A DNA stretch of 64,000 bases from positions 1-64,000 of the forward strand of contig NZ_JAHNZT010000030.1 of NCBI RefSeq assembly GCF_019039035.1, written 5' to 3'. Made by a program: the position numbers and the translations under genes. Shown one piece after another: positions 1 to 64,000 of this stretch; within the stretch, counting starts at the first letter, position 1, and each line of letters begins with the position of its first letter. The notes below the pieces were generated by a model that was given only the letters and a program-made list of their open reading frames with translations, was not told where the DNA came from and ran no database searches. This stretch comes from Citreicoccus inhibens (lineage in GTDB: Bacteria > Myxococcota > Myxococcia > Myxococcales > Myxococcaceae).

Positions 1-522
1 GTTGTGTTTAAGTTGTTGCCGGCCGCGCAGGTGCAGGTCCCCGCCGCGCTGCCCGCGAGCGCCGCTCGGCCGCCACCCGCCAAGCCCGCCGCGCCCACGC
101 CTCCTCCCGCGAAGCCCGCCGCCGCCGCGCCGCCGCGCCCGCCGCCCATGGAGAGCGACGACGACAAGACGCCGCCGCCCACGCGCAATCCCTTCGGCCG
201 CGCCGACGCCGCGGAGGAGTCCACCAACGCCGGCCCGATGCCGTCCGAGGCCAAGGTGGAGGTGTCCGAGGACCTGCTCGCCGATGACCCGAGCGCGCGG
301 CCCCACATCCCGCGCCGGCCCGCTCCCGCGCTGCGGCCCTCGCCCAGCACGCCCCCGAGCGCGCGCCCCGCCATTCCGCCGCGCCGTCCCCCGCCTGGGA
401 TGCCGCCCGCGCGGCCCGCCGCCGAGGCCCTGGACGACGAGGGCGAGGACGACGCACTGCCCGAGCCGCAGAACTCGGAGAAGACGCAGATTCGGCCCGC
501 GCCGGATCGCCCGCGTCGGTAG
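1..522 (+). CDS. C-terminal part of a Pro/Ala-rich protein (5' end outside window)
   Basis: The reading frame is open from the first base, so the gene begins before the window and only its last 173 codons are seen. The visible part is a low-complexity tail rich in Pro, Ala and Arg with acidic patches (for example DDEGEDD near the end) and finishes at a TAG. No catalytic motif is present. Such tails are usual on myxobacterial FHA, GYF or Ser/Thr-kinase-associated regulatory proteins, but the folded part is missing, so no function is assigned. A strong hairpin follows 28 bp after the stop. Confidence 0.6.
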   Translation, partial: VVFKLLPAAQVQVPAALPASAARPPPAKPAAPTPPPAKPAAAAPPRPPPMESDDDKTPPPTRNPFGRADAAEESTNAGPMPSEAKVEVSEDLLADDPSARPHIPRRPAPALRPSPSTPPSARPAIPPRRPPPGMPPARPAAEALDDEGEDDALPEPQNSEKTQIRPAPDRPRR

Positions 523-550
523 CGCGGCGCCCGACGTCTCGCGTTGCCCG

Positions 551-578
551 GGAGCGCGGACCTCCGCGTCCGCGCTTC
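551..578 (+). terminator. Hairpin after the first gene, probable terminator
   Basis: An 11-bp stem with one G-T wobble (GGAGCGCGGAC / GTCCGCGCTTC) and a 6-nt loop lies 28 bp downstream of the TAG at 520-522. There is no T-run, which is common for terminators in this GC-rich group. Confidence 0.5.
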
Positions 579-726
579 GGCCACGCCCCCACGCCCCGGG
601 TGCGCTCCGTGACGGACCCGCGGCATGCTCGGCGCGAGGTGGGGACCTGTCGCACTGTCATGCGAACGGGCCCGTGTTGCGTGCGCATGCACCGTGTCCT
701 TGCGAGACGGGCAAGTCGGGGAGAAA

Positions 727-1665
727 GTGGCCGATGTGTTGATTCCGCTCCTCGTCGCGCTCACCGTGGCCGCTGCATCTCCCGAGGCCCCCGTCACCGT
801 GCTGCTGGCTCCTCCGGATGCGTCGGGCGTCCCCAGGCACATCGCCGAGTTCGCCCAGGAGCACGTGGCCCAGCAGCTCAAGTCGCGCGACCTCCAAGTG
901 GTGCGCATCGAGGAGGTCACTCGGAAGCTGACCGCCCGGCAGCGCAAGGCCGTGCTGCGGTGCGATCGCACGGAGGCGGGCTGCATCGTGTCGCTGGGCG
1001 CGGCGGGGAAGACCGAGGTGGTGGTCGTCTCCGAGGTGGTCCCCTTCCTCAGCGGCTTCCGCGCGGGCATCCGCGCCTACCAGTCGCGCGATGGCCAGCT
1101 CCTCGCCGCGAATCAGGTGTCCGGCGTGAAGGAGGACCAACTCCTGGATGGGCTGACGCAGGCGCTCGATGTGGTGGTGCCCAAGGTGAAGAACACGCTG
1201 CGTCCGCCGCCGCCCGTGGTCGCGCCGCCTCCGCCGCCCGTGGTCGCCGCGCCGTCGCTGGTCGTTCCGCCGCAGCCCGTCGTGCCCGTGACTCCGGAGC
1301 GTGCTGCGCCGACGCATACGTGGAAGACGCCCACGGGCATCGTGGGGGTGAGCGCGGGCGCGCTGGCCATCGCGGCGGGCGTCCTCTTCAGCACGCAGGC
1401 GAAGAGTTCGCGCGACGACATCGACGCGGCCTATCGCGACAATCCCGCGGGCCCCACACAGGAAGAAGTGCGCGGCTCGCTGTCGAACCACTACGACGAC
1501 CTCAAGCGACAGCGCACGTTGGCCCTGGCCAGCGGTGGCGTGGGGCTCGTGCTGGCGGGCGTGGGCGCGTACCTGTGGCTCTCGGATGGCCCTCCCGAGC
1601 GCGCGGGCAGCACGCGGGTGATCGCCGGCCCCACCAGCGTGGGCGTCCTGGTCCGGCTCCCCTGA
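727..1665 (+). CDS. Membrane-anchored protein of unknown function
   Basis: The product of about 312 residues has a hydrophobic N-terminal signal segment (LIPLLVALTVAAAS), a domain of about 140 residues with two conserved-looking cysteines (RCDRTEAGC), a Pro/Val-rich linker and two hydrophobic helices (GIVGVSAGALAIAAG and LASGGVGLVLAGVGAYLWL) near the C terminus. The start is uncertain: a GGGGAG at 718-723 precedes in-frame GTG codons at 727 and 736. The upstream ATG at 625 would add a non-hydrophobic leader and is less likely. The N-terminal part resembles TolB-like or PEGA-associated myxobacterial proteins that read out a periplasmic value, but no diagnostic motif is present. It precedes a Ser/Thr kinase in the same direction with a 169-bp gap, so a shared role in envelope signalling is possible but unproven. 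Confidence 0.7.
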   Translation: MADVLIPLLVALTVAAASPEAPVTVLLAPPDASGVPRHIAEFAQEHVAQQLKSRDLQVVRIEEVTRKLTARQRKAVLRCDRTEAGCIVSLGAAGKTEVVVVSEVVPFLSGFRAGIRAYQSRDGQLLAANQVSGVKEDQLLDGLTQALDVVVPKVKNTLRPPPPVVAPPPPPVVAAPSLVVPPQPVVPVTPERAAPTHTWKTPTGIVGVSAGALAIAAGVLFSTQAKSSRDDIDAAYRDNPAGPTQEEVRGSLSNHYDDLKRQRTLALASGGVGLVLAGVGAYLWLSDGPPERAGSTRVIAGPTSVGVLVRLP

Positions 1666-1834
1666 TGAAGCGGGACGCGCATCGCCATCCGCCCAACACC
1701 CGTCTGACCCCGCCGACGGAGAACTGTTGGCTGGCGGGAAGACGGGCGGCCGGGCCATGTCCGCTCGCGGGCCCTGACTCGCTCGGACGCGTCGCGTCTC
1801 GGGTATCCACCTGTTACCCTGCGTCTCGTTTGCG

Positions 1835-3772
1835 ATGGCACCCGAGCTGATCTGCGAAACCTGCGGCCTCGCTGTCCCGTCCGACACCTCGGTGTGTCCG
1901 CGCGACGGAACGGTGCTGCTTGCCTCGTTCAGCGTGCCGGCCTCCGCGGAGCCGACCGTGGTGGTGCGGCAGAGCGCGTCCGAGCCGCCTCCCGTTCCCC
2001 CTCCCGCCGAGCCGCCCCGCGACCCGCTCATCGGGATGAAGCTGGGTGAGTACGAGCTGCGCTCGCGCATTGGCGTGGGCGGAATGGGGCTGGTGTACGA
2101 CGGCATCCAGCCGCTGATTGGCAAGCGCGTGGCGGTGAAGGTGCTGCGGCCAGAGCTGGCGCACTCGGCCGAGCAGGTGGCCCGCTTGCTCGCCGAGGCC
2201 CGCGCGGTCAACGCCATCCGTCACCGCGGCATCATCGACATCTTCGGCTTCGGGCAGGTGCCGGACGGTCGGCAGTACATCGTCATGGAGTTCCTGGACG
2301 GGCAGCCGCTGGACGCGGTGCTCGCGGAGAAGGGCCGGCTGCCCGTGCACGAGGCGCTCGCGCTGCTCGAGGAGGTCCTGGGCGGATTGGCGGCGGCGCA
2401 TGGCGCGGGCGTGGTGCACCGCGACCTGAAGCCGAGCAACATCTTCCTGGTCCAACAGCCCGACGGCTCTCGCTACGTGAAGCTGTTGGACTTCGGTCTC
2501 GCCAAGCGCGGCGAGGGCCCCACCGGTCGCACGGCGCAGACGCGCACGGACATGGTGGTGGGCACGCCCGAGTACATGGCGCCGGAGCAGGCCCGCGGCC
2601 AGGAAGTCGGGCCGATGACGGACCTGTACGCCATGGGCGTCGTCACCTTCGAGATGGTGACGGGCCGCCTGCCGTTCGTGGGCAGCTCTCCGGTGGACCT
2701 GCTGATGAAGCACGTGGAGGCGCGCCCACCGCGTCCGTCCGAGTTCGTCCCCGACCTGCCGCCCGCGCTCGATGCCTTCGTGTTGCAGATGTTGACGAAG
2801 GACCCCGAGACGCGCCCCAACTCAGCGGACACGCTGCGGCAGCAGCTCCAGCGCCTGCGGCGCACGCTGCGCGCGACGCGGACGAACCCCACCGCGCCCG
2901 CGCCCACGGAGCCCGCCAGTGCGCCGGCGCGCGCGGAGCTGGCGGATTCACGACGGCCCACCACGAACGTGCCCGCGCCGGTGCCACCGGAGCTGACGAC
3001 GCAAGAAGTCCGAGCGGTGGGGCGGAACACGCTCGTGCGGCGGCTGCTGCCCGCGGGACTGGGGGCCGCCGCGTTGCTGGCCGCCGTGGGCGTGGTCGCC
3101 GTCACGCGAGGCGCGGGAGAAGGGGCCACCGCGCAGGCCGGCACGGCCGCAGGTGGCGCACAGCCGCAGCCCTTGGGCGCTCAAGGTGCTCCGTCGGGCA
3201 CGGCCGTTGGCGGCGCTCAAGCGGGTGCGCCGACGCAGGTCGTGGACGGTGTCGCGGCCGGCGTACAGGCGGGCCCGGGCGCAGGAGGCACGCAACCTGG
3301 AGCACCCGCGCAGGGCGGGAGCGCCGCCGGCGTTCAGCCAGGGGGGGCCCAAGCCGGTGCACCGACGCAGGCCGTGGGCGGTGTCGCTCCCGGCACGCAG
3401 GCAGGCAGCGTCCAGGCGGGTGCATCGGCGGAAGCAGCGGGCGGCGTCGCCACAGGCGCGCAGTCAGCACCGGGCACGCAGCCCGGCGCACCGGCTCAAG
3501 CCCTCGCCGGAGCGAGCGCGCCTCAGCGCGGCGTTGGCACCGCGAGCACCAAGCCGGGCGCTCCTTCTCAGAAGGACCTCTTCGCCCGCATCCGCCGACT
3601 GGAGACGCGGATGAACGTCGTCTTCCCCATCGGCTCGCAGAGCGGCGACGGGGCTCGCAACTCGCTGGAGGGGCTGCGCCAGAAGACGAAGCTCGCGCAG
3701 GACGAAGGCAGCCGGCTCGACATCGCCAGCGCCCTGAACTCGTGGGAGCGGATGTTCCTCAAGAAGCGGTAG
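1835..3772 (+). CDS. Hanks-type Ser/Thr protein kinase with zinc-ribbon-like N terminus and transmembrane tail
   Basis: This 645-residue kinase starts with a degenerate zinc ribbon (C7, C10, C21; the fourth position is Asp in CPRDG). The kinase domain covers about residues 70-330: Gly-rich loop GVGGMG, catalytic Lys102 (VAVKVL), HRDLKPSN with Asp197, DFG Asp219 and the MAPEQ activation-segment end. All catalytic residues are present, so it should be active. A hydrophobic helix (about 400-425) follows, then about 170 residues of degenerate Gly-Ala-Gln-Pro repeats and a C-terminal charged helical segment ending WERMFLKKR. The kinase is predicted cytoplasmic with the repeat tail in the periplasm, where it could sense or anchor to cell wall. 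The RuvC-fold gene follows after 10 bp and may be co-transcribed. Confidence 0.92.
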   Translation: MAPELICETCGLAVPSDTSVCPRDGTVLLASFSVPASAEPTVVVRQSASEPPPVPPPAEPPRDPLIGMKLGEYELRSRIGVGGMGLVYDGIQPLIGKRVAVKVLRPELAHSAEQVARLLAEARAVNAIRHRGIIDIFGFGQVPDGRQYIVMEFLDGQPLDAVLAEKGRLPVHEALALLEEVLGGLAAAHGAGVVHRDLKPSNIFLVQQPDGSRYVKLLDFGLAKRGEGPTGRTAQTRTDMVVGTPEYMAPEQARGQEVGPMTDLYAMGVVTFEMVTGRLPFVGSSPVDLLMKHVEARPPRPSEFVPDLPPALDAFVLQMLTKDPETRPNSADTLRQQLQRLRRTLRATRTNPTAPAPTEPASAPARAELADSRRPTTNVPAPVPPELTTQEVRAVGRNTLVRRLLPAGLGAAALLAAVGVVAVTRGAGEGATAQAGTAAGGAQPQPLGAQGAPSGTAVGGAQAGAPTQVVDGVAAGVQAGPGAGGTQPGAPAQGGSAAGVQPGGAQAGAPTQAVGGVAPGTQAGSVQAGASAEAAGGVATGAQSAPGTQPGAPAQALAGASAPQRGVGTASTKPGAPSQKDLFARIRRLETRMNVVFPIGSQSGDGARNSLEGLRQKTKLAQDEGSRLDIASALNSWERMFLKKR

Positions 3773-3782
3773 CCCTCGCTCC

Positions 3783-4274
3783 ATGACCGAGCCGAACGGC
3801 GCGGAGTCGCCGGGACTCCTCGCGGTCGACCTGGGACTTCGCTCAGGACTCGCGCGCTATCAGCGCGACGGGCGGCTGCACTGGTATCGCTCGCAGAACT
3901 TCGCCACCCAGTCCCGCCTGAAGCGCGCGGTGCCCCAGGTGCTGCACGCCGCGGCGCCGCTCGCGTGGCTCGTGTTGGAGGGCGGTGGCCCCGTGGCCGA
4001 GGTCTGGGAGCGCGAAGCCCAGCGACGCGCCCTGCCCGTGCTGCGCGTCTCCGCCGAGGACTGGCGCGCCCGCCTGCTCTACGCCCGCGAGCAACGCAGC
4101 AGCGCGCTCGCGAAGGACGCCGCGGATGGGCTCGCCCGCCGCGTCATCGAGTGGTCCCACGCGGACCGGCCCACCTCGCTGCGCCATGACGCGGCGGAGG
4201 CCGTCTTGCTGGGACTGTGGGCCGTGCTCGAAGTGGGCTGGCTCGACCAGGTGCCCAACGGCCTGCGCCGCTGA
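3783..4274 (+). CDS. Small RuvC/RNase-H-fold protein, possible nuclease
   Basis: The 163-residue product has the layout of a RuvC-like RNase H fold. An Asp lies at the end of the first strand (LLAVDLGLRSGLARY, compare DPG in RuvC), a Glu in WLVLEGGG, and a C-terminal helix carries RHDAAEAVLLGLWA, matching the HxAxDA region of RuvC/YqgF proteins. At least three acidic residues are therefore where metal ligands belong. There is no second domain. It starts 10 bp after the Ser/Thr kinase stop and its stop lies 9 bp from that of the convergent gene. It could be a structure-specific endonuclease or a non-catalytic relative. The fold assignment rests on motif pattern only. Confidence 0.7.
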   Translation: MTEPNGAESPGLLAVDLGLRSGLARYQRDGRLHWYRSQNFATQSRLKRAVPQVLHAAAPLAWLVLEGGGPVAEVWEREAQRRALPVLRVSAEDWRARLLYAREQRSSALAKDAADGLARRVIEWSHADRPTSLRHDAAEAVLLGLWAVLEVGWLDQVPNGLRR

Positions 4275-4283
4275 GCGCGGGCC

Positions 4284-5060
4284 CTACTTCGTCGACAAGC
4301 ACGCCACCGGCTCGGCGATGGCATTGCGCGCGCGGTCCTCGCTGACGAGCTGCCAACCCGCGAGGTCGCGCAACAACAGGTCGCGGTTCTGCCGGATGAG
4401 CGTGGCGTTCTTGCACTGCTTCAGGTCGGTATAGAAGCCGTAGGGCGGCAGCGCGAGTTGCAGCTCCGCCAGCTCGGACAGCGACAGGTCCGCCAGCGGC
4501 TGACCGAAAATCTTCTGCGCCGCGTCCTCCACGCCGACGATGCCGCGCTCGAAGCGGATGATGGCCAGGTCATAGGCGATGAGCTGGTCCTTCTGAAGGA
4601 AGCTGTGGAGCCGGTGCGCCGCCACCGCCAGCTCCAGGTTGTCCTTGATGCCGAGCGCCCGCGCGATGCGCACCGCCAGCAGGCGCTCGCACGCCCCATC
4701 CCCCGGCGGACGCGCGCCCAGGGCCACGCCCGCGAACAGGCGCCACGCCCAGGCCCGCCCATCCTCGCGGGGGGTCTGGAAGTAGGTGGGGCACTCCATC
4801 TGGCGGATGTAGAGCGCCACCAGGTCCTTCGGCAGCCGAGAGAAGTCCGGCTTGGCGAAGGTCAACGGCTTGTTGCCTCGGTCGACGAGCCCGACCGCCA
4901 CACTCATCCGCTCATCCTCGATGCTGTGGCGCAGCTGCTTCTCGACGTCCGTCTCGTTCTCCAACGGCGGCAACTTGCTCGCCGTGTAGAGATACGTCAG
5001 CGGCACCACCACGCCGGTCAGCCCGACGAGGAACATGAGGATCCAGAACACGGTCTTCAC
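4284..5060 (-). CDS. Membrane-anchored, divergent GT51 (peptidoglycan glycosyltransferase)-like protein
   Basis: A single N-terminal transmembrane helix (MKTVFWILMFLVGLTGVVVPLTYLY) is followed by about 230 residues that follow the order of GT51 domains of class A penicillin-binding proteins. LPKDLVALYIRQMECPTYF stands where LPxxlvxAflaxEDxxF is usual. KDNLELAVAAHRL and LQKDQLIAYDL match the helix with the second catalytic Glu and the sKdeILelYLN segment. GVEDAAQKIFGQPLADLSLSE matches the yGxxaAaxxYFgkxxxxLtlaE block. The hallmark GGSTITQQ loop is absent (PGDGACERLLA) and the EDxxF Asp is Cys, although both Glu positions may be kept. There is no transpeptidase domain. It may be a scaffold for wall synthesis or an altered glycosyltransferase. 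It is divergent from the reductase gene with 56 bp between starts. Confidence 0.75.
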   Translation of the reverse strand: MKTVFWILMFLVGLTGVVVPLTYLYTASKLPPLENETDVEKQLRHSIEDERMSVAVGLVDRGNKPLTFAKPDFSRLPKDLVALYIRQMECPTYFQTPREDGRAWAWRLFAGVALGARPPGDGACERLLAVRIARALGIKDNLELAVAAHRLHSFLQKDQLIAYDLAIIRFERGIVGVEDAAQKIFGQPLADLSLSELAELQLALPPYGFYTDLKQCKNATLIRQNRDLLLRDLAGWQLVSEDRARNAIAEPVACLSTK

Positions 5061-5116
5061 GTCCCCTAGGCTACCAGGGGCAGCACTCGGATGGCGCGCA
5101 GGTTAAAACTGGGCCT

Positions 5117-5809
5117 ATGACCGACTGGCACCCGGCAGCCATCGCCGCCCGCTCGCCCGCCGCGGATGGCCTCACCGACCTCGTCCTGGACATTGGCGGT
5201 ACCCCGCTCGTGGGCGCGCATGCTCGGCCCGGTCAGTACGTGCGGTTGCGGATGCCCGAGCACAAAGAGGCCCTCTTCGCCATCGCCTCCCCCCCCGACC
5301 CCCAGGGCACCCGCTGGGAGTTCCTCCTCAAGGGCGGCAGCCCGCTCGCCGACGCCCTCATCCACCTGCCCGTGGGCACGCGGGTGGAGGCGTCCCGCCC
5401 CGAGGGCAAGGGCTTCCCGCTGGAGCAGGCCCGGGGACGCGACGTGCTCTTGTTCGCCACGGGCTCGGGCATCTCCGCCATCCGGCCCCTCATCGCCAGC
5501 CTGCGCCAGGAGCGAGGCGCCTACGGCCGGGTGACGCTCTACTTCGGCGCGCGCACCCCCAGCGCCTTCGCCTACTCGGACGAGTTGCACGAGTGGGAGG
5601 CGGGCCACGTGCGCGTGGTGCGCACCGTGAGCCAGCCCGGCGTCAGCGGCTGGCAGGGACTCACCGGCTACGTCCAGGCCCACCTGGGCGAGGAGCCCCT
5701 CCAGGACGCCATCGCCTTCGTCTGCGGACAGTCCGAGATGGTGCAGGGGGTCATGGCGCAGCTCCGGGAGCGAGGCGTGCCCCGGAGCGCCATCTTCCTC
5801 AACTACTGA
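5117..5809 (+). CDS. Ferredoxin-NADP reductase-family FAD/NAD(P)-binding oxidoreductase
   Basis: At 230 residues the protein is a stand-alone FNR module. The N-terminal beta-barrel FAD-binding domain carries RPGQYVRLRM (RxYS-like region). The C-terminal nucleotide-binding domain carries LFATGSGISAIRPLI (GxGxxP-like motif) and ends CGQSEMVQGVMAQLRERGV..IFLNY, the usual C-terminal aromatic. It would pass electrons between NAD(P)H and an unidentified acceptor. No ferredoxin or haem domain is attached and no redox partner lies next to it. It runs into the convergent WD40 gene with a 7-bp overlap. Confidence 0.88.
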   Translation: MTDWHPAAIAARSPAADGLTDLVLDIGGTPLVGAHARPGQYVRLRMPEHKEALFAIASPPDPQGTRWEFLLKGGSPLADALIHLPVGTRVEASRPEGKGFPLEQARGRDVLLFATGSGISAIRPLIASLRQERGAYGRVTLYFGARTPSAFAYSDELHEWEAGHVRVVRTVSQPGVSGWQGLTGYVQAHLGEEPLQDAIAFVCGQSEMVQGVMAQLRERGVPRSAIFLNY

Positions 5810-7428
5810 GCCGCGACGGGCGGCTCGCGCCGCTCGACGATGGGCGCCACGTAGCGCACCCCGGTGAGCACCGCGGAGGGGTCACTCTCCTGATTGCCGG
5901 TGGCCTTCTGGGGCGTCCAGGCCGCCACGCCCAGCCACTGCCCATCCGGGCTGAAGCGCACCCGCCGCACGGACCAGCCGAACGCCCGCTCACCCCGAGG
6001 CGCGTCCTCGCCCTCCGCGAACAGGTACACGCGCTTGTCCCACCCCCCCGAGGCCAACGCGCGCCCATCCGGAGAGATGGCCGCCGTGGACACCACCCCG
6101 TGGTGGCGCTCCCACTTGCGCAGCACCTGCCCCGTGGCCGCGTCCACCATCGCGCCGGCGTTCCACGGGCCGCGCGGCTCCTCGATGTTCTTGCGCTCGC
6201 GCTCGTAGACGGTGCGGGAGCGCTCCGCCTTCTCCTCGCTGAAGGCCACGCCCAAACGGGCACCGCGCGCGTCCACGGTGACGTCGTTGACGTGCCCCTC
6301 GTAGGAGAAGTCCGAGCGAGGCTCCAGCACCAGCGTGGCCACCGCGCTCGCGTCCGACGGCGCCCCGCCCTTCAAGCTCAGGAGGGCCTCACCCGCTGCC
6401 TCGTCGAAGCTCACCTCCACCCGGTCGGTGAAGGGCGCGCCGAGGACCCCCTGAAGGCCCTGCGGCACGCACGCGTCGCAGATGGCCACGTCCACGCCAT
6501 CCACCGCCAGCGACTTGAAGCGCAGCGACTGGCCATGCGCCACCCGCGCCACCGTCGTCCCCAGCGCGCCGGGCACCGAGAGGCTGTCGGTGAGCGCGGC
6601 CACGTTGATGCCCGCCGCGCCCGCCGCCGCCGTCGTCAGCAGCACCGCGGGAGCGCGCGCATCCAGCGCGAGCGCCACCGGGGCCTTGCCCTGGAGACTG
6701 CCTTGCACCACCGCGAAGCCGCCCTGCCGCGCGAAGCGCGTGCGCGCATGGTCCGCCCGCGCGCGCTGCTCGGACGCGCGGAACGCGCGCAGGTGCTTGT
6801 CCCAGCCGCCCGTGTACAGCGTCCCATCCAGCGCGAACGCGAGCGCGCTCACCGGCCCCGTGTGCGCGCGCAGCTCCGTGGCGAACGTCAGCCCCGGCAC
6901 CGACACGACGGAGACAAGGCCCTGCGCGCTGCCCAGGGCGAGCCAGCGGCCGCTCGGGTGGAAGGCCACCGACACCAGCGGCTCCTCCGTGGTGAAGACG
7001 CCCTGCACCTGTCCCGAGGCCGCGTCGAACACGCGCACCGAGCCGTCGCGGCTGACCGCGGCCACGCGCGCGCCGTCCGGCGAGAAGGCCACGCCCTCCA
7101 CGTCCCACTGCTGCGCGTTGATGTCCGGATCCGTCATCAGCCGAGGCTCCGGCGTCAGCGACCAGACGGACAGGTTGTAGGCCTTGAGCCCCAGGCGCGA
7201 GTACGCGACCCGGCCGCCCTCGGGCGCGAAGTCCAACGCCCAGATGAAGTCCTGGTTGTTGAGCACGGAGGTGTCACCTCCGAGTCCCATCACCGGGCCT
7301 GCCAGATAGCCCCGCGGCGTCTCGGCCAGTCGCGCCAGCGTCTCGGGGGGAACCGAGGGCGCGTGCGCGCAGCCCTGCGCCAACGCCAGCCCCGCCACGA
7401 GCGCGAGGCGCCCCACCCCCGCCTTCAT
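5803..7428 (-). CDS. WD40 beta-propeller lipoprotein with an inactive retropepsin-like insert
   Basis: The 541-residue product has a lipoprotein-type signal (LALVAGLALAQGC). Repeated WD40 blades follow, for example GVAFSPDGARVAAVSRDGSVRVFD, and more at the C terminus (ISPDGRALASGGWDKRVYLF). Between them, about residues 250-370, lies a segment shaped like a clan AA aspartic protease: LLTTAAAG stands where LLDTGAxG is expected, and CVPQGLQGVLGAPFTDRVEVSFD matches the GvLGapFL half-site. Thr265 replaces the catalytic Asp, so protease activity is not expected. The gene overlaps the LpoA-like gene upstream by 4 bp (ATGA), implying one operon and perhaps a shared envelope role. Partners of the propeller are unknown. 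Confidence 0.85.
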   Translation of the reverse strand: MKAGVGRLALVAGLALAQGCAHAPSVPPETLARLAETPRGYLAGPVMGLGGDTSVLNNQDFIWALDFAPEGGRVAYSRLGLKAYNLSVWSLTPEPRLMTDPDINAQQWDVEGVAFSPDGARVAAVSRDGSVRVFDAASGQVQGVFTTEEPLVSVAFHPSGRWLALGSAQGLVSVVSVPGLTFATELRAHTGPVSALAFALDGTLYTGGWDKHLRAFRASEQRARADHARTRFARQGGFAVVQGSLQGKAPVALALDARAPAVLLTTAAAGAAGINVAALTDSLSVPGALGTTVARVAHGQSLRFKSLAVDGVDVAICDACVPQGLQGVLGAPFTDRVEVSFDEAAGEALLSLKGGAPSDASAVATLVLEPRSDFSYEGHVNDVTVDARGARLGVAFSEEKAERSRTVYERERKNIEEPRGPWNAGAMVDAATGQVLRKWERHHGVVSTAAISPDGRALASGGWDKRVYLFAEGEDAPRGERAFGWSVRRVRFSPDGQWLGVAAWTPQKATGNQESDPSAVLTGVRYVAPIVERREPPVAAQ

Positions 7429-9575
7429 GTGCCCGAGCCTCCCGCCGCCGCCTTCTCCTTCTCCACGTTGATCTCGGAGACGCCCTTGTTGTCGATGGCG
7501 ATGAGGAACAGCTGCTTCTGCGCCTCGCGCTTCTCGTTCATGGACGTCTTGCCGGTGGCGCCCTCGAAGTCCTTCAGGTTCGCCAGCGCCTGCCGCATGT
7601 CCGCGCGCGTCTGAGGCCGCTGCTTCTCGATGATGTTCCGCAGCATGCGCGCCGAGTCGTAACCAATCGCCTCCAGCAGACCGGGGTCACGCCCGCCCTC
7701 GCGATACGCCTCGCGGTAGTCCTTCACGAAGCGGCGCGTGGCCGGCCGCTGCGAGTCCACGAAGAAGCCATCCACGTACACCGAGCAGGTGACGAACTTG
7801 CCGCCGCGCTCCAGCAGCTCCGGCAGGCCCGAGCGCCCCTTCGGGCTGCTCCACTGGTTGGTGCCGAAGAGCGTCACCGTCTTCAGCTCCTTCTTGCCCG
7901 TCGTCTTGCGGATGCGCTCCAGGTCGCGCGGGTCGCACGCGTTGGTGACGATGTCCTCCACCGCCAGCGCCGGCGCCACCAGGCTCACGCGGCGCCAGTC
8001 GTCCGGGATGAAGAGGCCCTCGAAGTCGATGATGGGCTCCACGCCGCTGCGCGCCTTCTCCATCGCCTTGCGGCGGCGGAACGCGTCCAGGTTCTCGCCC
8101 TGCACGTCGCGCACGGCCTCGGCGTAGTCGCTGCGGTCATCCAGGTAGTAGCGGCCCACCAGCTTCTTGGCCTCGCTGGTGAATGTGGTCTGGTCGTGCG
8201 CGTAGTTCTCCGCGCCGCGCATCACCCCGCCGTGTTCCAGCACCTCGTCCCAGAACTCGTTGGCCAGCTCCACGCCATACGGGATGTTCGGGTAGAGCAC
8301 CGCGAATCGCTTGTAGCCCTTCACGTTCATCGCGTAGTCCGCGATGGCGCGCGCCTGCGCGGAGTTGGTCAGCATGTTGCGGAAGACGTAGGGCCCGATG
8401 TCGGTGATGCCCTCCTGCCGGCTCATGGTGAGCAGCGGAACCTGAAGCTCCTCGGCCGCCAGCGCCGCGCGCTTGGTGTCCTCCGTCAAGAGCGGCCCGA
8501 GCGCCGCGATGGCGCCGTCATCGAACGCGAGCTGCTCCATCGCCTGGCCCGTCTTGTTGACGTCGCCCTGCGTGTCCTTCACCACCAGCTCGATGTCGCT
8601 GCCGTGGAGCGCCAGCTGCACGCCGCGCAGCACCGCCTCGCCAATGGGCTGGTAGCGGCCCGTCATGGGCAGGAGCACCGCCACCGCCTTGGGCTTGGCC
8701 TCCACGCGGCGCGTGGCCCGCGCCAGCAGCTCGCGCGCCTGGGGGGCGAAGCTGCTGTTGGGCGCCTCGCGCAGGAAGCGCTGGAGCGTCTCCTCCAGTC
8801 GGGTCCAATCGCGCAGGTGGTAGTAGATGCGCGCCAGCTTGAACGTCAGCACCGGCCACGCGGGGTTGGACGAGGACAGCCCGTCCGCCACGCGCGCGAT
8901 GTCCACGAAGTCCGCGCGGCCCTCCACCAGCTGCTCCACCTTGGCCACCGCCTGGGCCTGGGCCTCGGCGCCCTGGGCCTCGCCGGCGTCCTTCACGGCC
9001 ATGGTCAGCGCCTGCGAGTACAGGCCCGCGCCCTCGGCCGCGCGCGACAGCTCCTTGAGCAGCTGCTCCTTCTCCGCGCCCTCCGCGCGCTCGGCCAGGC
9101 TGGAGAGCGTCTGGTACGCGTCGCGGTAGGCGCCCACCGCCATCGCGGAGAGGGCCAGCTTGTGCTTGGCGTCATCCGCGCGCGGATACAGCGGGTTCTC
9201 GAAGAGCAGCTCGTTGAAGGACTTGCGCGCGTTCACGTAGTCCCGCGACTCGTAGAACAGGACGCCCGCTTGATAGAGCGCCTCCTGGCTCGCGGTGGTG
9301 GCGGGGTACGCCTTGCGCACGGACAGGTAGGCCTCGGCGGCCTTGCGCTTGTCCGCGCTGCCCTGCGCGGTGGCCCGAGCCTGGGCGAGCGCGGCGTCCG
9401 CGGACGCGTCCTGCTTCGCCTCCAAGCTGGGCCGGGTGGGGAACGGCTCGCCCTCGGGGTTCTCGCCCGGGCCACCCGTCCCGCCAGCGGTGCGGGTGGG
9501 CGCCTTGGGACAGGCGGACATCAGCAGGGCCAGCGCCAGAACGAGCGCGCGGCGCGAAGCAGAGAGGACTTCCAT
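7425..9575 (-). CDS. LpoA-like lipoprotein: TPR region plus type 1 periplasmic-binding-protein domain
   Basis: The protein of about 716 residues begins with a lipoprotein signal (SASRRALVLALALLMSAC). TPR-like helices follow (EALYQAGVLFYESRDYVNARKSF and others), then a Peripla_BP_6 domain from about residue 300: VAVLLPMTGRYQPIGEAVLRG, DDGAIAALGPL and VEDIVTNACDPRD. This order matches LpoA, the outer-membrane activator of penicillin-binding protein 1A. Length and architecture fit, but the link to peptidoglycan synthesis is by analogy. In-frame ATGs lie at 9587 and 9575; I use 9575 because it puts the signal peptide directly at the N terminus. Neither start has a good Shine-Dalgarno sequence. 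It heads an operon with the WD40 lipoprotein. Confidence 0.82.
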   Translation of the reverse strand: MEVLSASRRALVLALALLMSACPKAPTRTAGGTGGPGENPEGEPFPTRPSLEAKQDASADAALAQARATAQGSADKRKAAEAYLSVRKAYPATTASQEALYQAGVLFYESRDYVNARKSFNELLFENPLYPRADDAKHKLALSAMAVGAYRDAYQTLSSLAERAEGAEKEQLLKELSRAAEGAGLYSQALTMAVKDAGEAQGAEAQAQAVAKVEQLVEGRADFVDIARVADGLSSSNPAWPVLTFKLARIYYHLRDWTRLEETLQRFLREAPNSSFAPQARELLARATRRVEAKPKAVAVLLPMTGRYQPIGEAVLRGVQLALHGSDIELVVKDTQGDVNKTGQAMEQLAFDDGAIAALGPLLTEDTKRAALAAEELQVPLLTMSRQEGITDIGPYVFRNMLTNSAQARAIADYAMNVKGYKRFAVLYPNIPYGVELANEFWDEVLEHGGVMRGAENYAHDQTTFTSEAKKLVGRYYLDDRSDYAEAVRDVQGENLDAFRRRKAMEKARSGVEPIIDFEGLFIPDDWRRVSLVAPALAVEDIVTNACDPRDLERIRKTTGKKELKTVTLFGTNQWSSPKGRSGLPELLERGGKFVTCSVYVDGFFVDSQRPATRRFVKDYREAYREGGRDPGLLEAIGYDSARMLRNIIEKQRPQTRADMRQALANLKDFEGATGKTSMNEKREAQKQLFLIAIDNKGVSEINVEKEKAAAGGSGT

Positions 9576-9623
9576 GGCGAGGTGCATAGCAGCGCGGGTG
9601 CGCCTCCGTCGACAACGGAGCAG

Positions 9624-9637
9624 GGGGAAGATTCCCC
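9624..9637. repeat. 14-bp palindrome in the dnaJ / LpoA-like gap
   Basis: GGGGAA-GA-TTCCCC lies 49 bp upstream of the LpoA-like start at 9575 and could be an operator for that operon. The surrounding 168-bp gap shows nothing else. Confidence 0.3.
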
Positions 9638-9743
9638 AGGGAAAACTCCCACCCCATTGCACCGCGCATGCCCCCCGCCCACCCCTCGAAGCGCGGCTGC
9701 GGGGCCACGCGAACGTGGCCCGCGGCGCACGCCCCGATGCTCG

Positions 9744-10868
9744 CTAGCCGAACAGCTCCTTCACCTTGGCGAAGAAGCTCTTGGACTGCGGGTGGCTCTC
9801 CTCGCCGGCCAGCTCCGCGAAGCGCTCCAGCAGCTCGCGCTGCTTCGAGGACAGCTCCGTGGGCGTCTCCACCACCACGCGCACGTGCTGGTCGCCCCGC
9901 TGCTGGCTGTGCAGGTGCGGGATGCCCTTGCCGCGCAGGCGGAACACCTTGCCGGACTGCGTGCCCGCGGGGATGGTCATCTTCACCTTGCCGTCCAGCG
10001 TGGGCACGTCGATCTTCGCGCCGAGCGCCGCGTGCGTGAAGGAGATGGGCACCTCGCAGAAGACCTCGTACTCCTCGCGCTGGAAGAGCGGGTGCTCGCG
10101 CACGATGACCGTCACGTACAGGTCGCCGGGAGGTCCGCCTCGGTCGCCGGGCTCGCCCATGCCCGCCAGGCGCACGCGCGTGCCGTTGTCCACGCCGCCC
10201 GGGATGGCCACCTCGATGACCTCGTCCGAGGGAATCTTGCCCGAGCCCCGGCAACGCGCGCACGGGTCCTGGATGGTGGTGCCCGCGCCGCCGCAGTCAC
10301 CGCACGGGCGCGACACGGCGAAGAAGCCCTGCGTGTAGCGCAGCTCGCCGCTGCCGCCGCACGAGGCGCACGTCCGAGCCCCCGCGCCGCTCTTGCTGCC
10401 CGAGCCCGAGCACGTGTCGCACTTCTTGGGACGGGGGATGGTGACCTTGGGGCGGCAGCCGAACGCGGCCTCCTCGAAGGAGATCTCCAGGTTGTAGCGC
10501 AGGTCCGCGCCCCGGCTCGTCTGCCGCCGGCCGCCGCCACCCCGCGCGCCCCCGAAGATGTCTCCGAAGATCTCCCCGAAGATGTCGTTGATGTTGACGC
10601 CCTGGAAGCCGCCGCCCGCGCCCTCGAACGGGTTGCCGGCGTGGCCGAAGCGGTCGTACTTCGCGCGCCGCTCCGCGTCGCTCAGGACCTCGTAGGCCTC
10701 GGAGGCCTCCTTGAACTTGTCCTCGGCGTCCTTGTTCCCCGGGTTGCGATCCGGGTGGTACTGCAGCGCGACCTTGCGGAACGCGCTCTTGAGTTCCTGC
10801 GCCGACACGGTCTTCTGGACGCCCAGGACCTCGTAGTAGTCGCGCTTCTGCCCCGCGGCCGCTGCCAT
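9744..10868 (-). CDS. dnaJ: Chaperone protein DnaJ
   Basis: This is a full-length type I DnaJ (374 residues). The J domain (8-75) has the HPD motif in YHPDRNPGNKDAEDKF, followed by a Gly/Phe-rich segment (NPFEGAGGGFQGVNINDIFG). The zinc-finger region holds four repeats: CDTCSGSG, CASCGGSG, CGDCGGAG and CARCRGSG. The C-terminal substrate-binding domains include the GDLYVTVIVREHPLFQREEYEV segment. It stimulates DnaK ATPase and delivers unfolded clients in the cytosol. No dnaK or grpE lies next to it, so this is a separate dnaJ locus and may be one of several copies. An unusual promoter and inverted-repeat leader precede it. Confidence 0.97.
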   Translation of the reverse strand: MAAAAGQKRDYYEVLGVQKTVSAQELKSAFRKVALQYHPDRNPGNKDAEDKFKEASEAYEVLSDAERRAKYDRFGHAGNPFEGAGGGFQGVNINDIFGEIFGDIFGGARGGGGRRQTSRGADLRYNLEISFEEAAFGCRPKVTIPRPKKCDTCSGSGSKSGAGARTCASCGGSGELRYTQGFFAVSRPCGDCGGAGTTIQDPCARCRGSGKIPSDEVIEVAIPGGVDNGTRVRLAGMGEPGDRGGPPGDLYVTVIVREHPLFQREEYEVFCEVPISFTHAALGAKIDVPTLDGKVKMTIPAGTQSGKVFRLRGKGIPHLHSQQRGDQHVRVVVETPTELSSKQRELLERFAELAGEESHPQSKSFFAKVKELFG

Positions 10869-10877
10869 TCCGTCAAA

Positions 10878-10959
10878 CCCCTGGAAATTGCTGGTGTTTT
10901 CCTACTGCGTACAAATCCGAATCACTATAACGCAGCGAAACGCACCAGCAATCCAGGGG
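10878..10959. repeat. Long nested inverted repeat in the dnaJ leader
   Basis: The arm CCCCTGGAAATTGCTGGTG (10878-10896) pairs with CACCAGCAATCCAGGGG (10943-10959) over 16 bp with a small bulge. Inside it, CTGCGT (10905-10910) pairs with ACGCAG (10930-10935). One outer arm overlaps the -35 box. The other carries the AGGGG that would serve as the dnaJ ribosome-binding site. It is not the CIRCE consensus. It may act as a two-site DNA operator, or as an RNA hairpin on transcripts that read through from the upstream gene. Confidence 0.65.
10924..10951 (-). promoter_or_regulatory. Predicted housekeeping-type promoter of dnaJ
   Basis: On the minus strand TTGCTG (10951-10946) and TATAGT (10929-10924) are separated by 16 bp, which is close to the sigma-70 consensus. 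Transcription would begin near 10917 and give a leader of about 50 nt. The -35 hexamer lies inside one arm of the long inverted repeat. Confidence 0.5.
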
Positions 10960-10967
10960 TGTTGGCC

Positions 10968-11408
10968 CTAGACGGTCCACACGCGATTGACGGTCAGCTC
11001 CATGCGGGCCAGCCGACGCTTGAGCGCCGGGTCGACGGGGCCATGGGCGGCCCATTTGGGGACCACGAAGTGCAGCTCGGCGTTGTAGAGCTTGGCGGCG
11101 CTGGCCAGCAGGCTCCACCGGTTCTCCGCGAGCGGGTCATCCACCAGCTCCGGGGTGACGATCTCCAGGATGATGGGCGTGTGGGCGGAGTCCGATTGGC
11201 GACAGGTGAAATCCGGCCGATGGTCCTCGATGGTCCCGGACAGGATGGGCGGAGGCATGAAGCCCGGCAGACGGGCCTTGATGTCCGTATAGCCAATGGT
11301 CCGGAAGTACTCGGCCATCAGCCAGAGCAGGCGACGACGGTCCTCCTCTTCCACCACCGGTTCGCAGCCCGGATTGAACAGGGCCTCTTTCTCGTTGTTG
11401 GTCTCCAT
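10968..11408 (-). CDS. Small protein with PD-(D/E)xK-like motif pattern, unknown function
   Basis: This 146-residue cytosolic protein starts at an ATG (METNNEKEAL). It contains HRPDFTCRQ followed 14 residues later by ILEIVTPE, the spacing of a PD...ExK nuclease core, but the usual Lys is replaced (EIV). An amphipathic helix and a last strand (ELHFVVPK) follow, as in small restriction-endonuclease-fold proteins. It could be a non-catalytic or variant member of that fold. It lies upstream of dnaJ in the same direction, with the nested inverted repeat between the two genes. I do not recognise a family with certainty. Confidence 0.72.
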   Translation of the reverse strand: METNNEKEALFNPGCEPVVEEEDRRRLLWLMAEYFRTIGYTDIKARLPGFMPPPILSGTIEDHRPDFTCRQSDSAHTPIILEIVTPELVDDPLAENRWSLLASAAKLYNAELHFVVPKWAAHGPVDPALKRRLARMELTVNRVWTV

Positions 11409-11564
11409 GGCTCCCGGAAACCTGTCCGCCGGGTCCACGGGGAGCAACGAACGACCCTGCGGGCTGCGTCCGCATGGCCGCCCGGCAGCCAACGGACACG
11501 GGGCCGGGATGCCCCTTTGGCTTGGACGTCCTCGTCGCATCGATGACAGAGTGCGCGCCCACCC

Positions 11565-13328
11565 GTGGCTCCCCGTCCTTCCGCGCATGTCTATCGCCGG
11601 CTGCTCGGCTACCTGCGGCCCTATCGCCGGCTGCTGGTGGCGGGGACCTCGGCGTCGCTCGTGGCCGCCGTCGCCACCTCGGGTTACGCCTGGTTGGTGG
11701 GCCCCCTGCTGCGCGCGGTGCTGACCGGCGCGCCTGTCACGGTGGCGGGCGTGGCGCTCCCCATGGACGCGCTGCTCAAGCGACTCCCCTTGTTGGTGGT
11801 GGCGGTGGCCCTGGTGAAGTCCACGGCACAGTTCCTCCAAGGGGGACTGATGCAGCGGCTGGGCCAGCGCGTCATGGCGGACCTGCGCGGCTTCCTCTAC
11901 GAGAGCCTGCTCGCCCAGCCGCCCGCGTTCTTCGAGCGGCGGCACTCGGGGGAGCTGGTGGCGCGCTTCACCGCGGACGTGCCGCTGGTGGAGTTCTCCG
12001 TCACGCAGGCGCTCACGTCCTATGTGCGGGACGGGCTGCAAATCCTCGCCCTGCTGACGACGTGCTTCCTCATCGACGGGAAACTGTTTCTCTTCACCTT
12101 CGTGGTGGTGCCGTTGACGGTGCTGCCCATCAACCGCTTCGCCCGCTCGCTGAAGAAGGTCGTCACGCGCTCGCAGGCGAGCCTGGGCGCGCTCACCGCC
12201 ATCACCGCCGAGCAGCTCCAGAACCTGCCGGTGGTGCAGGCGTACGGCACCGTGCCCCGCGCGCTCACGCGCTTCGACGCCGAGGCGGATGAGTACCTGT
12301 CCGAGATGCGCCGCTCGCTCTTCATCCGCGGCGCGGTGAGCCCCACGGTGGAGCTGCTGGGCATCGTGGGTGTGGCGGTGGCGGTGGCCTGGGGCGCGCG
12401 CGCGGTGTCGGTGGATCCAGGGCTGGCGGGGCGCTTGCTGTCCTTCATGGCCGCGGCGCTGCTGCTGTACCAGCCGGTGAAATCGCTGAGCGGCACGCTG
12501 TCGCAGGTGCTCACGGGGCTGGCCGCCGCCGAGCGGCTCTTCTCCCTGGCGGATGAGCCCGCGCCGCCGGACGTGGGCGCCGAGGCCGCGCCGCTCTCCC
12601 GAGCGCTCGAGCTCGCGGGCGTGCGCGCCACCTACTCGGATGGACGCGAGGCGCTGCGCGGCGTGGATCTGACGGTGCCTGCGGGCGCGCGCGTGGCGCT
12701 GGTGGGCGCGTCGGGCGCGGGCAAGACGACGCTGTTCTCCGTGCTGCTGGGCTTCCTCTCCCCGAGCGGCGGGCAGGTGCGCTGGGATGGACGGGCCTTG
12801 TCGGAGCTGAAGCCCTCCAGCGTGCGCGCGCAGCTCGCGTGGGTGCCGCAGGAGCCCGTGCTCTTCTCGGGCACCGTGCGCCACAACCTGCGGCTGGGTC
12901 GTCCCGAGGCCACGGACGAGGCGCTGTGGGAAGCGCTGCGGTTGGCGCACGCGGAGGACTTCGTGCGCCAGCTCCCCGGCGGACTGGACGAGCCCGTGGG
13001 TGAGCGAGGCGGGCGGTTGTCCGGAGGGCAGCGGCAGCGGTTGGCGCTGGCGCGCGCCTTCCTGTGCCGGCCGTCGGTGCTGCTGTTGGATGAGCCCACG
13101 AGCGCGCTGGACGCGGCGAGCGAGGCCGCCGTGAGCGAGGGGCTCGCCGCGCTCATGAAGGGGCGCACCGTGCTCGTCATCGCGCACCGGCTGTCCACCG
13201 TGCGCGACGCGGACCTCATCGCGGTGATGGAGGCGGGCCGCATCGTCGAAGCGGGCACGCACGAGGAACTGCTCGCGCGCCGAGGCCGCTACGCGCGGTT
13301 GCTCGGAGAAGGCGCCGTCGCCGCCTGA
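11565..13328 (+). CDS. MsbA-type ABC exporter (fused permease and ATPase)
   Basis: The 587-residue half-transporter has six transmembrane helices in the first ~310 residues and then a nucleotide-binding domain. This carries the Walker A GASGAGKTT (Lys387), Q-loop WVPQEPVLFSGTV, signature LSGGQRQR, Walker B LLLDEPTSALD and H-loop AHRLST, all intact. The coupling-helix segment FFERRHSGELVARFTADV is typical of MsbA/LmrA-like exporters. It should act as a homodimer in the inner membrane, and lipid A-core or another amphipathic substrate is likely. Translation begins at GTG. The gene is divergent from the PD-(D/E)xK-like gene (156-bp gap), and no substrate genes adjoin it. Confidence 0.93.
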   Translation: MAPRPSAHVYRRLLGYLRPYRRLLVAGTSASLVAAVATSGYAWLVGPLLRAVLTGAPVTVAGVALPMDALLKRLPLLVVAVALVKSTAQFLQGGLMQRLGQRVMADLRGFLYESLLAQPPAFFERRHSGELVARFTADVPLVEFSVTQALTSYVRDGLQILALLTTCFLIDGKLFLFTFVVVPLTVLPINRFARSLKKVVTRSQASLGALTAITAEQLQNLPVVQAYGTVPRALTRFDAEADEYLSEMRRSLFIRGAVSPTVELLGIVGVAVAVAWGARAVSVDPGLAGRLLSFMAAALLLYQPVKSLSGTLSQVLTGLAAAERLFSLADEPAPPDVGAEAAPLSRALELAGVRATYSDGREALRGVDLTVPAGARVALVGASGAGKTTLFSVLLGFLSPSGGQVRWDGRALSELKPSSVRAQLAWVPQEPVLFSGTVRHNLRLGRPEATDEALWEALRLAHAEDFVRQLPGGLDEPVGERGGRLSGGQRQRLALARAFLCRPSVLLLDEPTSALDAASEAAVSEGLAALMKGRTVLVIAHRLSTVRDADLIAVMEAGRIVEAGTHEELLARRGRYARLLGEGAVAA

Positions 13329-13514
13329 TTCGTCGCGGCGCCGCGTGCACCCCCTGATGCGTGCGCCTGGACGCACCGCCTCGGGGTCCGAGTTCTCGCA
13401 GCACCGCGCCAATCCCCGTGCACTCGCGGAGCATGGCCCTTCGCGGTCCGCGCCATCGCGGTGCCCGCGCTTGCGCGTGCATCCGTGCTCTGCCACCGTC
13501 ACGGGCCCACGCTC

Positions 13515-13895
13515 ATGCCGTCGCCTCGGGAGCCCCTGTCCCTCAACGCGCTGCTGCTGGTGCCCGCCCTCGCGCTCGCGGGGCTGGCCTGTGTGGCCGT
13601 GGCCGCTCGGCACTTCGCCCTCGCCACCGCCACCACCCTCACGCTCGCGCTCGTCCCGCTCGTCTTCCGGCTGTGGACGCGCACCTGGTATCGCGGCCTC
13701 GTCCTGCGCGGCCTGGGCCTCTTCGTGGCCGGAATGAACGCGCCCATCCTCGTGGGCGGCGTCATCGCCTACGGCCGCCTGGGCTGCGAAGGCCCCGAGT
13801 GCGGGCACCTCCTCCTCGTGGGCATCCTGCTCGCCCCCGTCGTCGGCACCCTCTGCTCCGTCGTGTATTGGCTGGTGGGTCGTCCCCCAGTCTGA
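13515..13895 (+). CDS. Small integral membrane protein, unknown function
   Basis: The 126-residue product is mostly hydrophobic with about four predicted transmembrane helices: NALLLVPALALAGLACVAVA, LATATTLTLALVPLVF, GLVLRGLGLFVAGMNAPILV and HLLLVGILLAPVVGTLCSVV. A short loop before the last helix has two cysteines (GRLGCEGPECGH). An upstream ATG at 13461 would add a non-hydrophobic leader; I use 13515. The next membrane-protein gene starts 29 bp downstream behind a good ribosome-binding site, so the two are probably co-expressed. Confidence 0.65.
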   Translation: MPSPREPLSLNALLLVPALALAGLACVAVAARHFALATATTLTLALVPLVFRLWTRTWYRGLVLRGLGLFVAGMNAPILVGGVIAYGRLGCEGPECGHLLLVGILLAPVVGTLCSVVYWLVGRPPV

Positions 13896-13924
13896 ATTCA
13901 CAGCTTTAGCAGGAGAGACTACTA

Positions 13925-15013
13925 TTGCCGGAAATGCTTGTTCCGGCCCGTCCTCGCCTCACCCCAGGTCTGCTCGGCGCGGCGACCCTGCCCGCCATCG
14001 TGGCCCTGTCCAGCCTCGTCCTTCCGCCGCTCTTGGGCGATGCCGGGGGGCTGTCGGGCGTCGTGAGGGCGGCGGGTCCGTTCGCGGCGCTGGTGGCGCT
14101 GACGCTGCTGGTGGCGGTGCCGCTGCTGACGTTGATGCTCGCCTACACGGGCCTGGGGCGCCCGGTGCCGCTGGCGGTGATGGTGGGCGTGGCCACGCTG
14201 CCGTGGATGTTGGGGCTCTTGGGGTCCGAGGTGCAGTTGGAGGCGGCCTGGGGGGAGCCGCCTTCGCTGGAGCTGCTGGACGCGGGCGGGCTGTTTCCGT
14301 CGGGCAGCGCCGCGGCCATGGCACCTCGGCTGTTGGGGGCCTGGACGAGCGCGATGCTGCTGGGCGCGCTCGCGGTGGGACTCGCGCTGGCGCGGCTGGC
14401 CCCCGCATGCGCCCGAGAGCATGGCGCGCGGCCGGGGACGCGCGGCGTGCTGTTGCTGGGCAGCGCGCTGTCCGCCGTGCTCGCGTGTGTGGCGCTGGTG
14501 GGCGCGATGGAGGCGCATCACCTGTTCGCCCTGCTCAATCGGCTCGGGGAGGGGCCGGACCTGGAGCTGCCCGAGGGCCTGGGCGATGTGGCCTCGCTGC
14601 ATGCCGCGCGCTGGACGTGCATCGCGTTGTTGGCGGTGCTCGCGTTCGCGATGGGGGCGCGGCGCGCGAGGGAATGTCGGCCGCACGCGATGGAGTGGAT
14701 GGGCGGCCTGGTCCTCACCGCGGCGCTGGCGGGCCTGCTCGTCCTGGACGCGCATCCGCCGAGCGCGACGGGCCATGGTGAGCGCGCATCCCCGCTGGCG
14801 CCCGCGCAGCACGCCTCCGGGTGGGGCTTGGACATGCGGCGGCTGCTGGGACAGCGGAGCCTGGCGCCCCGCCCCGCCCCGCGGCAGGTCCATCAGAGAA
14901 GCCAGAAGAGCAGGACCACGGTCAACGCGGTGGCCACGCCAAAGACGGCGAGCATCACCAGCCCCTCCGAGTGGCGCACCACCGGCGGCAGCACCTCGTT
15001 GGGCAACGACTGA
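13925..15013 (+). CDS. Polytopic membrane protein, unknown; 3' end overlaps the opposite gene
   Basis: The 362-residue product has about seven hydrophobic helices in the first 285 residues. The start is taken as TTG at 13925, nine bases after AGGAG at 13911-13915; an in-frame ATG at 13934 is the alternative. The last ~50 residues (basic, Ser/Thr-rich, no hydrophobicity) are encoded across the 3' end of the convergent gene. They look like non-selected antisense sequence gained by loss of an earlier stop. No family recognised. Confidence 0.65.
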   Translation: MPEMLVPARPRLTPGLLGAATLPAIVALSSLVLPPLLGDAGGLSGVVRAAGPFAALVALTLLVAVPLLTLMLAYTGLGRPVPLAVMVGVATLPWMLGLLGSEVQLEAAWGEPPSLELLDAGGLFPSGSAAAMAPRLLGAWTSAMLLGALAVGLALARLAPACAREHGARPGTRGVLLLGSALSAVLACVALVGAMEAHHLFALLNRLGEGPDLELPEGLGDVASLHAARWTCIALLAVLAFAMGARRARECRPHAMEWMGGLVLTAALAGLLVLDAHPPSATGHGERASPLAPAQHASGWGLDMRRLLGQRSLAPRPAPRQVHQRSQKSRTTVNAVATPKTASITSPSEWRTTGGSTSLGND

Positions 15014-15522
15014 CCGAAGCGCAGCGGCGCCGCGGGCGGCGCGGGCTCGACCACGGGGGGCTCGGGTTCGACGACGGCGGGCTTCGCGCGCGTGGCCTCC
15101 ACCCGCGCCAGCTCCAGGCCCTCGCGAGCGAGCGCCAGCACGCGCTGGATGTGGAGGATGTAGCGGTCCTGCCCTTCGTATGAGGACAGCGCGCTCGCCG
15201 CGTCCAGCACGCGCCCGGGCACCAGCTCCGCGTCCGTCTGGACCACCGAGGACGCGGGGCCTCCCGGGGCGCCCTCGCCACGCTCGACGCGGCCGGTGCG
15301 CACGCCCTCGCCGCTGGCCCACACACAGTGGTCCTCCAGCAGCGTGAGCTCCTGGCGCTGCACGCGCCCGTCGCGATCCACGAGAGACAGCAGCTCGGCG
15401 CCGGCCGCCCCGAGGTGCCAGACGGTGCGCAGCCCGTTCTCGCCGGGCGGTCCCTCCACCGCGCGAACGCCATACAGGGCCTGCATCGCGCGCTTCCGAG
15501 TCTCTTGCGAGGGGTCTGACAT
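14893..15522 (-). CDS. Tail-anchored protein, unknown function
   Basis: The 209-residue product has a soluble N-terminal part (about 1-130, TVWHLGAAGAELLSLVDRDGR onwards), a Pro/Glu/Ala linker (KPAVVEPEPPVVEPAPPAAP) and a single C-terminal transmembrane helix (LAVFGVATALTVVLLFWLL). It should therefore sit in the cytosol, tail-anchored in the inner membrane. The start ATG at 15522 leaves a compact soluble domain. The codons for the transmembrane anchor lie in the 121-bp overlap with the opposite gene. I do not recognise the domain. Confidence 0.7.
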   Translation of the reverse strand: MSDPSQETRKRAMQALYGVRAVEGPPGENGLRTVWHLGAAGAELLSLVDRDGRVQRQELTLLEDHCVWASGEGVRTGRVERGEGAPGGPASSVVQTDAELVPGRVLDAASALSSYEGQDRYILHIQRVLALAREGLELARVEATRAKPAVVEPEPPVVEPAPPAAPLRFGQSLPNEVLPPVVRHSEGLVMLAVFGVATALTVVLLFWLL

Positions 15523-15649
15523 GAAGGGCGCCAGACTAGGAGCGCGCGCGCGGAAACGGAAGACAACTGGACGCTCGTCCGCCCGACCGCAGACGCCATG
15601 CCCGGCGCTGCACAGCTTGAAGTGTCCTGACCCTGACTGGAGGTCTTCC

Positions 15650-15886
15650 ATGGCCATCGAGATTCCGGATTCGCCGCTCGACACCCCGTTCAGCGTCCCG
15701 CCCTGGCCCCGCACGGAGGTGACGGACGAGCCTCCTCGCCTGCCCGGCTTCGACCCGCGCTACCCGGACGTGAGCTGGGACGGCGAGGCGCAACATGGCG
15801 GGGGGCACGTGCCCGACGACTTCGCCTGGACCGGCAATCCGAAGGAACACCAGGACGAGTTGATGGGCGAGTGGCCCGCCCATTGA
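15650..15886 (+). CDS. Small acidic protein, unknown function
   Basis: The 78-residue reading frame starts with ATG behind CTGGAGG (about 15637-15643) and encodes an acidic, Pro/Trp-rich protein (PPWPRTEVTDEPPRLPGFD, DDFAWTGNPKEHQDELMGEW). There is no signal peptide or transmembrane helix. Good ribosome-binding site, myxobacterial codon use and tight spacing to the next gene (16 bp) support it as real. Confidence 0.6.
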   Translation: MAIEIPDSPLDTPFSVPPWPRTEVTDEPPRLPGFDPRYPDVSWDGEAQHGGGHVPDDFAWTGNPKEHQDELMGEWPAH

Positions 15887-15902
15887 TACGGTCCGCGCGC
15901 CC

Positions 15903-16667
15903 ATGAGCCGCAGCCGCGACCGAGGAACCGAGTTCACCCGTCAGTTCGAGGGACCGCAGACGCTGGATGGATTGTTGGACCTCGCGGGCAGCCCCTGCGA
16001 CACCCCCGAGGTCCTCACGCGCATGCGCGAGGCGCGCGCGAAGGGACGGACGCACAGCGACGTCATCCCCACGCTCTTCCCCGAGGAGCCGCGCTTCCCT
16101 TCACCGGAGCTGGCGCGGCGCCTGTACCAGAACCTGCTGGGCCTCTGGGACCTGGTGGAGGAAGGCGGCGCCATCCGACTGGAGGACGAGGGGCCGCGTG
16201 CCCCCCGGCCGAAGAAGGAGCGGCGCGTGGCCCCCGCGCCCTTCCATCCAGGCGAGCCCTCCAGCGAATTCGTGGAGGCCGCCTGGCGTTATCTGGAAGA
16301 CGACGAGAAGGCGCGCACCCGGCTCTTGCACGCGTTCGAGAACCGGCAGGATGGCCTGCTGGGCGCGCTTGACGCCGCGGGGCTCACGGACGAAGGATAC
16401 GGCGTCGCCCGCCACCTGCTCTTCGAGCTGCACGCCATGCTGGAGCTGGGCTGCCCGCCGGGGCCTGGGTTCGTGGATCCGGCGGCGCTGGAGAAGGACT
16501 CGGACGCTCCGCCCGTGCCCGTCAGCCTCCAGGCATACGCGGACGAAGCGCTGTTCGAGGCGGAGCAAGACGAGGAGCAGCCCCTGTCCCCCGAGGAACT
16601 GGAGCGGTTGCGTCCCCTCGTCCGGCGAGGACTGGCGGCGCTGTGGCAGGCCCGCAAGGGGAGATGA
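15903..16667 (+). CDS. Cytosolic helical protein, unknown function
   Basis: The 254-residue product is acidic and mostly helical, with no signal peptide. It has two similar helical halves: residues about 8-90 (QFEGPQTLDGLLDLAGSPCDTPEVLTRM) and about 115-250 (EFVEAAWRYLEDDEKARTRLLHAF), split by a basic Pro-rich linker. The C-terminal stretch EEQPLSPEELERLRPLVRRGL is strongly charged. The next gene starts 3 bp after its stop, so they form one translational unit. No enzymatic motif is visible. Confidence 0.72.
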   Translation: MSRSRDRGTEFTRQFEGPQTLDGLLDLAGSPCDTPEVLTRMREARAKGRTHSDVIPTLFPEEPRFPSPELARRLYQNLLGLWDLVEEGGAIRLEDEGPRAPRPKKERRVAPAPFHPGEPSSEFVEAAWRYLEDDEKARTRLLHAFENRQDGLLGALDAAGLTDEGYGVARHLLFELHAMLELGCPPGPGFVDPAALEKDSDAPPVPVSLQAYADEALFEAEQDEEQPLSPEELERLRPLVRRGLAALWQARKGR

Positions 16668-16670
16668 AGG

Positions 16671-17225
16671 ATGGCGAAGGACGACAACGACGGTGGTGGC
16701 TTCAGCGGCAAGCGCAACAAGAGCTGGCGCGAGCTGGATGCCCAGCGCGGCAAGAGCCGCTACCACTCCCGTCAGGACGACCCGGCGCAGCAGAAGATTG
16801 AGCGCAGCGCCAGCTACCAGAAATACAAGACGGCGGCGGACGCGCTCTTCACGGGCGGCGAGCTGCCCGAGGGGCTCGCCAAGACGTTCGACCCCGAAGG
16901 CAAGCGCAAGGCCCAGAAGCAGGCGATGATGAAGGTCCAGGAGTCCGAGACGCGCGCCGCCTGGGTCACGGCGGTGGTGGACTACCTGGAGAAGTATCCG
17001 GACCTGCCCGACGACGCGTACTTCCTCGACAGCCTCCTGGACCACCCGCGCGAGCGCATCGTGGACAAGGCGCTGGCGAAGCTGGAGGCGCTCCAGGAAG
17101 AGGGCAAGCTCAAGGCGAAGGTGCCGCAGAGCCTGGAGCAGCGCCTGAAGTCCGTGGAGCTGACGGGCTCGGACCCGGACACCCAGGGCCGAGCGAAGGC
17201 GCTGCGCGAGAAGCTGCGCACCTGA
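16671..17225 (+). CDS. Charged cytosolic protein, unknown function
   Basis: The 184-residue product is Lys/Asp/Glu-rich: MAKDDNDGGGFSGKRNKSWRE at the start, then DFYLEK-like helices (VVDYLEKYPDLPDDAYFLDSLLDHP). The region LDHPRERIVDKALAKLEALQEEGKLK looks like a HEAT-type or other helical repeat. It follows the previous helical gene by 3 bp and is probably a partner protein. It has no secretion signal and no recognised motif. Confidence 0.72.
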   Translation: MAKDDNDGGGFSGKRNKSWRELDAQRGKSRYHSRQDDPAQQKIERSASYQKYKTAADALFTGGELPEGLAKTFDPEGKRKAQKQAMMKVQESETRAAWVTAVVDYLEKYPDLPDDAYFLDSLLDHPRERIVDKALAKLEALQEEGKLKAKVPQSLEQRLKSVELTGSDPDTQGRAKALREKLRT

Positions 17226-17327
17226 CCGCCGCGCGCGTCCCGCCTGGGGCCCGCCCGCTCGGGTGTTGTCCCCCCCGCGCTCGCGCTCCACCTTCCTTCG
17301 CGGGGTGAACACGCCAAGGGGGCAGGC

Positions 17328-17933
17328 ATGAGGGCGGGCATTGGACTGGGGCTGTGTGTCGCGCTGCTGGCGGGCGAGGCGATGGGCACGTCGCAAGGCG
17401 CCTCGGCCCGGCACGCCGGCTACATCGACTGGAGAGGGCCCTACTTCCTCTTCGCCGCCGGCGCGGAGGGCTACACCGGCAAGCTCGCCCCCAACCTCAA
17501 CCCTGGGCTGGCCTACGGCGTGCTCGTGGGCTACCGGGCCACGAACCTGCTGGGCGTGGAGGTGGGCTACAGCGGCGGCATCAACGACGTGCAGGGCTCG
17601 CGCGGCAACGGCGGCCCGGACATCGTGCGCAACGGCGCGCAGGCCGCGTTCACCGTGGCCGTCACCTCCACGCGGCTCCAGCCCTTTGGTTACGCGGGCC
17701 TCGGCGTGGAGCGCTACTCCGTGCGCCACGGCTTCTCGTTCCAGTTCATCGACGACACGGGCGGCTACGCGCCCCTCGGCGCTGGCTTGCGCTACCAAAT
17801 CACCCCGTCGTTCACCGCCGAGTTTCGCGGCGGGTTCAGCTTCCTGTTCGGCCAGGACTTCGCCTTGGTTCCTGGACAGGAGGCCCTGGACGGGCGCTAC
17901 CACGCGCTGTTGCAACTGGGTGGCAGCTACTGA
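17328..17933 (+). CDS. Outer-membrane beta-barrel protein
   Basis: The 201-residue product has a signal peptide (GIGLGLCVALLAGEAMG) and alternating hydrophobic/aromatic strands typical of small OmpA/OmpW-type barrels: YFLFAAGAEGYTG, GLAYGVLVGYRATNLLGVEVGYSGG, LQPFGYAGLGVERYSV, FTAEFRGGFSFLFG. It ends LLQLGGSY, an aromatic C terminus usual for BAM substrates. It is predicted to be an eight-stranded barrel in the outer membrane; ligand unknown. It is convergent with a second outer-membrane protein gene 12 bp away. Confidence 0.78.
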   Translation: MRAGIGLGLCVALLAGEAMGTSQGASARHAGYIDWRGPYFLFAAGAEGYTGKLAPNLNPGLAYGVLVGYRATNLLGVEVGYSGGINDVQGSRGNGGPDIVRNGAQAAFTVAVTSTRLQPFGYAGLGVERYSVRHGFSFQFIDDTGGYAPLGAGLRYQITPSFTAEFRGGFSFLFGQDFALVPGQEALDGRYHALLQLGGSY

Positions 17934-17945
17934 CGCCCGCGCGGC

Positions 17946-19013
17946 TCACCAGATGTAGCGGAGGATGAGCTGCGCGTAGGTGAGCGTGGGCTTGCCGGAC
18001 TCCTGGTCGCGGCCCTCGGGGCCCAGGCCCTGGAGGGGCTCGGCGGACAGGGTGGCCACCGCGCCCAGGCCCACCTGGAGGCTGGGGCGGCCGGTGTAAT
18101 AGAGCCCCAGGGCCAGCGTGCTGAGGCCGAGCGTGCGGTTCTTGCGGAACACCTCTTGTTGCGTGCCCGTGCGCAGGGCGTACTCGCCCATGAGGCCCAC
18201 GGGGACGTGCACCACCGGCTGGAAGTCCACGGCGGCGGCCAGCGCCAGGTCCACGCGCACCGCGTGCGTCGCCTGCTCGGTGCGGGTGCCCAGGGACACG
18301 TCGAAGGGCTTGCGTTTCTGCCATGCGTACTCGGCGCTGGCGGAGGCCTGGAGCGAGAGCCACGTGCCGAGCGCCTGCGCCACGAAGAAGCCGCCCCCCG
18401 CCGTCTTCTCCGTGCGAGGCAGCAACACGAGTTGGCCCAGGCGGCCCTCGCCCACCGAGTCCACCGTGGGCTGGGGCGAGTTGACGATGGCATTCACCAG
18501 GGGAAGCACCTGGATGCCACGCTGATTGCTGAGGCCGAAATGTCCTCGGACGGAGAGCTGGGTGCCGGTGTCCTCGATGCGCAGCACGCGCCCCACCACG
18601 CCCAGCTCGCCGAGCAACTCGAACGACGCGCCGCTCGCGACCAGCGACGCGGCGTTCACGCCGCTGATGACGTTGGCGCGAGCAAAGCCCGTCAGCCCCA
18701 GCCACGGCGTCACGCGAAGGCCCAGGTCGAGCGTCTGCTGGAAGCCCGTCAGCGTGACGTCGTAGGTCCCGAGCCGTCCGGCGGGGAGCTGCGGCACCGC
18801 GTAGCGCGCCAACCCCTCGCGGATGCCCACGTGCGTGGTGACGAAGGCGCTCTGCTGGAGGATGGGGAACAGGAAGGTCTGTCCGCCCAATCGCCGCGTG
18901 GCGGCCTGTTCACATTCCTGGGACTGACCCTCGGCCTCGGCGGCAACTGGCGCGGCGGCCACTCCCGGAGCCGAGCCCAGCAGCCACAACAACCCCCATG
19001 TCGTCAGCGTCAT
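17946..19013 (-). CDS. Outer-membrane beta-barrel protein, larger
   Basis: The 355-residue product has a signal peptide (TWGLLWLLGSAPGVAAAP) and many amphipathic beta strands (GTYDVTLTGFQQTLDLGLRVTPWLGLTGF, LSVRGHFGLSNQ, VRVDLALAAAVDF, LQVGLGAVATLSAEP). It ends AQLILRYIW, with terminal aromatic Trp as in outer-membrane barrels. The size suggests 12-16 strands. It is like many myxobacterial outer-membrane proteins without assigned substrate. The neighbouring convergent gene also encodes a barrel. Confidence 0.75.
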   Translation of the reverse strand: MTLTTWGLLWLLGSAPGVAAAPVAAEAEGQSQECEQAATRRLGGQTFLFPILQQSAFVTTHVGIREGLARYAVPQLPAGRLGTYDVTLTGFQQTLDLGLRVTPWLGLTGFARANVISGVNAASLVASGASFELLGELGVVGRVLRIEDTGTQLSVRGHFGLSNQRGIQVLPLVNAIVNSPQPTVDSVGEGRLGQLVLLPRTEKTAGGGFFVAQALGTWLSLQASASAEYAWQKRKPFDVSLGTRTEQATHAVRVDLALAAAVDFQPVVHVPVGLMGEYALRTGTQQEVFRKNRTLGLSTLALGLYYTGRPSLQVGLGAVATLSAEPLQGLGPEGRDQESGKPTLTYAQLILRYIW

Positions 19014-19152
19014 GTCCGCGAACGTGGGGAAGCCACCCTGTTGTGACCATCACCCTCGAGACCCGGGGCCGCGTCCACCACCGCACCCCACGGCGCGAAC
19101 ACGCCTGAGGATGCGCTCGCGTCCGCCGCGGCGCGCGCGCAAGACGCGACCT

Positions 19153-19168
19153 CGATGCGGCCGCATCG
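19153..19168. repeat. Perfect 16-bp palindrome downstream of the Tad-like operon
   Basis: CGATGCGGCCGCATCG lies 12 bp past the stop of the last pseudopilin-operon gene. It could be a short terminator hairpin or a binding site. There is no T-run. Nothing else is seen in the 166-bp gap. Confidence 0.4.
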
Positions 19169-19179
19169 CCGCGACGCGA

Positions 19180-19890
19180 CTACCGGGCGCGGCCTCGGTA
19201 CACGAGCACCACGGCGCGCAGCCCTCCGGCGCCGGGTTGATGCACCACGCGCAGCTCTTCGTTCGCGCGCGTGTAGAGGCCGGCTTCGTCTCCGCGCCTC
19301 CAGCCCGCGGCGGGCAGCGCGCGCGCGTAGAACGCGTCCACCTGTTCACCGCTGAGCGCGACGTGAAACGCCAGGGTGCGCGAGCCCTCGCCGCCCACGC
19401 GCAGCACCTCGCGGGCGTCTGGCGGCAGGGGCGCGAAGTCGGGGGACGCGTCGGGCGCGCGGCGCAGCACGTGGTTCGCCTCGCCCAGGTACACGAGCGT
19501 GGTGCCATCGGGTTGCGCCTGGAGGATGGCCGTGTACGTGAGGCCTCGCTCCATGTCCGCCGCGGTGAGCATGGCGGCATTGCGCGCGAGCTGCGGCTGC
19601 TCACGCCCCGGTGGCACGAAGAGCCCCGCCGCGAGGAACGCGTCCGCGAGCTTCTGCACCACCTCGGCGGGAGACTCCTTCACCTGCACCGCGCGCAGCG
19701 CCACCGGAAGCCCCGCGGCCTCCACGACCTCGCTCGCCTCGACATGGGACACCACCCGGAACAGGGGCCAGGCGAAGCGCGGAGGCTCGGCGCCCGCGTC
19801 CTGCTGGGCGCGGGCCACAGGCGACAGCAGTCCCACGAGGCACGCCAGGAGCCACGCCGCGAAGCGCGCGCTGTCGCGCCAGGCCCTCAC
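19180..19890 (-). CDS. Secreted protein of the Tad-like operon, unknown function
   Basis: Start chosen at GTG 19890 because it forms a GTGA overlap with the stop of the preceding gene and puts a signal peptide (FAAWLLACLVGLLSPVARAQ) at the N terminus. The mature protein of about 210 residues has two halves of mixed alpha/beta character, including VVQKLADAFLAAGLFVPPG and GEQVDAFYARALPAAGWRRGDEAGLYTR. This resembles small periplasmic domains that score a difference signal. No catalytic motif. Its place as the last gene of a TadE/TadG-like set suggests a role in pilus-like assembly or secretion. Confidence 0.72.
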   Translation of the reverse strand: MRAWRDSARFAAWLLACLVGLLSPVARAQQDAGAEPPRFAWPLFRVVSHVEASEVVEAAGLPVALRAVQVKESPAEVVQKLADAFLAAGLFVPPGREQPQLARNAAMLTAADMERGLTYTAILQAQPDGTTLVYLGEANHVLRRAPDASPDFAPLPPDAREVLRVGGEGSRTLAFHVALSGEQVDAFYARALPAAGWRRGDEAGLYTRANEELRVVHQPGAGGLRAVVLVYRGRAR

Positions 19891-20840
19891 CGCGGCACGC
19901 CGCCCAGCCAACTGTTCTCCCGAGGCACGTCATAGCGAGGGCCGCCCGGGGGCACGTGGAAGGGCGTCACCTCCCAGCGCGACTGGCCGCCCGCGTGCGT
20001 GGGGCCGATGTTCTCCTCGTAGCCATCCTCTTCGCCGCGGTAGCTCATGAAGAACTGGTCCTCGTTGACGCCGGGCGCGCCCACGAGCGCCGCCAGCGCG
20101 CTGCCCGCCCCGCCGCCACCGCCGTTGGCGCGGAACACGCGCTGCGTCCACTGGTAGTAGTCCGAGTTGGCGCAGCGGCTGGCGCCGTTGATGTTCAGCG
20201 CGCAGGGGCGGCCCTCCGCCACGCCCGCCAGCCCCCAGTCATCCAACAGGAGCGCGAAGCGACCCGGGCACGCGCCCCCCTTCGCGCGTCCCGCAGCGCA
20301 CACCGTGAAGGCGTTGGCCGCCTTGCGCTGCGCCTCATGGAAGGGAGGCTCCAGGAACTTGCCGATGCGCGACGCGCTCAGCCCCGAGGACGCCGTGCAC
20401 GTCATGCCCGGCGACACCACCGTCATGGACTGGGCGAGCGCCGAGCTCCCACCCGCGTCGCCGGGGGCGATGCCTCGCAGCCCGTTGGGCAAGCCCGCCT
20501 CGCAGTTCACCCGGATGGGCGTGGCGCGGGCGATGGCCTGCTGGAGCGTGACGGCGCCGCTGCCCTTGCTCTCGCGCCCGTCGAAGTCCTGGTAGCGCCG
20601 CGAGGCCTCGGCCTCGGCGAGCGACACGGCGTTGTCGCGCTGCCACTCGTTGGACTCGGGAGAGTGCTGCACGTGGGCCGTGGCGTCCCACAGCGCGAAG
20701 TTGGCCGCCTCCTGGACCTTCAGCGTGATGGCGCCCACCTCCGCGAAGTAGATGCCGAACAGGAGGATGGTGACGAACACCATCAACCCCAGCGACGTCT
20801 CCACCAGCGATTGCCCGCGTCGGGCCGCGTGCGTGCGCAT
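19887..20840 (-). CDS. TadE-like pseudopilin
   Basis: The 317-residue product opens with a basic stretch and one long hydrophobic helix (RRGQSLVETSLGLMVFVTILLFGIYFAEVG). This is the TadE/TadF pattern: G-Q-S-x-V-E with Glu before the hydrophobic stretch, cleavable by a prepilin peptidase. The large periplasmic part has several cysteines (CEAGLPNG, TCTAS, VCAAGRAKGGACPG, CALN, RCAN) that could form disulfides. It starts 3 bp after the TadG-like gene, so the genes are translationally coupled. Confidence 0.8.
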   Translation of the reverse strand: MRTHAARRGQSLVETSLGLMVFVTILLFGIYFAEVGAITLKVQEAANFALWDATAHVQHSPESNEWQRDNAVSLAEAEASRRYQDFDGRESKGSGAVTLQQAIARATPIRVNCEAGLPNGLRGIAPGDAGGSSALAQSMTVVSPGMTCTASSGLSASRIGKFLEPPFHEAQRKAANAFTVCAAGRAKGGACPGRFALLLDDWGLAGVAEGRPCALNINGASRCANSDYYQWTQRVFRANGGGGGAGSALAALVGAPGVNEDQFFMSYRGEEDGYEENIGPTHAGGQSRWEVTPFHVPPGGPRYDVPRENSWLGGVPR

Positions 20841-20843
20841 GGC

Positions 20844-22397
20844 TCAGTACCGTCCCCCGCGCCGACTGCCGCCCCGATAGCCCGCTTTGTCCAACTGACG
20901 CAGGGCCGCGGCGTGGTCAGTGAAGCCCGCGGCGGAGAGGCTCTCCGCGGGCTTGTCGTCGTCGGCGCCCTCGGCGCTCACCAGCGTGGCGCGCCAGAAG
21001 GGGTTGAGGAAGTTGGGCGGCTCGCGCCACCCCCCTCCCGCCGAAGCGGGCCGAGGCCGGTGGTAGTAGGCGATGCCCGCCGCGAGGGCCACCTGGTTGC
21101 GCGGCACCTCTTCGCGCCCCGTGGGCTGGATGCGGCCCAGCGGACTCGCGTTGTCGAACTCCGTGTCGCTCTGCTCGGTGAAGTGGAAGCGGAAGTAGAG
21201 GTTCCAGGGGTCCGGATGCTTCCGGCGCGAGTCGCTCGCGTAGTCGCGGAACAGGATGGAGTACAGCTTGGGCTGCCCGTACTGGTTGCCCCCACCCGCC
21301 CCCAGCGCCGTGGTGTTGTAGCCCATGGAGAAGGGCCAGATGCCCGGGCACACCACGCAGGTGCCCAGCGTGTGCCGGTCCCCCATCTCCTCCGCGTTCT
21401 CGGGCTGCTGCCCCGGAGGCGTGCGCGTGCCGTACACGTGCTGGTCCTCGCGCGTCTGGCGCTCGTCGGACATCACCCACGCGCTCGTCACCGGCACCAC
21501 CGGCGGCTTGGGCGGGGTGAGGCAGCGCGTGGGCACGACCACGGTCGCGTGGTCATGGCCCCACGAGTTGCGCCCCGAGACGGTGCCGTAGCGCGACGGA
21601 TCCATGCCGGCCGGGCTGTTGTAGTGCCGGAAGGCCGAGGACGACGCCGCGTTGCCCGAGCCGAAGCCCGCCGAGCCTCCCGCGCGGTTGTGCACCCACG
21701 TCCAGCCCAGGCTTCCCATGGTCGCGTGCAGCGAGGGCCGCGTGCTGCCGCCCGCCGGACACACCGCGCCGGAGACCGCGCCACAACCTCCGCCGGGCGC
21801 CGTGCCGGTCTTCTGCCCCTGCATGACCTCGGACTCCTCGGGCACGGGGCCGTCGCCGTTGACCTCCATCAAGCTCTTGGCGGCGCCCTCGGCCGGGGCC
21901 TGCAACTCCGCGTTCGCCTCGCGGGCGATGCGCGCGGCCAGCTTCTGATCTCCCAGTTGCTCGGTGAGCAGCTTCGAGTAGAGCGTCAGCGACGCGCTGT
22001 AGAGCGAACCCGCTTGTCCTTGGAGCGAGCGCGTCTGGGCGGCGGCCGCCTTGTCCGCCGCGAACCACGCGGCCTCCAGCACGTTGCCCGGGCACGCAAT
22101 CTGGTGCGCCGCGTACACCTGGCCGCTCTTGCTGATCATCGCCTGCGTGCCGGCCATCGCCACCATGTGCGCGACCTGGGCGCGGTTCATCACCGCGATG
22201 GCGTTGAAGGTGCGGGCCACCGACACGGCCTGGCTGTACGCCGCCGCGTCCGCCGCCATCTGGATTTCGACGCGCTCCTTGGCGCGCATGCCGAAGCCCA
22301 ACGTCATCAGCACCATCAGCGCCATGAGGAGCAGCGTCAGCGCGAAGAGCACCAGCGCCTGTCCCCGACGGCGCCTCAGAATCCGGTGACCGGGCAT
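20844..22397 (-). CDS. TadG-like protein with N-terminal pilin-type helix
   Basis: The 517-residue product starts RRRRGQALVLFALTLLLMALMVLMTLGFGM, then KERVEIQMAADAAAYSQAVSVARTFNAIAVMNR. This matches TadG/TadE-type proteins whose post-helix segment reads as AADAAAxxAA. The rest is an extended periplasmic region rich in Gly, Ser, Pro and Cys without a von Willebrand A motif that I can see. It overlaps the upstream TadE-like gene by 22 bp and is followed after 3 bp by the next pseudopilin. It is likely a minor subunit or tip component of a Tad-like fibre; the ATPase and secretin are not in this window. Confidence 0.78.
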   Translation of the reverse strand: MPGHRILRRRRGQALVLFALTLLLMALMVLMTLGFGMRAKERVEIQMAADAAAYSQAVSVARTFNAIAVMNRAQVAHMVAMAGTQAMISKSGQVYAAHQIACPGNVLEAAWFAADKAAAAQTRSLQGQAGSLYSASLTLYSKLLTEQLGDQKLAARIAREANAELQAPAEGAAKSLMEVNGDGPVPEESEVMQGQKTGTAPGGGCGAVSGAVCPAGGSTRPSLHATMGSLGWTWVHNRAGGSAGFGSGNAASSSAFRHYNSPAGMDPSRYGTVSGRNSWGHDHATVVVPTRCLTPPKPPVVPVTSAWVMSDERQTREDQHVYGTRTPPGQQPENAEEMGDRHTLGTCVVCPGIWPFSMGYNTTALGAGGGNQYGQPKLYSILFRDYASDSRRKHPDPWNLYFRFHFTEQSDTEFDNASPLGRIQPTGREEVPRNQVALAAGIAYYHRPRPASAGGGWREPPNFLNPFWRATLVSAEGADDDKPAESLSAAGFTDHAAALRQLDKAGYRGGSRRGGRY

Positions 22398-23167
22398 CCG
22401 CCCCCCCGCTGGAAGTAGTCCGCCATGGCGGGCGTCATCATCCGCATGGAGGCGTTGACCTGGATGGGGAAGACGAAGTGGCCGCTGTCGCTCCAGGCCA
22501 CCATCCGCCGACCCAAGTCCCCGCCCGGCCAGTCATCCGGGCCGAGCGTGAGCGGCTCGTCGCCCCACCAGTCCGACTGCTTCTGCACCGGCATGAGGGG
22601 GTTGGCCGCCGTGTAGCGCTTGAGGTGGAAGTGAGCCAGGAACATGCGGCTCATCACCCAGTTCGCGAACGGGATGCGCATGTAGTACCAGGCCACCATG
22701 CGGATCTCGAGCGTGCGCGCGCGCACCTCGGCGCGCGAGTCCGTGGGCGCGTCGAACATCAGGTCCTCGCCCGAGTCGAGCCCGCGCACCCAGTCCGCGT
22801 CCGGGGACTCGCGCACGATTTCGATCATCGGCCCCTGGAAGTCCTCGCCGTAGGAGCTGCGCACATCGTAGCGGTTGTCGCGCCGGCGCTCGAAGGCCTT
22901 GGCCAGCCGCGCGCCCGTGTCCGTGCGCGCCACCGTGGGCAGCATCGTCACCATCGCCGCGTGCATCATGGGGCGGCAGTCCCCATGGTTCAGGCTCCCG
23001 GCGCGCACGGCCCGGTAGGCCGCCACCTGCGCGAGGATGCGCCCCTGCAACATCATGAAGAGCTGCAGCGTGCCCAGCAGCAGGAACACGACCAGCGGCA
23101 GGCTCAGGGCTGCTTCCACGGCCGCCTGGCCGGATTGCTTCGCGGTCTGTGCAGCCTGACCAGCCAT
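22376..23167 (-). CDS. TadE-like pseudopilin, first gene of the operon
   Basis: The 263-residue product has the TadE signature SGQAAVEAALSLPLVVFLLLGTLQLFMMLQ (Gln-x-x-x-Glu before a hydrophobic helix). A mixed periplasmic domain with several Trp and Met residues follows (RMVAWYYMRIPFANWVMSRMF). It is the promoter-proximal gene of a four-gene set, with a 22-bp overlap to the next gene. The 131-bp gap upstream holds the terminator of the SNF2 gene and presumably the promoter of this operon. Confidence 0.82.
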   Translation of the reverse strand: MAGQAAQTAKQSGQAAVEAALSLPLVVFLLLGTLQLFMMLQGRILAQVAAYRAVRAGSLNHGDCRPMMHAAMVTMLPTVARTDTGARLAKAFERRRDNRYDVRSSYGEDFQGPMIEIVRESPDADWVRGLDSGEDLMFDAPTDSRAEVRARTLEIRMVAWYYMRIPFANWVMSRMFLAHFHLKRYTAANPLMPVQKQSDWWGDEPLTLGPDDWPGGDLGRRMVAWSDSGHFVFPIQVNASMRMMTPAMADYFQRGGGCPVTGF

Positions 23168-23251
23168 AGGATTGGGGAGAGCATCCAGGAGCGGGGGGAG
23201 ACGGACACTCCAGCTCGCAGATTCTCGACAATCGAGGAATCAGTCAAATGG

Positions 23252-23285
23252 CCGGGGGCGGAAAGTTTCAGTCATCCGCCCCCGG
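23252..23285 (-). terminator. Strong hairpin terminator of the SNF2 gene
   Basis: CCGGGGGCGGA (23252-23262) and TCCGCCCCCGG (23275-23285) form a perfect 11-bp stem with a 12-nt loop, beginning 14 bp past the SNF2 stop. The sequence CAGTCA occurs both in the loop and just outside the stem (23241-23246). Confidence 0.6.
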
Positions 23286-23298
23286 TGACCGCCACCGC

Positions 23299-26200
23299 TC
23301 AACGGTTCAGCGTGAAGCCGCAGGCCGAGTCGAGCACCGGCCTGGCGCCCGCAAGCGCCTGGAGCAGCCGATCATGGTGTGCCCGCTCGGCGCCGAGCTG
23401 GGCCTCCACCGCCTCGGCGGCGAGCCCCTGGTGGGTGAGCGACAGGCGCAGCCGCTCCAGCGTGGCGTCGCGCTCCGCCTCGATGCCCTTGCGCGCCTGG
23501 GTGGCCAGCTTCTCCAACGCGGCGGCGGCGGCCTGCTCGGCCACGGGCACCGCCGCGTCCACGAAGGCGCCGAAGCCCGGGAACGCGCGCAGCACCTCGT
23601 CGCCCTTGAGCGCGCGGCCCTCGAGCTCCAGCGCGGGGAGGACAGAGGTGTCGGCCTTGGGGCCGCCCGCGGACTCCACCACCGCGAGATGCAGCAGCGA
23701 GCGCTCCAGGAAGCGCGCCAACTGGCGGCTGGGCACGCGCGCGCCGGGCGAGGTGTCCTCGGGCTCGGGGAGCTGCACGTGGAAGAGGAACTCCATGCCG
23801 CGCGCCTTCTGGGGCCCTCGCTTCTCGATGGCGCGGAAGGCGCTGCGCCCATACGGGCCATCGCGCAGGAAGCCGAAGAGGGCCTCCACCAGCGGGTGGC
23901 CCGTGGCGAAGTACTCCAGTTCCTCGGCCTCCACCGCGGTGTCGCGCCAGAAGGTGCCCAGCACCGTGCGGTCCTCCATCACGTCGATGCCCGGCAGGCC
24001 GTCCACCTTGAGCGCGTGGCCGAAGTGGAAGGCCACCTGGAACGCGTCCACCTGCTCGTCCGTGTCCACGCCAATGCCCACGCGGCGCGCGAGTTCGGTG
24101 ACGGTCTCCTCCAGGCGCTCGTCGAGGTCGCGCGCCACGCCCCACAGCCCGTCCTCCAGCGGCTGGGCCTCGGCGTCCTCGTCCTCCTCGTCCTCGTCGG
24201 GCTCCTCGCCCATGCGGACCAGCGCGCGCTTCACCAGCCGCTCCACCGCCGGCTTGTCGAAGCTGCGCAGGTCCAGCAGCGGATCATACGCGCGCTTCAC
24301 CTGCGCCCGCGCCGCCTCCACGCGCGCCTTCAGCTCCTGCGCGTACGCCATGCGCTCCTCGCGCGGCACCAGCGCCAGCTCCGCCAGCCGGTCCTCCACC
24401 TCCTCCAGCACCGCGTCCAGGCCGCCCACCGTCTCGCCGAAGACGCCCACCGCGTCCGACAGGAGCATCAGCACGTCCGCCGCCAGCGTGCCCGCCGGGT
24501 CGAAGACGTGGATCTCCACCGGGTGCGCCTGACCGATGCGGTCCAACCGGCCGATGCGCTGCTCCACCGTGGCCGGGCTCCAGGGCAGGTCGTAGTGCAC
24601 CAGGTGGTGCGCGAATTGGAAGTTGCGGCCCTCGCCGCCCACCTCCGTGCACAGGAGCACCTTGGGGCCCTCGGGGTCGCGGAAGCGCGCCACCTGCCGG
24701 TCCCGCTCCACCAGCGGCAGGTCACCGTGGTAGCCGAGCGACTCCACGCCCTCGCGCCCCAGCTCCGCCTGGAGCATGTCCAGCGTGTCGCGGCTCTCGG
24801 TGAAGACGAGCACCTTGGCGCGCGGCGCTCCCTTCCAGATGACGCCCTGGAGCACGCGCAGGAACGCGGAGAACTTCGCGTCGCGCGCGGGCAGCAGCTT
24901 CAGGCCCGAGTCCTTGAGCGCCGGGTTGGAGCGCACCGCGCCGGCGAAGGACGCGGTGCTCGACTCCAGCCGCCGCAGCACGTTGCCCAGCGGCGCGCCC
25001 CGCAGCGATGACTTCGCCAGCACCGCCAGCGCCGCGTCGCGCACCTTCAGCTCCTCGGCGCTCAGCGTCACCGGGTGGCGGTGCAGGCGCCGCGTGGAGA
25101 AGCCGCCCACCACCGCGCGCCGGTTGCGCACCAGCCGGTCGGACAAGCTGTACGTCTCCGCCAGGTGCGCCAGCAGCGCCTCGCGGTCCTTCAGCGACGT
25201 GAGGCGGCTGTCCTCGGGGAAGCGCCTGGCCAGCGCGCGCACCGCCTCGGAGGCCTTGCCACCTTCCAACAACGAGCGCACCGCGGCGGACAGCTCCTCC
25301 TGCCGCTGGAGCCGCGCCTCGAAGCCCGCCACGGTGGGCGCGGTGGCCGCGTCGATGAGCGTGAGCAGGCCGTGGTACTCGGCCGGGTCCAGCTGCATGG
25401 GCGTGGCGGTGAGCAGCAAGAGGCCCCACGAGTTGGCCGCGAGTCCGCGCGCCGCGGCGAAGGCCTTCTCGCCCTTGAGGTGGTGCGCCTCGTCGATGAT
25501 GACCAGGTCCCAGAACGCGTCCTCGCCGGCCACCTCGCGGCGGTGCTCCTCCGAGCGCGCGAGCAGCTCCAGGCTCGTCACCACCAGCGGGAAGCGCGCC
25601 CACGGCGACACCCCGGGCGCCTCCTTGAGCGACTGCGCGTGGCGGTCCGAGTCCATCAGCGTGAAGAGCTGGTTGAACTTGTGGAACAGCTCCACCAGCC
25701 ACTGCACGGTGAGGTGGCTGGGCGCCACCACGAGCACGCGCCGCGCCAGCCCCACCAGCCGCAGCGCGCTGAACACCATGCCCGCTTCAATCGTCTTGCC
25801 CAGGCCCACTTCGTCCGCGAGCACGAAGCGCGGGCGCCGCGCGGACAGCACGCGCTGCACCACGCCCACCTGGTGCGGCTTCACCATCACGCGGCTGGCG
25901 AGCAGCGCGCCCAGCGCATCGCCGCGACGCTCGTCATCCAGGATGAGCGCCTGCTTGCGCAGGGTGAAGGCGCGGGCCTCGCCCACGCGCCCCTCGCGCA
26001 GCGTCGACACCAGGTCCGAGCGCGGCGGCAGCGCGCGCACCTCGGACTCGGGCAGCTCGTCCTCTTCGCCCGTGTCGGAGAAGCGCACCACGTAGCGGCG
26101 CAGGCCGCGCGCGCCGGGCTCCTCGCCCAGGATGACGGCCTTTCGTCCCTTGGGGGTCTGCACCGGCTCGCCGCGGGCCAGCGCGGTGGGCACCAGCGCC

Positions 26201-26352
26201 CCGCCCTTGGCGGACACCAGCACGGGCGCGTCCTCGCGCCCCGGGAAGGCAACGAGGGCCCGGGCCCCCTCCTCCTGAAGCGACAGCAAATGCCCCACGC
26301 CCCATTCGGGCTGGGGGAGGTAGCGGACCTTCAAACCTTCAACGAGGGACAT
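23299..26352 (-). CDS. RapA-like SNF2-family ATPase/translocase
   Basis: The 1017-residue protein starts at ATG 26352 (MSLVEGLKVRYLPQPEWGVG), which begins a Tudor-like N-terminal region as in RapA. The SNF2 motor follows: GLGKT at 183-187, IIDEAHH with DEAH at 287-290, LLLTATPMQL (motif III), and C-terminal helicase motifs VLVFTESRDTL, LLCTEVGGEGRNFQFAHHLVHYDLPWSP and QRIGRLDRIGQ. Length matches RapA (about 970 residues), which recycles stalled RNA polymerase. A C-terminal coiled-coil-rich part of about 350 residues is less conserved, so a different SNF2 role in repair is possible. It is divergent from the CHASE3 kinase. Confidence 0.9.
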   Translation of the reverse strand: MSLVEGLKVRYLPQPEWGVGHLLSLQEEGARALVAFPGREDAPVLVSAKGGALVPTALARGEPVQTPKGRKAVILGEEPGARGLRRYVVRFSDTGEEDELPESEVRALPPRSDLVSTLREGRVGEARAFTLRKQALILDDERRGDALGALLASRVMVKPHQVGVVQRVLSARRPRFVLADEVGLGKTIEAGMVFSALRLVGLARRVLVVAPSHLTVQWLVELFHKFNQLFTLMDSDRHAQSLKEAPGVSPWARFPLVVTSLELLARSEEHRREVAGEDAFWDLVIIDEAHHLKGEKAFAAARGLAANSWGLLLLTATPMQLDPAEYHGLLTLIDAATAPTVAGFEARLQRQEELSAAVRSLLEGGKASEAVRALARRFPEDSRLTSLKDREALLAHLAETYSLSDRLVRNRRAVVGGFSTRRLHRHPVTLSAEELKVRDAALAVLAKSSLRGAPLGNVLRRLESSTASFAGAVRSNPALKDSGLKLLPARDAKFSAFLRVLQGVIWKGAPRAKVLVFTESRDTLDMLQAELGREGVESLGYHGDLPLVERDRQVARFRDPEGPKVLLCTEVGGEGRNFQFAHHLVHYDLPWSPATVEQRIGRLDRIGQAHPVEIHVFDPAGTLAADVLMLLSDAVGVFGETVGGLDAVLEEVEDRLAELALVPREERMAYAQELKARVEAARAQVKRAYDPLLDLRSFDKPAVERLVKRALVRMGEEPDEDEEDEDAEAQPLEDGLWGVARDLDERLEETVTELARRVGIGVDTDEQVDAFQVAFHFGHALKVDGLPGIDVMEDRTVLGTFWRDTAVEAEELEYFATGHPLVEALFGFLRDGPYGRSAFRAIEKRGPQKARGMEFLFHVQLPEPEDTSPGARVPSRQLARFLERSLLHLAVVESAGGPKADTSVLPALELEGRALKGDEVLRAFPGFGAFVDAAVPVAEQAAAAALEKLATQARKGIEAERDATLERLRLSLTHQGLAAEAVEAQLGAERAHHDRLLQALAGARPVLDSACGFTLNR

Positions 26353-26667
26353 GGCGCTCCATAACCCCGGCCCGCCGCGAAGGCCATCTCGTTGCCGTCC
26401 CCCCGCACTTCCGCGCGCCCCGGTCAACTCCCCCGGTTGCCGTGCCCCACCCGCGCAGTGTCCACGGCCAGACGCCCGGTCCGGTCCGCCCGCGGTCCAC
26501 CGCGTCCGCGCGCCTTGCCCACCCGGGCCACGTCCTCGGGGCGAGTGCGCTGTCCGTGGGTCAACGAGGCCCCGTCCGCGGGTCCCATGTTGGGGCAGGG
26601 CCCGCATCGGGGATGTTGAGGGGCGGACGGCGCGCCCGCACGCGGTGCCGTTCGGGGGGAGTGCAAC
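26353..26667. other. 315-bp divergent gene-free region
   Basis: This region separates the start of the SNF2 gene (minus) and the CHASE3 kinase (plus) and must hold both promoters. It is extremely GC-rich. I see no clear sigma-70 or sigma-54 hexamers, no convincing small gene and no palindrome longer than a few base pairs. A GGGGGGAG just before 26668 is the kinase ribosome-binding site. Confidence 0.5.
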
Positions 26668-28917
26668 ATGCTGCGCCGTTGGACCTTCGCTCAGCGAGTG
26701 GGGGCAGGTCTGTCCGCCTGCCTCCTGACCGGCCTCGTCCTCCTCGGCACCTTGTTCTCCACCGCGCGCACGCTCGCGTCCGACGAGGACTCGGGCACGC
26801 ACCAGGCCTCCGACTTCCTCGTGGAGGTGGAGCGGCTGCGGCGCGCCTTCGCGGAGATGGTGGCCACGGGGCGCGGCTACATGTTGTCCGGCGCGCCCTC
26901 GGACCTGAGGGCGCGCGAAGTCGCCCGCGAGCGCTTCCGGGCGTCGCTGCGCCGGCTGGAGCTGCACCCGGCCGGCCGGCCGTTCCAAGCCGAGGTGGCC
27001 GCCCTGCGCAAGGCCGAGGAGGCGGCCGAGACCCATGTGGCGGACGCGGTGGCGCGCGGCCCCCTGGACCCGCTGGAGCACCGCGTGCGCGCGGAGGAGA
27101 CGCCGGCGCGCCAGGAGGTGGAGCAGCGGATGGAGGCGCTGGCGGACACCGCCGAGAGCGCGCTGGTGACGCGGCTGTTCGCGCAGCACGAGGCGGCGCG
27201 GGGCTGGCTGCACCACGCGCTGGTGGCGGGCGTGCTGGGGCTGGCGGGGGTGGGCGCGCTGGGGTTCGTCCTGCGCCGCTCCCTGGAGCCGCTGCACAAC
27301 GAGCACGTGCAGAGCGAGCGACGGCTGCACCTCTTCATGGACGGCGTATCGGACTACGCGCTGTGCTTCCTGGAGCCGGACGGCGCGGTGTCCGGCTGGA
27401 GCACCGGCGCCGAGCGCCTCACCGGCTGGACGTCCGAGGACATCGTCGGGCTGGGCGTGGAGGTGCTCCACCCCGAGGAGGCCCTGGCCACCGGGTTGCC
27501 CCGCAGCTACCGCGAGCGCGCCGCGCGCGAAGGTCGCCTCCAGTCCGAGGGCTGGCGCCTGCGCCGCGACGGCTCGCGCTTCTGGGCCGAGACGCTGCTC
27601 ACCGCGCTGCACGACGAGCGCGGCCGGCTCCAAGGCTTCGCCGAGGTGACGCGCGACATCACCGAGCGTCGTCGCGTAGAGCGCATGCAGGCCCTGCTGG
27701 TGGAGGCGGGCCGCGTGCTGCCCTCGCTCGCCACCGCCCCCGAGCTGGGCGCGGCGCTCACCCGCCTGTGCGTCCCGGAGATGGCCGAGGCGTGCGTCCT
27801 GTACTCGGAGGACGATGACGGCGCGGTGCGCCCGGTGGCCGTGACGTGCGCGGACCAGGGCACGCGCGAGCGGCTGTGGGAGCCGCTCCTGAGCCGCCCC
27901 GAGGCCGACGAGACGGGCCCCGGGCGCGTGGTGCACACCGGCCGCGCCGAGCGCTTCCTGGAGGTGGACCCCGAGCGCCTGCCGCCCGCCGTGCGAGACA
28001 GCGCCCAAGGGGAGCTGTGGCGCGCCCTGGGCGTGCGCTCCGCCCTCACCGTGCCGCTGGCGGTGGGCCCACGCACCGTGGGCGCGCTGAGCCTCTTGTC
28101 CACCCGCCCCCACCGCCGCTACGGCGCCGCGGACCAGGCCCTGCTGGAGGAGCTGGCCGCGCGCGCCGCGCTCGCCATGGACAACGCGCGACTGTTGGCC
28201 GAGGCCCAAGGCGCGCTGGAGCTCATCGGCGTGGCGGCGCACGACCTGGGCAACCCGCTCAGCTCCCTACAGCTCCGCCTGCGGCGCATGCGCATGCTGA
28301 CCGCGAGCGCCCCGGACGCGCGCCTGCGCGATGGGCTCACCCTGGCCGAGGGCGAGACGCTCCGCCTGGGGCGGCTGGTGCACAACCTGCTGGACCTGTC
28401 GCGCCTGTCCGCGGGCCGGCTGGTGCTGGACACCGAGGAGCTGGACCTGGCGGAGCTGGCGCGCGAGGTGGTGGACCGCCACGCGGACCAGGCCGCCGCC
28501 GCCGGGTGCGCCCTGAGCGTGCGCGCCGACGAGGGCGCCACCGGCCCATGGGACCGCCAGCGCCTGGACCGCGTCCTCACCAACCTGGTCAGCAACGCCC
28601 TCAAGTTCGGCCCGGGCCAGCCCGTGGAGGTGCTCGTGGAGGTGGATGAGCACCACGTCCGGCTCGTCGTGCGCGACCGCGGCGTGGGCATCCCCAGCGA
28701 CGCCCAGGAGCGCCTCTTCTCCCGCTTCGAGCGAGGCCACGCCACCGGCCACCAGCCCGGCTTCGGCCTGGGCCTCTACATCGTCCGCCAGCTCGTCGAG
28801 GCCCACGGCGGCTCCATCCGCGTCCACAGCCGGGTCGGGGAAGGCTCGGAATTCACGGTGGAACTTCCGCGCCTCCCCGCCGCGTCCATCCCCCTGGCGG
28901 CCGAGGCCCGTGCCTAG
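26668..28917 (+). CDS. Membrane sensor histidine kinase, CHASE3-PAS-GAF-HisKA-HATPase
   Basis: The 749-residue kinase has two transmembrane helices (about 10-32 and 185-207) bounding an all-helical CHASE3 domain (RLRRAFAEMVATGRGYMLSG). A PAS domain follows (about 215-335, ending EVTRDITERRR), then a GAF domain (about 345-515), a HisKA with phospho-acceptor His525 in AAHDLGNPLSSLQ, and a HATPase with NLVSNALKF (N box), DRGVGIP (G1) and GFGLGLYIV (G2). All kinase motifs are intact. CHASE3 domains sense periplasmic or membrane signals. No cognate regulator is adjacent, which is usual in myxobacteria. A hairpin terminator directly follows the TAG. Confidence 0.93.
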   Translation: MLRRWTFAQRVGAGLSACLLTGLVLLGTLFSTARTLASDEDSGTHQASDFLVEVERLRRAFAEMVATGRGYMLSGAPSDLRAREVARERFRASLRRLELHPAGRPFQAEVAALRKAEEAAETHVADAVARGPLDPLEHRVRAEETPARQEVEQRMEALADTAESALVTRLFAQHEAARGWLHHALVAGVLGLAGVGALGFVLRRSLEPLHNEHVQSERRLHLFMDGVSDYALCFLEPDGAVSGWSTGAERLTGWTSEDIVGLGVEVLHPEEALATGLPRSYRERAAREGRLQSEGWRLRRDGSRFWAETLLTALHDERGRLQGFAEVTRDITERRRVERMQALLVEAGRVLPSLATAPELGAALTRLCVPEMAEACVLYSEDDDGAVRPVAVTCADQGTRERLWEPLLSRPEADETGPGRVVHTGRAERFLEVDPERLPPAVRDSAQGELWRALGVRSALTVPLAVGPRTVGALSLLSTRPHRRYGAADQALLEELAARAALAMDNARLLAEAQGALELIGVAAHDLGNPLSSLQLRLRRMRMLTASAPDARLRDGLTLAEGETLRLGRLVHNLLDLSRLSAGRLVLDTEELDLAELAREVVDRHADQAAAAGCALSVRADEGATGPWDRQRLDRVLTNLVSNALKFGPGQPVEVLVEVDEHHVRLVVRDRGVGIPSDAQERLFSRFERGHATGHQPGFGLGLYIVRQLVEAHGGSIRVHSRVGEGSEFTVELPRLPAASIPLAAEARA

Positions 28918-28920
28918 CGC

Positions 28921-28942
28921 CCTGGGGTGAGTACACCCCAGG
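28921..28942 (+). terminator. Intrinsic-type terminator of the CHASE3 kinase
   Basis: CCTGGGGTG-AGTA-CACCCCAGG is a perfect 9-bp stem with a 4-nt loop, 3 bp after the stop. It is followed by the T-rich CATGGCTTTCTATCT. Confidence 0.7.
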
Positions 28943-29006
28943 CATGGCTTTCTATCTCCTTGATAACACTCGCCGTTCAGTCCCCAGCGGAATTGTTTCT
29001 TAAAAG

Positions 29007-29036
29007 TTGAACCTGTCTGTTCAATACGGATATTCT
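29007..29036 (+). promoter_or_regulatory. Predicted promoter with overlapping palindrome, upstream of the cytochrome gene
   Basis: TTGAAC (29007-29012) and TATTCT (29031-29036) with an 18-bp spacer resemble a sigma-70 promoter in an unusually AT-rich patch. The -35 hexamer is also the left half of TTGAAC-N6-GTTCAA (29007-29024), a perfect inverted repeat that a dimeric repressor could occupy to block transcription. The gene starts at 29183, so the leader would be about 140 nt and contains a further hairpin at 29052-29082. Confidence 0.45.
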
Positions 29037-29051
29037 TCGTACGGCTAAAAA

Positions 29052-29082
29052 GTCCTGCTCTCCGAAAAGTCGGGAACAGGAC
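29052..29082 (+). promoter_or_regulatory. Leader hairpin of the cytochrome gene
   Basis: GTCCTG (29052-29057) pairs with CAGGAC (29077-29082), and an inner TCCGA (29061-29065) pairs with TCGGG (29070-29074) around AAAG. No T-run follows, so it is more likely a stabilising or regulatory 5' leader structure than a terminator. Confidence 0.4.
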
Positions 29083-29182
29083 GGATGCCGCCCTCCTCGC
29101 CCCCCAGCGAAAGAGGCCTTCGGCTCCACCAGCCAGGACGTCCCCCAGGCGTCCGCTTTCACACGTACGAAGGAGTTCCCCC

Positions 29183-31039
29183 ATGGGTGGCATTGGAGCA
29201 GCTCGGACGCCTTGGACGCGTCTGGCGCGCGTTGCATCCCCCTCAGGAGTCCCGGGTCGTGCCTCGCTGCTGGCGATGGTGGCGGGCTTGATGGTCGCGT
29301 GCGGTGGGCAGGAGGCGGACGGCGAGCCGGCATCGTTGGAGTCCCAGGGACAGGCGCTGGCGGCGGACGACTCGGACCTCGCGCGCCGGCCGACCCAGGC
29401 GGCCGCGGTGCCGCTGGCCCTGGAAGTGAACAACGGCCAGGGCGTGCCCCTGAAGGTGCGCGCCGGCCAGGCCTTCTACGTGAACCAGCTGGACATCCGC
29501 GCGTCCATCAACGCCTTCAAGGATGAGGGCGTGAACGGGCTGCGCCGCGACGGTGACTTCACCGGCGTGGGCTGGATGGGCGTGCAGCAGGCGGACCAGG
29601 AGTTCGTGCTGCTGTCCAACGCGGACGGCACCTATACCCGCCGGCGCTTCTTCCGCGGCGCGGCGTGGATGGACCTGCCCAGCTTCTTCATCGTGGAGCC
29701 GGTGGACGCGCGCGGCTTCCTCACCGGCCTGCCCATCGTGCTCAACGCCGGCACCGAGCACGAGCGCCGCACCAACCAGGACGACTTCTTCATCCGCCGC
29801 TTTCGCGCCATCCAGTGGACGCGCGACTGCGTCAGCACCGAGAGCTGCGCGGGCGCCAAGGTCTTCGAGGAAGAGGCCCTGGTGGAGCTGAGGAACGCCT
29901 ACGAGCACTCCAAGGCCCAGACGCTCACCTTCCGCGCGGACACCCGCGGCGTGCGCCTGCGCTGGAGCCTGCGCCCCGCCGCCCCCTGGTTCATCCCCGT
30001 GGAGCAGGTGAAGAACCCCGAGTTCGCCTACGGCTTCGGCATCGACATCCAGGCCCTTACGCCGCCGGGCGCCAACGGAACCTACGCCCCTGGGTCGGAC
30101 ATCACCTTCCAGCTCACACTTCGTGACGGCGCCGGCAAGCGACTTCACCCGAAGGGCAGCCTGCCCACCTACAATGAGGTCGTTCCGCCCGGCGCCCCCG
30201 GCAACGCGGCGGGAATTCAGTATTATTCAGCTTTCTTCGACCCCACGACGACGTATTACCGGCGGAAGCACCGGGAGCGGATGATGATGACGCAGCTCAT
30301 CGGGCCGGCGCAGGACATCCAGCCCATCCGCACCATCATCGACCTGGAGGCCTTCCTGGATGACTCGGCGGACGTGCAGACGGTGGCGACCCCCGAGCGC
30401 GATGGCGTCTATGGCCAGTTCATGACGTTCCCGCCGGCCAACAAGCTCTTTGGCGGCGCCTTCTTCCCCAACGAGGGCCGCTGGGACGCGCCCGTGAGCG
30501 ACACGTGGACGTACCACCTCCCGGCGAACGCGCGCTCCGGCACCTATCTGGTGTCCGCCAAGGCCCGCCGCGTGTACCTGGGTGAGGACCGTCCGGCGTC
30601 GCGCACCATCGAAATCCAGGTGGGCAGCCCGGTGCACACCGAGGCCAAGCTGACCACGGGCCCGTGCAACAGCTGCCACAGCCAGGGCGGCCAGCTGGCC
30701 GAGGTGCTGCACGGCAACGACAACCGCGCCGCGTGCGCGGCGTGCCACGCGCCGCTGGGCTTCGAGCTGGAAGGCCCCATCGTCGTGCGCACGCACTTCA
30801 TCCACTCGCGCTCGAACCGGTTCGACGCGCCGCTGCAGAAGTGCTCCTCGTGCCACCTGACCCAGGACAGCACGCAGCGGACCAGCAAGGCCGCGTGTCT
30901 GTCGTGCCACAAGAGCTACCCGGACAGCCACGTGGCGAAGTTCGGCCCCATCGAGAGCATGTACGTCGGCGGGGGCCGCGAATCCTTCCAGCAGTGCACC
31001 GGCGCCTGCCACAAGACACACCCGGGCAGCGGCTTCTAG
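29183..31039 (+). CDS. Multihaem c-type cytochrome lipoprotein
   Basis: The 618-residue product has a lipoprotein signal (SLLAMVAGLMVAC). About 430 residues of beta-rich domains follow, and the C-terminal 125 residues are packed with haem-binding motifs: CNSCH (495), CAACH (518), CSSCH (554), CLSCH (572) and an unusual CTGACH (605, three residues between the Cys). Extra His residues (RTHFIHSRS) could be distal ligands. The layout recalls outer-membrane multihaem cytochromes of the OmcA/MtrC class, but with only five motifs. It is probably exported and haem-loaded in the periplasm, then lipid-anchored. Strong AAGGAG at 29170-29175 supports the start. It stands alone between terminators, with its own promoter. 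Confidence 0.86.
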   Translation: MGGIGAARTPWTRLARVASPSGVPGRASLLAMVAGLMVACGGQEADGEPASLESQGQALAADDSDLARRPTQAAAVPLALEVNNGQGVPLKVRAGQAFYVNQLDIRASINAFKDEGVNGLRRDGDFTGVGWMGVQQADQEFVLLSNADGTYTRRRFFRGAAWMDLPSFFIVEPVDARGFLTGLPIVLNAGTEHERRTNQDDFFIRRFRAIQWTRDCVSTESCAGAKVFEEEALVELRNAYEHSKAQTLTFRADTRGVRLRWSLRPAAPWFIPVEQVKNPEFAYGFGIDIQALTPPGANGTYAPGSDITFQLTLRDGAGKRLHPKGSLPTYNEVVPPGAPGNAAGIQYYSAFFDPTTTYYRRKHRERMMMTQLIGPAQDIQPIRTIIDLEAFLDDSADVQTVATPERDGVYGQFMTFPPANKLFGGAFFPNEGRWDAPVSDTWTYHLPANARSGTYLVSAKARRVYLGEDRPASRTIEIQVGSPVHTEAKLTTGPCNSCHSQGGQLAEVLHGNDNRAACAACHAPLGFELEGPIVVRTHFIHSRSNRFDAPLQKCSSCHLTQDSTQRTSKAACLSCHKSYPDSHVAKFGPIESMYVGGGRESFQQCTGACHKTHPGSGF

Positions 31040-31067
31040 GCCGCCGCCCTTCTCGAGGAGGTCCTCC

Positions 31068-32228
31068 ATGGCCCAAGTGAAGATGCAGACGGCTCGCACC
31101 ACACTCGCCGAGCCGGCCGCCGCCGCGGAGGACCTCCTGCGCCAGCTCAACGGGCCTCCGCCCAAGTTGGTGACGCTGTTCGCGGCGCGCAACCGCAATC
31201 AGCTGGAACTCAATCGCGCGGTGCGCGCGCGGCTGCCCAAGGAGACCCGCCTGGTGGGCGCCACCACCGGCGGAGAGCTGGACAACGACGGCATCCACGA
31301 GGACACCGTGGTGCTGGGCGCCATGTCCGGCGACTTCGAGGTGGGCCTGGGGCTGGGCAGCGGCCTCACCGTGGACGCGTTCGGCGCGGGCGCGGCCGCC
31401 ATCAAGCGCGCGTGCGAGGAGCTGGGCGTCCGGCAGCAGGACCTCAATCCGCGCCACTACGTCGGGCTCGTGATTGACGACGGCTTCCGCTACAAAAAAG
31501 AAGAGCTGCTCCTGGGCATCCTCGACAAGAGCCAGACGCTGGTGCTCGTGGGCGGCGGCGCCAGCGACTACAGCCGGGACCCGGCGCGCCAGTCCGCGCT
31601 GGTGCACGTGGACGGCGAGGTGGCCGGCGACGGCGTGCTGGTGGCCCTGTTCAAGACGAACGCGCCGTGGGGCGCGCTGCGCTCGCACTGGTACGTGCCC
31701 ACCGGCGAGAAGCTCACCATCACCCGCGTGGACGAGACGCACACGCGCGCGCTGGAGATTGACGGCAAGCCCGCGGCGGCGCGCTACGCGGAGCTGTTGG
31801 ACGTGCGCCCGGAGGACCTGGAGTTCGGCAGTCCGCGCGGCTTCGCGGTGCGGCCCACCGCGCTCAAGGTGGGCCGGGAGTACTTCATCCGCGCCGCGTG
31901 GCGGCCGCTGGAGGACGGCTCCATCCTGTTCGCCAACCTCCTCGAGGAGGGCAGCGAGCTGGAGCTGATGAAGATTGGCGACATGGCGGGCATGACGCGC
32001 GCCTTCTTCACCGAGGAGCTGCCGCGGCGGGTGCCCAACCCCCAGGCCACGCTCCTGTTCCACTGCAGCGGACGCATGTGGTACGCGGGCGCCACCGGCT
32101 CGGTGCCCCAGCTGTCGGAGGCGATGAAGGTCGCTCCCACGGCCGCTGGGATGAATGTGCACTTCGAGATCTACTCGGGGTTCCACATCAACACCACGCT
32201 GACCGTGCTGGCTTTCGGGGCGAACTGA
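31068..32228 (+). CDS. FIST-domain sensory protein
   Basis: The 386-residue protein is a full FIST protein. The N-terminal FIST_N domain (about 30-235) has the motifs LVGATTGGELDNDG and ALVHVDGEVAGDGVLVALF, and the C-terminal FIST_C domain (about 250-370) carries RPTALKVGREYFIRAAWRPLEDGSI and ends with FHCSGRMWYAG. FIST domains are predicted small-ligand sensors, perhaps for amino acids, that work with kinases. The following hybrid kinase starts 3 bp after its stop, so sensor and kinase are translated together. There is no signal peptide, so the ligand is sensed in the cytosol. A GAGGAGG ribosome-binding site precedes the ATG. Confidence 0.9.
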   Translation: MAQVKMQTARTTLAEPAAAAEDLLRQLNGPPPKLVTLFAARNRNQLELNRAVRARLPKETRLVGATTGGELDNDGIHEDTVVLGAMSGDFEVGLGLGSGLTVDAFGAGAAAIKRACEELGVRQQDLNPRHYVGLVIDDGFRYKKEELLLGILDKSQTLVLVGGGASDYSRDPARQSALVHVDGEVAGDGVLVALFKTNAPWGALRSHWYVPTGEKLTITRVDETHTRALEIDGKPAAARYAELLDVRPEDLEFGSPRGFAVRPTALKVGREYFIRAAWRPLEDGSILFANLLEEGSELELMKIGDMAGMTRAFFTEELPRRVPNPQATLLFHCSGRMWYAGATGSVPQLSEAMKVAPTAAGMNVHFEIYSGFHINTTLTVLAFGAN

Positions 32229-32231
32229 TTC

Positions 32232-35186
32232 ATGGCCACCCAATCGTCTGTCGCGGAGCCCGTCGCGGGCCCTCCCTCCACCGTTCTGCTCGTCGGTAGC
32301 GAGCGGGAGTACGCCCTGGCCCGCACGGCCCTGGGGCGCGCGGGCGTCGCCGTGACGCTGGAGGTCGTCAGCACGCCGCCGGCGCTGGAGGCCGCGCTCG
32401 GCCGTCCGTGGGCGCTGGTGCTGTGCGGCGCGGAAGCGCAGGGCCTGGACTGGGCCAGGGCCCACGCCACCTGGAAGGCGCGGGGCCTGGAGCTGCCCTT
32501 CGTGGTGCTGTCGGGAGAGTGGAGCGAGTCCACCCTGTCGGCCGCCATGCGCGGCGGCGCGCGGGACTACGTCACCGAGGACCGCTACGGCCACCTGCCC
32601 TTCGTGGTGGAGCGCGAGCTGCGCCTGGCCTCCGAGGAGCGCCAGCACCTGGACACGGCCGGGGAGCTGAAGCGCACCAATTGGATCCTCGGCAACATCA
32701 TCGACTCGCTGCCCTTCGTCCTCTTCGTGAAGGACGCGCAGACGCGCCGGCTGGTGGTGGCCAACCAGACGTTCGCGGACGCGTTCAAGGTCACCAAGGA
32801 GTGGCTGCTCGGGAAGCTGGACCACGACTACTTCCCGCAGGAGCAGGCGGACTCCTTCGTCGCCATCGACACGGAGATCCTCGAGACGAAGAAGATGAAG
32901 ACGTTCGAGGAGGTGGCCCGCGCCGGAGGCGTGGACCGCATCTTCGCCACGCGCAAGATTCCGCTGCTGGATGACACCGGCACCGCGCGCTACGTGCTCG
33001 GCGTCACCGAGGACATCACCGAGCGCAAGCAGAACGAGGAGATGCTGCGCGCGTCCACCACGGAGCTGGCCGCGGCCAACCGGCAGCTCGCCGCCAGCCT
33101 GGAGGAAATCAAGCGCACGCGCGCCGTCTCCGCGCGCTCGCTCGCCAGCTACCAGCAGCGCGCGCTGCAGATGGAGATCATCCGCCAGCAGAACGAGGAC
33201 CTGGACCGGCTGGCCCAGGAGCTGGCGGTGGCCAAGCGCAACGAGGAGGAGCGCGCCCGCGAGGCCGAGGCCGCCGCGCGCCTCAAGAGCGAGTTCCTGG
33301 CCAACTTCAGCCACGAGATTCGCACGCCGCTCAACGGCATCATCGGCTACTGCGACCTGCTCATGCGCGAGGAGGGCAACCGGCTCACGCCGCACGGCCG
33401 CCGCGACCTGGGCGTGGTGAAGACGAACGCGAAGACGCTGCTGGCGCTCATCAACGACATCCTCGACCTGTCCAAGATTGAAGCGGGCCGCGTGGAGGTC
33501 GTCACCGAGCAGGTGGACGCGCAGGAGCTGGCCGACGAGTGCATGGCCACGGTGAAGGAGTACCTCAAGGGCAAGGACGTGGCCCTCACCACGCACATCG
33601 ACGACGTGGCGCGCATGGTGCGCACGGACGCGCTGAAGCTGCGGCAGATCATGCTCAACCTCTTGAGCAACGCCGCGAAGTTCACCGAGACGGGCGAGGT
33701 GGCGCTGTCCATGGCCTCCGCGGGCGGCGGTGAGCTGCTCATGAAGGTGGAGGACACGGGCGTGGGCATCCCGTCCGACCAGCTCCCCTTCATCTTCGAG
33801 AAGTTCCGCCAGGTGGACGGCTCCACCACGCGCAAGGTGGGCGGCACCGGGCTGGGGCTCGCCATCGTGCGCGAGCTGTCTCGCGTGCTGGGCGGCACCG
33901 TGGCGGTGACGAGCACCCTGGGCCGCGGCTCCACCTTCAGCGTGCGGCTGCCCAGCGTGCTCGCGGACTCGCCCAACCACCCGCGGCAGCACAGCGAGCG
34001 GCTGGTGCCGGTGGAAGAGGTGGCCGGGCAGCTGGCGCCCATGGCGCAGCCAGGGAGCACCGTGCTGGTGGTGGACGATGATCCGCTCATCCAGCAGCTC
34101 GTCGTGGGCCAGCTGGAGCCCGCGGGCTTCAAGGTGGTGACGGCGGATGACGGCATCTCCGCGCTCAACCTCGCGCGGCAGGTGAAGCCGCAGGCCATCC
34201 TCCTGGACATCCACCTGCCGCGGCTGGACGGGTGGTCGGTGCTCAGCCAGCTCAAGGGCGAGCCGACGCTGGCGGGCATCCCCGTCATCCTCGTGTCCGT
34301 GGAGGAGCAGCGCGCGCGCGGCTTCAGCCTGGGCGCGTGCGAGTACCTGGTGAAGCCCGTGGAGCCCGAGCGGCTGGTGGAGGTGGTGCAGCGCTGCCTT
34401 GCCACCTCGGGCGTCACCTCGGGCTCGGGCACCGCCGAGGTGCTGGTGGTGGACGACGACGCGGCCACCCGCGAGCTGGTCAGCCGCAACCTGCGCCGCG
34501 CCGGCTTCTCCACCAACGAGGCCCGCAACGGAGAGGACGCGCTGCTCAAGGCGCGCGTGTCGCCGCCGTCGCTGGTGGTGTTGGACCTGATGATGCCCAA
34601 CCTGGACGGCTTCGAGGTGCTGCGCCGGCTGCGCGCGGAGAAGCTGGCCGTGCCGGTGGTGGTGCTCACCGGCAAGTCGCTGAGCCACGACGAGGAAGCG
34701 CTCCTGCGCGACGGCTTCGCGGGCTTCGTGCGCAAGGGCGGTCACGCGCTGGAGGACGTCATCGCGCAGGCCAAGGGGCTGCTCTTGTCCCAGCGCGCCG
34801 CCAGCGCCGGGCGGCTGCCCCGCGTGCTGTACGTGGAGGACAGCGCGCAGAACCGAGACATCGTCCGCCGCTACCTGGGCGGGCTGTTCGACCTCATCGA
34901 AGCGGAGGACGGCGAGCACGGCCTCGAGCGCGCCACCCGCGACAACCCCGACCTCATTCTGATGGACCTGTCTCTTCCCCGCCTGGACGGCTGGGAAGTC
35001 ACCAGGCGGTTGCGAGCACTTCCCTCCGTGACGCAGGTCCCCGTGATTGCCGTCACGGCCCACGCCGGAAGGGAATACCAGGACAAGGCGCAGGCGGCCG
35101 GGTGCAATGCGTACCTGACCAAGCCCTTGGATCGTGAACAGTTGCTCGAGACCATCCGCAAGCATCTAGGGAGAAGCCATGGCTGA
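32232..35186 (+). CDS. Hybrid histidine kinase: pseudo-receiver, PAS, HisKA/HATPase and three receivers
   Basis: The 984-residue cytosolic kinase starts with a receiver-like domain (1-130) whose phospho-Asp position reads ALVLCGAE, so it cannot be phosphorylated normally. PAS (150-265) and a coiled coil (265-345) follow, then HisKA with His361 in [12 protein letters not shown] and HATPase motifs ([25 protein letters not shown]). Three complete receivers come last: Asp659 ([11 protein letters not shown]), Asp785 ([11 protein letters not shown]) and Asp912 ([11 protein letters not shown]). It forms an operon with the FIST protein upstream and a receiver protein downstream, with an 8-bp overlap to the latter. 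It is probably the relay hub that receives the FIST signal. Confidence 0.94.
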
Positions 35187-35592
35187 AGCAAAAACTCGCG
35201 TCCTCGTCGTGGACGACGACCCCGACCTGCTCGACCTCGTGCAGCGCTCGCTGAGCGCCTACGGATTCGAAGTGCAGACCCACACCTCCGCGCTGGGGGT
35301 GTCCAACATCGTGCGCGCGTCCGAGCCCGACTTCGTGCTCATCGACGTGAACTTCCCCGCGCTCAAGGGCGACAAGGTCGTTGGCCTCGCGCGTCAATAC
35401 GCGCCGCCGGGGACGCGCTTCATCCTCTACTCGGCCTCGGATGAGTCCAAGCTGCGCTCCTTGGCGTTGGCCTCGGGCGCGGATGGCTACATCTCCAAGA
35501 GCGTCCAGGGCGCGGAGTTGGCCCAGAAGCTCCAGGCCATGCGCCTCAAACCCCGCCCGCCCAATCCCAATCCCGCACCTGTCGAGGGGTGA
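35179..35592 (+). CDS. Single-domain response regulator, third gene of the FIST operon
   Basis: The 137-residue receiver has an acidic pocket (VVDDD), phospho-Asp56 (LIDVNFP) and Lys in ISKSVQ. It has no output domain. It starts inside the end of the kinase gene, so the two are coupled and this is the likely phosphate acceptor. It is a close paralogue of the receiver at 42523-42918; they share the unusual SASDESKLR and SGADGYISKSVQGA segments. A short Pro-rich tail follows the domain. A weak hairpin (CGCGTG/CACGCG, 35602-35625) lies just past the stop. Confidence 0.92.
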   Translation: MAEAKTRVLVVDDDPDLLDLVQRSLSAYGFEVQTHTSALGVSNIVRASEPDFVLIDVNFPALKGDKVVGLARQYAPPGTRFILYSASDESKLRSLALASGADGYISKSVQGAELAQKLQAMRLKPRPPNPNPAPVEG

Positions 35593-35667
35593 GCATCTGT
35601 CCGCGTGAGGCAATTCCCCCACGCGCGGGCATTTGGTGGTATGCAGCGAATTGATGTGACTCGCAGT

Positions 35668-35682
35668 AGTGATGTCATCACT
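35668..35682. promoter_or_regulatory. Perfect 15-bp palindrome upstream of the dioxygenase operon
   Basis: AGTGATG-T-CATCACT is a perfect palindrome in the AT-richest part of the 220-bp gap, 130 bp before the first gene of the operon. Position and symmetry fit an operator for a dimeric repressor. I cannot place the promoter hexamers with confidence. Confidence 0.5.
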
Positions 35683-35812
35683 GTTAGTCTCGTAGCTGCT
35701 TTACCCGTTTGAGCAGTGCCGTACCTCTGGTGCCCGCGGCTCCCCAGTCCCGCGGGCACGACCCCCAACGAAGTCCCTTCCGAAGTCCCTCACCCCCCGC
35801 TCGGAGGGCCTC

Positions 35813-37645
35813 ATGCACTCGACCACTGATTACAGCCACGCGGAAAAACTGCGCCTCGAGCTGGAGCAACCGCTGTTCAACCCGCTGTTGAAGAAGTGGG
35901 TAGGCCGAGGGGAGTTGGACTACGAGCTGTATTTGAAGACGCCGACGCTGCTGTCGCTCCAGTCCACGGAGACGGAGCTGGTGGCGCATGACGAGCTGAT
36001 GTTCCAGATCGTCCATCAGTCGCAGGAGCTGTGGCTGAAGTTGGTGTCGCGCGAGATGGTGGAGGTGGTGGACGAGTTGGATCGCGACTCGCTGTGGGCC
36101 GTGTCGTCGCGGCTGGAGCGCGTGGCGCGAATCCTCCGGTGCGTGTCGGCGGAGATGGCGGTGCTGGAGACGATGACTCCAGACACGTACCAGACCATCC
36201 GGCGCAGCCTGGGCAATGGCAGTGGTCAGGAGTCCCCCGGCTACAACACGCTGCGCACGGCGGCGAGCGGCATGGAGGACGCGCTGGACCGGCTGCTGGC
36301 GCGGCGGAGCACCACGCTGATGGCGGTGTACTCGGGCCACGGCACCACGGACCTCAAGCGCGTGTGTGAGCAACTGGTGGACGCGGACGAGGCCTTCCAG
36401 GGCTGGCTGTACGCGCACTTCCAGCTCGTCCGGCGGACCATCGGCGTGGACCGTCAGGTGAAGGCGCTGGATGGGTTGCCTTCGCAGGTGCTCGCGGCGC
36501 GGATGAACCTGCCGCTGTTCCGCAAGCTGTGGGACGTGCGCGTGGAGATGACGACGGCGTGGAAGCGCGAGGGCGGCCACGCGCCCGGCGTCGAGCGGAG
36601 CGCCGGCGGTGGATGCCCGGCCATGGCGGAGCTGCGCGCCGAGGCAGAGGCCGCGCGTGCCGCGGCGGGGGCGACGCCGGTGCTCGCGGATGCGGCCCGG
36701 ACCGAGGCCGCCCAGGTGCCCGTGGCGGCGCACGCGGCCGGGGCGACGCAGGTGCCCGCGGCGATGCACGCGAGCCCGGCGCCGCAGGTGCACGCGGACC
36801 CGGCGCCCCCCATGCCCACCGCTGTCGCGAACCTGCCGTACAGCCGCGAGGAGATTGCGCGGATGGCCGCGGCGGCTGGCTGCCCCATGCACGCGGAGCT
36901 GGCGAAGCGTGGCGAGGACAGCGCCAAGGCGAACGCGATGAAGGCACCGCACGCCGAGGCCCACGCGGACGCGACGCACGGGCGCGACGACGCGCCTCGC
37001 GCGGCCGGGGCCCACGCTGGGCATCCGGAGCCGTCGCACCGTCGCCCCGAGGCGCCGCGCGCGGGAGCGCCGCACCTCACGCACGGGACTCATGCGGAGC
37101 CGCATCGCCGAGACGACACCCCGCGCCCCGCGCTCGCGCACGGAGCGCATGCGGAGCCTCAGCGCCGCGATGAGGCGCCGCGCGCCGGTGCCGCGCACGT
37201 CGCTCATGCGGAGCCGCATCGTCGCGATGAGGCACCGCACATCGGCGCGGTGCATGTCGCGCATGCGGAGCCGCATCGTCGCGACGACACCCCGCGCCCC
37301 ACGCTCGCGCACGGAACGCATGCGGAGCCACATCGTCGTGAGGACACCCTGCGCGCCAGTCTGGTCCACGGTGCTCATGCGGAGCTTCGTGTCGGAGCGG
37401 TGCATGGCGTGCACTCGGAGGCGGTCCATCACGGGGGCCATGCCTCACATGCCCATGTGGACTCCGCGCACCGTCGCGACGAACTGGGGCGCAGCGCGGG
37501 AGGCCACCCCACGTCGCCCCATCGCGCGGTGGATCCCATCACCGCGGGCGCGCACCACGCTTCGGACTCGTCCACCCGCGCGAGCGTGGGCAGCCCGGCT
37601 CCCGTGCCCTCCACGTACCTGAACCCGCCCAGAGGGCGGTCATGA
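35813..37645 (+). CDS. Tryptophan 2,3-dioxygenase-family haem protein with His-rich repeat tail
   Basis: The first ~270 residues are a TDO-family domain: FQIVHQSQELWLKLV (His68, distal side) and AHFQLVRRTIG (His202, likely haem ligand). TIRRSLGNGSGQESPGYN replaces the classical GFQSxQFR, and ALDGLPSQVLAARMNLPLF replaces the GTGGS loop. These features match the bacterial TDO-like branch that includes aromatic hydroxylases such as MarE, so dioxygenation of Trp is likely but hydroxylation is possible. The remaining ~340 residues are an Ala/His/Asp/Arg-rich tail containing tandem 19-residue repeats (HAEPHRRDDTPRPALAHGA type). TDOs normally end near 280 residues, so the tail is exceptional. The kynureninase-like gene overlaps by ATGA. 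Confidence 0.85.
   Translation: MHSTTDYSHAEKLRLELEQPLFNPLLKKWVGRGELDYELYLKTPTLLSLQSTETELVAHDELMFQIVHQSQELWLKLVSREMVEVVDELDRDSLWAVSSRLERVARILRCVSAEMAVLETMTPDTYQTIRRSLGNGSGQESPGYNTLRTAASGMEDALDRLLARRSTTLMAVYSGHGTTDLKRVCEQLVDADEAFQGWLYAHFQLVRRTIGVDRQVKALDGLPSQVLAARMNLPLFRKLWDVRVEMTTAWKREGGHAPGVERSAGGGCPAMAELRAEAEAARAAAGATPVLADAARTEAAQVPVAAHAAGATQVPAAMHASPAPQVHADPAPPMPTAVANLPYSREEIARMAAAAGCPMHAELAKRGEDSAKANAMKAPHAEAHADATHGRDDAPRAAGAHAGHPEPSHRRPEAPRAGAPHLTHGTHAEPHRRDDTPRPALAHGAHAEPQRRDEAPRAGAAHVAHAEPHRRDEAPHIGAVHVAHAEPHRRDDTPRPTLAHGTHAEPHRREDTLRASLVHGAHAELRVGAVHGVHSEAVHHGGHASHAHVDSAHRRDELGRSAGGHPTSPHRAVDPITAGAHHASDSSTRASVGSPAPVPSTYLNPPRGRS
37091..37375 (+). repeat. 57-bp tandem repeats inside the dioxygenase gene
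   Basis: Units beginning CATGCGGAGC occur at 37091, 37148, 37205, 37262, 37319 and 37376, exactly 57 bp apart. This gives five full copies and a partial sixth, and each copy is 19 codons so the frame is kept. Copies are imperfect (for example RRDDTP versus RRDEAP). An older degenerate copy begins at 37022. Confidence 0.85.
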
Positions 37646-38790
37646 CCGCTGCGCCCACGTCGCTCACGACGCTGCGCGCGCACTATCCCGTCCTCGCCTC
37701 CTGCACGTACCTCAACAGCAACTCCACCGGCGCCCTGCCGGTGGCCGTCGAGCGGGTGCTTCGCGAGTACTGGGACACCCTGCGCGCCTGGCGAGATGAC
37801 GCGTGGGAAGGCTGGATGAACGGCATCCTCGGCTACGCGAACACGGTGGCTCGCCTCATCGGCGCGCCGCCGGGCTCGGTGGCCACGGATGTGAGCCTGA
37901 GCACCTTGCTCGGGCGGCTCGGCACCTGCTTCGACTGGAGCGGGCCGCGCCGCCGCGTCGTCGTGACCGACCTGGAGTTCCCCACGGTTCCCTTCCTGTG
38001 GAAGGGCTTCGAGCGCTACGGCGCGGAGCTGGTGGTGGTGCCCTCTCTCGACGGGCGCGTGGACGAGGAACGCCTGTGCTCGGCCATCGATGAGCGGACG
38101 CTGCTCGTCTGCGTCTCGCACGGGAGCTTCTCCACCGGCGCCGTCCTCGACGCCGCGCGCGTGGCGAAGGCCGCCCATGCGATGGGCGCGCTCGTCGCGC
38201 TCGATGCCTACCAGACCGTGGGCACCGTGCCGGTGGACGTGAGCGCGTTGGACGTCGACTTCCTCCTGGGGGGCGCGCACAAGTGGCTGAGCGGCTCCGA
38301 GGTCGCGTACCTGTACACGCGCCCCTCGCTGCTCTCCACCCTGCGCCCGGCCGCCACGGGCTGGCTCGCGGGCGATGCGCCCTTCACCTTCCTGCCCTCG
38401 GGAGACTACGCGCCGGACGCGCGCCGCCTCATGGCGGGGACGCCCGCGCCGCTGCTCGCCCTGCTGTCCCGTCCGGGCCTGGACCTGCTGCTGAGCGTGG
38501 GCGTGGAGGCCATTCGCGCCCACTCGCTCGCGCTCACCTCGCGCATCATCGCGCGCGCCGACGCGGCGGGACTGACGGTCGTGACGCCCCGCGAGCCCCA
38601 TCGGCGCGGCGGAGTGGTGTGCCTGCGATTCCCCGGCGACACGGACGTGGTGAAGCGACTGGCCGCACGGTCTTTCATCTGCAGCCACCGCGGCTCACTG
38701 CGCATCGGGCCGCACTTCTACAACACCGCGGAAGAAGTGGAGGCCTTCATGGATGCGCTGACCGAGGAGCACCGGAGGGCGGCGGCATGA
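37642..38790 (+). CDS. Kynureninase-like PLP enzyme (class V aminotransferase fold)
   Basis: The 382-residue protein has the fold-type I signs of kynureninases and related class V aminotransferases. These are the N-terminal YLNSNSTGALP (compare YLdgNSlG), the WEGWMNG segment, ALDAYQTVGTVPVDVSALDVDF with the PLP-ring Asp, and GGAHKWLSG with the predicted PLP Lys214. It lies directly after the TDO-family gene (ATGA overlap), so L-kynurenine or a related alpha-amino acid from that step is the expected substrate. A dedicated formamidase is not in the operon. It may be a true kynureninase or a specialised desulfurase/lyase relative; the context supports the former. Confidence 0.85.
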   Translation: MTAAPTSLTTLRAHYPVLASCTYLNSNSTGALPVAVERVLREYWDTLRAWRDDAWEGWMNGILGYANTVARLIGAPPGSVATDVSLSTLLGRLGTCFDWSGPRRRVVVTDLEFPTVPFLWKGFERYGAELVVVPSLDGRVDEERLCSAIDERTLLVCVSHGSFSTGAVLDAARVAKAAHAMGALVALDAYQTVGTVPVDVSALDVDFLLGGAHKWLSGSEVAYLYTRPSLLSTLRPAATGWLAGDAPFTFLPSGDYAPDARRLMAGTPAPLLALLSRPGLDLLLSVGVEAIRAHSLALTSRIIARADAAGLTVVTPREPHRRGGVVCLRFPGDTDVVKRLAARSFICSHRGSLRIGPHFYNTAEEVEAFMDALTEEHRRAAA

Positions 38791-39821
38791 GCGCGCTCGC
38801 CATGGATGCAAGCTCGCCGCGCGCGCTGTTGCACCTGCTCTTCAATGGCGCGCGCGCCGTGGACGTGTTGGAGACCGCCCTGGCCCTGGGCCTGCTCGAC
38901 GTGCTGGAGCCCGGCCCCGTCACGCTGGGCGCGCTGGCCGCGCAGCACAAGCTGGTGCCCGGCCGGCTCTACAAGTTCCTCGACTGCCTGGAGAGCCTGG
39001 GCCTGGTGAAGCGCGAGCAGGACTCCGACGCGCTGGAGTCCGCGCGCTACCGCGCCGTGCCGGGGCTGCGCGCCGCGGCCGAGTCCGTGCTGGGCCTGCA
39101 CTCCCTGGAACGCGACCGCGAGCAGTACGCCTGGCAAGAGCTGCGCGGCCGACTCCCCGAGGTGCTGCGCGGCGCCCACTCGATGTCCACCGCGTCCTTC
39201 GACTGGCCTCCGCGCACCGCGTCGCAGGTGGAGGGCTTCGAGTCCAGCATGGCCGCGGGCCTCGGCCCCATCCTGGAGACGTTCCGCACGCACGCGGAGA
39301 GCCTCTTCTCGGCGGGGGCGCGGCTGCTCGACGTGGGCGGCGGCGATGGGACGCTCGCGGGGCACCTGCTCCGCGACCACGCGGGGCTCAGCGTGGACGT
39401 CTACAACCTGCCGGCCACCGAGCCGCTGGTGGCGCGCACGCGTCAGCGCTTCGAGCACCCCGCCGCGCGCATGGGCTTCGTGGGAGGAGACTTCCTGCGC
39501 GAGGCCCTGCCCACGGGTTACTCCGCGCTGTCCTTCGTGCGCGTGCTGCACGACTGGCCAGCCGAGGTGGCGCGGTCGCTGATGAAGGCCGCGTACGATG
39601 CGCTTCCCTCGGGCGGGCGCATCCTCATCTGCGAGGAGTTCCGCACCCCCGAGCGACTGGCCGCGCAGTTCTTCTGGTCCTACTTCCTCATGGGGGTGGA
39701 CTCGTGCGTCAGCCGACTGCGCGAGGTGGACTTCTACCTGCGCACGCTGGAGGACGTGGGCTTCCACGCGCCGCACGTGAAGCCCGGCCCGTTCGAGCTG
39801 GTCGTCGCCCACAAGCCCTGA
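38787..39821 (+). CDS. SAM-dependent O-methyltransferase (acetylserotonin-OMT-like)
   Basis: The 344-residue protein has the two-domain layout of small-molecule O-methyltransferases. An N-terminal winged-helix dimerisation domain (ALALGLLDVLEPGPVTLGALA) precedes a Rossmann domain with motif I DVGGGDGTLAGHLL (Asp182), FVRVLHDWPAEV (motif with His-Asp) and LPSGGRILICEEF (motif III). Start ATG overlaps the stop of the kynureninase-like gene (ATGA), so the three genes form a translational unit. By context it should methylate an aromatic amine or hydroxyl derived from tryptophan/anthranilate. A hairpin at 39847-39875 ends the unit. Confidence 0.88.
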   Translation: MSALAMDASSPRALLHLLFNGARAVDVLETALALGLLDVLEPGPVTLGALAAQHKLVPGRLYKFLDCLESLGLVKREQDSDALESARYRAVPGLRAAAESVLGLHSLERDREQYAWQELRGRLPEVLRGAHSMSTASFDWPPRTASQVEGFESSMAAGLGPILETFRTHAESLFSAGARLLDVGGGDGTLAGHLLRDHAGLSVDVYNLPATEPLVARTRQRFEHPAARMGFVGGDFLREALPTGYSALSFVRVLHDWPAEVARSLMKAAYDALPSGGRILICEEFRTPERLAAQFFWSYFLMGVDSCVSRLREVDFYLRTLEDVGFHAPHVKPGPFELVVAHKP

Positions 39822-39846
39822 GGGCGGGTGTCTCGCAGCGGACGGA

Positions 39847-39875
39847 AGGGCGCGGTTTCTTGCTCACCGCGCCCT
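39847..39875 (+). terminator. Terminator of the dioxygenase operon
   Basis: AGGGCGCGG (39847-39855) and CCGCGCCCT (39867-39875) form a perfect 9-bp stem with an 11-nt loop (TTTCTTGCTCA), about 25 bp after the methyltransferase stop. Confidence 0.6.
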
Positions 39876-39923
39876 CGGCAATGCTCAACTCCCTGAAGCC
39901 ATACGCAGACGGGAGGAGCCTCC

Positions 39924-40718
39924 ATGAAGGGTCCCCGGTCACGGTCGGGGTGGAGCGCCGCGTTGAGCGGCGTGGGACTGGCGGAAGCGGAGCCTGGCCC
40001 CCGCGAGCACGGGGACGCGGGCGTGGGGCGAGTCGGCCCCGAGCGCGAGGTCATGGTGCCGGTGGATGACGCCACCGTGCTCAGGGGGCGCCTGGCGATT
40101 CCACCGAGCGCGGTGGGCATGGTGGTGCTGGCGCGCGGCAGTGACAGCAGTCGCGGCAGCCTCCGGCTCGCGCAGACGGCGGGGCTCTTGCGGCAGGCCG
40201 GGTTGGGCACCCTGCTCCTGGACCTGCTGACCCACGTCGAAGAGGAGGAGCGGCGCACGCGTCAGCTTCGCTTCAACATCGGACTGCTCGGCCTGCGCAT
40301 GGCGGGCGCGGCGCGCTGGCTCCAGCGCGGCGCCACCACGGCCCGGCTGCGCGTGGGCTACTTCGGCTCGCACACGGGAGCGGGCGCCGCATTGTGCGCG
40401 GCGGCCTTGCGTCCAGACTGTGTGCACGCCGTCGTGTCGCGCGGTGGGCGGCCGGACCTCGCGGGGAGCGCGCTGACGCGCGTGCGAGCGCCCACGCTGC
40501 TTTTGGTGGGAGGAGCGGACGCGCTGGGCCTGGAGGTCAACGACCGAGCCTGCGCCACGCTGCGGGCCGACAAGCACGTCGAGGTCATTCCCGGCGCGAC
40601 GCATCACTTTCACGGCCCCGGGGAGCTCGCGCGAGTGGCCGAACTCGCCTGCCAGTGGTTCCTCCAACATCTGGCCGAAACGCCCGCGTCCGCCTGGGAG
40701 GAAGCGCCCCCGCCATGA
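39924..40718 (+). CDS. Dienelactone-hydrolase-family protein with altered nucleophile elbow
   Basis: The 264-residue protein is an alpha/beta hydrolase of the DLH type often fused to phosphoribosyltransferases. The segments VVSRGGRPDLAG, LLLVGGADALGLEVN (acid) and GATHHFHGPGEL (His) match the family. The nucleophile elbow, usually FGASTGAAAA, reads FGSHTGAGAA: the Ser position is His150, with Ser149 one residue earlier. The catalytic triad is thus disturbed, and ARGSDSSRGS also replaces AHGSGSSRHS. It may be inactive or use another nucleophile. It lies downstream of the tryptophan-related operon but behind a terminator, with its own GGAGGAG ribosome-binding site. A formamidase role is speculative. 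Confidence 0.8.
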   Translation: MKGPRSRSGWSAALSGVGLAEAEPGPREHGDAGVGRVGPEREVMVPVDDATVLRGRLAIPPSAVGMVVLARGSDSSRGSLRLAQTAGLLRQAGLGTLLLDLLTHVEEEERRTRQLRFNIGLLGLRMAGAARWLQRGATTARLRVGYFGSHTGAGAALCAAALRPDCVHAVVSRGGRPDLAGSALTRVRAPTLLLVGGADALGLEVNDRACATLRADKHVEVIPGATHHFHGPGELARVAELACQWFLQHLAETPASAWEEAPPP

Positions 40719-40783
40719 AGCGCGCGCGCCCCGGCGAGCGGCCCGCGGGAGGAGCGCAGCGCCGTGAAGAAGGCCTGTGCTCC

Positions 40784-40802
40784 GGGCGCGGGGCTCGCGC
40801 CC
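40784..40802. terminator. Bidirectional hairpin between convergent genes
   Basis: GGGCGCG-GGGCT-CGCGCCC, a perfect 7-bp stem, lies between the stops of the hydrolase-like gene and the opposing kinase. Confidence 0.45.
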
Positions 40803-40806
40803 CCGC

Positions 40807-41868
40807 TCAACGCCCCGGACGAGGTGGCCAGCGCGGCAGCCACGCGGTGAACGTCGTGCCGCCCGACTCGGTGGAAGTCACCGCCAAGGTGCCGTGATGC
40901 GCGAGCACAATCTGCCGCGCGAGGAAGAGGCCCAGGCCCACCCGGCCCGCCTCCGTGTGCTCGCGTGGCTCGAAGAGGTGCGGCAGCCGCTCGGCGGGAA
41001 TCGCCGGGCCTTCGTTGTGGACCTCGAACCGGACACCGTCCTGCGCGCCGTGACTGCCCACCGTCACCACGCCATCCGGCGCCCCGTGCAGCACGGCGTT
41101 GCTGACCAGATGCACGAGCAGCTGCCCCACGCGCTCGGGATCCCAATCACCATGGCCCTCGCCGGACTGCGCGTGCCGCAGCGCTCGGCCCGCATGCGCC
41201 TGCGCCATGCCGTCCAGCGCGTGCTCCACCAGCTCGTGCAGGTCGAACGAGCGGTACTGGAGCACCAGCCCTCCGCCCACCTTCGCCTGCGCGAAGTCGA
41301 GCACGCTCCCGAACACGCGGTGCACCCGCTCGGCCGAGGCGAAGATGCGCCCCACCGCGGACTCCAGCCGCCCGCCCAGCTCGCCGCTGCGCAAGAGCGC
41401 CAGCGCCAGCTCCTGGAGGGTCGCGAGCGGCCCATCCAGGTCCTCGCGCAGGATGCCCAACACCCGTCGCTCGAACGCCTCGTGCTCGCGCAGCATGTCC
41501 GCGAGCCCGCCGTCCTCCGCGTGCAGCACCACCCCGAAGCCGCCCGTCTCCGGCGGCAGCCGACGCACCGTCACCCGCGCCAGCTCGGTGCCCCCGTCCC
41601 GCCGCGCCACGGCCAACCGCTCCCGCGCGACGCCGTGCGCCTCCGCCTCTCGCAGCAACCGCGCGGGTCGTCCCTCGCGAGCCTCCCCTGCCCCGAAGAG
41701 GGCCTCGAACGGCTGACCCACGCGCTCCGCCGCGGGGTGCCCCCATCGGCGCTCGGCCCCCACGTTCCAGCTCGCCACGCGCCCCCCTGAGTCCACACGG
41801 ACCAAGGCGAGCGCCTCCAGGTCCTCCACCGGCACGGTCCATCGCGAATCGACTTCAGGTTCGGCCAT
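40807..41868 (-). CDS. PAS-containing histidine-kinase-like protein lacking the phospho-acceptor His
   Basis: The 353-residue cytosolic protein has a PAS domain (about 10-125, DSGGRVASWNVGAERRWGHPAAERVG), a dimerisation helix pair and a full HATPase domain (LVHLVSNAVLHG, HNEGPAIPAERL, GRVGLGLFLARQI). In the HisKA helix the segment reads LREDLDGPLATL where a kinase has SHDLRxPLxxL, so the His is Glu142. ATP binding may persist but autophosphorylation on the normal residue cannot. It is divergent from a stand-alone receiver gene (129-bp gap), and both may act together. A 5-bp-arm repeat TCAAG-N5-CTTGA (41911-41925) lies between them. Confidence 0.86.
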   Translation of the reverse strand: MAEPEVDSRWTVPVEDLEALALVRVDSGGRVASWNVGAERRWGHPAAERVGQPFEALFGAGEAREGRPARLLREAEAHGVARERLAVARRDGGTELARVTVRRLPPETGGFGVVLHAEDGGLADMLREHEAFERRVLGILREDLDGPLATLQELALALLRSGELGGRLESAVGRIFASAERVHRVFGSVLDFAQAKVGGGLVLQYRSFDLHELVEHALDGMAQAHAGRALRHAQSGEGHGDWDPERVGQLLVHLVSNAVLHGAPDGVVTVGSHGAQDGVRFEVHNEGPAIPAERLPHLFEPREHTEAGRVGLGLFLARQIVLAHHGTLAVTSTESGGTTFTAWLPRWPPRPGR

Positions 41869-41997
41869 GACTTCCTCGTTGAGGCGCGCCAGCCAACGTT
41901 CCCCTCGAACTCAAGTACAGCTTGAAATCGAACAAGGACCGCAAATGGGTGGAATTTTTCACTCCCACGCGCACGGCCCGCCCGTTACGTTGTCCAG

Positions 41998-42381
41998 GTG
42001 CCAGCCGAGACCTCACAGCGCACGGTTCTCGTCGTGGAGGATGACCCAGACATCCGGGGGGCGGTCTGCGAGCTGCTCGAGCTGGAAGGCTACGGCATCG
42101 CCTCCGCCCGCCACGGCGCCGAGGCGCTCCAGTACCTGGACGGGCGGGCGCACCTGCCCTCCCTCATCCTGCTGGACCTGATGATGCCGGTGCTGGACGG
42201 CCAGGGGCTGCTGGAGCGGCTCCGCGCCGACACGCGGCTTTCCACCATCCCCGTGCTGGTGCTGACAGCGAGCCCCATGGACGCGCCGCCCGTGGGCGCC
42301 GTGGGGCTGCTGCGCAAACCCGTGCAGTTGGAGGAGCTGCTCGATGAGGTGGCCCTGCGCTGTGCACCGACGACGCACTGA
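41998..42381 (+). CDS. Single-domain response regulator
   Basis: The 127-residue receiver begins at GTG and has VVEDD acidic residues, phospho-Asp60 (LLDLMMPVLDG), the Thr of VLVLTAS and the Lys of LLRKP. No output domain. It is divergent from the His-less kinase. The AT-rich gap between them (41869-41997) must contain both promoters. Confidence 0.9.
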   Translation: MPAETSQRTVLVVEDDPDIRGAVCELLELEGYGIASARHGAEALQYLDGRAHLPSLILLDLMMPVLDGQGLLERLRADTRLSTIPVLVLTASPMDAPPVGAVGLLRKPVQLEELLDEVALRCAPTTH

Positions 42382-42522
42382 GCCCGCGTGTCCCAGGAAC
42401 GAACGCGCGGCCGGGATGGCGACAGCGCGTCGGGGCTGGGTGATACTCGGGGCGAGACGGGCCGTTCACATGGGAGTGCGGCCTGAACCTGTGGTGTCCG
42501 CGCGAACTTGGGGGGCAGTGCC

Positions 42523-42918
42523 TTGTCGGAGATGAAGATCCGCGTGCTCGTCGTGGACGATGACCAGGACCAGTTGGTCCTGGCGGAACGGACCTTGAGC
42601 GCCTTCGGGTTCGACGTGCGGACGCACCGCTCCTCGCTGGGCGTGTCCAACCTGGTGCGCACGACGACGCCGGACCTCGTCCTCCTGGACGTGAACATCC
42701 CGGCGCTCAGCGGCGACAAGGTGCTCGCGCTCGCCCGCGCGCAGGCGCCCAAGAGCACGCGCTTCATCCTCTTCTCCGCCTCGGACGAGTCCAAGCTGCG
42801 TGCGCTCGCGCAGGCCTCGGGCGCGGATGGCTACATCTCCAAGAGCGTCCAGGGCGCGGACCTGGCCAAGAAGCTGGAGCAGCTCCACAAGAAGGGCCGT
42901 CCTCCGACCCCGACCTGA
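42523..42918 (+). CDS. Single-domain response regulator, paralogue of the FIST-operon receiver
   Basis: TTG at 42523 is chosen as start because it aligns exactly with the ATG of the paralogue at 35179 and lies 7 bp after a GGGGGG. Phospho-Asp56 then falls at the same position in both. The 131-residue protein has VVDDD, LLDVNIPALSGDK, FSASDESKLR and SGADGYISKSVQGA. It has no output domain. It stands alone, unlike its paralogue, so the two may compete for or share a kinase. Confidence 0.9.
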   Translation: MSEMKIRVLVVDDDQDQLVLAERTLSAFGFDVRTHRSSLGVSNLVRTTTPDLVLLDVNIPALSGDKVLALARAQAPKSTRFILFSASDESKLRALAQASGADGYISKSVQGADLAKKLEQLHKKGRPPTPT

Positions 42919-42935
42919 GCGGCGCCACGCTCAGG
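42914..42935. terminator. Hairpin containing both stop codons of a convergent pair
   Basis: CCTGAGCG-GCGCCA-CGCTCAGG forms a perfect 8-bp stem. Its arms include the TGA of the receiver gene (42916-42918) and, on the other strand, the stop of the UbiB-family gene (42931-42933). Confidence 0.5.
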
Positions 42936-44238
42936 CGGAGGGCAAGGCCGCCACCTCCAGGAAGGCGCCGCGGAAGTCGCCGCTCGCGCCCACCATGCGG
43001 AGGTTGAGGTTCAGCCCTCCGGTGGAGCGGAAGAACATCACCGCCTCGGGCGGCGGCTTCACCTTGAGGAAGCGCGTGGCGTTGCTGGAGAAGTGGTTGC
43101 GCAGGTCGCGGCTGACGGTGCAGGTCGCATAGTCATACGGCGTCGCGCGCAGCGGCCGGCCCGCGATGTGGAGCACCTCGCTGAGCAGCCCAGCGGCCTC
43201 GGGCCCCGGCAGCTCCACGGTGAAGCCCACCTCGCGACACAGCTCCAGGATGTCTGGCATCTCGTGCTCCAGGGAGAGCGCGAACATGCGCCGATTGACG
43301 TCCACGAAGCGCGGGCTGAAGCGTTTGACCGAGCCAAAGTCGAGCAATCCCAAGCGCCCGTCCGGCATCACCATGTAGTTCCCCGGATGCGGATCCGCGT
43401 GAATCTCACCCGCGCAGAAGAAGGGCCCGTAGGTGGCGCGGATGAGCTGGCGCGCCACGCGGAAGCGGTCCTCGGGCGAGGGATTCGTCGTCCCCCAGTC
43501 CTTCAATGTCTGTCCTGGCAACAGCTCGAGCGTGAGGACTCGCTCCGCGCTGAGCTCCTGGATGACGGTGGGCACGTACAGGTCTGGCAGGCGCGCCACG
43601 CTGCGCTTGAAGCCCTGGGCCAGCGAGGCCTCGCGGCGATAGTCCAGCTCCAGCATCAGCTCGTCGCGGAACTCCTGGAAGTAGGCGGTGCCGTCCAGCA
43701 AGCGGGACGTCTTGGACACGGTCTTCACCACCATGCCCAGGTTCTCCATGTCGTGGAGCATGGAGCGCGCGATGCCCGGGTATTGCACCTTCACCGCCAC
43801 CGGCTGCCCGTCCTTCAACACCGCGCGGTGCACCTGCCCCAGCGACGCGGCGGCGAACGCCTCGGGCGTGAACTCGCGGAACAGCGCTTCGGGCGGCGCG
43901 CCCAGCTCCTCGCGCACCACTTGAACGACCTGCGCGTAGGACATGGCCGGGGCCTGGTTCTGCAAGCGGGCCAACACCTGCCGCACCTCGGGCGTGGCCA
44001 GGTCGGGGTCCATGGAGATGGCCTGCCCCAGCTTCATGGCCGCGCCCTTCATCTCGCCCAGGGTGGCGACGAGCTTCTCGGCCGTCCCCCGGCCCATCAG
44101 CTCGGGCGCCTGCCCGGCCATCCGCTTCGCCCCGGACTTGAGGGCCTCGGCCCCTACCTGGACGGAGAGCCCCGCCAGCTTGCGCAGCCGGGTGAAGCGA
44201 CCCTGTGGAGGCAACGAATCATCGGAGTCGGAGGACAT
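42931..44238 (-). CDS. UbiB/ABC1-family atypical kinase
   Basis: The 435-residue protein has the ABC1 hallmarks: KxGQ motif in MKLGQAIS, the Ala-rich loop AAASLGQVHRA, VAVKVQYPG (ATP-site Lys), the ExD region, HADPHPGNYMV (catalytic Asp-Asn) and LLDFGSVKR (DFG). There is no C-terminal transmembrane pair as in E. coli UbiB, so it is closer to soluble AarF/COQ8-like proteins. The family supports quinone synthesis or lipid handling by an unknown ATPase activity. It is followed in the opposite strand direction by a receiver gene and preceded by a Ser/Thr kinase of the same orientation (77-bp gap). Confidence 0.9.
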   Translation of the reverse strand: MSSDSDDSLPPQGRFTRLRKLAGLSVQVGAEALKSGAKRMAGQAPELMGRGTAEKLVATLGEMKGAAMKLGQAISMDPDLATPEVRQVLARLQNQAPAMSYAQVVQVVREELGAPPEALFREFTPEAFAAASLGQVHRAVLKDGQPVAVKVQYPGIARSMLHDMENLGMVVKTVSKTSRLLDGTAYFQEFRDELMLELDYRREASLAQGFKRSVARLPDLYVPTVIQELSAERVLTLELLPGQTLKDWGTTNPSPEDRFRVARQLIRATYGPFFCAGEIHADPHPGNYMVMPDGRLGLLDFGSVKRFSPRFVDVNRRMFALSLEHEMPDILELCREVGFTVELPGPEAAGLLSEVLHIAGRPLRATPYDYATCTVSRDLRNHFSSNATRFLKVKPPPEAVMFFRSTGGLNLNLRMVGASGDFRGAFLEVAALPSA

Positions 44239-44315
44239 GACCGGACTGGATTAACGAGGAGCCCGTCCGGGGACGCAAGGCAAGCGCGGGTACCGCGAGC
44301 GCTCGATTACCCGCC

Positions 44316-46124
<1,809 letters not shown>

Positions 46125-46753
46125 CGTGCTTCCCCCCGTGTCCCGGTCACGCAGCAGCGTGGGGCAGTCCCCCGCATGGGAATGCGGATGCGGACACGAG
46201 CAACTCTGGGACGACGGAACGAGCACGGGGTTCAGGGGACGTGGGGTGTTGGAAAAGTGACGCGGCGGGGCGTCTTGCGATGGCCGTGCCACGAAGGAAA
46301 CAGGCGCAGGGCCGCGGTGGCGAGAAACGATGGCTGGGAGGCGCCTCGGACTGTGGGCAGTGTTCGCAAACGTGCGCTCCCGGACTCGCGCGGAGCTCCT
46401 CCTGTCCTCCGGCGAAAGCTACAGCCATCCCATTGAAGAATCTTCTTTCCCCACCACACAACGCACATCCTGTGACTTCTTGAGCATTATCCGCCAGCGA
46501 ACAGGCTCCTTCGAGCAGGCGACCTCTCCGGTCCGAGGGCGAATACCGCTCAAGCCTTGAAAGTGACGACAGGTATCCGGGCTCCGCGTGGAGCCCTGGA
46601 CTTGAGGCGGAGGGCTGTTCCGGTCGTCCAGGAGAGACGCGGTCGCGTTCTGGTCGGACGCTCGCCGGACGGGAGGGCGCCCACCATTCCGCGCCGGGGG
46701 GCGGGGGTGTTCGTCTACTGTGGCTCGGTCTCGGAAAGGTCAGTGCTCGCCTC
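46125..46753. other. 629-bp gene-free region
   Basis: This lies between the starts of the Ser/Thr kinase (minus) and the B12-radical SAM gene (plus), so it carries both promoters. Reading frames here lack codon bias and homology. I see a perfect 7-bp hairpin GGGCTCC-GCGT-GGAGCCC (46579-46596) and an 11-bp palindrome GAAGA-A-TCTTC (46435-46445) within an AT-richer stretch. No cobalamin riboswitch landmarks were found. Confidence 0.5.
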
Positions 46754-48472
46754 ATGGGTAGTGGTCGTGTGCTCTCGCCAGTTCTCCTCGTCGGCGCCGG
46801 AACGGGCGAGGCCACCTGCGGCATTCTCTATCTGGCCAGCTACCTGAGGCGCGGCGGCATCGAGGCCTTCGTCCGGCTCTACGACGGAGACGAGACCGAG
46901 GCCGAGGTCGCGCGCACGTTCGAGGCGCTCATCGCCCGAGTGCGGCCCAAGCTGGTGGGCATCAGCTTCAAGTGGTTCCACCACGTGGACCGCGCGCTGC
47001 TCATCGCCCGGACCGTGAAACGCATCGACCCGGAGATTCAAGTCGTCGTGGGCGGCAACTCCGCCTCGTATTGGTGGCGGGAGCTGAGCGCGTACGACTG
47101 CATCGACCGCATCATCTTGGGTGACGGAGAGCGGCCGTTGCTGGCGGTCTGCCAGGGAGATGCGTCACCGCCCAACTGCGTGACGCGGGCGCCGGACGGA
47201 CAGCCGCGACGCCTGCCGCTGGGGTACGTGCAGGGCGCGACCAACAGCGAGGACGTCCACTACTCGCACTTCCACGAGATGTTCCTGAGCCAGATGGACC
47301 TGCACTCCTTTTCGGGGTGGGTGGCACCGGGCAAGGGGTGTGGCGAGAACTGTCTGTATTGCGGCGGGGCGCGCGGCAATCAGAAGGCGGGGTTCGGGCG
47401 CGCGAAGCCCTTCCTGCGCGCGGAGGAGAGCGTGCGCAAGGACCACGCCGAGATCGCGTCGCGGACGTGGCAGCTTCGCTATGACTTCTCGGGGAGCACG
47501 GCGGAGTTCCTGGGGGGCACGTGGGCGGGCGTGGACTTGTCGCGCCACTGCTGCACGTACTTCCTGTGGGGCGTGCCGCGCGTGGAGCTGGTGGACGCGC
47601 TGGCGGCGACGTTCCAGCGCGTCTACATGGTCGTCGACATCGGGTGTTTCTCCGAGCAGCAGCGCCTGGAGCAGATGCGTCGCGGGTTGCTGAAGCCCTG
47701 CGCCACGGACGCGGAGCTGCTGGCGCTCATCGAGGCGAGTCGTCGCCACGCGAACCTGGGCATCGAAATCTCCGGCATTGGCGGGCTCCCGTTCGCGAGC
47801 CGGGACACGCTGGCCGAGGAGCTGCGGCTGGTGGAGCGCATCATCGGGATGGACTGCGTGGTGGGCTATCAGCGGCTGGAGGCGCAGCCCGGCGCGCTGG
47901 TCACGGAACATCCCGCGCGCTTCGACATGGAGACCGAGGCGAGAACGTTCACGGAGTTCCTCGACTACTTCGAGCGGCGCGAGCCCGGGAACCACTCGGT
48001 GCCGATGATCCGCTTCCGCGATGCGGGGCTGGAAGCGGCGGTGCAGCGCACGTCCGACCGCGTGGACGCGATGGCCTGGAAGCACCGGGACGCGAAGCGA
48101 CAGGTGACGGTGAATGACGGGACGCGGCTGCGGAACACGGCGCCGTGGACCCAGCGCTTCACGTTGGGCGAGTGGCTGGGGAATCACCGGGCCACGGCGA
48201 AGGTGGCGCAGGAGCCGGTGACGGTGCTGCGCTCGGTGGATGGCATCACGCTGAGCTGCGCGCCGTCCGTGAGTCCGCGGAAGTTCTCGGACCCCTCGCT
48301 GGTGCAGGGCGAGGACGGGACCATCCTCCTGAAAGCGCTGGGCACATTCGAGCGGCCCACGACCGTCTCCAGCGCGGTGGCGCAGCTCGGGAAGAAGGCG
48401 CGGTTGGATCCGCACTCCGCACGCGAAGTGATTGACCACCTCGTGGACGGCCGCTTCCTCCAGCCCGCCTGA
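46754..48472 (+). CDS. B12-binding-domain radical SAM enzyme
   Basis: The 572-residue protein has an N-terminal Rossmann-like B12-binding region (about 8-150: GILYLASYLRRGGIEAFVRLYDGD, LVGISFKWFHHVDRAL, VVVGGNSASY). The radical SAM core has its [4Fe-4S] cluster motif GKGCGENCLYCGG (Cys196, Cys200, Cys203). Usual downstream strands follow (VDIGCFSEQQRLEQM, GIEISGIGG). The last ~60 residues form a small winged-helix-like module. The B12 motif DxHxxG is not recognisable, so it may bind cobalamin base-off differently or not at all. No biosynthetic partner adjoins it. Substrate and product are unknown; methylation or rearrangement of a natural product is plausible. Confidence 0.83.
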   Translation: MGSGRVLSPVLLVGAGTGEATCGILYLASYLRRGGIEAFVRLYDGDETEAEVARTFEALIARVRPKLVGISFKWFHHVDRALLIARTVKRIDPEIQVVVGGNSASYWWRELSAYDCIDRIILGDGERPLLAVCQGDASPPNCVTRAPDGQPRRLPLGYVQGATNSEDVHYSHFHEMFLSQMDLHSFSGWVAPGKGCGENCLYCGGARGNQKAGFGRAKPFLRAEESVRKDHAEIASRTWQLRYDFSGSTAEFLGGTWAGVDLSRHCCTYFLWGVPRVELVDALAATFQRVYMVVDIGCFSEQQRLEQMRRGLLKPCATDAELLALIEASRRHANLGIEISGIGGLPFASRDTLAEELRLVERIIGMDCVVGYQRLEAQPGALVTEHPARFDMETEARTFTEFLDYFERREPGNHSVPMIRFRDAGLEAAVQRTSDRVDAMAWKHRDAKRQVTVNDGTRLRNTAPWTQRFTLGEWLGNHRATAKVAQEPVTVLRSVDGITLSCAPSVSPRKFSDPSLVQGEDGTILLKALGTFERPTTVSSAVAQLGKKARLDPHSAREVIDHLVDGRFLQPA

Positions 48473-48672
48473 AGCGCCCCTTCGGGAAAGGACCCGAGGG
48501 CTCTCCGCCGCGTCCAATGCCAAGAAGTGGTCACTCCCCTTTCCATGGGGCAGGCGGGACTCCACCTCGGCGTGAAATGATCACCACCGAACAGGGTCGG
48601 ACATGTGTTGAGCGCTGATCGCGCGGGCCCCTGCCTATCGTGCGGACCTCCATCCAACTCGGGAGTCCCCGC

Positions 48673-50199
48673 ATGTCGACGGTCTACGAAGCGCCGGGTC
48701 AGAAGGGCAGCAAGGCGCAGTTCAAGAGCCGCTACGGAAACTACATCGGCGGTGAGTTCGTCCCGCCCGTGCGCGGGCAGTACTTCGAGAACATCAGCCC
48801 CGTCACCGGCAAGCCCTTCTGCGAAGTGCCGCGCTCCACCCACGAGGACATCGAGAAGGCCCTCGATGCCGCGCACAAGGCCAAGGACTCGTGGGGCCGC
48901 ACCTCCGTCACCGAGCGCTCGGACATCCTCCTGCGCATCGCGGACCGCATGCAGAAGAACCTGGAGATGCTCGCCGTCGCCGAGACCTGGGACAACGGCA
49001 AGCCCGTGCGCGAGACCCTCGCCGCCGACCTGCCCCTCGCCATCGACCACTTCCGCTACTTCGCCGGCGTCATCCGCGCCCAGGAAGGCACCCTCGGGCA
49101 GATCGACGAGCACACCGTCGCGTATCACTTCAAGGAGCCGCTCGGCGTCGTGGGGCAGATCATCCCCTGGAACTTCCCGCTCCTCATGGCCGCGTGGAAG
49201 ATGGCCCCCGCGCTCGCCGCCGGAAACTGCGTGGTCCTCAAGCCCGCCGAGCAGACCCCCGCCACCATCCTCGTCCTCATGGAGCTGGTGGGCGACCTGC
49301 TCCCCCCCGGCGTCGTCAACGTCGTGAATGGCTTTGGCATCGAGGCCGGCAAGCCGCTCGCCAGCAGCAAGCGCGTGGCCAAGGTGGCCTTCACCGGTGA
49401 GACCACCACCGGCCGCCTCATCATGCAGTACGCGTCCGAGAACCTCATCCCCGTGACGCTGGAGCTGGGCGGCAAGTCCCCCAACATCTTCTTCGAGGAT
49501 GTCTTCGCCAAGGACGATGACTTCGCCCAGAAGGCCCTCGAAGGCTTCACCATGTTTGCCCTCAACCAGGGCGAGGTCTGCACGTGTCCCTCGCGCGCCC
49601 TCGTCGCCGAGCGCATCTACGACGACTTCATGCAGAAGGCCGTCGAGCGCACCCGCAAGGTGGTGCAGGGCAACCCGCTCGACCCGGAGACGATGATTGG
49701 CGCGCAGGCCTCCAACGACCAGTTGGAGAAGATCCTGGCGTACATCGACATCGGCAAGAAGGAGGGCGCCAAGGTGCTCATCGGCGGCGGCCGCAAGACG
49801 CTGCCCGGCGCGCTGGCCGAGGGCTACTACGTGGAGCCCACCATCTTCGAAGGCCACAACAAGATGCGCGTCTTCCAGGAGGAGATCTTCGGCCCCGTCG
49901 TCTCCGTGGCGAAGTTCAAGGACGCGCAGGACGCGCTCGCCCTGGCCAATGACACCCTCTACGGCCTGGGCGCGGGCGTGTGGACCCGCGACACGCACAC
50001 GGCGTACCGCATGGGCCGCGCCATCCAGGCCGGTCGCGTCTGGGTGAACTGCTACCACCTGTACCCGGCGCACGCGGCGTTCGGCGGCTACAAGCAGTCC
50101 GGCATCGGGCGCGAGACGCACCACATGATGCTCAATCACTACCAGCAGACGAAGAACATGCTCGTCAGCTACGACCCGAAGCCCATGGGCTTCTTCTGA
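48673..50199 (+). CDS. Aldehyde dehydrogenase (AldB/ExaC type)
   Basis: The 508-residue NAD(P)-dependent aldehyde dehydrogenase starts at ATG 48673 ([12 protein letters not shown]). It has the Glu motif LELGGKSP, the active-site Cys303 in [10 protein letters not shown] and the NAD-binding FTGETTTGR. Its sequence type, including [23 protein letters not shown]-like N terminus, matches AldB/ExaC, which oxidise acetaldehyde and other short aldehydes. The gene pairs with a DUF779 gene 10 bp downstream, a common arrangement for this subfamily. A weak hairpin in the 200-bp gap upstream (48480-48499) ends the radical SAM gene. Confidence 0.95.
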
Positions 50200-50209
50200 G
50201 CCACCGCCC

Positions 50210-50599
50210 ATGCGCGTCCCGCGCGTCGATGTGACGCCCACCGCCGAGGCTCTGCTCCGCAAGATGCAGGGCCTCCACGGCCCGCTGATGTTCCACCAGT
50301 CCGGAGGATGCTGCGACGGGAGCGCGCCCATGTGCTTTCCCCGAGGCGACTTCCTCGTGGGCCAGGAGGACGTGTACCTGGGCAGCATCGTGGACACGCC
50401 CTTCTACATCTCGGGGCCGCAGTTCGAGTACTGGCGGCACACGCACCTCACCGTGGACGTGGTGCCCGGTCGCGGCAGTGGCTTCTCCGTCGAGGCTCCC
50501 GAGGGCGTGCGCTTCCTCATCCGCTCACGCGTCTTCACGGATGACGAGTACCGCGCCCTTCAGCAAGAGGGACCTCCACCCCGAGGCCCCCAGCCCTGA
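50210..50599 (+). CDS. DUF779 protein
   Basis: The 129-residue protein has the DUF779 core motif HQSGGCCDGSAPMC, then DVYLGSIVDTPFYISGPQFEYWRHTHLTVDVVPGRGSGFSVEAPEGVRFLIRSR. The conserved Cys and His could bind metal. Its function is unknown. The family is regularly found beside ExaC-type aldehyde dehydrogenases, as here (10-bp gap), so it probably supports that enzyme. Confidence 0.92.
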   Translation: MRVPRVDVTPTAEALLRKMQGLHGPLMFHQSGGCCDGSAPMCFPRGDFLVGQEDVYLGSIVDTPFYISGPQFEYWRHTHLTVDVVPGRGSGFSVEAPEGVRFLIRSRVFTDDEYRALQQEGPPPRGPQP

Positions 50600-50607
50600 A
50601 ACCTCCG

Positions 50608-50632
50608 CCGCCCGGCCTCACGTGCCGGGCGG
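50608..50632. terminator. Bidirectional hairpin overlapping the kinase stop codon
   Basis: CCGCCCGGC (50608-50616) and GCCGGGCGG (50624-50632) form a perfect 9-bp stem with a 7-nt loop between the convergent DUF779 and kinase genes. The kinase stop (50618-50620) lies in the loop. Confidence 0.55.
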
Positions 50633-53302
50633 TGGAGCGCACGGCAGGTGCACGGTGAAGGTGGCGCCCTGCCCCGGCAGGCTTTCGACCTCGATGCGCC
50701 CGCCCAGCGCCTCCACGATCTGGCGGCTGATGTAGAGCCCCAGCCCCAGGCCTCCGTAGTTCCGCTCGGACACCGCGCGCTCGAAGCGCCCGAACAGGCG
50801 GGGCAGCGCGTCTGCGGGAATCCCAATCCCCTCGTCGCGGACCTCCACCCAGGCCTCGCCACGCTCGCTCCGGCCCGTGCTCACCCGGACGGGCCGACCC
50901 GCGCCGTACTTCGCCGCGTTGGTGAGCAGGTTCACCAACACCTGGTCCAATCGCAGCGCATCCCATTGCCCCCGCAGCGGCTCGCGCGTCTCCACCGACA
51001 CGGGACACCGCGCCTGCGCGAAGACCTCGCCCAGGCGATCCACCGCGTCGCGCGCGGCCTGCGCCAGGTCCACCTCCGTGGGCGCCAGCGACAGATTGCC
51101 CAAAGACAGCCGGCTCACGTCCAACAAGTTGTCCACCAGCGCGGTGAGCCGCTGAACCTGCCGCATCGCCGTGGTCAGCCGCAGCCCCACCTGCGAGCCC
51201 GTATCCGGCCCCAGCGCGCGCTCGATGAGCCCGTGCTGGAGGATGAGGCTGGTGAGCGGGGTCTTCAGTTCGTGGCTCGCCACGGAGAGGAACTCGTCGC
51301 GCATCCGCACCGCCGCCTGCGCTTGCGCGTGCGCGACCTGGAGCGCCTCGTACAATTCGGCGCGCTCCAATGCCTGGGCGCACTGCCGCGCCAGCGCGTC
51401 CAGGAAGGTGCGCTCCGCGGACGTGAAGTTCCGCGTCGCCTCCCAGCCGAGCAGCAGGTAGCCCATCACCCGCAGCTCGGTCATCAAGGGCAGCGCGGCG
51501 CGCGCGCCCTCGCCCGTGGACTCCGTCGCGGCGAACTCCTCGGGGTGCTCGGCATGGAGCACGGACCGCGAGGAGAACCACAGGGACTCACGCCGCGCTT
51601 CCACGCGCGCCAGCATGGGCGTCGAGGCCACCGTCTGGAGCATCTGGAGGCGCTCCTTCATGACGGGGCCATAGCCCGCGAGCCGAAGGGGCCGCACCCG
51701 CCCCACCGCGTCTCGCATCAGCACCGCGCCGCGCACGGCGCCGCTGGCTTGCAATCCCTCTCGCACCAGCACGTCCGCCACGTCCTCGGCGGTGACCGCG
51801 CGAGACAGCGCGGCGGTGACCGCCTGGAGCCGCTCGGTGCGAGCCTGCGCCTCGCGCGCCTCCGCGTACAGCAGGGCGTGGTCCGCCGCGAGGCTCGCGC
51901 GCCGAGCCAGCTCCATGGCCAGCGCGAGGTCCGCCTCCGAGTAGCGCCGCCCGCCGTCCTCCACCACGAAGCTCACACACCCCAGCACGCGCCCGCGCGC
52001 GCGCAGCGGCACCACCATGAGGCCGCGCAGGCCCCACGCGCGCAGCAGCGCCAGGTGCTCGGCGTCCCGGGCGAGCGCGTCGCGCTGCGCCTCCGTCAAA
52101 TCTGGGAGGAACCAGGGCTGCCCCGCGCGAAGCACCTCCGCGACATCGCCCTCGGGCCCCGCGCCGAGCGGCCAGCGGCGCCCCAGCTCGCGCGCGATCC
52201 CCGCGCGCTCCGGGTCGCGGTGCGACAGGGCCACCCGCTCCACCGTCCCATCCTCGGTGAGCAGATCCACCGCGCAGCCATCCGCGAGCCTCGGCACCGC
52301 CAGCTCCGTCAGCCGTTGAAGCAGTGGGCGACACTCCAGCGACGACGACAGCACCTCGCCCGCGTGCTCCATGAACGCGAAGCGATCCTCGGCCGCCTTG
52401 CGCTCTCGGAGGTCCTGCACCACCACGGCGCGGTAGGCCACGCGTCCATCCGCGCCGCGCAGCGCCACCGCGTCCACCAGCACCGGGAACTGGACGCCGT
52501 TGCGCTGGACGCGCACCTGCTCGTAGGTGTGGTGCCCTCGGTCCAGCGTCGTGGCGAGCTGGGCGGGAAACGCCTCCCAGGACTTGGCGGACATCAGCGC
52601 GCGCACCGGCACGCCGATGAGGTCCGCGGGGCAGTCGTAGCCGTGCATGCGCGCGTAGGCGGCATTGACCGCGTCCAGGAGGCCCGTTTCGGGATCCACG
52701 CTCGCCATGCCCAGCGCCGCGTGCGCGAAGAGGCGCTCCCATCCGTCGAGCGCGCGCGCCTGCCGGGCCATGCCCTCTTCCAGCACCTCGGCGCGTTGGA
52801 GGGCACGCACCTGGGACGTGACCTCCACCACCGCCATCAGCACGCCGTCCACCTGCCCGTCGGCGTCACGCAGGGGCTGGCACAGCATGTCGAAGAGGGC
52901 CTCGTCGAGCTGGCCGTCTCCGTGTCGGTCCAGCGCCACGGGGAACGCATCTCCGACGAAGGGCTCGCCCGTGCGCAGCACGCCCTCAATCATGTTCATC
53001 ACGCGAGGCTGCGCCGCGACCTCCGGCAGCACGACGCGCAAGGGCAGCCCCAGCGAGATGCCCCGCCCCACGAACTTCTCCGCGCGCGTGTTCACCAACT
53101 CGAAGACGAGGTCGGGGCCCCGCAGCAACACCAACGCCACCGGGGCCTGCATGAGCAGGGAATGAAAGGGCGCCAGCGAACCGGGCCACGGCTCGGCCGC
53201 CGAGACCATGGCCCGAGCCAGCGCCTCCACCGATGCGGAGGCGTGCTCGGGAATGGGCTCCGGGGCAGGAACCACCGGCGGGACTGGGGAGAGAGCCGAC
53301 AT
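50618..53302 (-). CDS. Large cytosolic sensor histidine kinase with two PAS and two GAF domains
   Basis: The 894-residue kinase starts at ATG 53302 (MSALSPVPPVVPAPEP). PAS-like domain 1 covers about 50-180 (LLMQAPVALVLLRGPDLVFELVNTRAEKFVG) and PAS 2 about 200-315. GAF 1 covers about 325-485 and GAF 2 about 495-650. HisKA has His677 in VASHELKTPLTSL, then a HATPase with NLLTNAAKYG, DEGIGIP and GGLGLGLYIS. All motifs are intact. It has no transmembrane helix and no receiver. An inverted repeat GGCGTC-N9-GACGCC (53305-53325) lies immediately upstream of the ATG. The cognate regulator is not adjacent. Confidence 0.92.
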   Translation of the reverse strand: MSALSPVPPVVPAPEPIPEHASASVEALARAMVSAAEPWPGSLAPFHSLLMQAPVALVLLRGPDLVFELVNTRAEKFVGRGISLGLPLRVVLPEVAAQPRVMNMIEGVLRTGEPFVGDAFPVALDRHGDGQLDEALFDMLCQPLRDADGQVDGVLMAVVEVTSQVRALQRAEVLEEGMARQARALDGWERLFAHAALGMASVDPETGLLDAVNAAYARMHGYDCPADLIGVPVRALMSAKSWEAFPAQLATTLDRGHHTYEQVRVQRNGVQFPVLVDAVALRGADGRVAYRAVVVQDLRERKAAEDRFAFMEHAGEVLSSSLECRPLLQRLTELAVPRLADGCAVDLLTEDGTVERVALSHRDPERAGIARELGRRWPLGAGPEGDVAEVLRAGQPWFLPDLTEAQRDALARDAEHLALLRAWGLRGLMVVPLRARGRVLGCVSFVVEDGGRRYSEADLALAMELARRASLAADHALLYAEAREAQARTERLQAVTAALSRAVTAEDVADVLVREGLQASGAVRGAVLMRDAVGRVRPLRLAGYGPVMKERLQMLQTVASTPMLARVEARRESLWFSSRSVLHAEHPEEFAATESTGEGARAALPLMTELRVMGYLLLGWEATRNFTSAERTFLDALARQCAQALERAELYEALQVAHAQAQAAVRMRDEFLSVASHELKTPLTSLILQHGLIERALGPDTGSQVGLRLTTAMRQVQRLTALVDNLLDVSRLSLGNLSLAPTEVDLAQAARDAVDRLGEVFAQARCPVSVETREPLRGQWDALRLDQVLVNLLTNAAKYGAGRPVRVSTGRSERGEAWVEVRDEGIGIPADALPRLFGRFERAVSERNYGGLGLGLYISRQIVEALGGRIEVESLPGQGATFTVHLPCAPPPGT

Positions 53303-53638
53303 GGGGCGTCCCAGATAATGACGCCAGCCACGCGGCGCCGACGGCCCGAGGCCCCCGCGCACGAGCCAACTGTCATCCAGACAACCTCGCAGACCGCTGG
53401 AAGAGCAGGTTCCCCCCAGGCATGGACCGCCGCGTCATGGCGCCCGGCGCGTCACCCCAGAACGCGCCCGCGTTCCTTCCGCACGCGCGCCGCGATTCCA
53501 CCCCCACGGGCCGGGCCCATCGGGCGCCCCTGGGGCCGCGCCTCGGGCGACTCGCCGCGCCGCCGACACGCCAGGTCTGCTCCTTCTGCGCCCCCACCCC
53601 ACTCCCGAAGGCACCCTCGCCAACGGAGAGCCCGAGGC
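53303..53638. other. 336-bp divergent gene-free region
   Basis: It separates the large kinase (minus) from the LysM gene (plus). Besides the GGCGTC/GACGCC repeat next to the kinase start (53305-53325), with an AT-rich spacer CCAGATAAT, I see only a GGAG ahead of 53639. Reading frames here look random. Confidence 0.5.
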
Positions 53639-54316
53639 ATGTCGCATGCAACGCAATGTTTCATGGGGAACAAACTACAGACGGGCACCCATCACACGGT
53701 GCTCGCGGGGGAGAGCATCGAGAGCCTGGCCTACGACTCGGGACACATCGGCACCACGCTCTGGGACCACGCGGAGAACGAGGCCCTCCGACAGAAAGGC
53801 CGAGACCCCAACGCGCTCGCGGAAGGTGACGTCGTCTTCATCCCGCCGTTTCGCGAGAAGAAGGTCGGAGTCAAGACAGGCGCGGTGCACAAGTTCACGC
53901 GCCGGGGCGTGCCCTCGGTGCTGCGCTTTCTTCCGCTTGTCTTTGGACAGCCCTTGCCCAACACGCCCTTCACGGTCGTGGTGGATGGCAAGGAGACCCC
54001 GGGCAGGACGACCGACAAGGGCCTCGTGCAGTGCTTCATCCGCCCCGATGCGCCGCGCGCCACGGTGCTCGTGGGCGAGGAGCCCGTCCTCCTCACCTAC
54101 GAGTTGGACCTGAGGTTGCTCGCGCCCGTGGAGACGCCGCACGGGACGCTCACGCGGCTGCGCAATCTGGGGCTCTATGACGGCCCGCTGGAGAATCCGG
54201 CCGAGGACGCGCTGCCGAGCGCCCTGCGCCGCTTCCAAGAGCAACAAGGACTTCCCTCCACGGGTGAGCTGGACGCACGCACCCGCGAAACCCTCCTCGC
54301 GCGCCACGGGCGCTGA
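53639..54316 (+). CDS. LysM and peptidoglycan-binding domain protein
   Basis: The 225-residue protein has a LysM-type domain (about 17-70: HTVLAGESIESLAYDSGHIG and NALAEGDVVFIPPF) and a central beta-rich region (VHKFTRRGVPSVLRF, TPGRTTDKGLVQCFI). A C-terminal PG_binding_1-type domain follows (about 165-225: LTRLRNLGLYDGPLE, ALRRFQEQQGLPSTGELDARTRETLL). No signal peptide. Proteins of this architecture occur near VgrG, PAAR and effectors of contractile secretion systems, where they may be adaptors or spike-associated. None of those genes is in this window. It precedes the HNH gene by 20 bp in the same direction. Confidence 0.85.
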   Translation: MSHATQCFMGNKLQTGTHHTVLAGESIESLAYDSGHIGTTLWDHAENEALRQKGRDPNALAEGDVVFIPPFREKKVGVKTGAVHKFTRRGVPSVLRFLPLVFGQPLPNTPFTVVVDGKETPGRTTDKGLVQCFIRPDAPRATVLVGEEPVLLTYELDLRLLAPVETPHGTLTRLRNLGLYDGPLENPAEDALPSALRRFQEQQGLPSTGELDARTRETLLARHGR

Positions 54317-54336
54317 GCCACCTCCCGAGCCTACCC

Positions 54337-56286
54337 ATGATTCAGATCTCAGCTGCCCAGAAGGGTGCCCCTCCCGCCAAGCTCATGGAGGCCGCGAAGC
54401 AGGCCGCCGCGTGGCTGGTCGAGTACAACCAGTTCGCGTCCTCCGGCCTCTCGGCGGATAAGATCGCGGAGAACCAGGCCAAGTTCCTCAAGGAGCTGGA
54501 AATCAGCTCAGACAGCTACGCGCCTCCCGCGGTCAAGGAGCAGCTCGTCACCTGTCATCATGGGAAGTGCGCGTACTGCGAGACGCGCATCATTCATAAC
54601 CACTACGGTGACGTGGAGCACTTCCGTCCCAAGAAGGGCGTCACCTTCTACGACAAGACCGGGAAGATGGCGACCATCCCCGACGCGTACTTCTGGCGCG
54701 CGTTCGACCTGGCCAATCTCTTCCTGTCGTGTGGTGTCTGCAACGAGCAGTACAAGAAGAACTATTTCGGGTTGCTGCCGGACCTCACCCCCACCGACGC
54801 CGAGCGGACCTACGTGGGCGTGGGGCCCTTGCAGAAGAAGCCCATCGCGGAGCGGCGACAGAGCCCCGCGCACCCCAACCTCGTCGAGCATGCGGTCCTC
54901 ATCGATCCAGGACTCGATGATCCACGGCTCCTCCTCTACTTCAACCCGGAGACCGGCGAGGCTCTCCCCAGTCCGCACATCCAGTTGGTCGGCGGCGACA
55001 AGGACCTCGCGTTCGCGCGCACGCACAAGACCATCGAGGTCATGGGCTTGAATCGTCCGGCGCTCCTTGCGGAGCGCAAGCTGCATCTCCAGGGCTTGAA
55101 CCTGCTCCTGATGCCCATCCTCAACGACCTCCACGGGCTCGTGGCCTTCGCGAAGTTCGGGGCGTTGATCGAGCAGAAGAAGCTCCCCACGCCCCCGCGC
55201 TCCGATCCCTACGCCGGGGCGCTCGCGCAGGCCGCGGCGGCCGTGAAGCAGCAGCGATCCGGCACGGCGGCCGCGCTGGCCTTCGACCGGCTCGTCGAGA
55301 GCATCCAACCCTGGGCTGAGTACTCAGCGCTCGCGTTGGACGCGGTCACGAGATGGAGCGTGGTGGAGTACATGAAGCTGAGCGCCGCGCAGTCCGTCCA
55401 AGCCACGACGCAGGCCTCGGCGGGGAGCGCGCAGATTGGCGCCACGCATACCCTGGCGCCTCGGGTCCCAGAGATGTTGCTCAAGACGCTGGCGAATCAA
55501 ATCCCAGACTACCGACAGGTGGTCACGCTCTATTGCAAGCACCGTTGGGCGGCCAGCGCCGAGGACAAGGACGAACAGACCGAGTTGCGGCGACAACTGC
55601 ATGGGGAGATGAACGCGCTCATCAACGACTATGAGTACCGGTGGAAGGCGTTCAGTCAGCGCATCACGGAGTTCAGCACCCAGGAAGGCATGCTCCGCCA
55701 CAACTTCCTCAAGGAGGAGGTGGAGAACTATCAGGCGGACCTTGCCCGAGGCATCGAGGACGCGGCGGATGAGCCACACCTCCTCGACTGTCTCCAGAAC
55801 GTGGACAAGGCACTCACCCCCGTCTTCGCTCAGATGCTCGCGAGCAAGGACATCGACCAGGCCAAGGCACTCAACGCGCATCACCGCAAGCTCCTGGTGA
55901 CGGAGATACCTGCGTTCTATGTGCAGCGGATCCAGATCGCGAACACGCAACATGCTTCCACGAAGTCGATGACCCACTGGCAGAAGCAGCATGGGTTCTT
56001 CATGGAGCGACTGGACCACACGCTCGGAGCGGCGCCCCTCGACAAGTTCAGGAAGGACTTCCTGGAACTCACCGAGGATGACTTCATGGACCTCTATGAG
56101 CGCCTCACGGACCTCATCGTGCGCTACCGGCTCGGAGACCTCTACAACAAGACCTCGAGCAGCCGCGCGGACCCGCTGAAAGAGGGGATCCAGGAGATGC
56201 TCGTGCAGATCCGTACCCTCGGCGCAGGCAAGCCGCTCGCCAAGATCGCGGCGATGAAGCGGCTCACCGCCATCAGCATTCGCTGA
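54337..56286 (+). CDS. HNH nuclease of the PtuB/TIGR02646 type with a large helical extension
   Basis: The 649-residue protein has a zinc-binding HNH core at about 70-145. This comprises CHHGKCAYCETR (Cys78, Cys81), GDVEHFRPKKG (Glu94, His95) and NLFLSCGVCNEQYKK (Cys132, Cys135, Asn136), followed by LIDPGLDDPRLLLYFN and TIEVMGLNRPALLAERK. This order matches the HNH partner of retron Ec78 and Septu systems (PtuB) and its relatives. The remaining ~370 residues are helical without known motifs. Codon use is less GC-biased than neighbours (many AAG, CAG, ATC, CAC and several AT-rich stretches), hinting at horizontal gain. No PtuA-like ATPase is adjacent. Its neighbour is a LysM protein, so it may be a secreted-effector or defence nuclease. 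Confidence 0.82.
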   Translation: MIQISAAQKGAPPAKLMEAAKQAAAWLVEYNQFASSGLSADKIAENQAKFLKELEISSDSYAPPAVKEQLVTCHHGKCAYCETRIIHNHYGDVEHFRPKKGVTFYDKTGKMATIPDAYFWRAFDLANLFLSCGVCNEQYKKNYFGLLPDLTPTDAERTYVGVGPLQKKPIAERRQSPAHPNLVEHAVLIDPGLDDPRLLLYFNPETGEALPSPHIQLVGGDKDLAFARTHKTIEVMGLNRPALLAERKLHLQGLNLLLMPILNDLHGLVAFAKFGALIEQKKLPTPPRSDPYAGALAQAAAAVKQQRSGTAAALAFDRLVESIQPWAEYSALALDAVTRWSVVEYMKLSAAQSVQATTQASAGSAQIGATHTLAPRVPEMLLKTLANQIPDYRQVVTLYCKHRWAASAEDKDEQTELRRQLHGEMNALINDYEYRWKAFSQRITEFSTQEGMLRHNFLKEEVENYQADLARGIEDAADEPHLLDCLQNVDKALTPVFAQMLASKDIDQAKALNAHHRKLLVTEIPAFYVQRIQIANTQHASTKSMTHWQKQHGFFMERLDHTLGAAPLDKFRKDFLELTEDDFMDLYERLTDLIVRYRLGDLYNKTSSSRADPLKEGIQEMLVQIRTLGAGKPLAKIAAMKRLTAISIR

Positions 56287-56297
56287 GTGGCCTCAGC
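56282..56297. terminator. Stop-codon hairpin of a convergent pair
   Basis: GCTGAG-TGGC-CTCAGC is a perfect 6-bp stem. The left arm holds the TGA of the HNH gene (56284-56286) and the right arm the stop of the opposing receiver (56293-56295), the same arrangement as at 42914-42935. Confidence 0.45.
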
Positions 56298-56706
56298 CGC
56301 GTCGCGCGGGAGCGAGCGCTTGGTAGACTTTCTCCAGCAGGGTCTGGATGTCGAAGGGCTTCTGGATGAACTCCAGCTCGGGAAACTTCCGGCGCAGGAG
56401 ACTCACGTCCACCGCGCTCATTCCCAGCAGCGCGATGTCCCGCAGTCTGGGATTGGCGCGGATGGCCTCCACCAAGGCCGGCCCATCCAACACCGGCATC
56501 ATCCAGTCCGTCAGCACCAGGTCCGGCGTGTCTCGCTCCAGATGCGCCAGGGCCTCACGGCCGTGCGCGGCGCAGAGGACTCGAAAGCCTTCGTCGCGGA
56601 GGAGATCCGCCACCGCTTCGAGGATGCCCTGCTCGTCCTCCACCACCAGCACCGTGACAGGCCCCGCCACGCGCCCCGCCGCCTCCGAAGCCTTCAGCTC
56701 ATCCAA
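56293..56706 (-). CDS. Single-domain response regulator
   Basis: The 137-residue receiver has VVEDE, phospho-Asp67 (LTDWMMPVLDG) and Lys in FIQKPFD, with no output domain. The start is uncertain: TTG at 56706 gives the compact domain and GTG at 56670 is an alternative; there is no ATG in frame close by. It is convergent with the HNH gene and divergent from the transporter. Confidence 0.85.
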   Translation of the reverse strand: MDELKASEAAGRVAGPVTVLVVEDEQGILEAVADLLRDEGFRVLCAAHGREALAHLERDTPDLVLTDWMMPVLDGPALVEAIRANPRLRDIALLGMSAVDVSLLRRKFPELEFIQKPFDIQTLLEKVYQALAPARRG

Positions 56707-56836
56707 GACACACCCGCTTCCCCTCCCCTGCCTCGGGTCTCGTTCCTTCCGCCGACTCCGGTTGTTCGGCAGAGGACATGACGCTGGCTCATACCGTAAA
56801 AGGCCGTGACTCGCCTCTGTCACGCACCGGCGAGCC

Positions 56837-58198
56837 ATGGGAGCGCGCACCGTGGAAACCCTCGTCCGCTTCGCCGAAGGACTCGGCCGCTTCTCCGCCC
56901 GATTCGTCCCCAGCGCCTTCGCGATCGCCGTGCTGCTCACCCTGCTCACCATGGGGTTGGCCTTCGGCTGGGCCGGGGCCACGCCTCCCGCCATCCTCGA
57001 CGGCTGGGGCGGCGGCTTCTGGGAGCTGCTCACCTTCTCCATGCAGATGGCGCTGGTCATGTTCACCGGCTACCTGCTGGCCCTCACCGCCCCGGTGAAA
57101 CGGCTGCTGGAGAAAGTCGCCGGACTCGCCCACTCCCCACGCGGCGCCACCGCACTCATGGCCCTGGTCTCCATGGGACTGGCCTACATCAACTGGGGCC
57201 TCTCGCTCGTCGCCAGCGCCATGCTCGTGCGCTTCATCGCGCGACGACGCCCCGACGTGGACTATCGCCTCCTGGTCGCGTGCGCCTACTTCGGCATGGG
57301 CGCCACGTGGCACGCGGGCCTGTCCGCCTCCGCGCCCCTGCTCGTCGCCACGCCCGGTCACTTCCTCCAGAAACAACTCGGCATCATCCCCATCGACCGC
57401 ACGCTGTTCTCCGCCTTCAACCTGGGCCTCACCGCCGCCTCCGTCGCGCTGCTCACCGCCCTGGCGTGGGCGCTCCACCCCAGCCCCGGCCGCGCCGTCC
57501 ACGTGGACCCCGCCGTGCTGGAGAAGCTCAGCGACTTCGTCCCGCCCGAGCGTCCTCCCGGCAAGCTGGCCCCCGCCGTGTGGCTGGACCACTCGCGGTG
57601 GCTCAACACCGTGTTCGGCGTGCTGGGGCTCGCGTGGCTGGGACACACGCTGTGGCTCAACGGCGGCTGGCGCGCGCTCAACCTCAACGTGGTGAACTTC
57701 ACCTTCCTCACGTTGGCGGTGCTGCTGCACGGCACGCCCGCGCGGCTCTTGAAGGCCAGCGAAGAAGCGGGCGGCGTGCTGCACGGCATCGTGCTCCAGT
57801 TCCCGCTGTACGCCGGCATCTACGGCATCTTCAAGGCGACAGGACTCACGGACCGGATCGGCGAGCTGTTCGTCTCGCTCTCCACGCAGAAGACGTTCCC
57901 CGCCATCGTCTATCTGTACAGCGGCGTGGTGAACTACTTCGTCCCCTCGGGCGGCTCCAAGTGGGCCATCGAGGCGCCCTACCTGCTCGACGCCGCGAGC
58001 CGCCTGGGCGTGTCTCCCGAGAAGGTCGTGCTCGCCTATGCGTGGGGCGACATGGCCACCGACCTCATCCAGCCCTTCTGGGCGCTGCCCCTGCTCGCGG
58101 TGGCACGGCTGGAGTTCAAGGACATCCTCGGCTTCCTCCTGGTGGCCTTCCTGGCCTACCTGCCGCTGGTGACGCTGGGCTTCTTCCTCTTCGGGTAG
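56837..58198 (+). CDS. AtoE-type short-chain fatty acid transporter
   Basis: The 453-residue membrane protein has about ten or more hydrophobic helices: FVPSAFAIAVLLTLLTMGLAF, MALVSMGLAYINWGLSLVASAML, AFNLGLTAASVALLTALAWAL and more. The segments VNYFVPSGGSKWAIEAPYLL and AWGDMATDLIQPFWALPLLAVA are characteristic of AtoE/TIGR00366 short-chain fatty acid transporters. It would import acetoacetate or short-chain acids across the inner membrane. No CoA-transferase or other ato genes flank it. It is divergent from a receiver gene (131 bp between starts). Confidence 0.9.
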   Translation: MGARTVETLVRFAEGLGRFSARFVPSAFAIAVLLTLLTMGLAFGWAGATPPAILDGWGGGFWELLTFSMQMALVMFTGYLLALTAPVKRLLEKVAGLAHSPRGATALMALVSMGLAYINWGLSLVASAMLVRFIARRRPDVDYRLLVACAYFGMGATWHAGLSASAPLLVATPGHFLQKQLGIIPIDRTLFSAFNLGLTAASVALLTALAWALHPSPGRAVHVDPAVLEKLSDFVPPERPPGKLAPAVWLDHSRWLNTVFGVLGLAWLGHTLWLNGGWRALNLNVVNFTFLTLAVLLHGTPARLLKASEEAGGVLHGIVLQFPLYAGIYGIFKATGLTDRIGELFVSLSTQKTFPAIVYLYSGVVNYFVPSGGSKWAIEAPYLLDAASRLGVSPEKVVLAYAWGDMATDLIQPFWALPLLAVARLEFKDILGFLLVAFLAYLPLVTLGFFLFG

Positions 58199-58283
58199 GA
58201 AGGGGGCTCGGAAATCGTGCTACACCACGCGCTGTGGCCGGATGTGGGCCGGCCCGCAATCACAAACGAGGGGACCCCAAGCC

Positions 58284-58793
58284 ATGATGAAGACCCTGAC
58301 GCGGAGCGTGGTGTGTGCGGTGGTGAGCCTGGCGCCGATGGCGATGGCGCAGGACGCGGCAGCGCCCGAGGCGCCCAAGGAGCAGGTGAAGGCACCGAGC
58401 GCGGACGCCGTGCGCGACACCTGGAACTACTTCTACAAGGGGCAGGGCCAGGGTCCCATCCTGGTGGAGGCCAAGCTGTGCACCGAGGTCGCCAAGGAGG
58501 GCGCGAACAAGTTCGAGTGCACCGGCGAGGTGGGCGCCGAGGGCGTGAAGGCCGGCACCTCCGTCATGCTGTGGCAGAGCTACCTGGTGCCGCAGGGTGA
58601 CTCGGTGGAGGACCTGCTGGTGCAGGTGAAGCAGGGCAACGTGGTGCGCGAGACGAAGGACGTGAAGGTGAAGGGCGATGGCTGGCGCGCGCGGCAGTGG
58701 ACCGGCGTGCGGCTCAACAAGCCCGGCGCGTGGACCGTGAGCATCATGCGCGGCGACACCGTCCTCAAGGAGGTCCAGGTCAAGGTGCTGTAG
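58284..58793 (+). CDS. Secreted protein, unknown function
   Basis: The 169-residue product has a signal peptide (SVVCAVVSLAPMAMAQDA) and a mature domain of about 145 residues with beta strands (LVEAKLCTEVAKEGANKFECTGEVG and VMLWQSYLVPQGDSVEDLLVQVKQGNVVRETKDVKVKG). Two cysteines (C in KLCTEV and FECTGE) could form a disulfide. It resembles an immunoglobulin-like or adhesion module, without a family I can name. GAGGGG at 58268-58273 precedes two ATGs, 58284 and 58287. It may be co-expressed with the upstream transporter gene (85-bp gap). Confidence 0.78.
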   Translation: MMKTLTRSVVCAVVSLAPMAMAQDAAAPEAPKEQVKAPSADAVRDTWNYFYKGQGQGPILVEAKLCTEVAKEGANKFECTGEVGAEGVKAGTSVMLWQSYLVPQGDSVEDLLVQVKQGNVVRETKDVKVKGDGWRARQWTGVRLNKPGAWTVSIMRGDTVLKEVQVKVL

Positions 58794-58818
58794 TCCCCGC
58801 GCCACTGGACGGAAGCAC

Positions 58819-58863
58819 ACGACGCCCGCCCGGGACCGGAACACGGCCCCGCGCGGGCGTTGT
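58819..58863. terminator. Bidirectional terminator hairpin
   Basis: ACGACGCCCGC (58819-58829) pairs with GCGGGCGTTGT (58853-58863) over 11 bp with one G-T wobble, between convergent genes. The 23-nt loop is itself GC-rich and can fold further. Confidence 0.6.
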
Positions 58864-58878
58864 CACGTCTCGCGATGA

Positions 58879-60711
58879 CTACGGCGCCACGTAGCCCGCC
58901 TGCGCCGCCGAGGTGGCCCACTGCGGCGTGCGCGTGTTGATGAGGCGGTGTTGCAACACCAGACTCCCGCTCGTCGCGTCCGCGTCACCCAACAGCACCA
59001 CGAAGCTGGGCGCCACGGGCCGCACGCCCGTGGCGTACCGCTCGAACGGCGTCGTGCCAGCCGCGGACTTGATGCCGAAGTAGGAGAACGGCGCTCCGGC
59101 GGAGGGAGTCACCACGGGGGGCTCGAACGTCGCGCCCGCCGCGGGCCCCACCACCGAGGCATACGCCGCGCCCGAGAGCACGGGCGTGAAGGCCCCCCGA
59201 GCCACACCATCCGGTGCGAGCGCGCAGTAACCGAAGTCGAGCGGCTCCGGCACGGTGGGCGAGGCGTTGACGAAGCGCACGAGCGGGCGCGCCAGTGGCT
59301 CGGGCTCGAAGGCCTCTGGGATGAGCGTGAGCCGAGGGCTCGCCTCCTGGCGTCCGCTCACCACGGCCAGATAGCGACGGCCCGCCTCCAGTGGGCCCGT
59401 CTGCGTCTCGGGCACCACCGCCGTGCCTCCACCCGAGAGCACGATGGAGAGCGCCAGCCCCGTGGACGTGGCGGGCAACTCGGCGACCTTGGGGAGTTGG
59501 CCGTAGCGGAAGTCATTGACCACCACCGCGCCCGAGCGCAGCGCGGACAATCGAGGCGCCGCCGAGCCCGTGGCGGGCAACACCGCGTTGAAGAAGTACA
59601 CGAGCGGATCCCGCTTCACGCGCACGAAGCCGTCCTCGCCCGCGCGAATCCAGAGCAGCGAAGGCGCACCCTCATCCGCGAGCGACCGCGCGACGTTGCC
59701 GGTGAGCACCGCGAAGTAGGTCGCCCCCGCGACGAGCATCCCGTCCCGCAGCGTGAAGAACAGCTTGCCGCTCTGAGAGGGAACGAACGTCGGGTCGCCC
59801 GACACCGCGAGCCGCGTGAGCGCCGCGGGCAGCGACTTGCCCTCGGGCGTCGAGTCCACGCCATACGGGCTCGTGGTCGCGTACACGGTGGCGCCCAGCT
59901 CATCGGTGAAGTTGCGGCTGTCGGAGTCCACGGGCCCGGCCACGAGGTCCGCGGACACGAAGCGGACGCGCACGCGGCCCGCGTCGACCGCGCCAAACGC
60001 CTCGGACAACGCCAGCGCCCGAGGACGATCCGACGCATCCGGAGCCCCCGCCGGCAGCAGCCCCGCGCCCACCAGCGTCAGGTGCTGCCCCGCATGCAGC
60101 TCCACGGTGGTCGTCGTCAGCGGCTCGGCGCTCGCGACGGAATCCGCGTCCCGCAACGTGAAGCGCACCGGCCCGCCCGCCGCCGGTATCTCCACCGAGG
60201 CATACGCGGTCACCGCCGCGTCTCCCGGCTTCACCGCCGAGAACACCTTCACGTCATTCGCATAGACATCCACGCGGAACGGCTCCCACCCCGCGTTGTC
60301 CGCCGTGCCGCTGCGCAGCCCCGAGAACGCATGCACGAAGCGGACGAGCGCGCGGGCCGAAGGCACTCCTCCTCCGCAGCCTCCATCCGCGCCCGGCGTG
60401 CCTCCATCCACGCAGGTGCCCGCATCGCCCGCGCCCGCGTCGACGCCGCCCGCATCGGGGGTGCTCGCGTCGACGCCACCCGCGTCGGGCGTGCCCGCGT
60501 CTCCCTGCCCCGCATCCACCGGCGCGGGTGGCCTCGGAACAGGGACCGCCGCGCACTTCTCTTCACGGCAGACCCACACCTGCCCCTCGGGAGCAGGGCC
60601 CTGGTCGCGGCAGTCAAAGGCATCTCGACACTCCACGCCGCTGCACCCAGCCCACCAGGCCACGCAGAGCGCGACGACCCAGGCACTGCCCTGAAACGTT
60701 TGTCTCTTCAC
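58879..60711 (-). CDS. Lipoprotein with DUF4397-type domains and DAG repeats
   Basis: The 610-residue product has a lipoprotein-like signal (VALCVAWWAGC), a Cys-rich start (CRDAFDCRDQG, CREEKC) and a low-complexity linker of repeated D-A-G units (GDAGTPDAGGVDASTPDAGG). Beta-rich domains of the DUF4397 type follow: RVRFVSADLV, FVNASPTVPEPLDF and repeats with RF(V/H)(N/A)A motifs. It is predicted surface-anchored. Such proteins are abundant in myxobacteria and lack assigned function. It is downstream of and in the same direction as the cytochrome gene, separated by a hairpin. Confidence 0.78.
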   Translation of the reverse strand: MKRQTFQGSAWVVALCVAWWAGCSGVECRDAFDCRDQGPAPEGQVWVCREEKCAAVPVPRPPAPVDAGQGDAGTPDAGGVDASTPDAGGVDAGAGDAGTCVDGGTPGADGGCGGGVPSARALVRFVHAFSGLRSGTADNAGWEPFRVDVYANDVKVFSAVKPGDAAVTAYASVEIPAAGGPVRFTLRDADSVASAEPLTTTTVELHAGQHLTLVGAGLLPAGAPDASDRPRALALSEAFGAVDAGRVRVRFVSADLVAGPVDSDSRNFTDELGATVYATTSPYGVDSTPEGKSLPAALTRLAVSGDPTFVPSQSGKLFFTLRDGMLVAGATYFAVLTGNVARSLADEGAPSLLWIRAGEDGFVRVKRDPLVYFFNAVLPATGSAAPRLSALRSGAVVVNDFRYGQLPKVAELPATSTGLALSIVLSGGGTAVVPETQTGPLEAGRRYLAVVSGRQEASPRLTLIPEAFEPEPLARPLVRFVNASPTVPEPLDFGYCALAPDGVARGAFTPVLSGAAYASVVGPAAGATFEPPVVTPSAGAPFSYFGIKSAAGTTPFERYATGVRPVAPSFVVLLGDADATSGSLVLQHRLINTRTPQWATSAAQAGYVAP

Positions 60712-60752
60712 GCGATGCTCCCGTTCCGCGAGGGGTGAAGGGACGGGCCGCG

Positions 60753-60771
60753 CGGGGCGGACCGCGCCCCG
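60753..60771 (-). terminator. Hairpin after the tetrahaem cytochrome gene
   Basis: CGGGGCG-GACCG-CGCCCCG, a perfect 7-bp stem, starts 5 bp past the stop of the cytochrome gene (minus strand). Confidence 0.5.
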
Positions 60772-60775
60772 GGGT

Positions 60776-63484
60776 TCAGCGTTTCTCGCACTCGGTGCGC
60801 AGGGGATAGAAGCGCTCCTGGACCAGCACGTCGCGGAAGTCGCGCACGTAGAAGTAGGCCATCACGCCCGCGTTGAACTGGGCATGGCGCAGCCACTCCG
60901 CGACCGCGTCCGGGTCCGCCCCCGTGCGAATGACCTCCGTCAGCGGGTTGTCCACCGTGCAGATGGCTTCCCACATCCGCGCTCCGCCCACGGCTTTCAC
61001 GTTGCCACTGTGCGGCTCCAGCGAGCCCGAGCCGAACTTCCCGGCGCGGACCAGGTCGCACGCACCGCGCGCCGCGCCCAGCATGTTGGCGCCCCAGCGC
61101 GCCCAGTCCTTGAGGTCTGGAGAGAAGTCGATGTCCACCTCGCCGTACTTCACCCAGGCCTGCATGAACTCCTCGGTGAACTTCACGCTCGTCCCGCCCG
61201 AGGCCATCCACACCAGGTAGCGCGCGGCGCCGTCCGCGCCATACGCGGACTCGAACAGCGCGCGGTTGGGCGCGCCCTCCGGCGTGCTCCCGAACAAGCC
61301 ATGCGTCAGGTCCGCCACGCGCGCGCCATTGAACGCCACCAGCGTCTTGGCGGCACCGCTCTGCCCGTTCGCCGCGCGGCCGTGGCAGTTGGCGCAGACA
61401 CCTTGAAACACCGTGGCGCCCGGCGTGGAGAAGTAGAGATAGCCCCACGGCAGCCGTGGGTTGCCCAGCCGATCCAACATCCACGGCTCCACCACCCGGG
61501 GCGCGGGCGCGCTGGCGTCGAAGGAGCACTCGTCCTTGGGCACCCAGAAGTTGGTGGCGAAGGGCGCCCGGGCCAGCGCCTCATGCGCGGGCGTGATGCG
61601 GTAGCCCGTCAGGTAGGTGTTCTCGGGCAGGGCCATCAAGGACCGCCACGCGGTGTTGCGCGGCTCGTAGGGGACCTTGTCGGTGAAGTCCTCGCCCACC
61701 CAACGCACGTCCGCGGGAGGTACGCAGTCCTCGCGCACGGCGGCGTCCGCCTGTCGCAGCCGCTCCTGCTTCGCGGCGGCGCGCTGCTCGGCCGTGAGCC
61801 CCTGGTCACGCGTCTTCCAATCCAACGTGGCCAACCAACGCGCGACCCGAGAGGCCGCGCGACAGTCCTGGCCCGGGACGTTGGCGGGCATGTGGATGAG
61901 GCGCTCGTTGGTGGGACGCGCCACGCGTTGGTAGAGCGCGCTGGCGGGCTCGGGGCTCTTCAGCTCCGTGACGAAGTTCTCCACCTCCTGCGCGTAGAAG
62001 CGCAGCCCGTTGGTCTCCTTCACGAACGGGTCCCACGTGTAGAGGCTGCCGCCCGCGGAGAAGTCGAGCGCCTGGAGCGCGGGGTTGCTCTGCACCGCGA
62101 AGCCGCTCGGGTTGTGGCACTGCGAGCAGTTGGGCACCAGATAGGCCTGGAGCGCGAGTTCCTCCGGCGTGCGCGCGGCCTTGCCCTCGCGCGAGGTGAG
62201 CGTCTCCAGTCGCGGCAGCTCCGCCGCCGAGCGCAGGCCGGTGAGGACACCCAGCCGGATGAGGCGGTCCACCTGCGAGCGCTCGTCCTCCTGAAGCACC
62301 GCGTCCGCATCCAGACCACCCTCTCCGGGCGCGCGGCGGTTCATCTGCAATGGGGTGAAGCCCAGGACGAAGTTGTGCGCCTCGGCGCCCATGTGACAGT
62401 TCACGCAGCGGTGGCGCCCGGGCACCGCGTAGTTGCGCGTGGCGTCCGCTGAGCGCTCATCCGTGCGGTACACGATGACGCGATCCGAGAACGGCGAGCC
62501 GTCGCGGTAGCGCAGGTCGTGCAACTCCGCGACCGTCTCATCCGCGTTCCAGAGATAGGTGCCGAAGAGGGCGTCCTGCCAGCGCGCGCGCGTGACGATG
62601 AGGCGCGTCTCGATGCGGCGGTAGCGCGTCTGTCCATCCGCGCCCACCACGGCCTTGAAGAACGTCTTGTAGAAGCGCGTGTTGGGCGGGACCTTGAACG
62701 AGCGCGAGGCCGCGTCGTACGCAATGGACTGTCCCGCGGGCACGTGGACCAGCCGCAGCTTCTTCGCGTCGTCAGAGAACAGCGCGTAGGTGGGCGCGAA
62801 GGCAAACGTCCCGTGGCGCGCCAGCCGCGCGGTGTTGAGCGTGGCGACCTCCGAGTCCGTCTCGGACAGGAAGCGCGGCAGCTGCGCCAGCGAGGCGAAG
62901 TACGCGTCCTTGTCCGGGTCTTCCCCCCGGAGCGAGTCCTCGGGGATGCAGTGCCCCAGGTCCGTCATCCCGTCCGCGACATACGCGGTGACCGCCGTGC
63001 GCGGGCCATCTCCCGGCGCGTCCTTCACCTCGAACGTGCCCTGCGGCGCGCCCTGCTCCAGCCACGCCAGGAGCACCCGCCCCACCTCCACCGCCTGACG
63101 TTGGGTGTCCGCGCTCGCGCCCGGCGGCATCGCGCCCTGGAGGATGCGCTCCGCCATGCGATGCCCTTGCGCACCCAGGCTGTCGCGCGTGTCCTCGAAG
63201 GAGAAGTTGCCCACCGCCTTGGGGGCCCGGTGACACTCGGCACACAGCGCATCCACCCGCGCCGTGAGCCCGGTGAAGGACTCCTGGGTCCCCGAGGGGA
63301 GCGCCTCGCCCTGGCGCAGCGGAATCCGCTCCCCGGAGCGGGAGGAGGCGCAATGCGCCGCGTCTGGGTCCACGCCCGGAGGCATCTCCACGGGAGGCGC
63401 GGGGCGCGGGTCGGACGAGCACCCGAGCCCCAGCAGGAGCAGCATCCACCCGATGCGAGCGCGACGGTTCCACCGCTTCGCCAT
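60776..63484 (-). CDS. Tetrahaem c-type cytochrome lipoprotein, SO2930-like central part
   Basis: The 902-residue product starts at ATG 63484 behind GGGGAGGAG, with a lipoprotein-like signal (IGWMLLLLGLGCSSD; the -3 residue is Gly, so lipidation is not certain). Four haem motifs are spread along it: CAECH (81), CVNCH (360), CSQCH (453) and CANCH (697). The central part (about 225-480: YALFSDDAKKLRLVHVPAGQS, RRIETRLIVTRARWQDALFGTYLWN, GRHRCVNCHMGAEAH) matches SO2930-type di-haem cytochromes (TIGR03806). The C-terminal part is a further cytochrome-like domain. It is probably exported and surface- or periplasm-facing, possibly passing electrons to an acceptor outside the cell. Confidence 0.82.
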   Translation of the reverse strand: MAKRWNRRARIGWMLLLLGLGCSSDPRPAPPVEMPPGVDPDAAHCASSRSGERIPLRQGEALPSGTQESFTGLTARVDALCAECHRAPKAVGNFSFEDTRDSLGAQGHRMAERILQGAMPPGASADTQRQAVEVGRVLLAWLEQGAPQGTFEVKDAPGDGPRTAVTAYVADGMTDLGHCIPEDSLRGEDPDKDAYFASLAQLPRFLSETDSEVATLNTARLARHGTFAFAPTYALFSDDAKKLRLVHVPAGQSIAYDAASRSFKVPPNTRFYKTFFKAVVGADGQTRYRRIETRLIVTRARWQDALFGTYLWNADETVAELHDLRYRDGSPFSDRVIVYRTDERSADATRNYAVPGRHRCVNCHMGAEAHNFVLGFTPLQMNRRAPGEGGLDADAVLQEDERSQVDRLIRLGVLTGLRSAAELPRLETLTSREGKAARTPEELALQAYLVPNCSQCHNPSGFAVQSNPALQALDFSAGGSLYTWDPFVKETNGLRFYAQEVENFVTELKSPEPASALYQRVARPTNERLIHMPANVPGQDCRAASRVARWLATLDWKTRDQGLTAEQRAAAKQERLRQADAAVREDCVPPADVRWVGEDFTDKVPYEPRNTAWRSLMALPENTYLTGYRITPAHEALARAPFATNFWVPKDECSFDASAPAPRVVEPWMLDRLGNPRLPWGYLYFSTPGATVFQGVCANCHGRAANGQSGAAKTLVAFNGARVADLTHGLFGSTPEGAPNRALFESAYGADGAARYLVWMASGGTSVKFTEEFMQAWVKYGEVDIDFSPDLKDWARWGANMLGAARGACDLVRAGKFGSGSLEPHSGNVKAVGGARMWEAICTVDNPLTEVIRTGADPDAVAEWLRHAQFNAGVMAYFYVRDFRDVLVQERFYPLRTECEKR

Positions 63485-63593
63485 GACAGACTCCTCCCCA
63501 TGTCTGGTGTTGCGCCGCGCCCGCATAGCAAAGACTCATCAACCCCAGGCAAAGACAATCACACCGTGACGCAATCTTTGGCGTGCCTTGACC

Positions 63594-63985
63594 TCACCGT
63601 GACGGCACCGGAGGCGCGCGCACCTTGCCCAGCCTGTCGCCCGCGAACTCGGTGAACCACAGGTGGGCGTCCAGGCAGAACGGCCCGGGCGGGGCGAAGA
63701 CGATGCCGGCCGGAACGCTGTCCAGTGCGGGGAGGGCGAACTCGGTGATGACGCCGTCCCGGGTGATGCGCGCCACCTGATTGGACAGACGCTCCACGAA
63801 CCACAGGTTGCCATCCGGCCCGAGCGAGAGCGCGAGAGGACCGCCGCCCGGCGTGGGCACGGCGCACTCGGTGACGCCCCCCCTCACGCGCGATGCGGCC
63901 CACCTTCATCGGGGGACGGGGGTCTGCGCGTGCGTGGGCGCGCCGGTGAGGAAGGCAGCGGCGAGGAGCGGCGAGCGAGAGACAT
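63594..63985 (-). pseudogene. Decayed Vgb/NHL beta-propeller gene, frameshifted
   Basis: On the minus strand a signal peptide (LLAAAFLTGAPTHAQT), a blade start MKVGRIAREGG and propeller blades (GVTECAVP ... GPDGNLWFVERLSNQVARITRDGVITEFALP) fit together as a virginiamycin-B-lyase-like propeller. They lie in different frames, and the ATG at 63985 is in a third. A G7 homopolymer near 63880 and C-runs near 63920 are the likely slip sites. Only about two blades remain of the usual seven. This is a remnant, or sequence errors at homopolymers. The intact blade alignment favours real but degraded homology. Confidence 0.7.
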
Positions 63986-64000
63986 GGCGGTGCTCTCCAG

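Follow-up and report, generated by a model that had tools for sequence, protein, structure and literature searches.

A compact tryptophan dioxygenase-like gene, a methyltransferase gene and an often lost kynureninase-like gene in an overlapping myxobacterial operon

Introduction

What does a predatory myxobacterium, whose genome carries a separate classical tryptophan 2,3-dioxygenase (TDO) and kynureninase, do with a second TDO-like gene followed by a kynureninase-like gene and a methyltransferase gene? This question is raised by a locus in the window, by which we mean the whole stretch of 64,000 nt of DNA analysed. An earlier note on this DNA had read the three genes as a tryptophan-derived metabolite operon. 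We compared the genes and their products with profiles, solved structures and other genomes, and with known pathways of similar composition.

Results

Gene structure and neighbourhood

How the genes are arranged, to which families they belong, and how the operon is conserved and partly lost were observed directly. The features of the locus are listed in Table 1. According to the ORF coordinates, there is a 4-base ATGA overlap at both junctions, TDO-like/PLP enzyme and PLP enzyme/methyltransferase, and the three ORFs and overlaps described in the earlier note proved correct on re-check. The genes are separate and overlapping, not "translationally fused" as that note worded it, and an overlap by itself does not imply the synthesis in a fixed ratio that it had claimed. 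With start codons chosen automatically, the first junction is also -4 in 16 of the 23 other trios of the family genomes and the second in 10 of 23, and the TDO-like gene directly overlaps the methyltransferase gene by the same length in 24 of 32 duos.

Table 1. Features of the operon and its neighbours (positions in the window)
Feature	Position	Strand	Length	Remarks
Stand-alone response regulator receiver	35179..35592	+		syntenic upstream neighbour of operon
TDO-like gene	35813-37645	+	610 aa	ORF call and Pfam match
TDO-like core of first protein	35813..36598	+	262 aa	motif GNGSGQESPG; predicted compact TDO-superfamily haem-type protein
C-terminal tail of TDO-like protein	36599..37645	+	about 348 aa	His/Ala/Pro-rich, repeated
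Kynureninase-like class V PLP enzyme gene	37642-38790	+	382 aa	
SAM-dependent methyltransferase gene	38787-39821	+	344 aa	Methyltransf_2 and dimerisation domain
Hydrolase-like protein, downstream neighbour	39924..40718	+		identity read from sequence by eye; no Pfam match at 1e-3

The response regulator receiver lies upstream in 54 of the 55 fetched loci, and the remaining one (L102) ends at a contig edge. The hydrolase-like gene was present in 32 of 55 loci and is a loose associate of the operon only. A palindrome at 35668-35682 was considered as an operator and rejected, as it was seen upstream of the operon in 2 of 56 cases, and both belong to the genus of the window. Rfam and tRNA searches of the 64,000-nt window gave no match.

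Distribution, inheritance and loss

The TDO-like gene was found in 56 of 96 genomes of the family; the 40 without it include some fragmented assemblies. The methyltransferase gene follows it in all 56 holders, in two of them after a gap of 5.4-5.5 kb (in the trio holder L096 it lies 5.4 kb further on), and these two genes are the constant core of the unit. The kynureninase-like middle gene is present in 24 holders, the window counted, and missing in 32; therefore, it is not indispensable. The tree suggests that it was lost twice. Its relocation in the duo species was not upheld, as only one of the 32 duos (G003) exceeded 171 bits, with a paralogue at 349.5 bits, while 25 middle-gene orthologues score 719-772 bits. 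One genome, G040, retains the middle gene without the TDO-like gene or the methyltransferase.

The earlier note had proposed searching other genomes for the same gene order, and had held that related genomes never keeping the three genes together would count against it. The trio was kept in the 24 family holders and in a more distant genome outside the family (L149). A chance neighbourhood is thereby ruled out, because other genomes contain orthologous genes joined in the same manner. The unit is found in 27 of 27 genomes of one genus (g19) and in 15 of 16 of another (g5). It was most likely inherited vertically in myxobacteria, beside the response regulator, and several genera carry it in most or all of their genomes. 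This pattern points away from an antibiotic confined to single strains and towards a steady function in physiology.

Outside the family, proteins of the compact TDO type are also present among Actinobacteria, Alphaproteobacteria and Vibrio. The compact TDO directly adjoins a kynureninase-like gene in the Micromonospora, Novosphingobium and Nonomuraea plasmid records, in Nonomuraea with a PF04199 cyclase also in the row, and in two other Myxococcota (L150 and L151). Such a neighbour was absent from the viewed records of Rhizobium, Streptomyces (two) and Vibrio, and from 7 of the 10 loci of other Myxococcota.

The compact TDO-like core

The first protein is a member of the TDO superfamily, judged by its Pfam match (Trp_dioxygenase, 91 bits against a cut-off of 34.9) and its predicted TDO/MarE fold, and it is not an ordinary TDO. 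The GSGQESPG-type motif reported earlier is present as GNGSGQESPG, a version of the group motif GxGSGx[EDQ]SPG. The label "TDO" holds for the superfamily, but the protein scored 115.4 bits with the TDO equivalog profile TIGR03036, below the cut-off of 390.7, and its layout is compact. The GTGGS loop of TDO holds the substrate amino group; in the alignment this loop is absent and VKALDG stands in its place. Compared with X. campestris TDO and the genome's own classical TDO, the protein has about 51 fewer internal residues, the SPG motif and no GTGGS loop, and the distance from the motif to the haem histidine is 57 residues versus 108 in the genome's own classical enzyme. Like both, it keeps the haem-ligand histidine, with residue 202 as the predicted proximal haem His and residue 68 as the distal His, and most tryptophan-contact residues.

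Alignment with X. campestris TDO and MarE indicated that Tyr24, Tyr27, Phe51, His55, Tyr113, Arg117, Ser124 and the proximal His, which line the tryptophan site in these two enzymes, are all kept. In 14 aligned sequences these residues are invariant, Tyr113 nearly so. Part of their roles in the two reference enzymes is described in excerpts of PMC11904535. The same excerpts describe MarE as a 2-oxindole-forming monooxygenase, a TDO-superfamily haem enzyme without the TDO helices aF and aG. Like MarE, the window protein is without the TDO insertion and has GTGGS replaced; unlike it, it has NGSG and VKALDG where the excerpts give DATG and SLGGR for MarE, and identity in the fold alignments is 20-24%. 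The NGSG retains the TDO-type Ser where MarE has Thr, and the family profile scored 118.9 bits against X. campestris TDO versus 52.7 against MarE. The fold model, of moderate confidence only (mean pLDDT 66.9), has MarE and TDO as nearest structures, with Z of 19.9 and 19.7 for MarE and 16.6 for X. campestris TDO. The two fold models were built from shallow alignments (14 and 11 rows; mean pLDDT 66.9 and 65.3). Among the matches listed in the openly licensed literature, there was no biochemical assay of any compact SPG-type TDO. The annotation "tryptophan 2,3-dioxygenase family" covers a group with a MarE-like shortened layout, unlike the textbook TDO.

The kynureninase-like enzyme and the methyltransferase

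The earlier assignment of the second product as a class V PLP enzyme related to kynureninase was supported. Aminotran_5 (116.6 bits, cut-off 21.5) and KYNU_C (46.6, cut-off 27) were above their cut-offs, but the kynureninase equivalog TIGR01814 gave 85 bits, far below 246.4, and the SufS cysteine desulfurase profile gave 100.2 bits, also far sub-threshold and above the kynureninase score. By sequence and by fold, the closest solved structure is P. fluorescens kynureninase, with SufS structures close behind in the fold ranking. In the alignment with this enzyme, the active-site residues Ser36, Trp64, Phe129, Lys227, Trp256, Thr282 and Arg375 are kept, but Asp132, Tyr226 and His204, likewise of the active site, are changed to Val, His and Gln. 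Because both enzymes miss the curated cut-offs, their TDO and kynureninase activities are putative. Relatives of the PLP enzyme (39-42% identity) are located elsewhere without TDO, near moaC-like or PLP gamma-lyase-like genes (names assigned by eye).

The third protein matched Methyltransf_2 (67.1 bits, cut-off 22.3) and Dimerisation (34.5, cut-off 25.6), and its HDW with the catalytic-type His is invariant in 12 aligned sequences. This agrees with the acetylserotonin-type family named earlier; the methyl group could be placed on C as well as on O. SibL was a weak PDB match (E 5e-11).

Discussion

A candidate kynurenine-type route and its rivals

The operon probably turns tryptophan or a relative into a methylated aromatic. 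Our tentative reading, to which we give somewhat less than an even chance, is a second, dedicated kynurenine-type route made of the compact haem enzyme, the kynureninase-like enzyme and the methyltransferase. The haem enzyme would start from tryptophan, either plain or substituted on the ring or at the beta position, and oxidise it to a product of the N-formylkynurenine type; the formyl group would then be lost via an enzyme encoded elsewhere or without an enzyme. The kynureninase-like enzyme would cut off the side chain, leaving an acid of the anthranilate type that the methyltransferase would methylate on O or C. In lineages without the middle gene, the methyltransferase may act on the kynurenine-type product or on the output of the ordinary kynureninase. 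We infer haem binding, substrate, reactions and product, and likewise any use as signal or building block. The tryptophan-site residues, the TDO-type Ser, the profile nearer to TDO than to MarE, the recurrent kynureninase-like neighbour, the closest PLP structure and the gene order shared with actinomycin (below) speak for this route, as do a core dN/dS of about 0.02 (window versus sister genome L052) and an ordinary kynureninase over the cut-off in 56 of 56 holders. Against it stand both missed equivalog cut-offs, the three changed kynureninase residues, the absent GTGGS loop, the loss of the middle gene in 32 of 56 holders, G040, the TDO-less relatives, the 40 of 96 genomes without the TDO-like gene and the several compact-TDO loci outside the family without a kynureninase-like neighbour.

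A MarE-like reaction appears rather unlikely to us. Here the haem enzyme would add one oxygen to a tryptophan derivative, giving an oxindole or hydroxyindole that is methylated directly, and the PLP enzyme would be a droppable accessory. The same kind of compaction, the best fold match to MarE in the model of moderate confidence, the lack of GTGGS in both proteins and the constant pairing of the TDO-like gene with the methyltransferase are consistent with it, but the window protein is nearer to TDO by sequence, its loop differs from that of MarE, its active-site Ser is TDO-like, and a kynureninase-like partner in several phyla better fits ring opening.

It is quite unlikely that the operon serves to degrade or inactivate an indole compound, with methylation protecting the cell or exporting waste. 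In Alloyangia and Rhizobium the compact TDO has an Lrp/AsnC regulator as its neighbour, and in Novosphingobium a putative amino acid transporter, amidohydrolase and dipeptidase (read by eye); this would suit such a role, but these neighbours come from distant relatives. Also in distant relatives, a gene over the cut-off for bifunctional salicylyl-CoA 5-hydroxylase, which is related to aminobenzoyl-CoA monooxygenase, lies 2.1 kb (L152) and 1.2 kb (L154) downstream; the gene caller used there was incomplete, as it missed the L150 TDO and kynureninase-like genes and gave no genes for Vibrio (L146). No NRPS condensation domain was found on the contig of the window despite 67 matches genome-wide. 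On the other hand, the ordinary kynureninase of all holders and the classical TDO of the window genome are already there, and a methyltransferase is unusual in catabolism. We regard as improbable that the PLP enzyme has another chemistry, such as a lyase or desulfurase type, and that the trio is not one kynurenine-type pathway. Its higher, likewise sub-threshold SufS score, the three residues not kept and the gene neighbours of its relatives fit this, but the kept equivalents of Arg375, Trp256, Trp64 and Thr282, the KYNU_C match, the top rank of kynureninase among solved structures (SufS being close by fold) and the repeated adjacency to the compact TDO speak against it.

Known systems and novelty

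The excerpts of PMC6521150 on actinomycin name the 4-MHA genes acnG, acnH, acnL and acnM, and its gene table gives TDO (284 aa), kynureninase (420 aa) and methyltransferase (346 aa) consecutively; the 3-monooxygenase gene is said there to be outside the cluster. The myxobacterial trio, compared by gene class, has the order of acnH-acnL-acnM, and as a kind the combination is therefore not new. The claim that this trio was undescribed thus holds narrowly, and a description of this operon from myxobacteria was absent from the matches listed in the openly licensed literature. The window operon differs from the acn cluster as given in these excerpts in several points: there are no adjacent arylformamidase or NRPS genes, the TDO-like protein carries a long His-rich tail, neighbouring genes overlap, and loss of the middle gene is frequent. 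Of a 4-MHA-type cassette the locus thus has the order, without a formamidase and NRPS in the cluster: no PF04199 cyclase, to which the formamidase search was limited, was found on the operon's contig, both genome matches being on other contigs, and the condensation domain was likewise absent from it.

According to excerpts of PMC5867642, mycemycin (mymB/mymC/mymQ) and sibiromycin (SibL/SibP) clusters combine a methyltransferase of the SibL type with a TDO and a kynureninase, but those clusters are larger, differ in layout and also include genes for salicylate synthase and halogenase. Qui17 of the quinomycin family is a TDO-family enzyme converting beta-hydroxytryptophan in secondary metabolism (PMC3578932, in part); compared by this description, it differs from the window operon in working with an NRPS and P450. 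SibP, AcnH, Qui17 and TioF, known here by description and not by sequence, could be compact-TDO members, and SibP and MymC could have either TDO layout. Judged by gene-class order, the unit resembles a known sub-pathway, that of actinomycin, but is built on an unusually compact first enzyme. The two losses of the middle gene suggested by the tree are a natural experiment, as trio and duo species make the order of the steps testable.

In a wider and very doubtful extension, the SPG-type compact TDO with a kynureninase-like partner might form a second, formamidase-independent kynurenine pathway across several phyla, distinct from the classical one, the methyltransferase linked to it in myxobacteria might yield a methylated aromatic that is new and serves as signal or for defence, and the Cys-Pro/His-rich tail might load or buffer haem or metal.

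The His-rich tail

The description of the first gene in the earlier note omitted the about 348-aa His-rich tail. The indels of this tail relative to sister genome L052 are whole codons and it changes fast, with a dN/dS of about 0.23 over 308 aligned codons. On these grounds it is truly coding, and a wrong-frame artefact was rejected. It carries two Cys-Pro motifs (GGGCP and AGCPMH), and its length differs between species.

Gene Layout and Conservation

The three genes proposed by the earlier note, encoding TDO-like (tryptophan 2,3-dioxygenase), kynureninase-like PLP and methyltransferase proteins, were found at the coordinates that it gave, with an ATGA overlap at both junctions. Sensor kinase and stand-alone response regulator genes surround the operon. 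A perfect palindrome in the gap before it, AGTGATGTCATCACT, was considered as an operator and not upheld: among the 56 upstream regions it was seen in just two, both from genomes of the window's genus.

Positions of the operon, its surroundings and the related loci
Feature	Sequence	Position	Remarks
TDO-like gene	window	35813-37645	(+)
Kynureninase-like gene	window	37642-38790	(+)
Methyltransferase gene	window	38787-39821	(+)
C-terminal tail of TDO-like protein	window	36599-37645	His/Ala/Pro-rich; repeats such as HAEPHRRDDTPR; two Cys-Pro motifs
Sensor kinase and response regulator genes	window	32232-35592; 40807-42918
Palindrome	window	35668-35682
Lone kynureninase-like gene region, G040	L160	6760-8310
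Compact TDO gene row, Nonomuraea gerenzanensis	L147	7001-13444
Tandem TDO-family genes, Streptomyces	L144; L159	6992-8979; 6986-8988
Compact TDO gene region, Micromonospora zamorensis	L143	3325-10166

Among 96 genomes of the family, taken here to be Myxococcaceae, the compact TDO-like protein, counted at 337 bits or more, was present in 56 including the window and not found in 40. Each holder gave three matches to the TDO-like query, read as the compact gene plus another gene of TDO type that is matched in two stretches. In all 55 other holder loci fetched, the methyltransferase gene lies downstream, within ~250 bases of the preceding gene in 53 and 5.5 and 5.4 kb beyond it in L059 and L096. 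A response regulator gene lies upstream in 54/55, and the remaining locus (L102) ends at a contig edge. The same locus is found in records assigned to Myxococcus, Corallococcus, Pyxidicoccus and Hyalangium; L011, under the title Comamonas sp. KCTC 72670, holds a Myxococcus-type locus, and that title is probably wrong.

The three-gene order that the earlier note proposed to look for in other genomes was kept in 23 of the 55 fetched loci (24/56 with the window) and in L149 of the more distant genome G161, but the middle gene was absent in 32. Four-base overlaps join TDO-like and kynureninase-like genes in 16/23 trios, kynureninase-like and methyltransferase genes in 10/23, and the two remaining genes in 24/32 duos; since start codons were chosen automatically, some odd intergenic gaps are start errors. 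In a tree built from concatenated TDO and methyltransferase alignments with L149 as root, the duos form two clades (support 0.976 and 0.998). It suggests that the middle gene was lost twice, and hence that the methyltransferase is independent of that local gene. Orthologues of the middle gene (719-772 bits) occur in 25/96 genomes, namely the 24 trios and G040, in which the gene stands alone beside the response regulator at the same place, the other two genes being gone. A kynureninase above cut-off was found in 68/96 genomes, including all 56 holders. Relatives of the middle enzyme (39-42%) occur in L161, L162 and L163, with no TDO match nearby; a moaC-like gene (L161, L162) and a PLP gamma-lyase-like gene (L161, L163), named by eye, lie near them.

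The Encoded Enzymes

The first protein (610 aa) consists of a core of ~262 aa and a tail of ~348 aa. It matches Pfam Trp_dioxygenase in two stretches (91 bits) and scores 115.4 bits against TIGR03036 (cut-off 390.7). The alignment to X. campestris TDO also splits in two, with 35 residues in between against 86 in that reference, so about 51 residues are missing. In MarE, a 2-oxindole-forming monooxygenase of the TDO superfamily, a simplified helix is described in place of the extra helices aF and aG of TDO (PMC11904535). The fold model of our protein (mean pLDDT 66.9) is nearer to MarE (Z 19.9 and 19.7) than to X. campestris TDO (16.6), whereas the sequence profile scores that TDO higher (118.9 against 52.7 bits); the enzyme is thus a compact TDO relative, MarE-like in layout and TDO-like in sequence. 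All 23 aligned proteins agree at the positions of Tyr24, Tyr27, Phe51, His55, Arg117, Ser124 and the proximal His; the tryptophan-site roles of these residues are in part those given in PMC11904535. Eighteen of these proteins have the motif GxGSGx[EDQ]SPG, 57-60 residues from the motif to the haem His and no GTGGS loop, four are classical (101-108 residues, with GTGG), and L148 is short, with GTGG and without the SPG motif.

Against the sister genome (L052), dN and dS are 0.002 and 0.103 for the core and 0.079 and 0.347 for the tail, where indels comprise whole codons. Tail length in the 55 other loci ranges from 8 to 332 aa and varies widely among species; only trios carry tails >51 aa, and some trios also have short ones. 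A Cys-Pro motif occurs in 43/55 tails, and the two in the window protein resemble a haem regulatory motif. From this motif, a haem-regulatory or metal-binding role of the tail may be guessed.

The second protein was called a kynureninase-like class V PLP enzyme in the earlier note, and its Aminotran_5 and KYNU_C matches and best structure fit this, but it scores 85 bits against TIGR01814 (cut-off 246.4); 100.2 bits against SufS is likewise far under the SufS cut-off. P. fluorescens kynureninase is the best solved structure in both the sequence search (E 2e-35) and the fold search (E 7.3e-19); in the latter, SufS entries rank just below it. Ser36, Trp64, Phe129, Lys227, Trp256, Thr282 and Arg375 of that enzyme are retained, and Asp132, His204 and Tyr226 are replaced by Val, Gln and His; all ten are taken as active-site residues of P. 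fluorescens kynureninase. By its sequence, the protein is kynureninase-like and no clear kynureninase. The third protein matches Methyltransf_2 and Dimerisation above cut-off, with HDW in 12/12 aligned sequences, which bears out a methyltransferase, but these data are compatible with C- as well as O-methylation.

Predicted Function

The operon would open the ring of a tryptophan compound, after which side-chain removal and then methylation would follow; judged from the sequences, this is the most likely function. A single oxygenation of the MarE type would suit the MarE-like layout, but ring opening is favoured because the pairing with a kynureninase-like enzyme recurs and the tryptophan-site residues are retained. 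The three replaced residues and the higher SufS score would also suit a PLP enzyme with unrelated chemistry; the retained Trp64, Trp256, Thr282 and Arg375 and the kynureninase structure match speak for the kynureninase type. A catabolic role is the other alternative. The genome has a separate classical-layout TDO (contig C27), a kynureninase of 453.7 bits (C101) and two PF04199 cyclase matches on contigs other than C47, which bears the window; this makes the operon proteins second copies of standard enzymes. None of the genome's 67 condensation-domain matches lies on C47.

The earlier note was not aware of a description of this exact trio. This holds in a narrow sense only, since gene combinations of this type are known: acnG (arylformamidase), acnH (TDO), acnL (kynureninase) and acnM (methyltransferase) are listed consecutively in an actinomycin D cluster, to which the 3-monooxygenase does not belong (PMC6521150); for mycemycin, a SibL-like methyltransferase is described together with TDO and kynureninase (PMC5867642); and the quinomycin TDO Qui17 acts on beta-hydroxytryptophan (PMC3578932). 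The myxobacterial operon differs in its compact TDO, although the cluster TDOs were compared by description and may be compact too, and in being stand-alone, with overlapping genes, vertical inheritance and the tail. Among the matches listed in the literature searched, no report of the operon in myxobacteria was found.

Compact TDO beyond the Family

A tblastn search of plasmids gave 108 records, 15 covering at least 80% of the query; surroundings were inspected for nine of these (H1, H2, H3, H10-H15) and for H16, H17 and H29. The kynureninase-like search covered nine plasmid loci (L141-L148, L159), leaving out L165-L167. In Micromonospora, Novosphingobium and Nonomuraea a match lies immediately downstream of the compact TDO; Alloyangia has one at a distance of 3.3 kb, and the remaining five loci, from Rhizobium, Streptomyces (three records) and Vibrio, gave no match. 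Of ten further loci, from Myxococcota outside the family, L149, L150 and L151 showed a kynureninase-like gene, and it was not found in the other seven. L152 and L154 have a gene above the salicylyl-CoA 5-hydroxylase cut-off 2.1 and 1.2 kb downstream.

In Micromonospora and Nonomuraea, a second, longer TDO-family gene directly follows the kynureninase-like gene. The Nonomuraea row also includes a PF04199 cyclase, with genes read as FAD enzyme and aminotransferase in between, and looks like a further tryptophan pathway. In Micromonospora, the compact TDO gene and the two genes after it are preceded by genes for a nitric oxide synthase oxygenase and a globin. The tandem TDO-family genes of the two Streptomyces loci overlap and lie next to NRPS genes.
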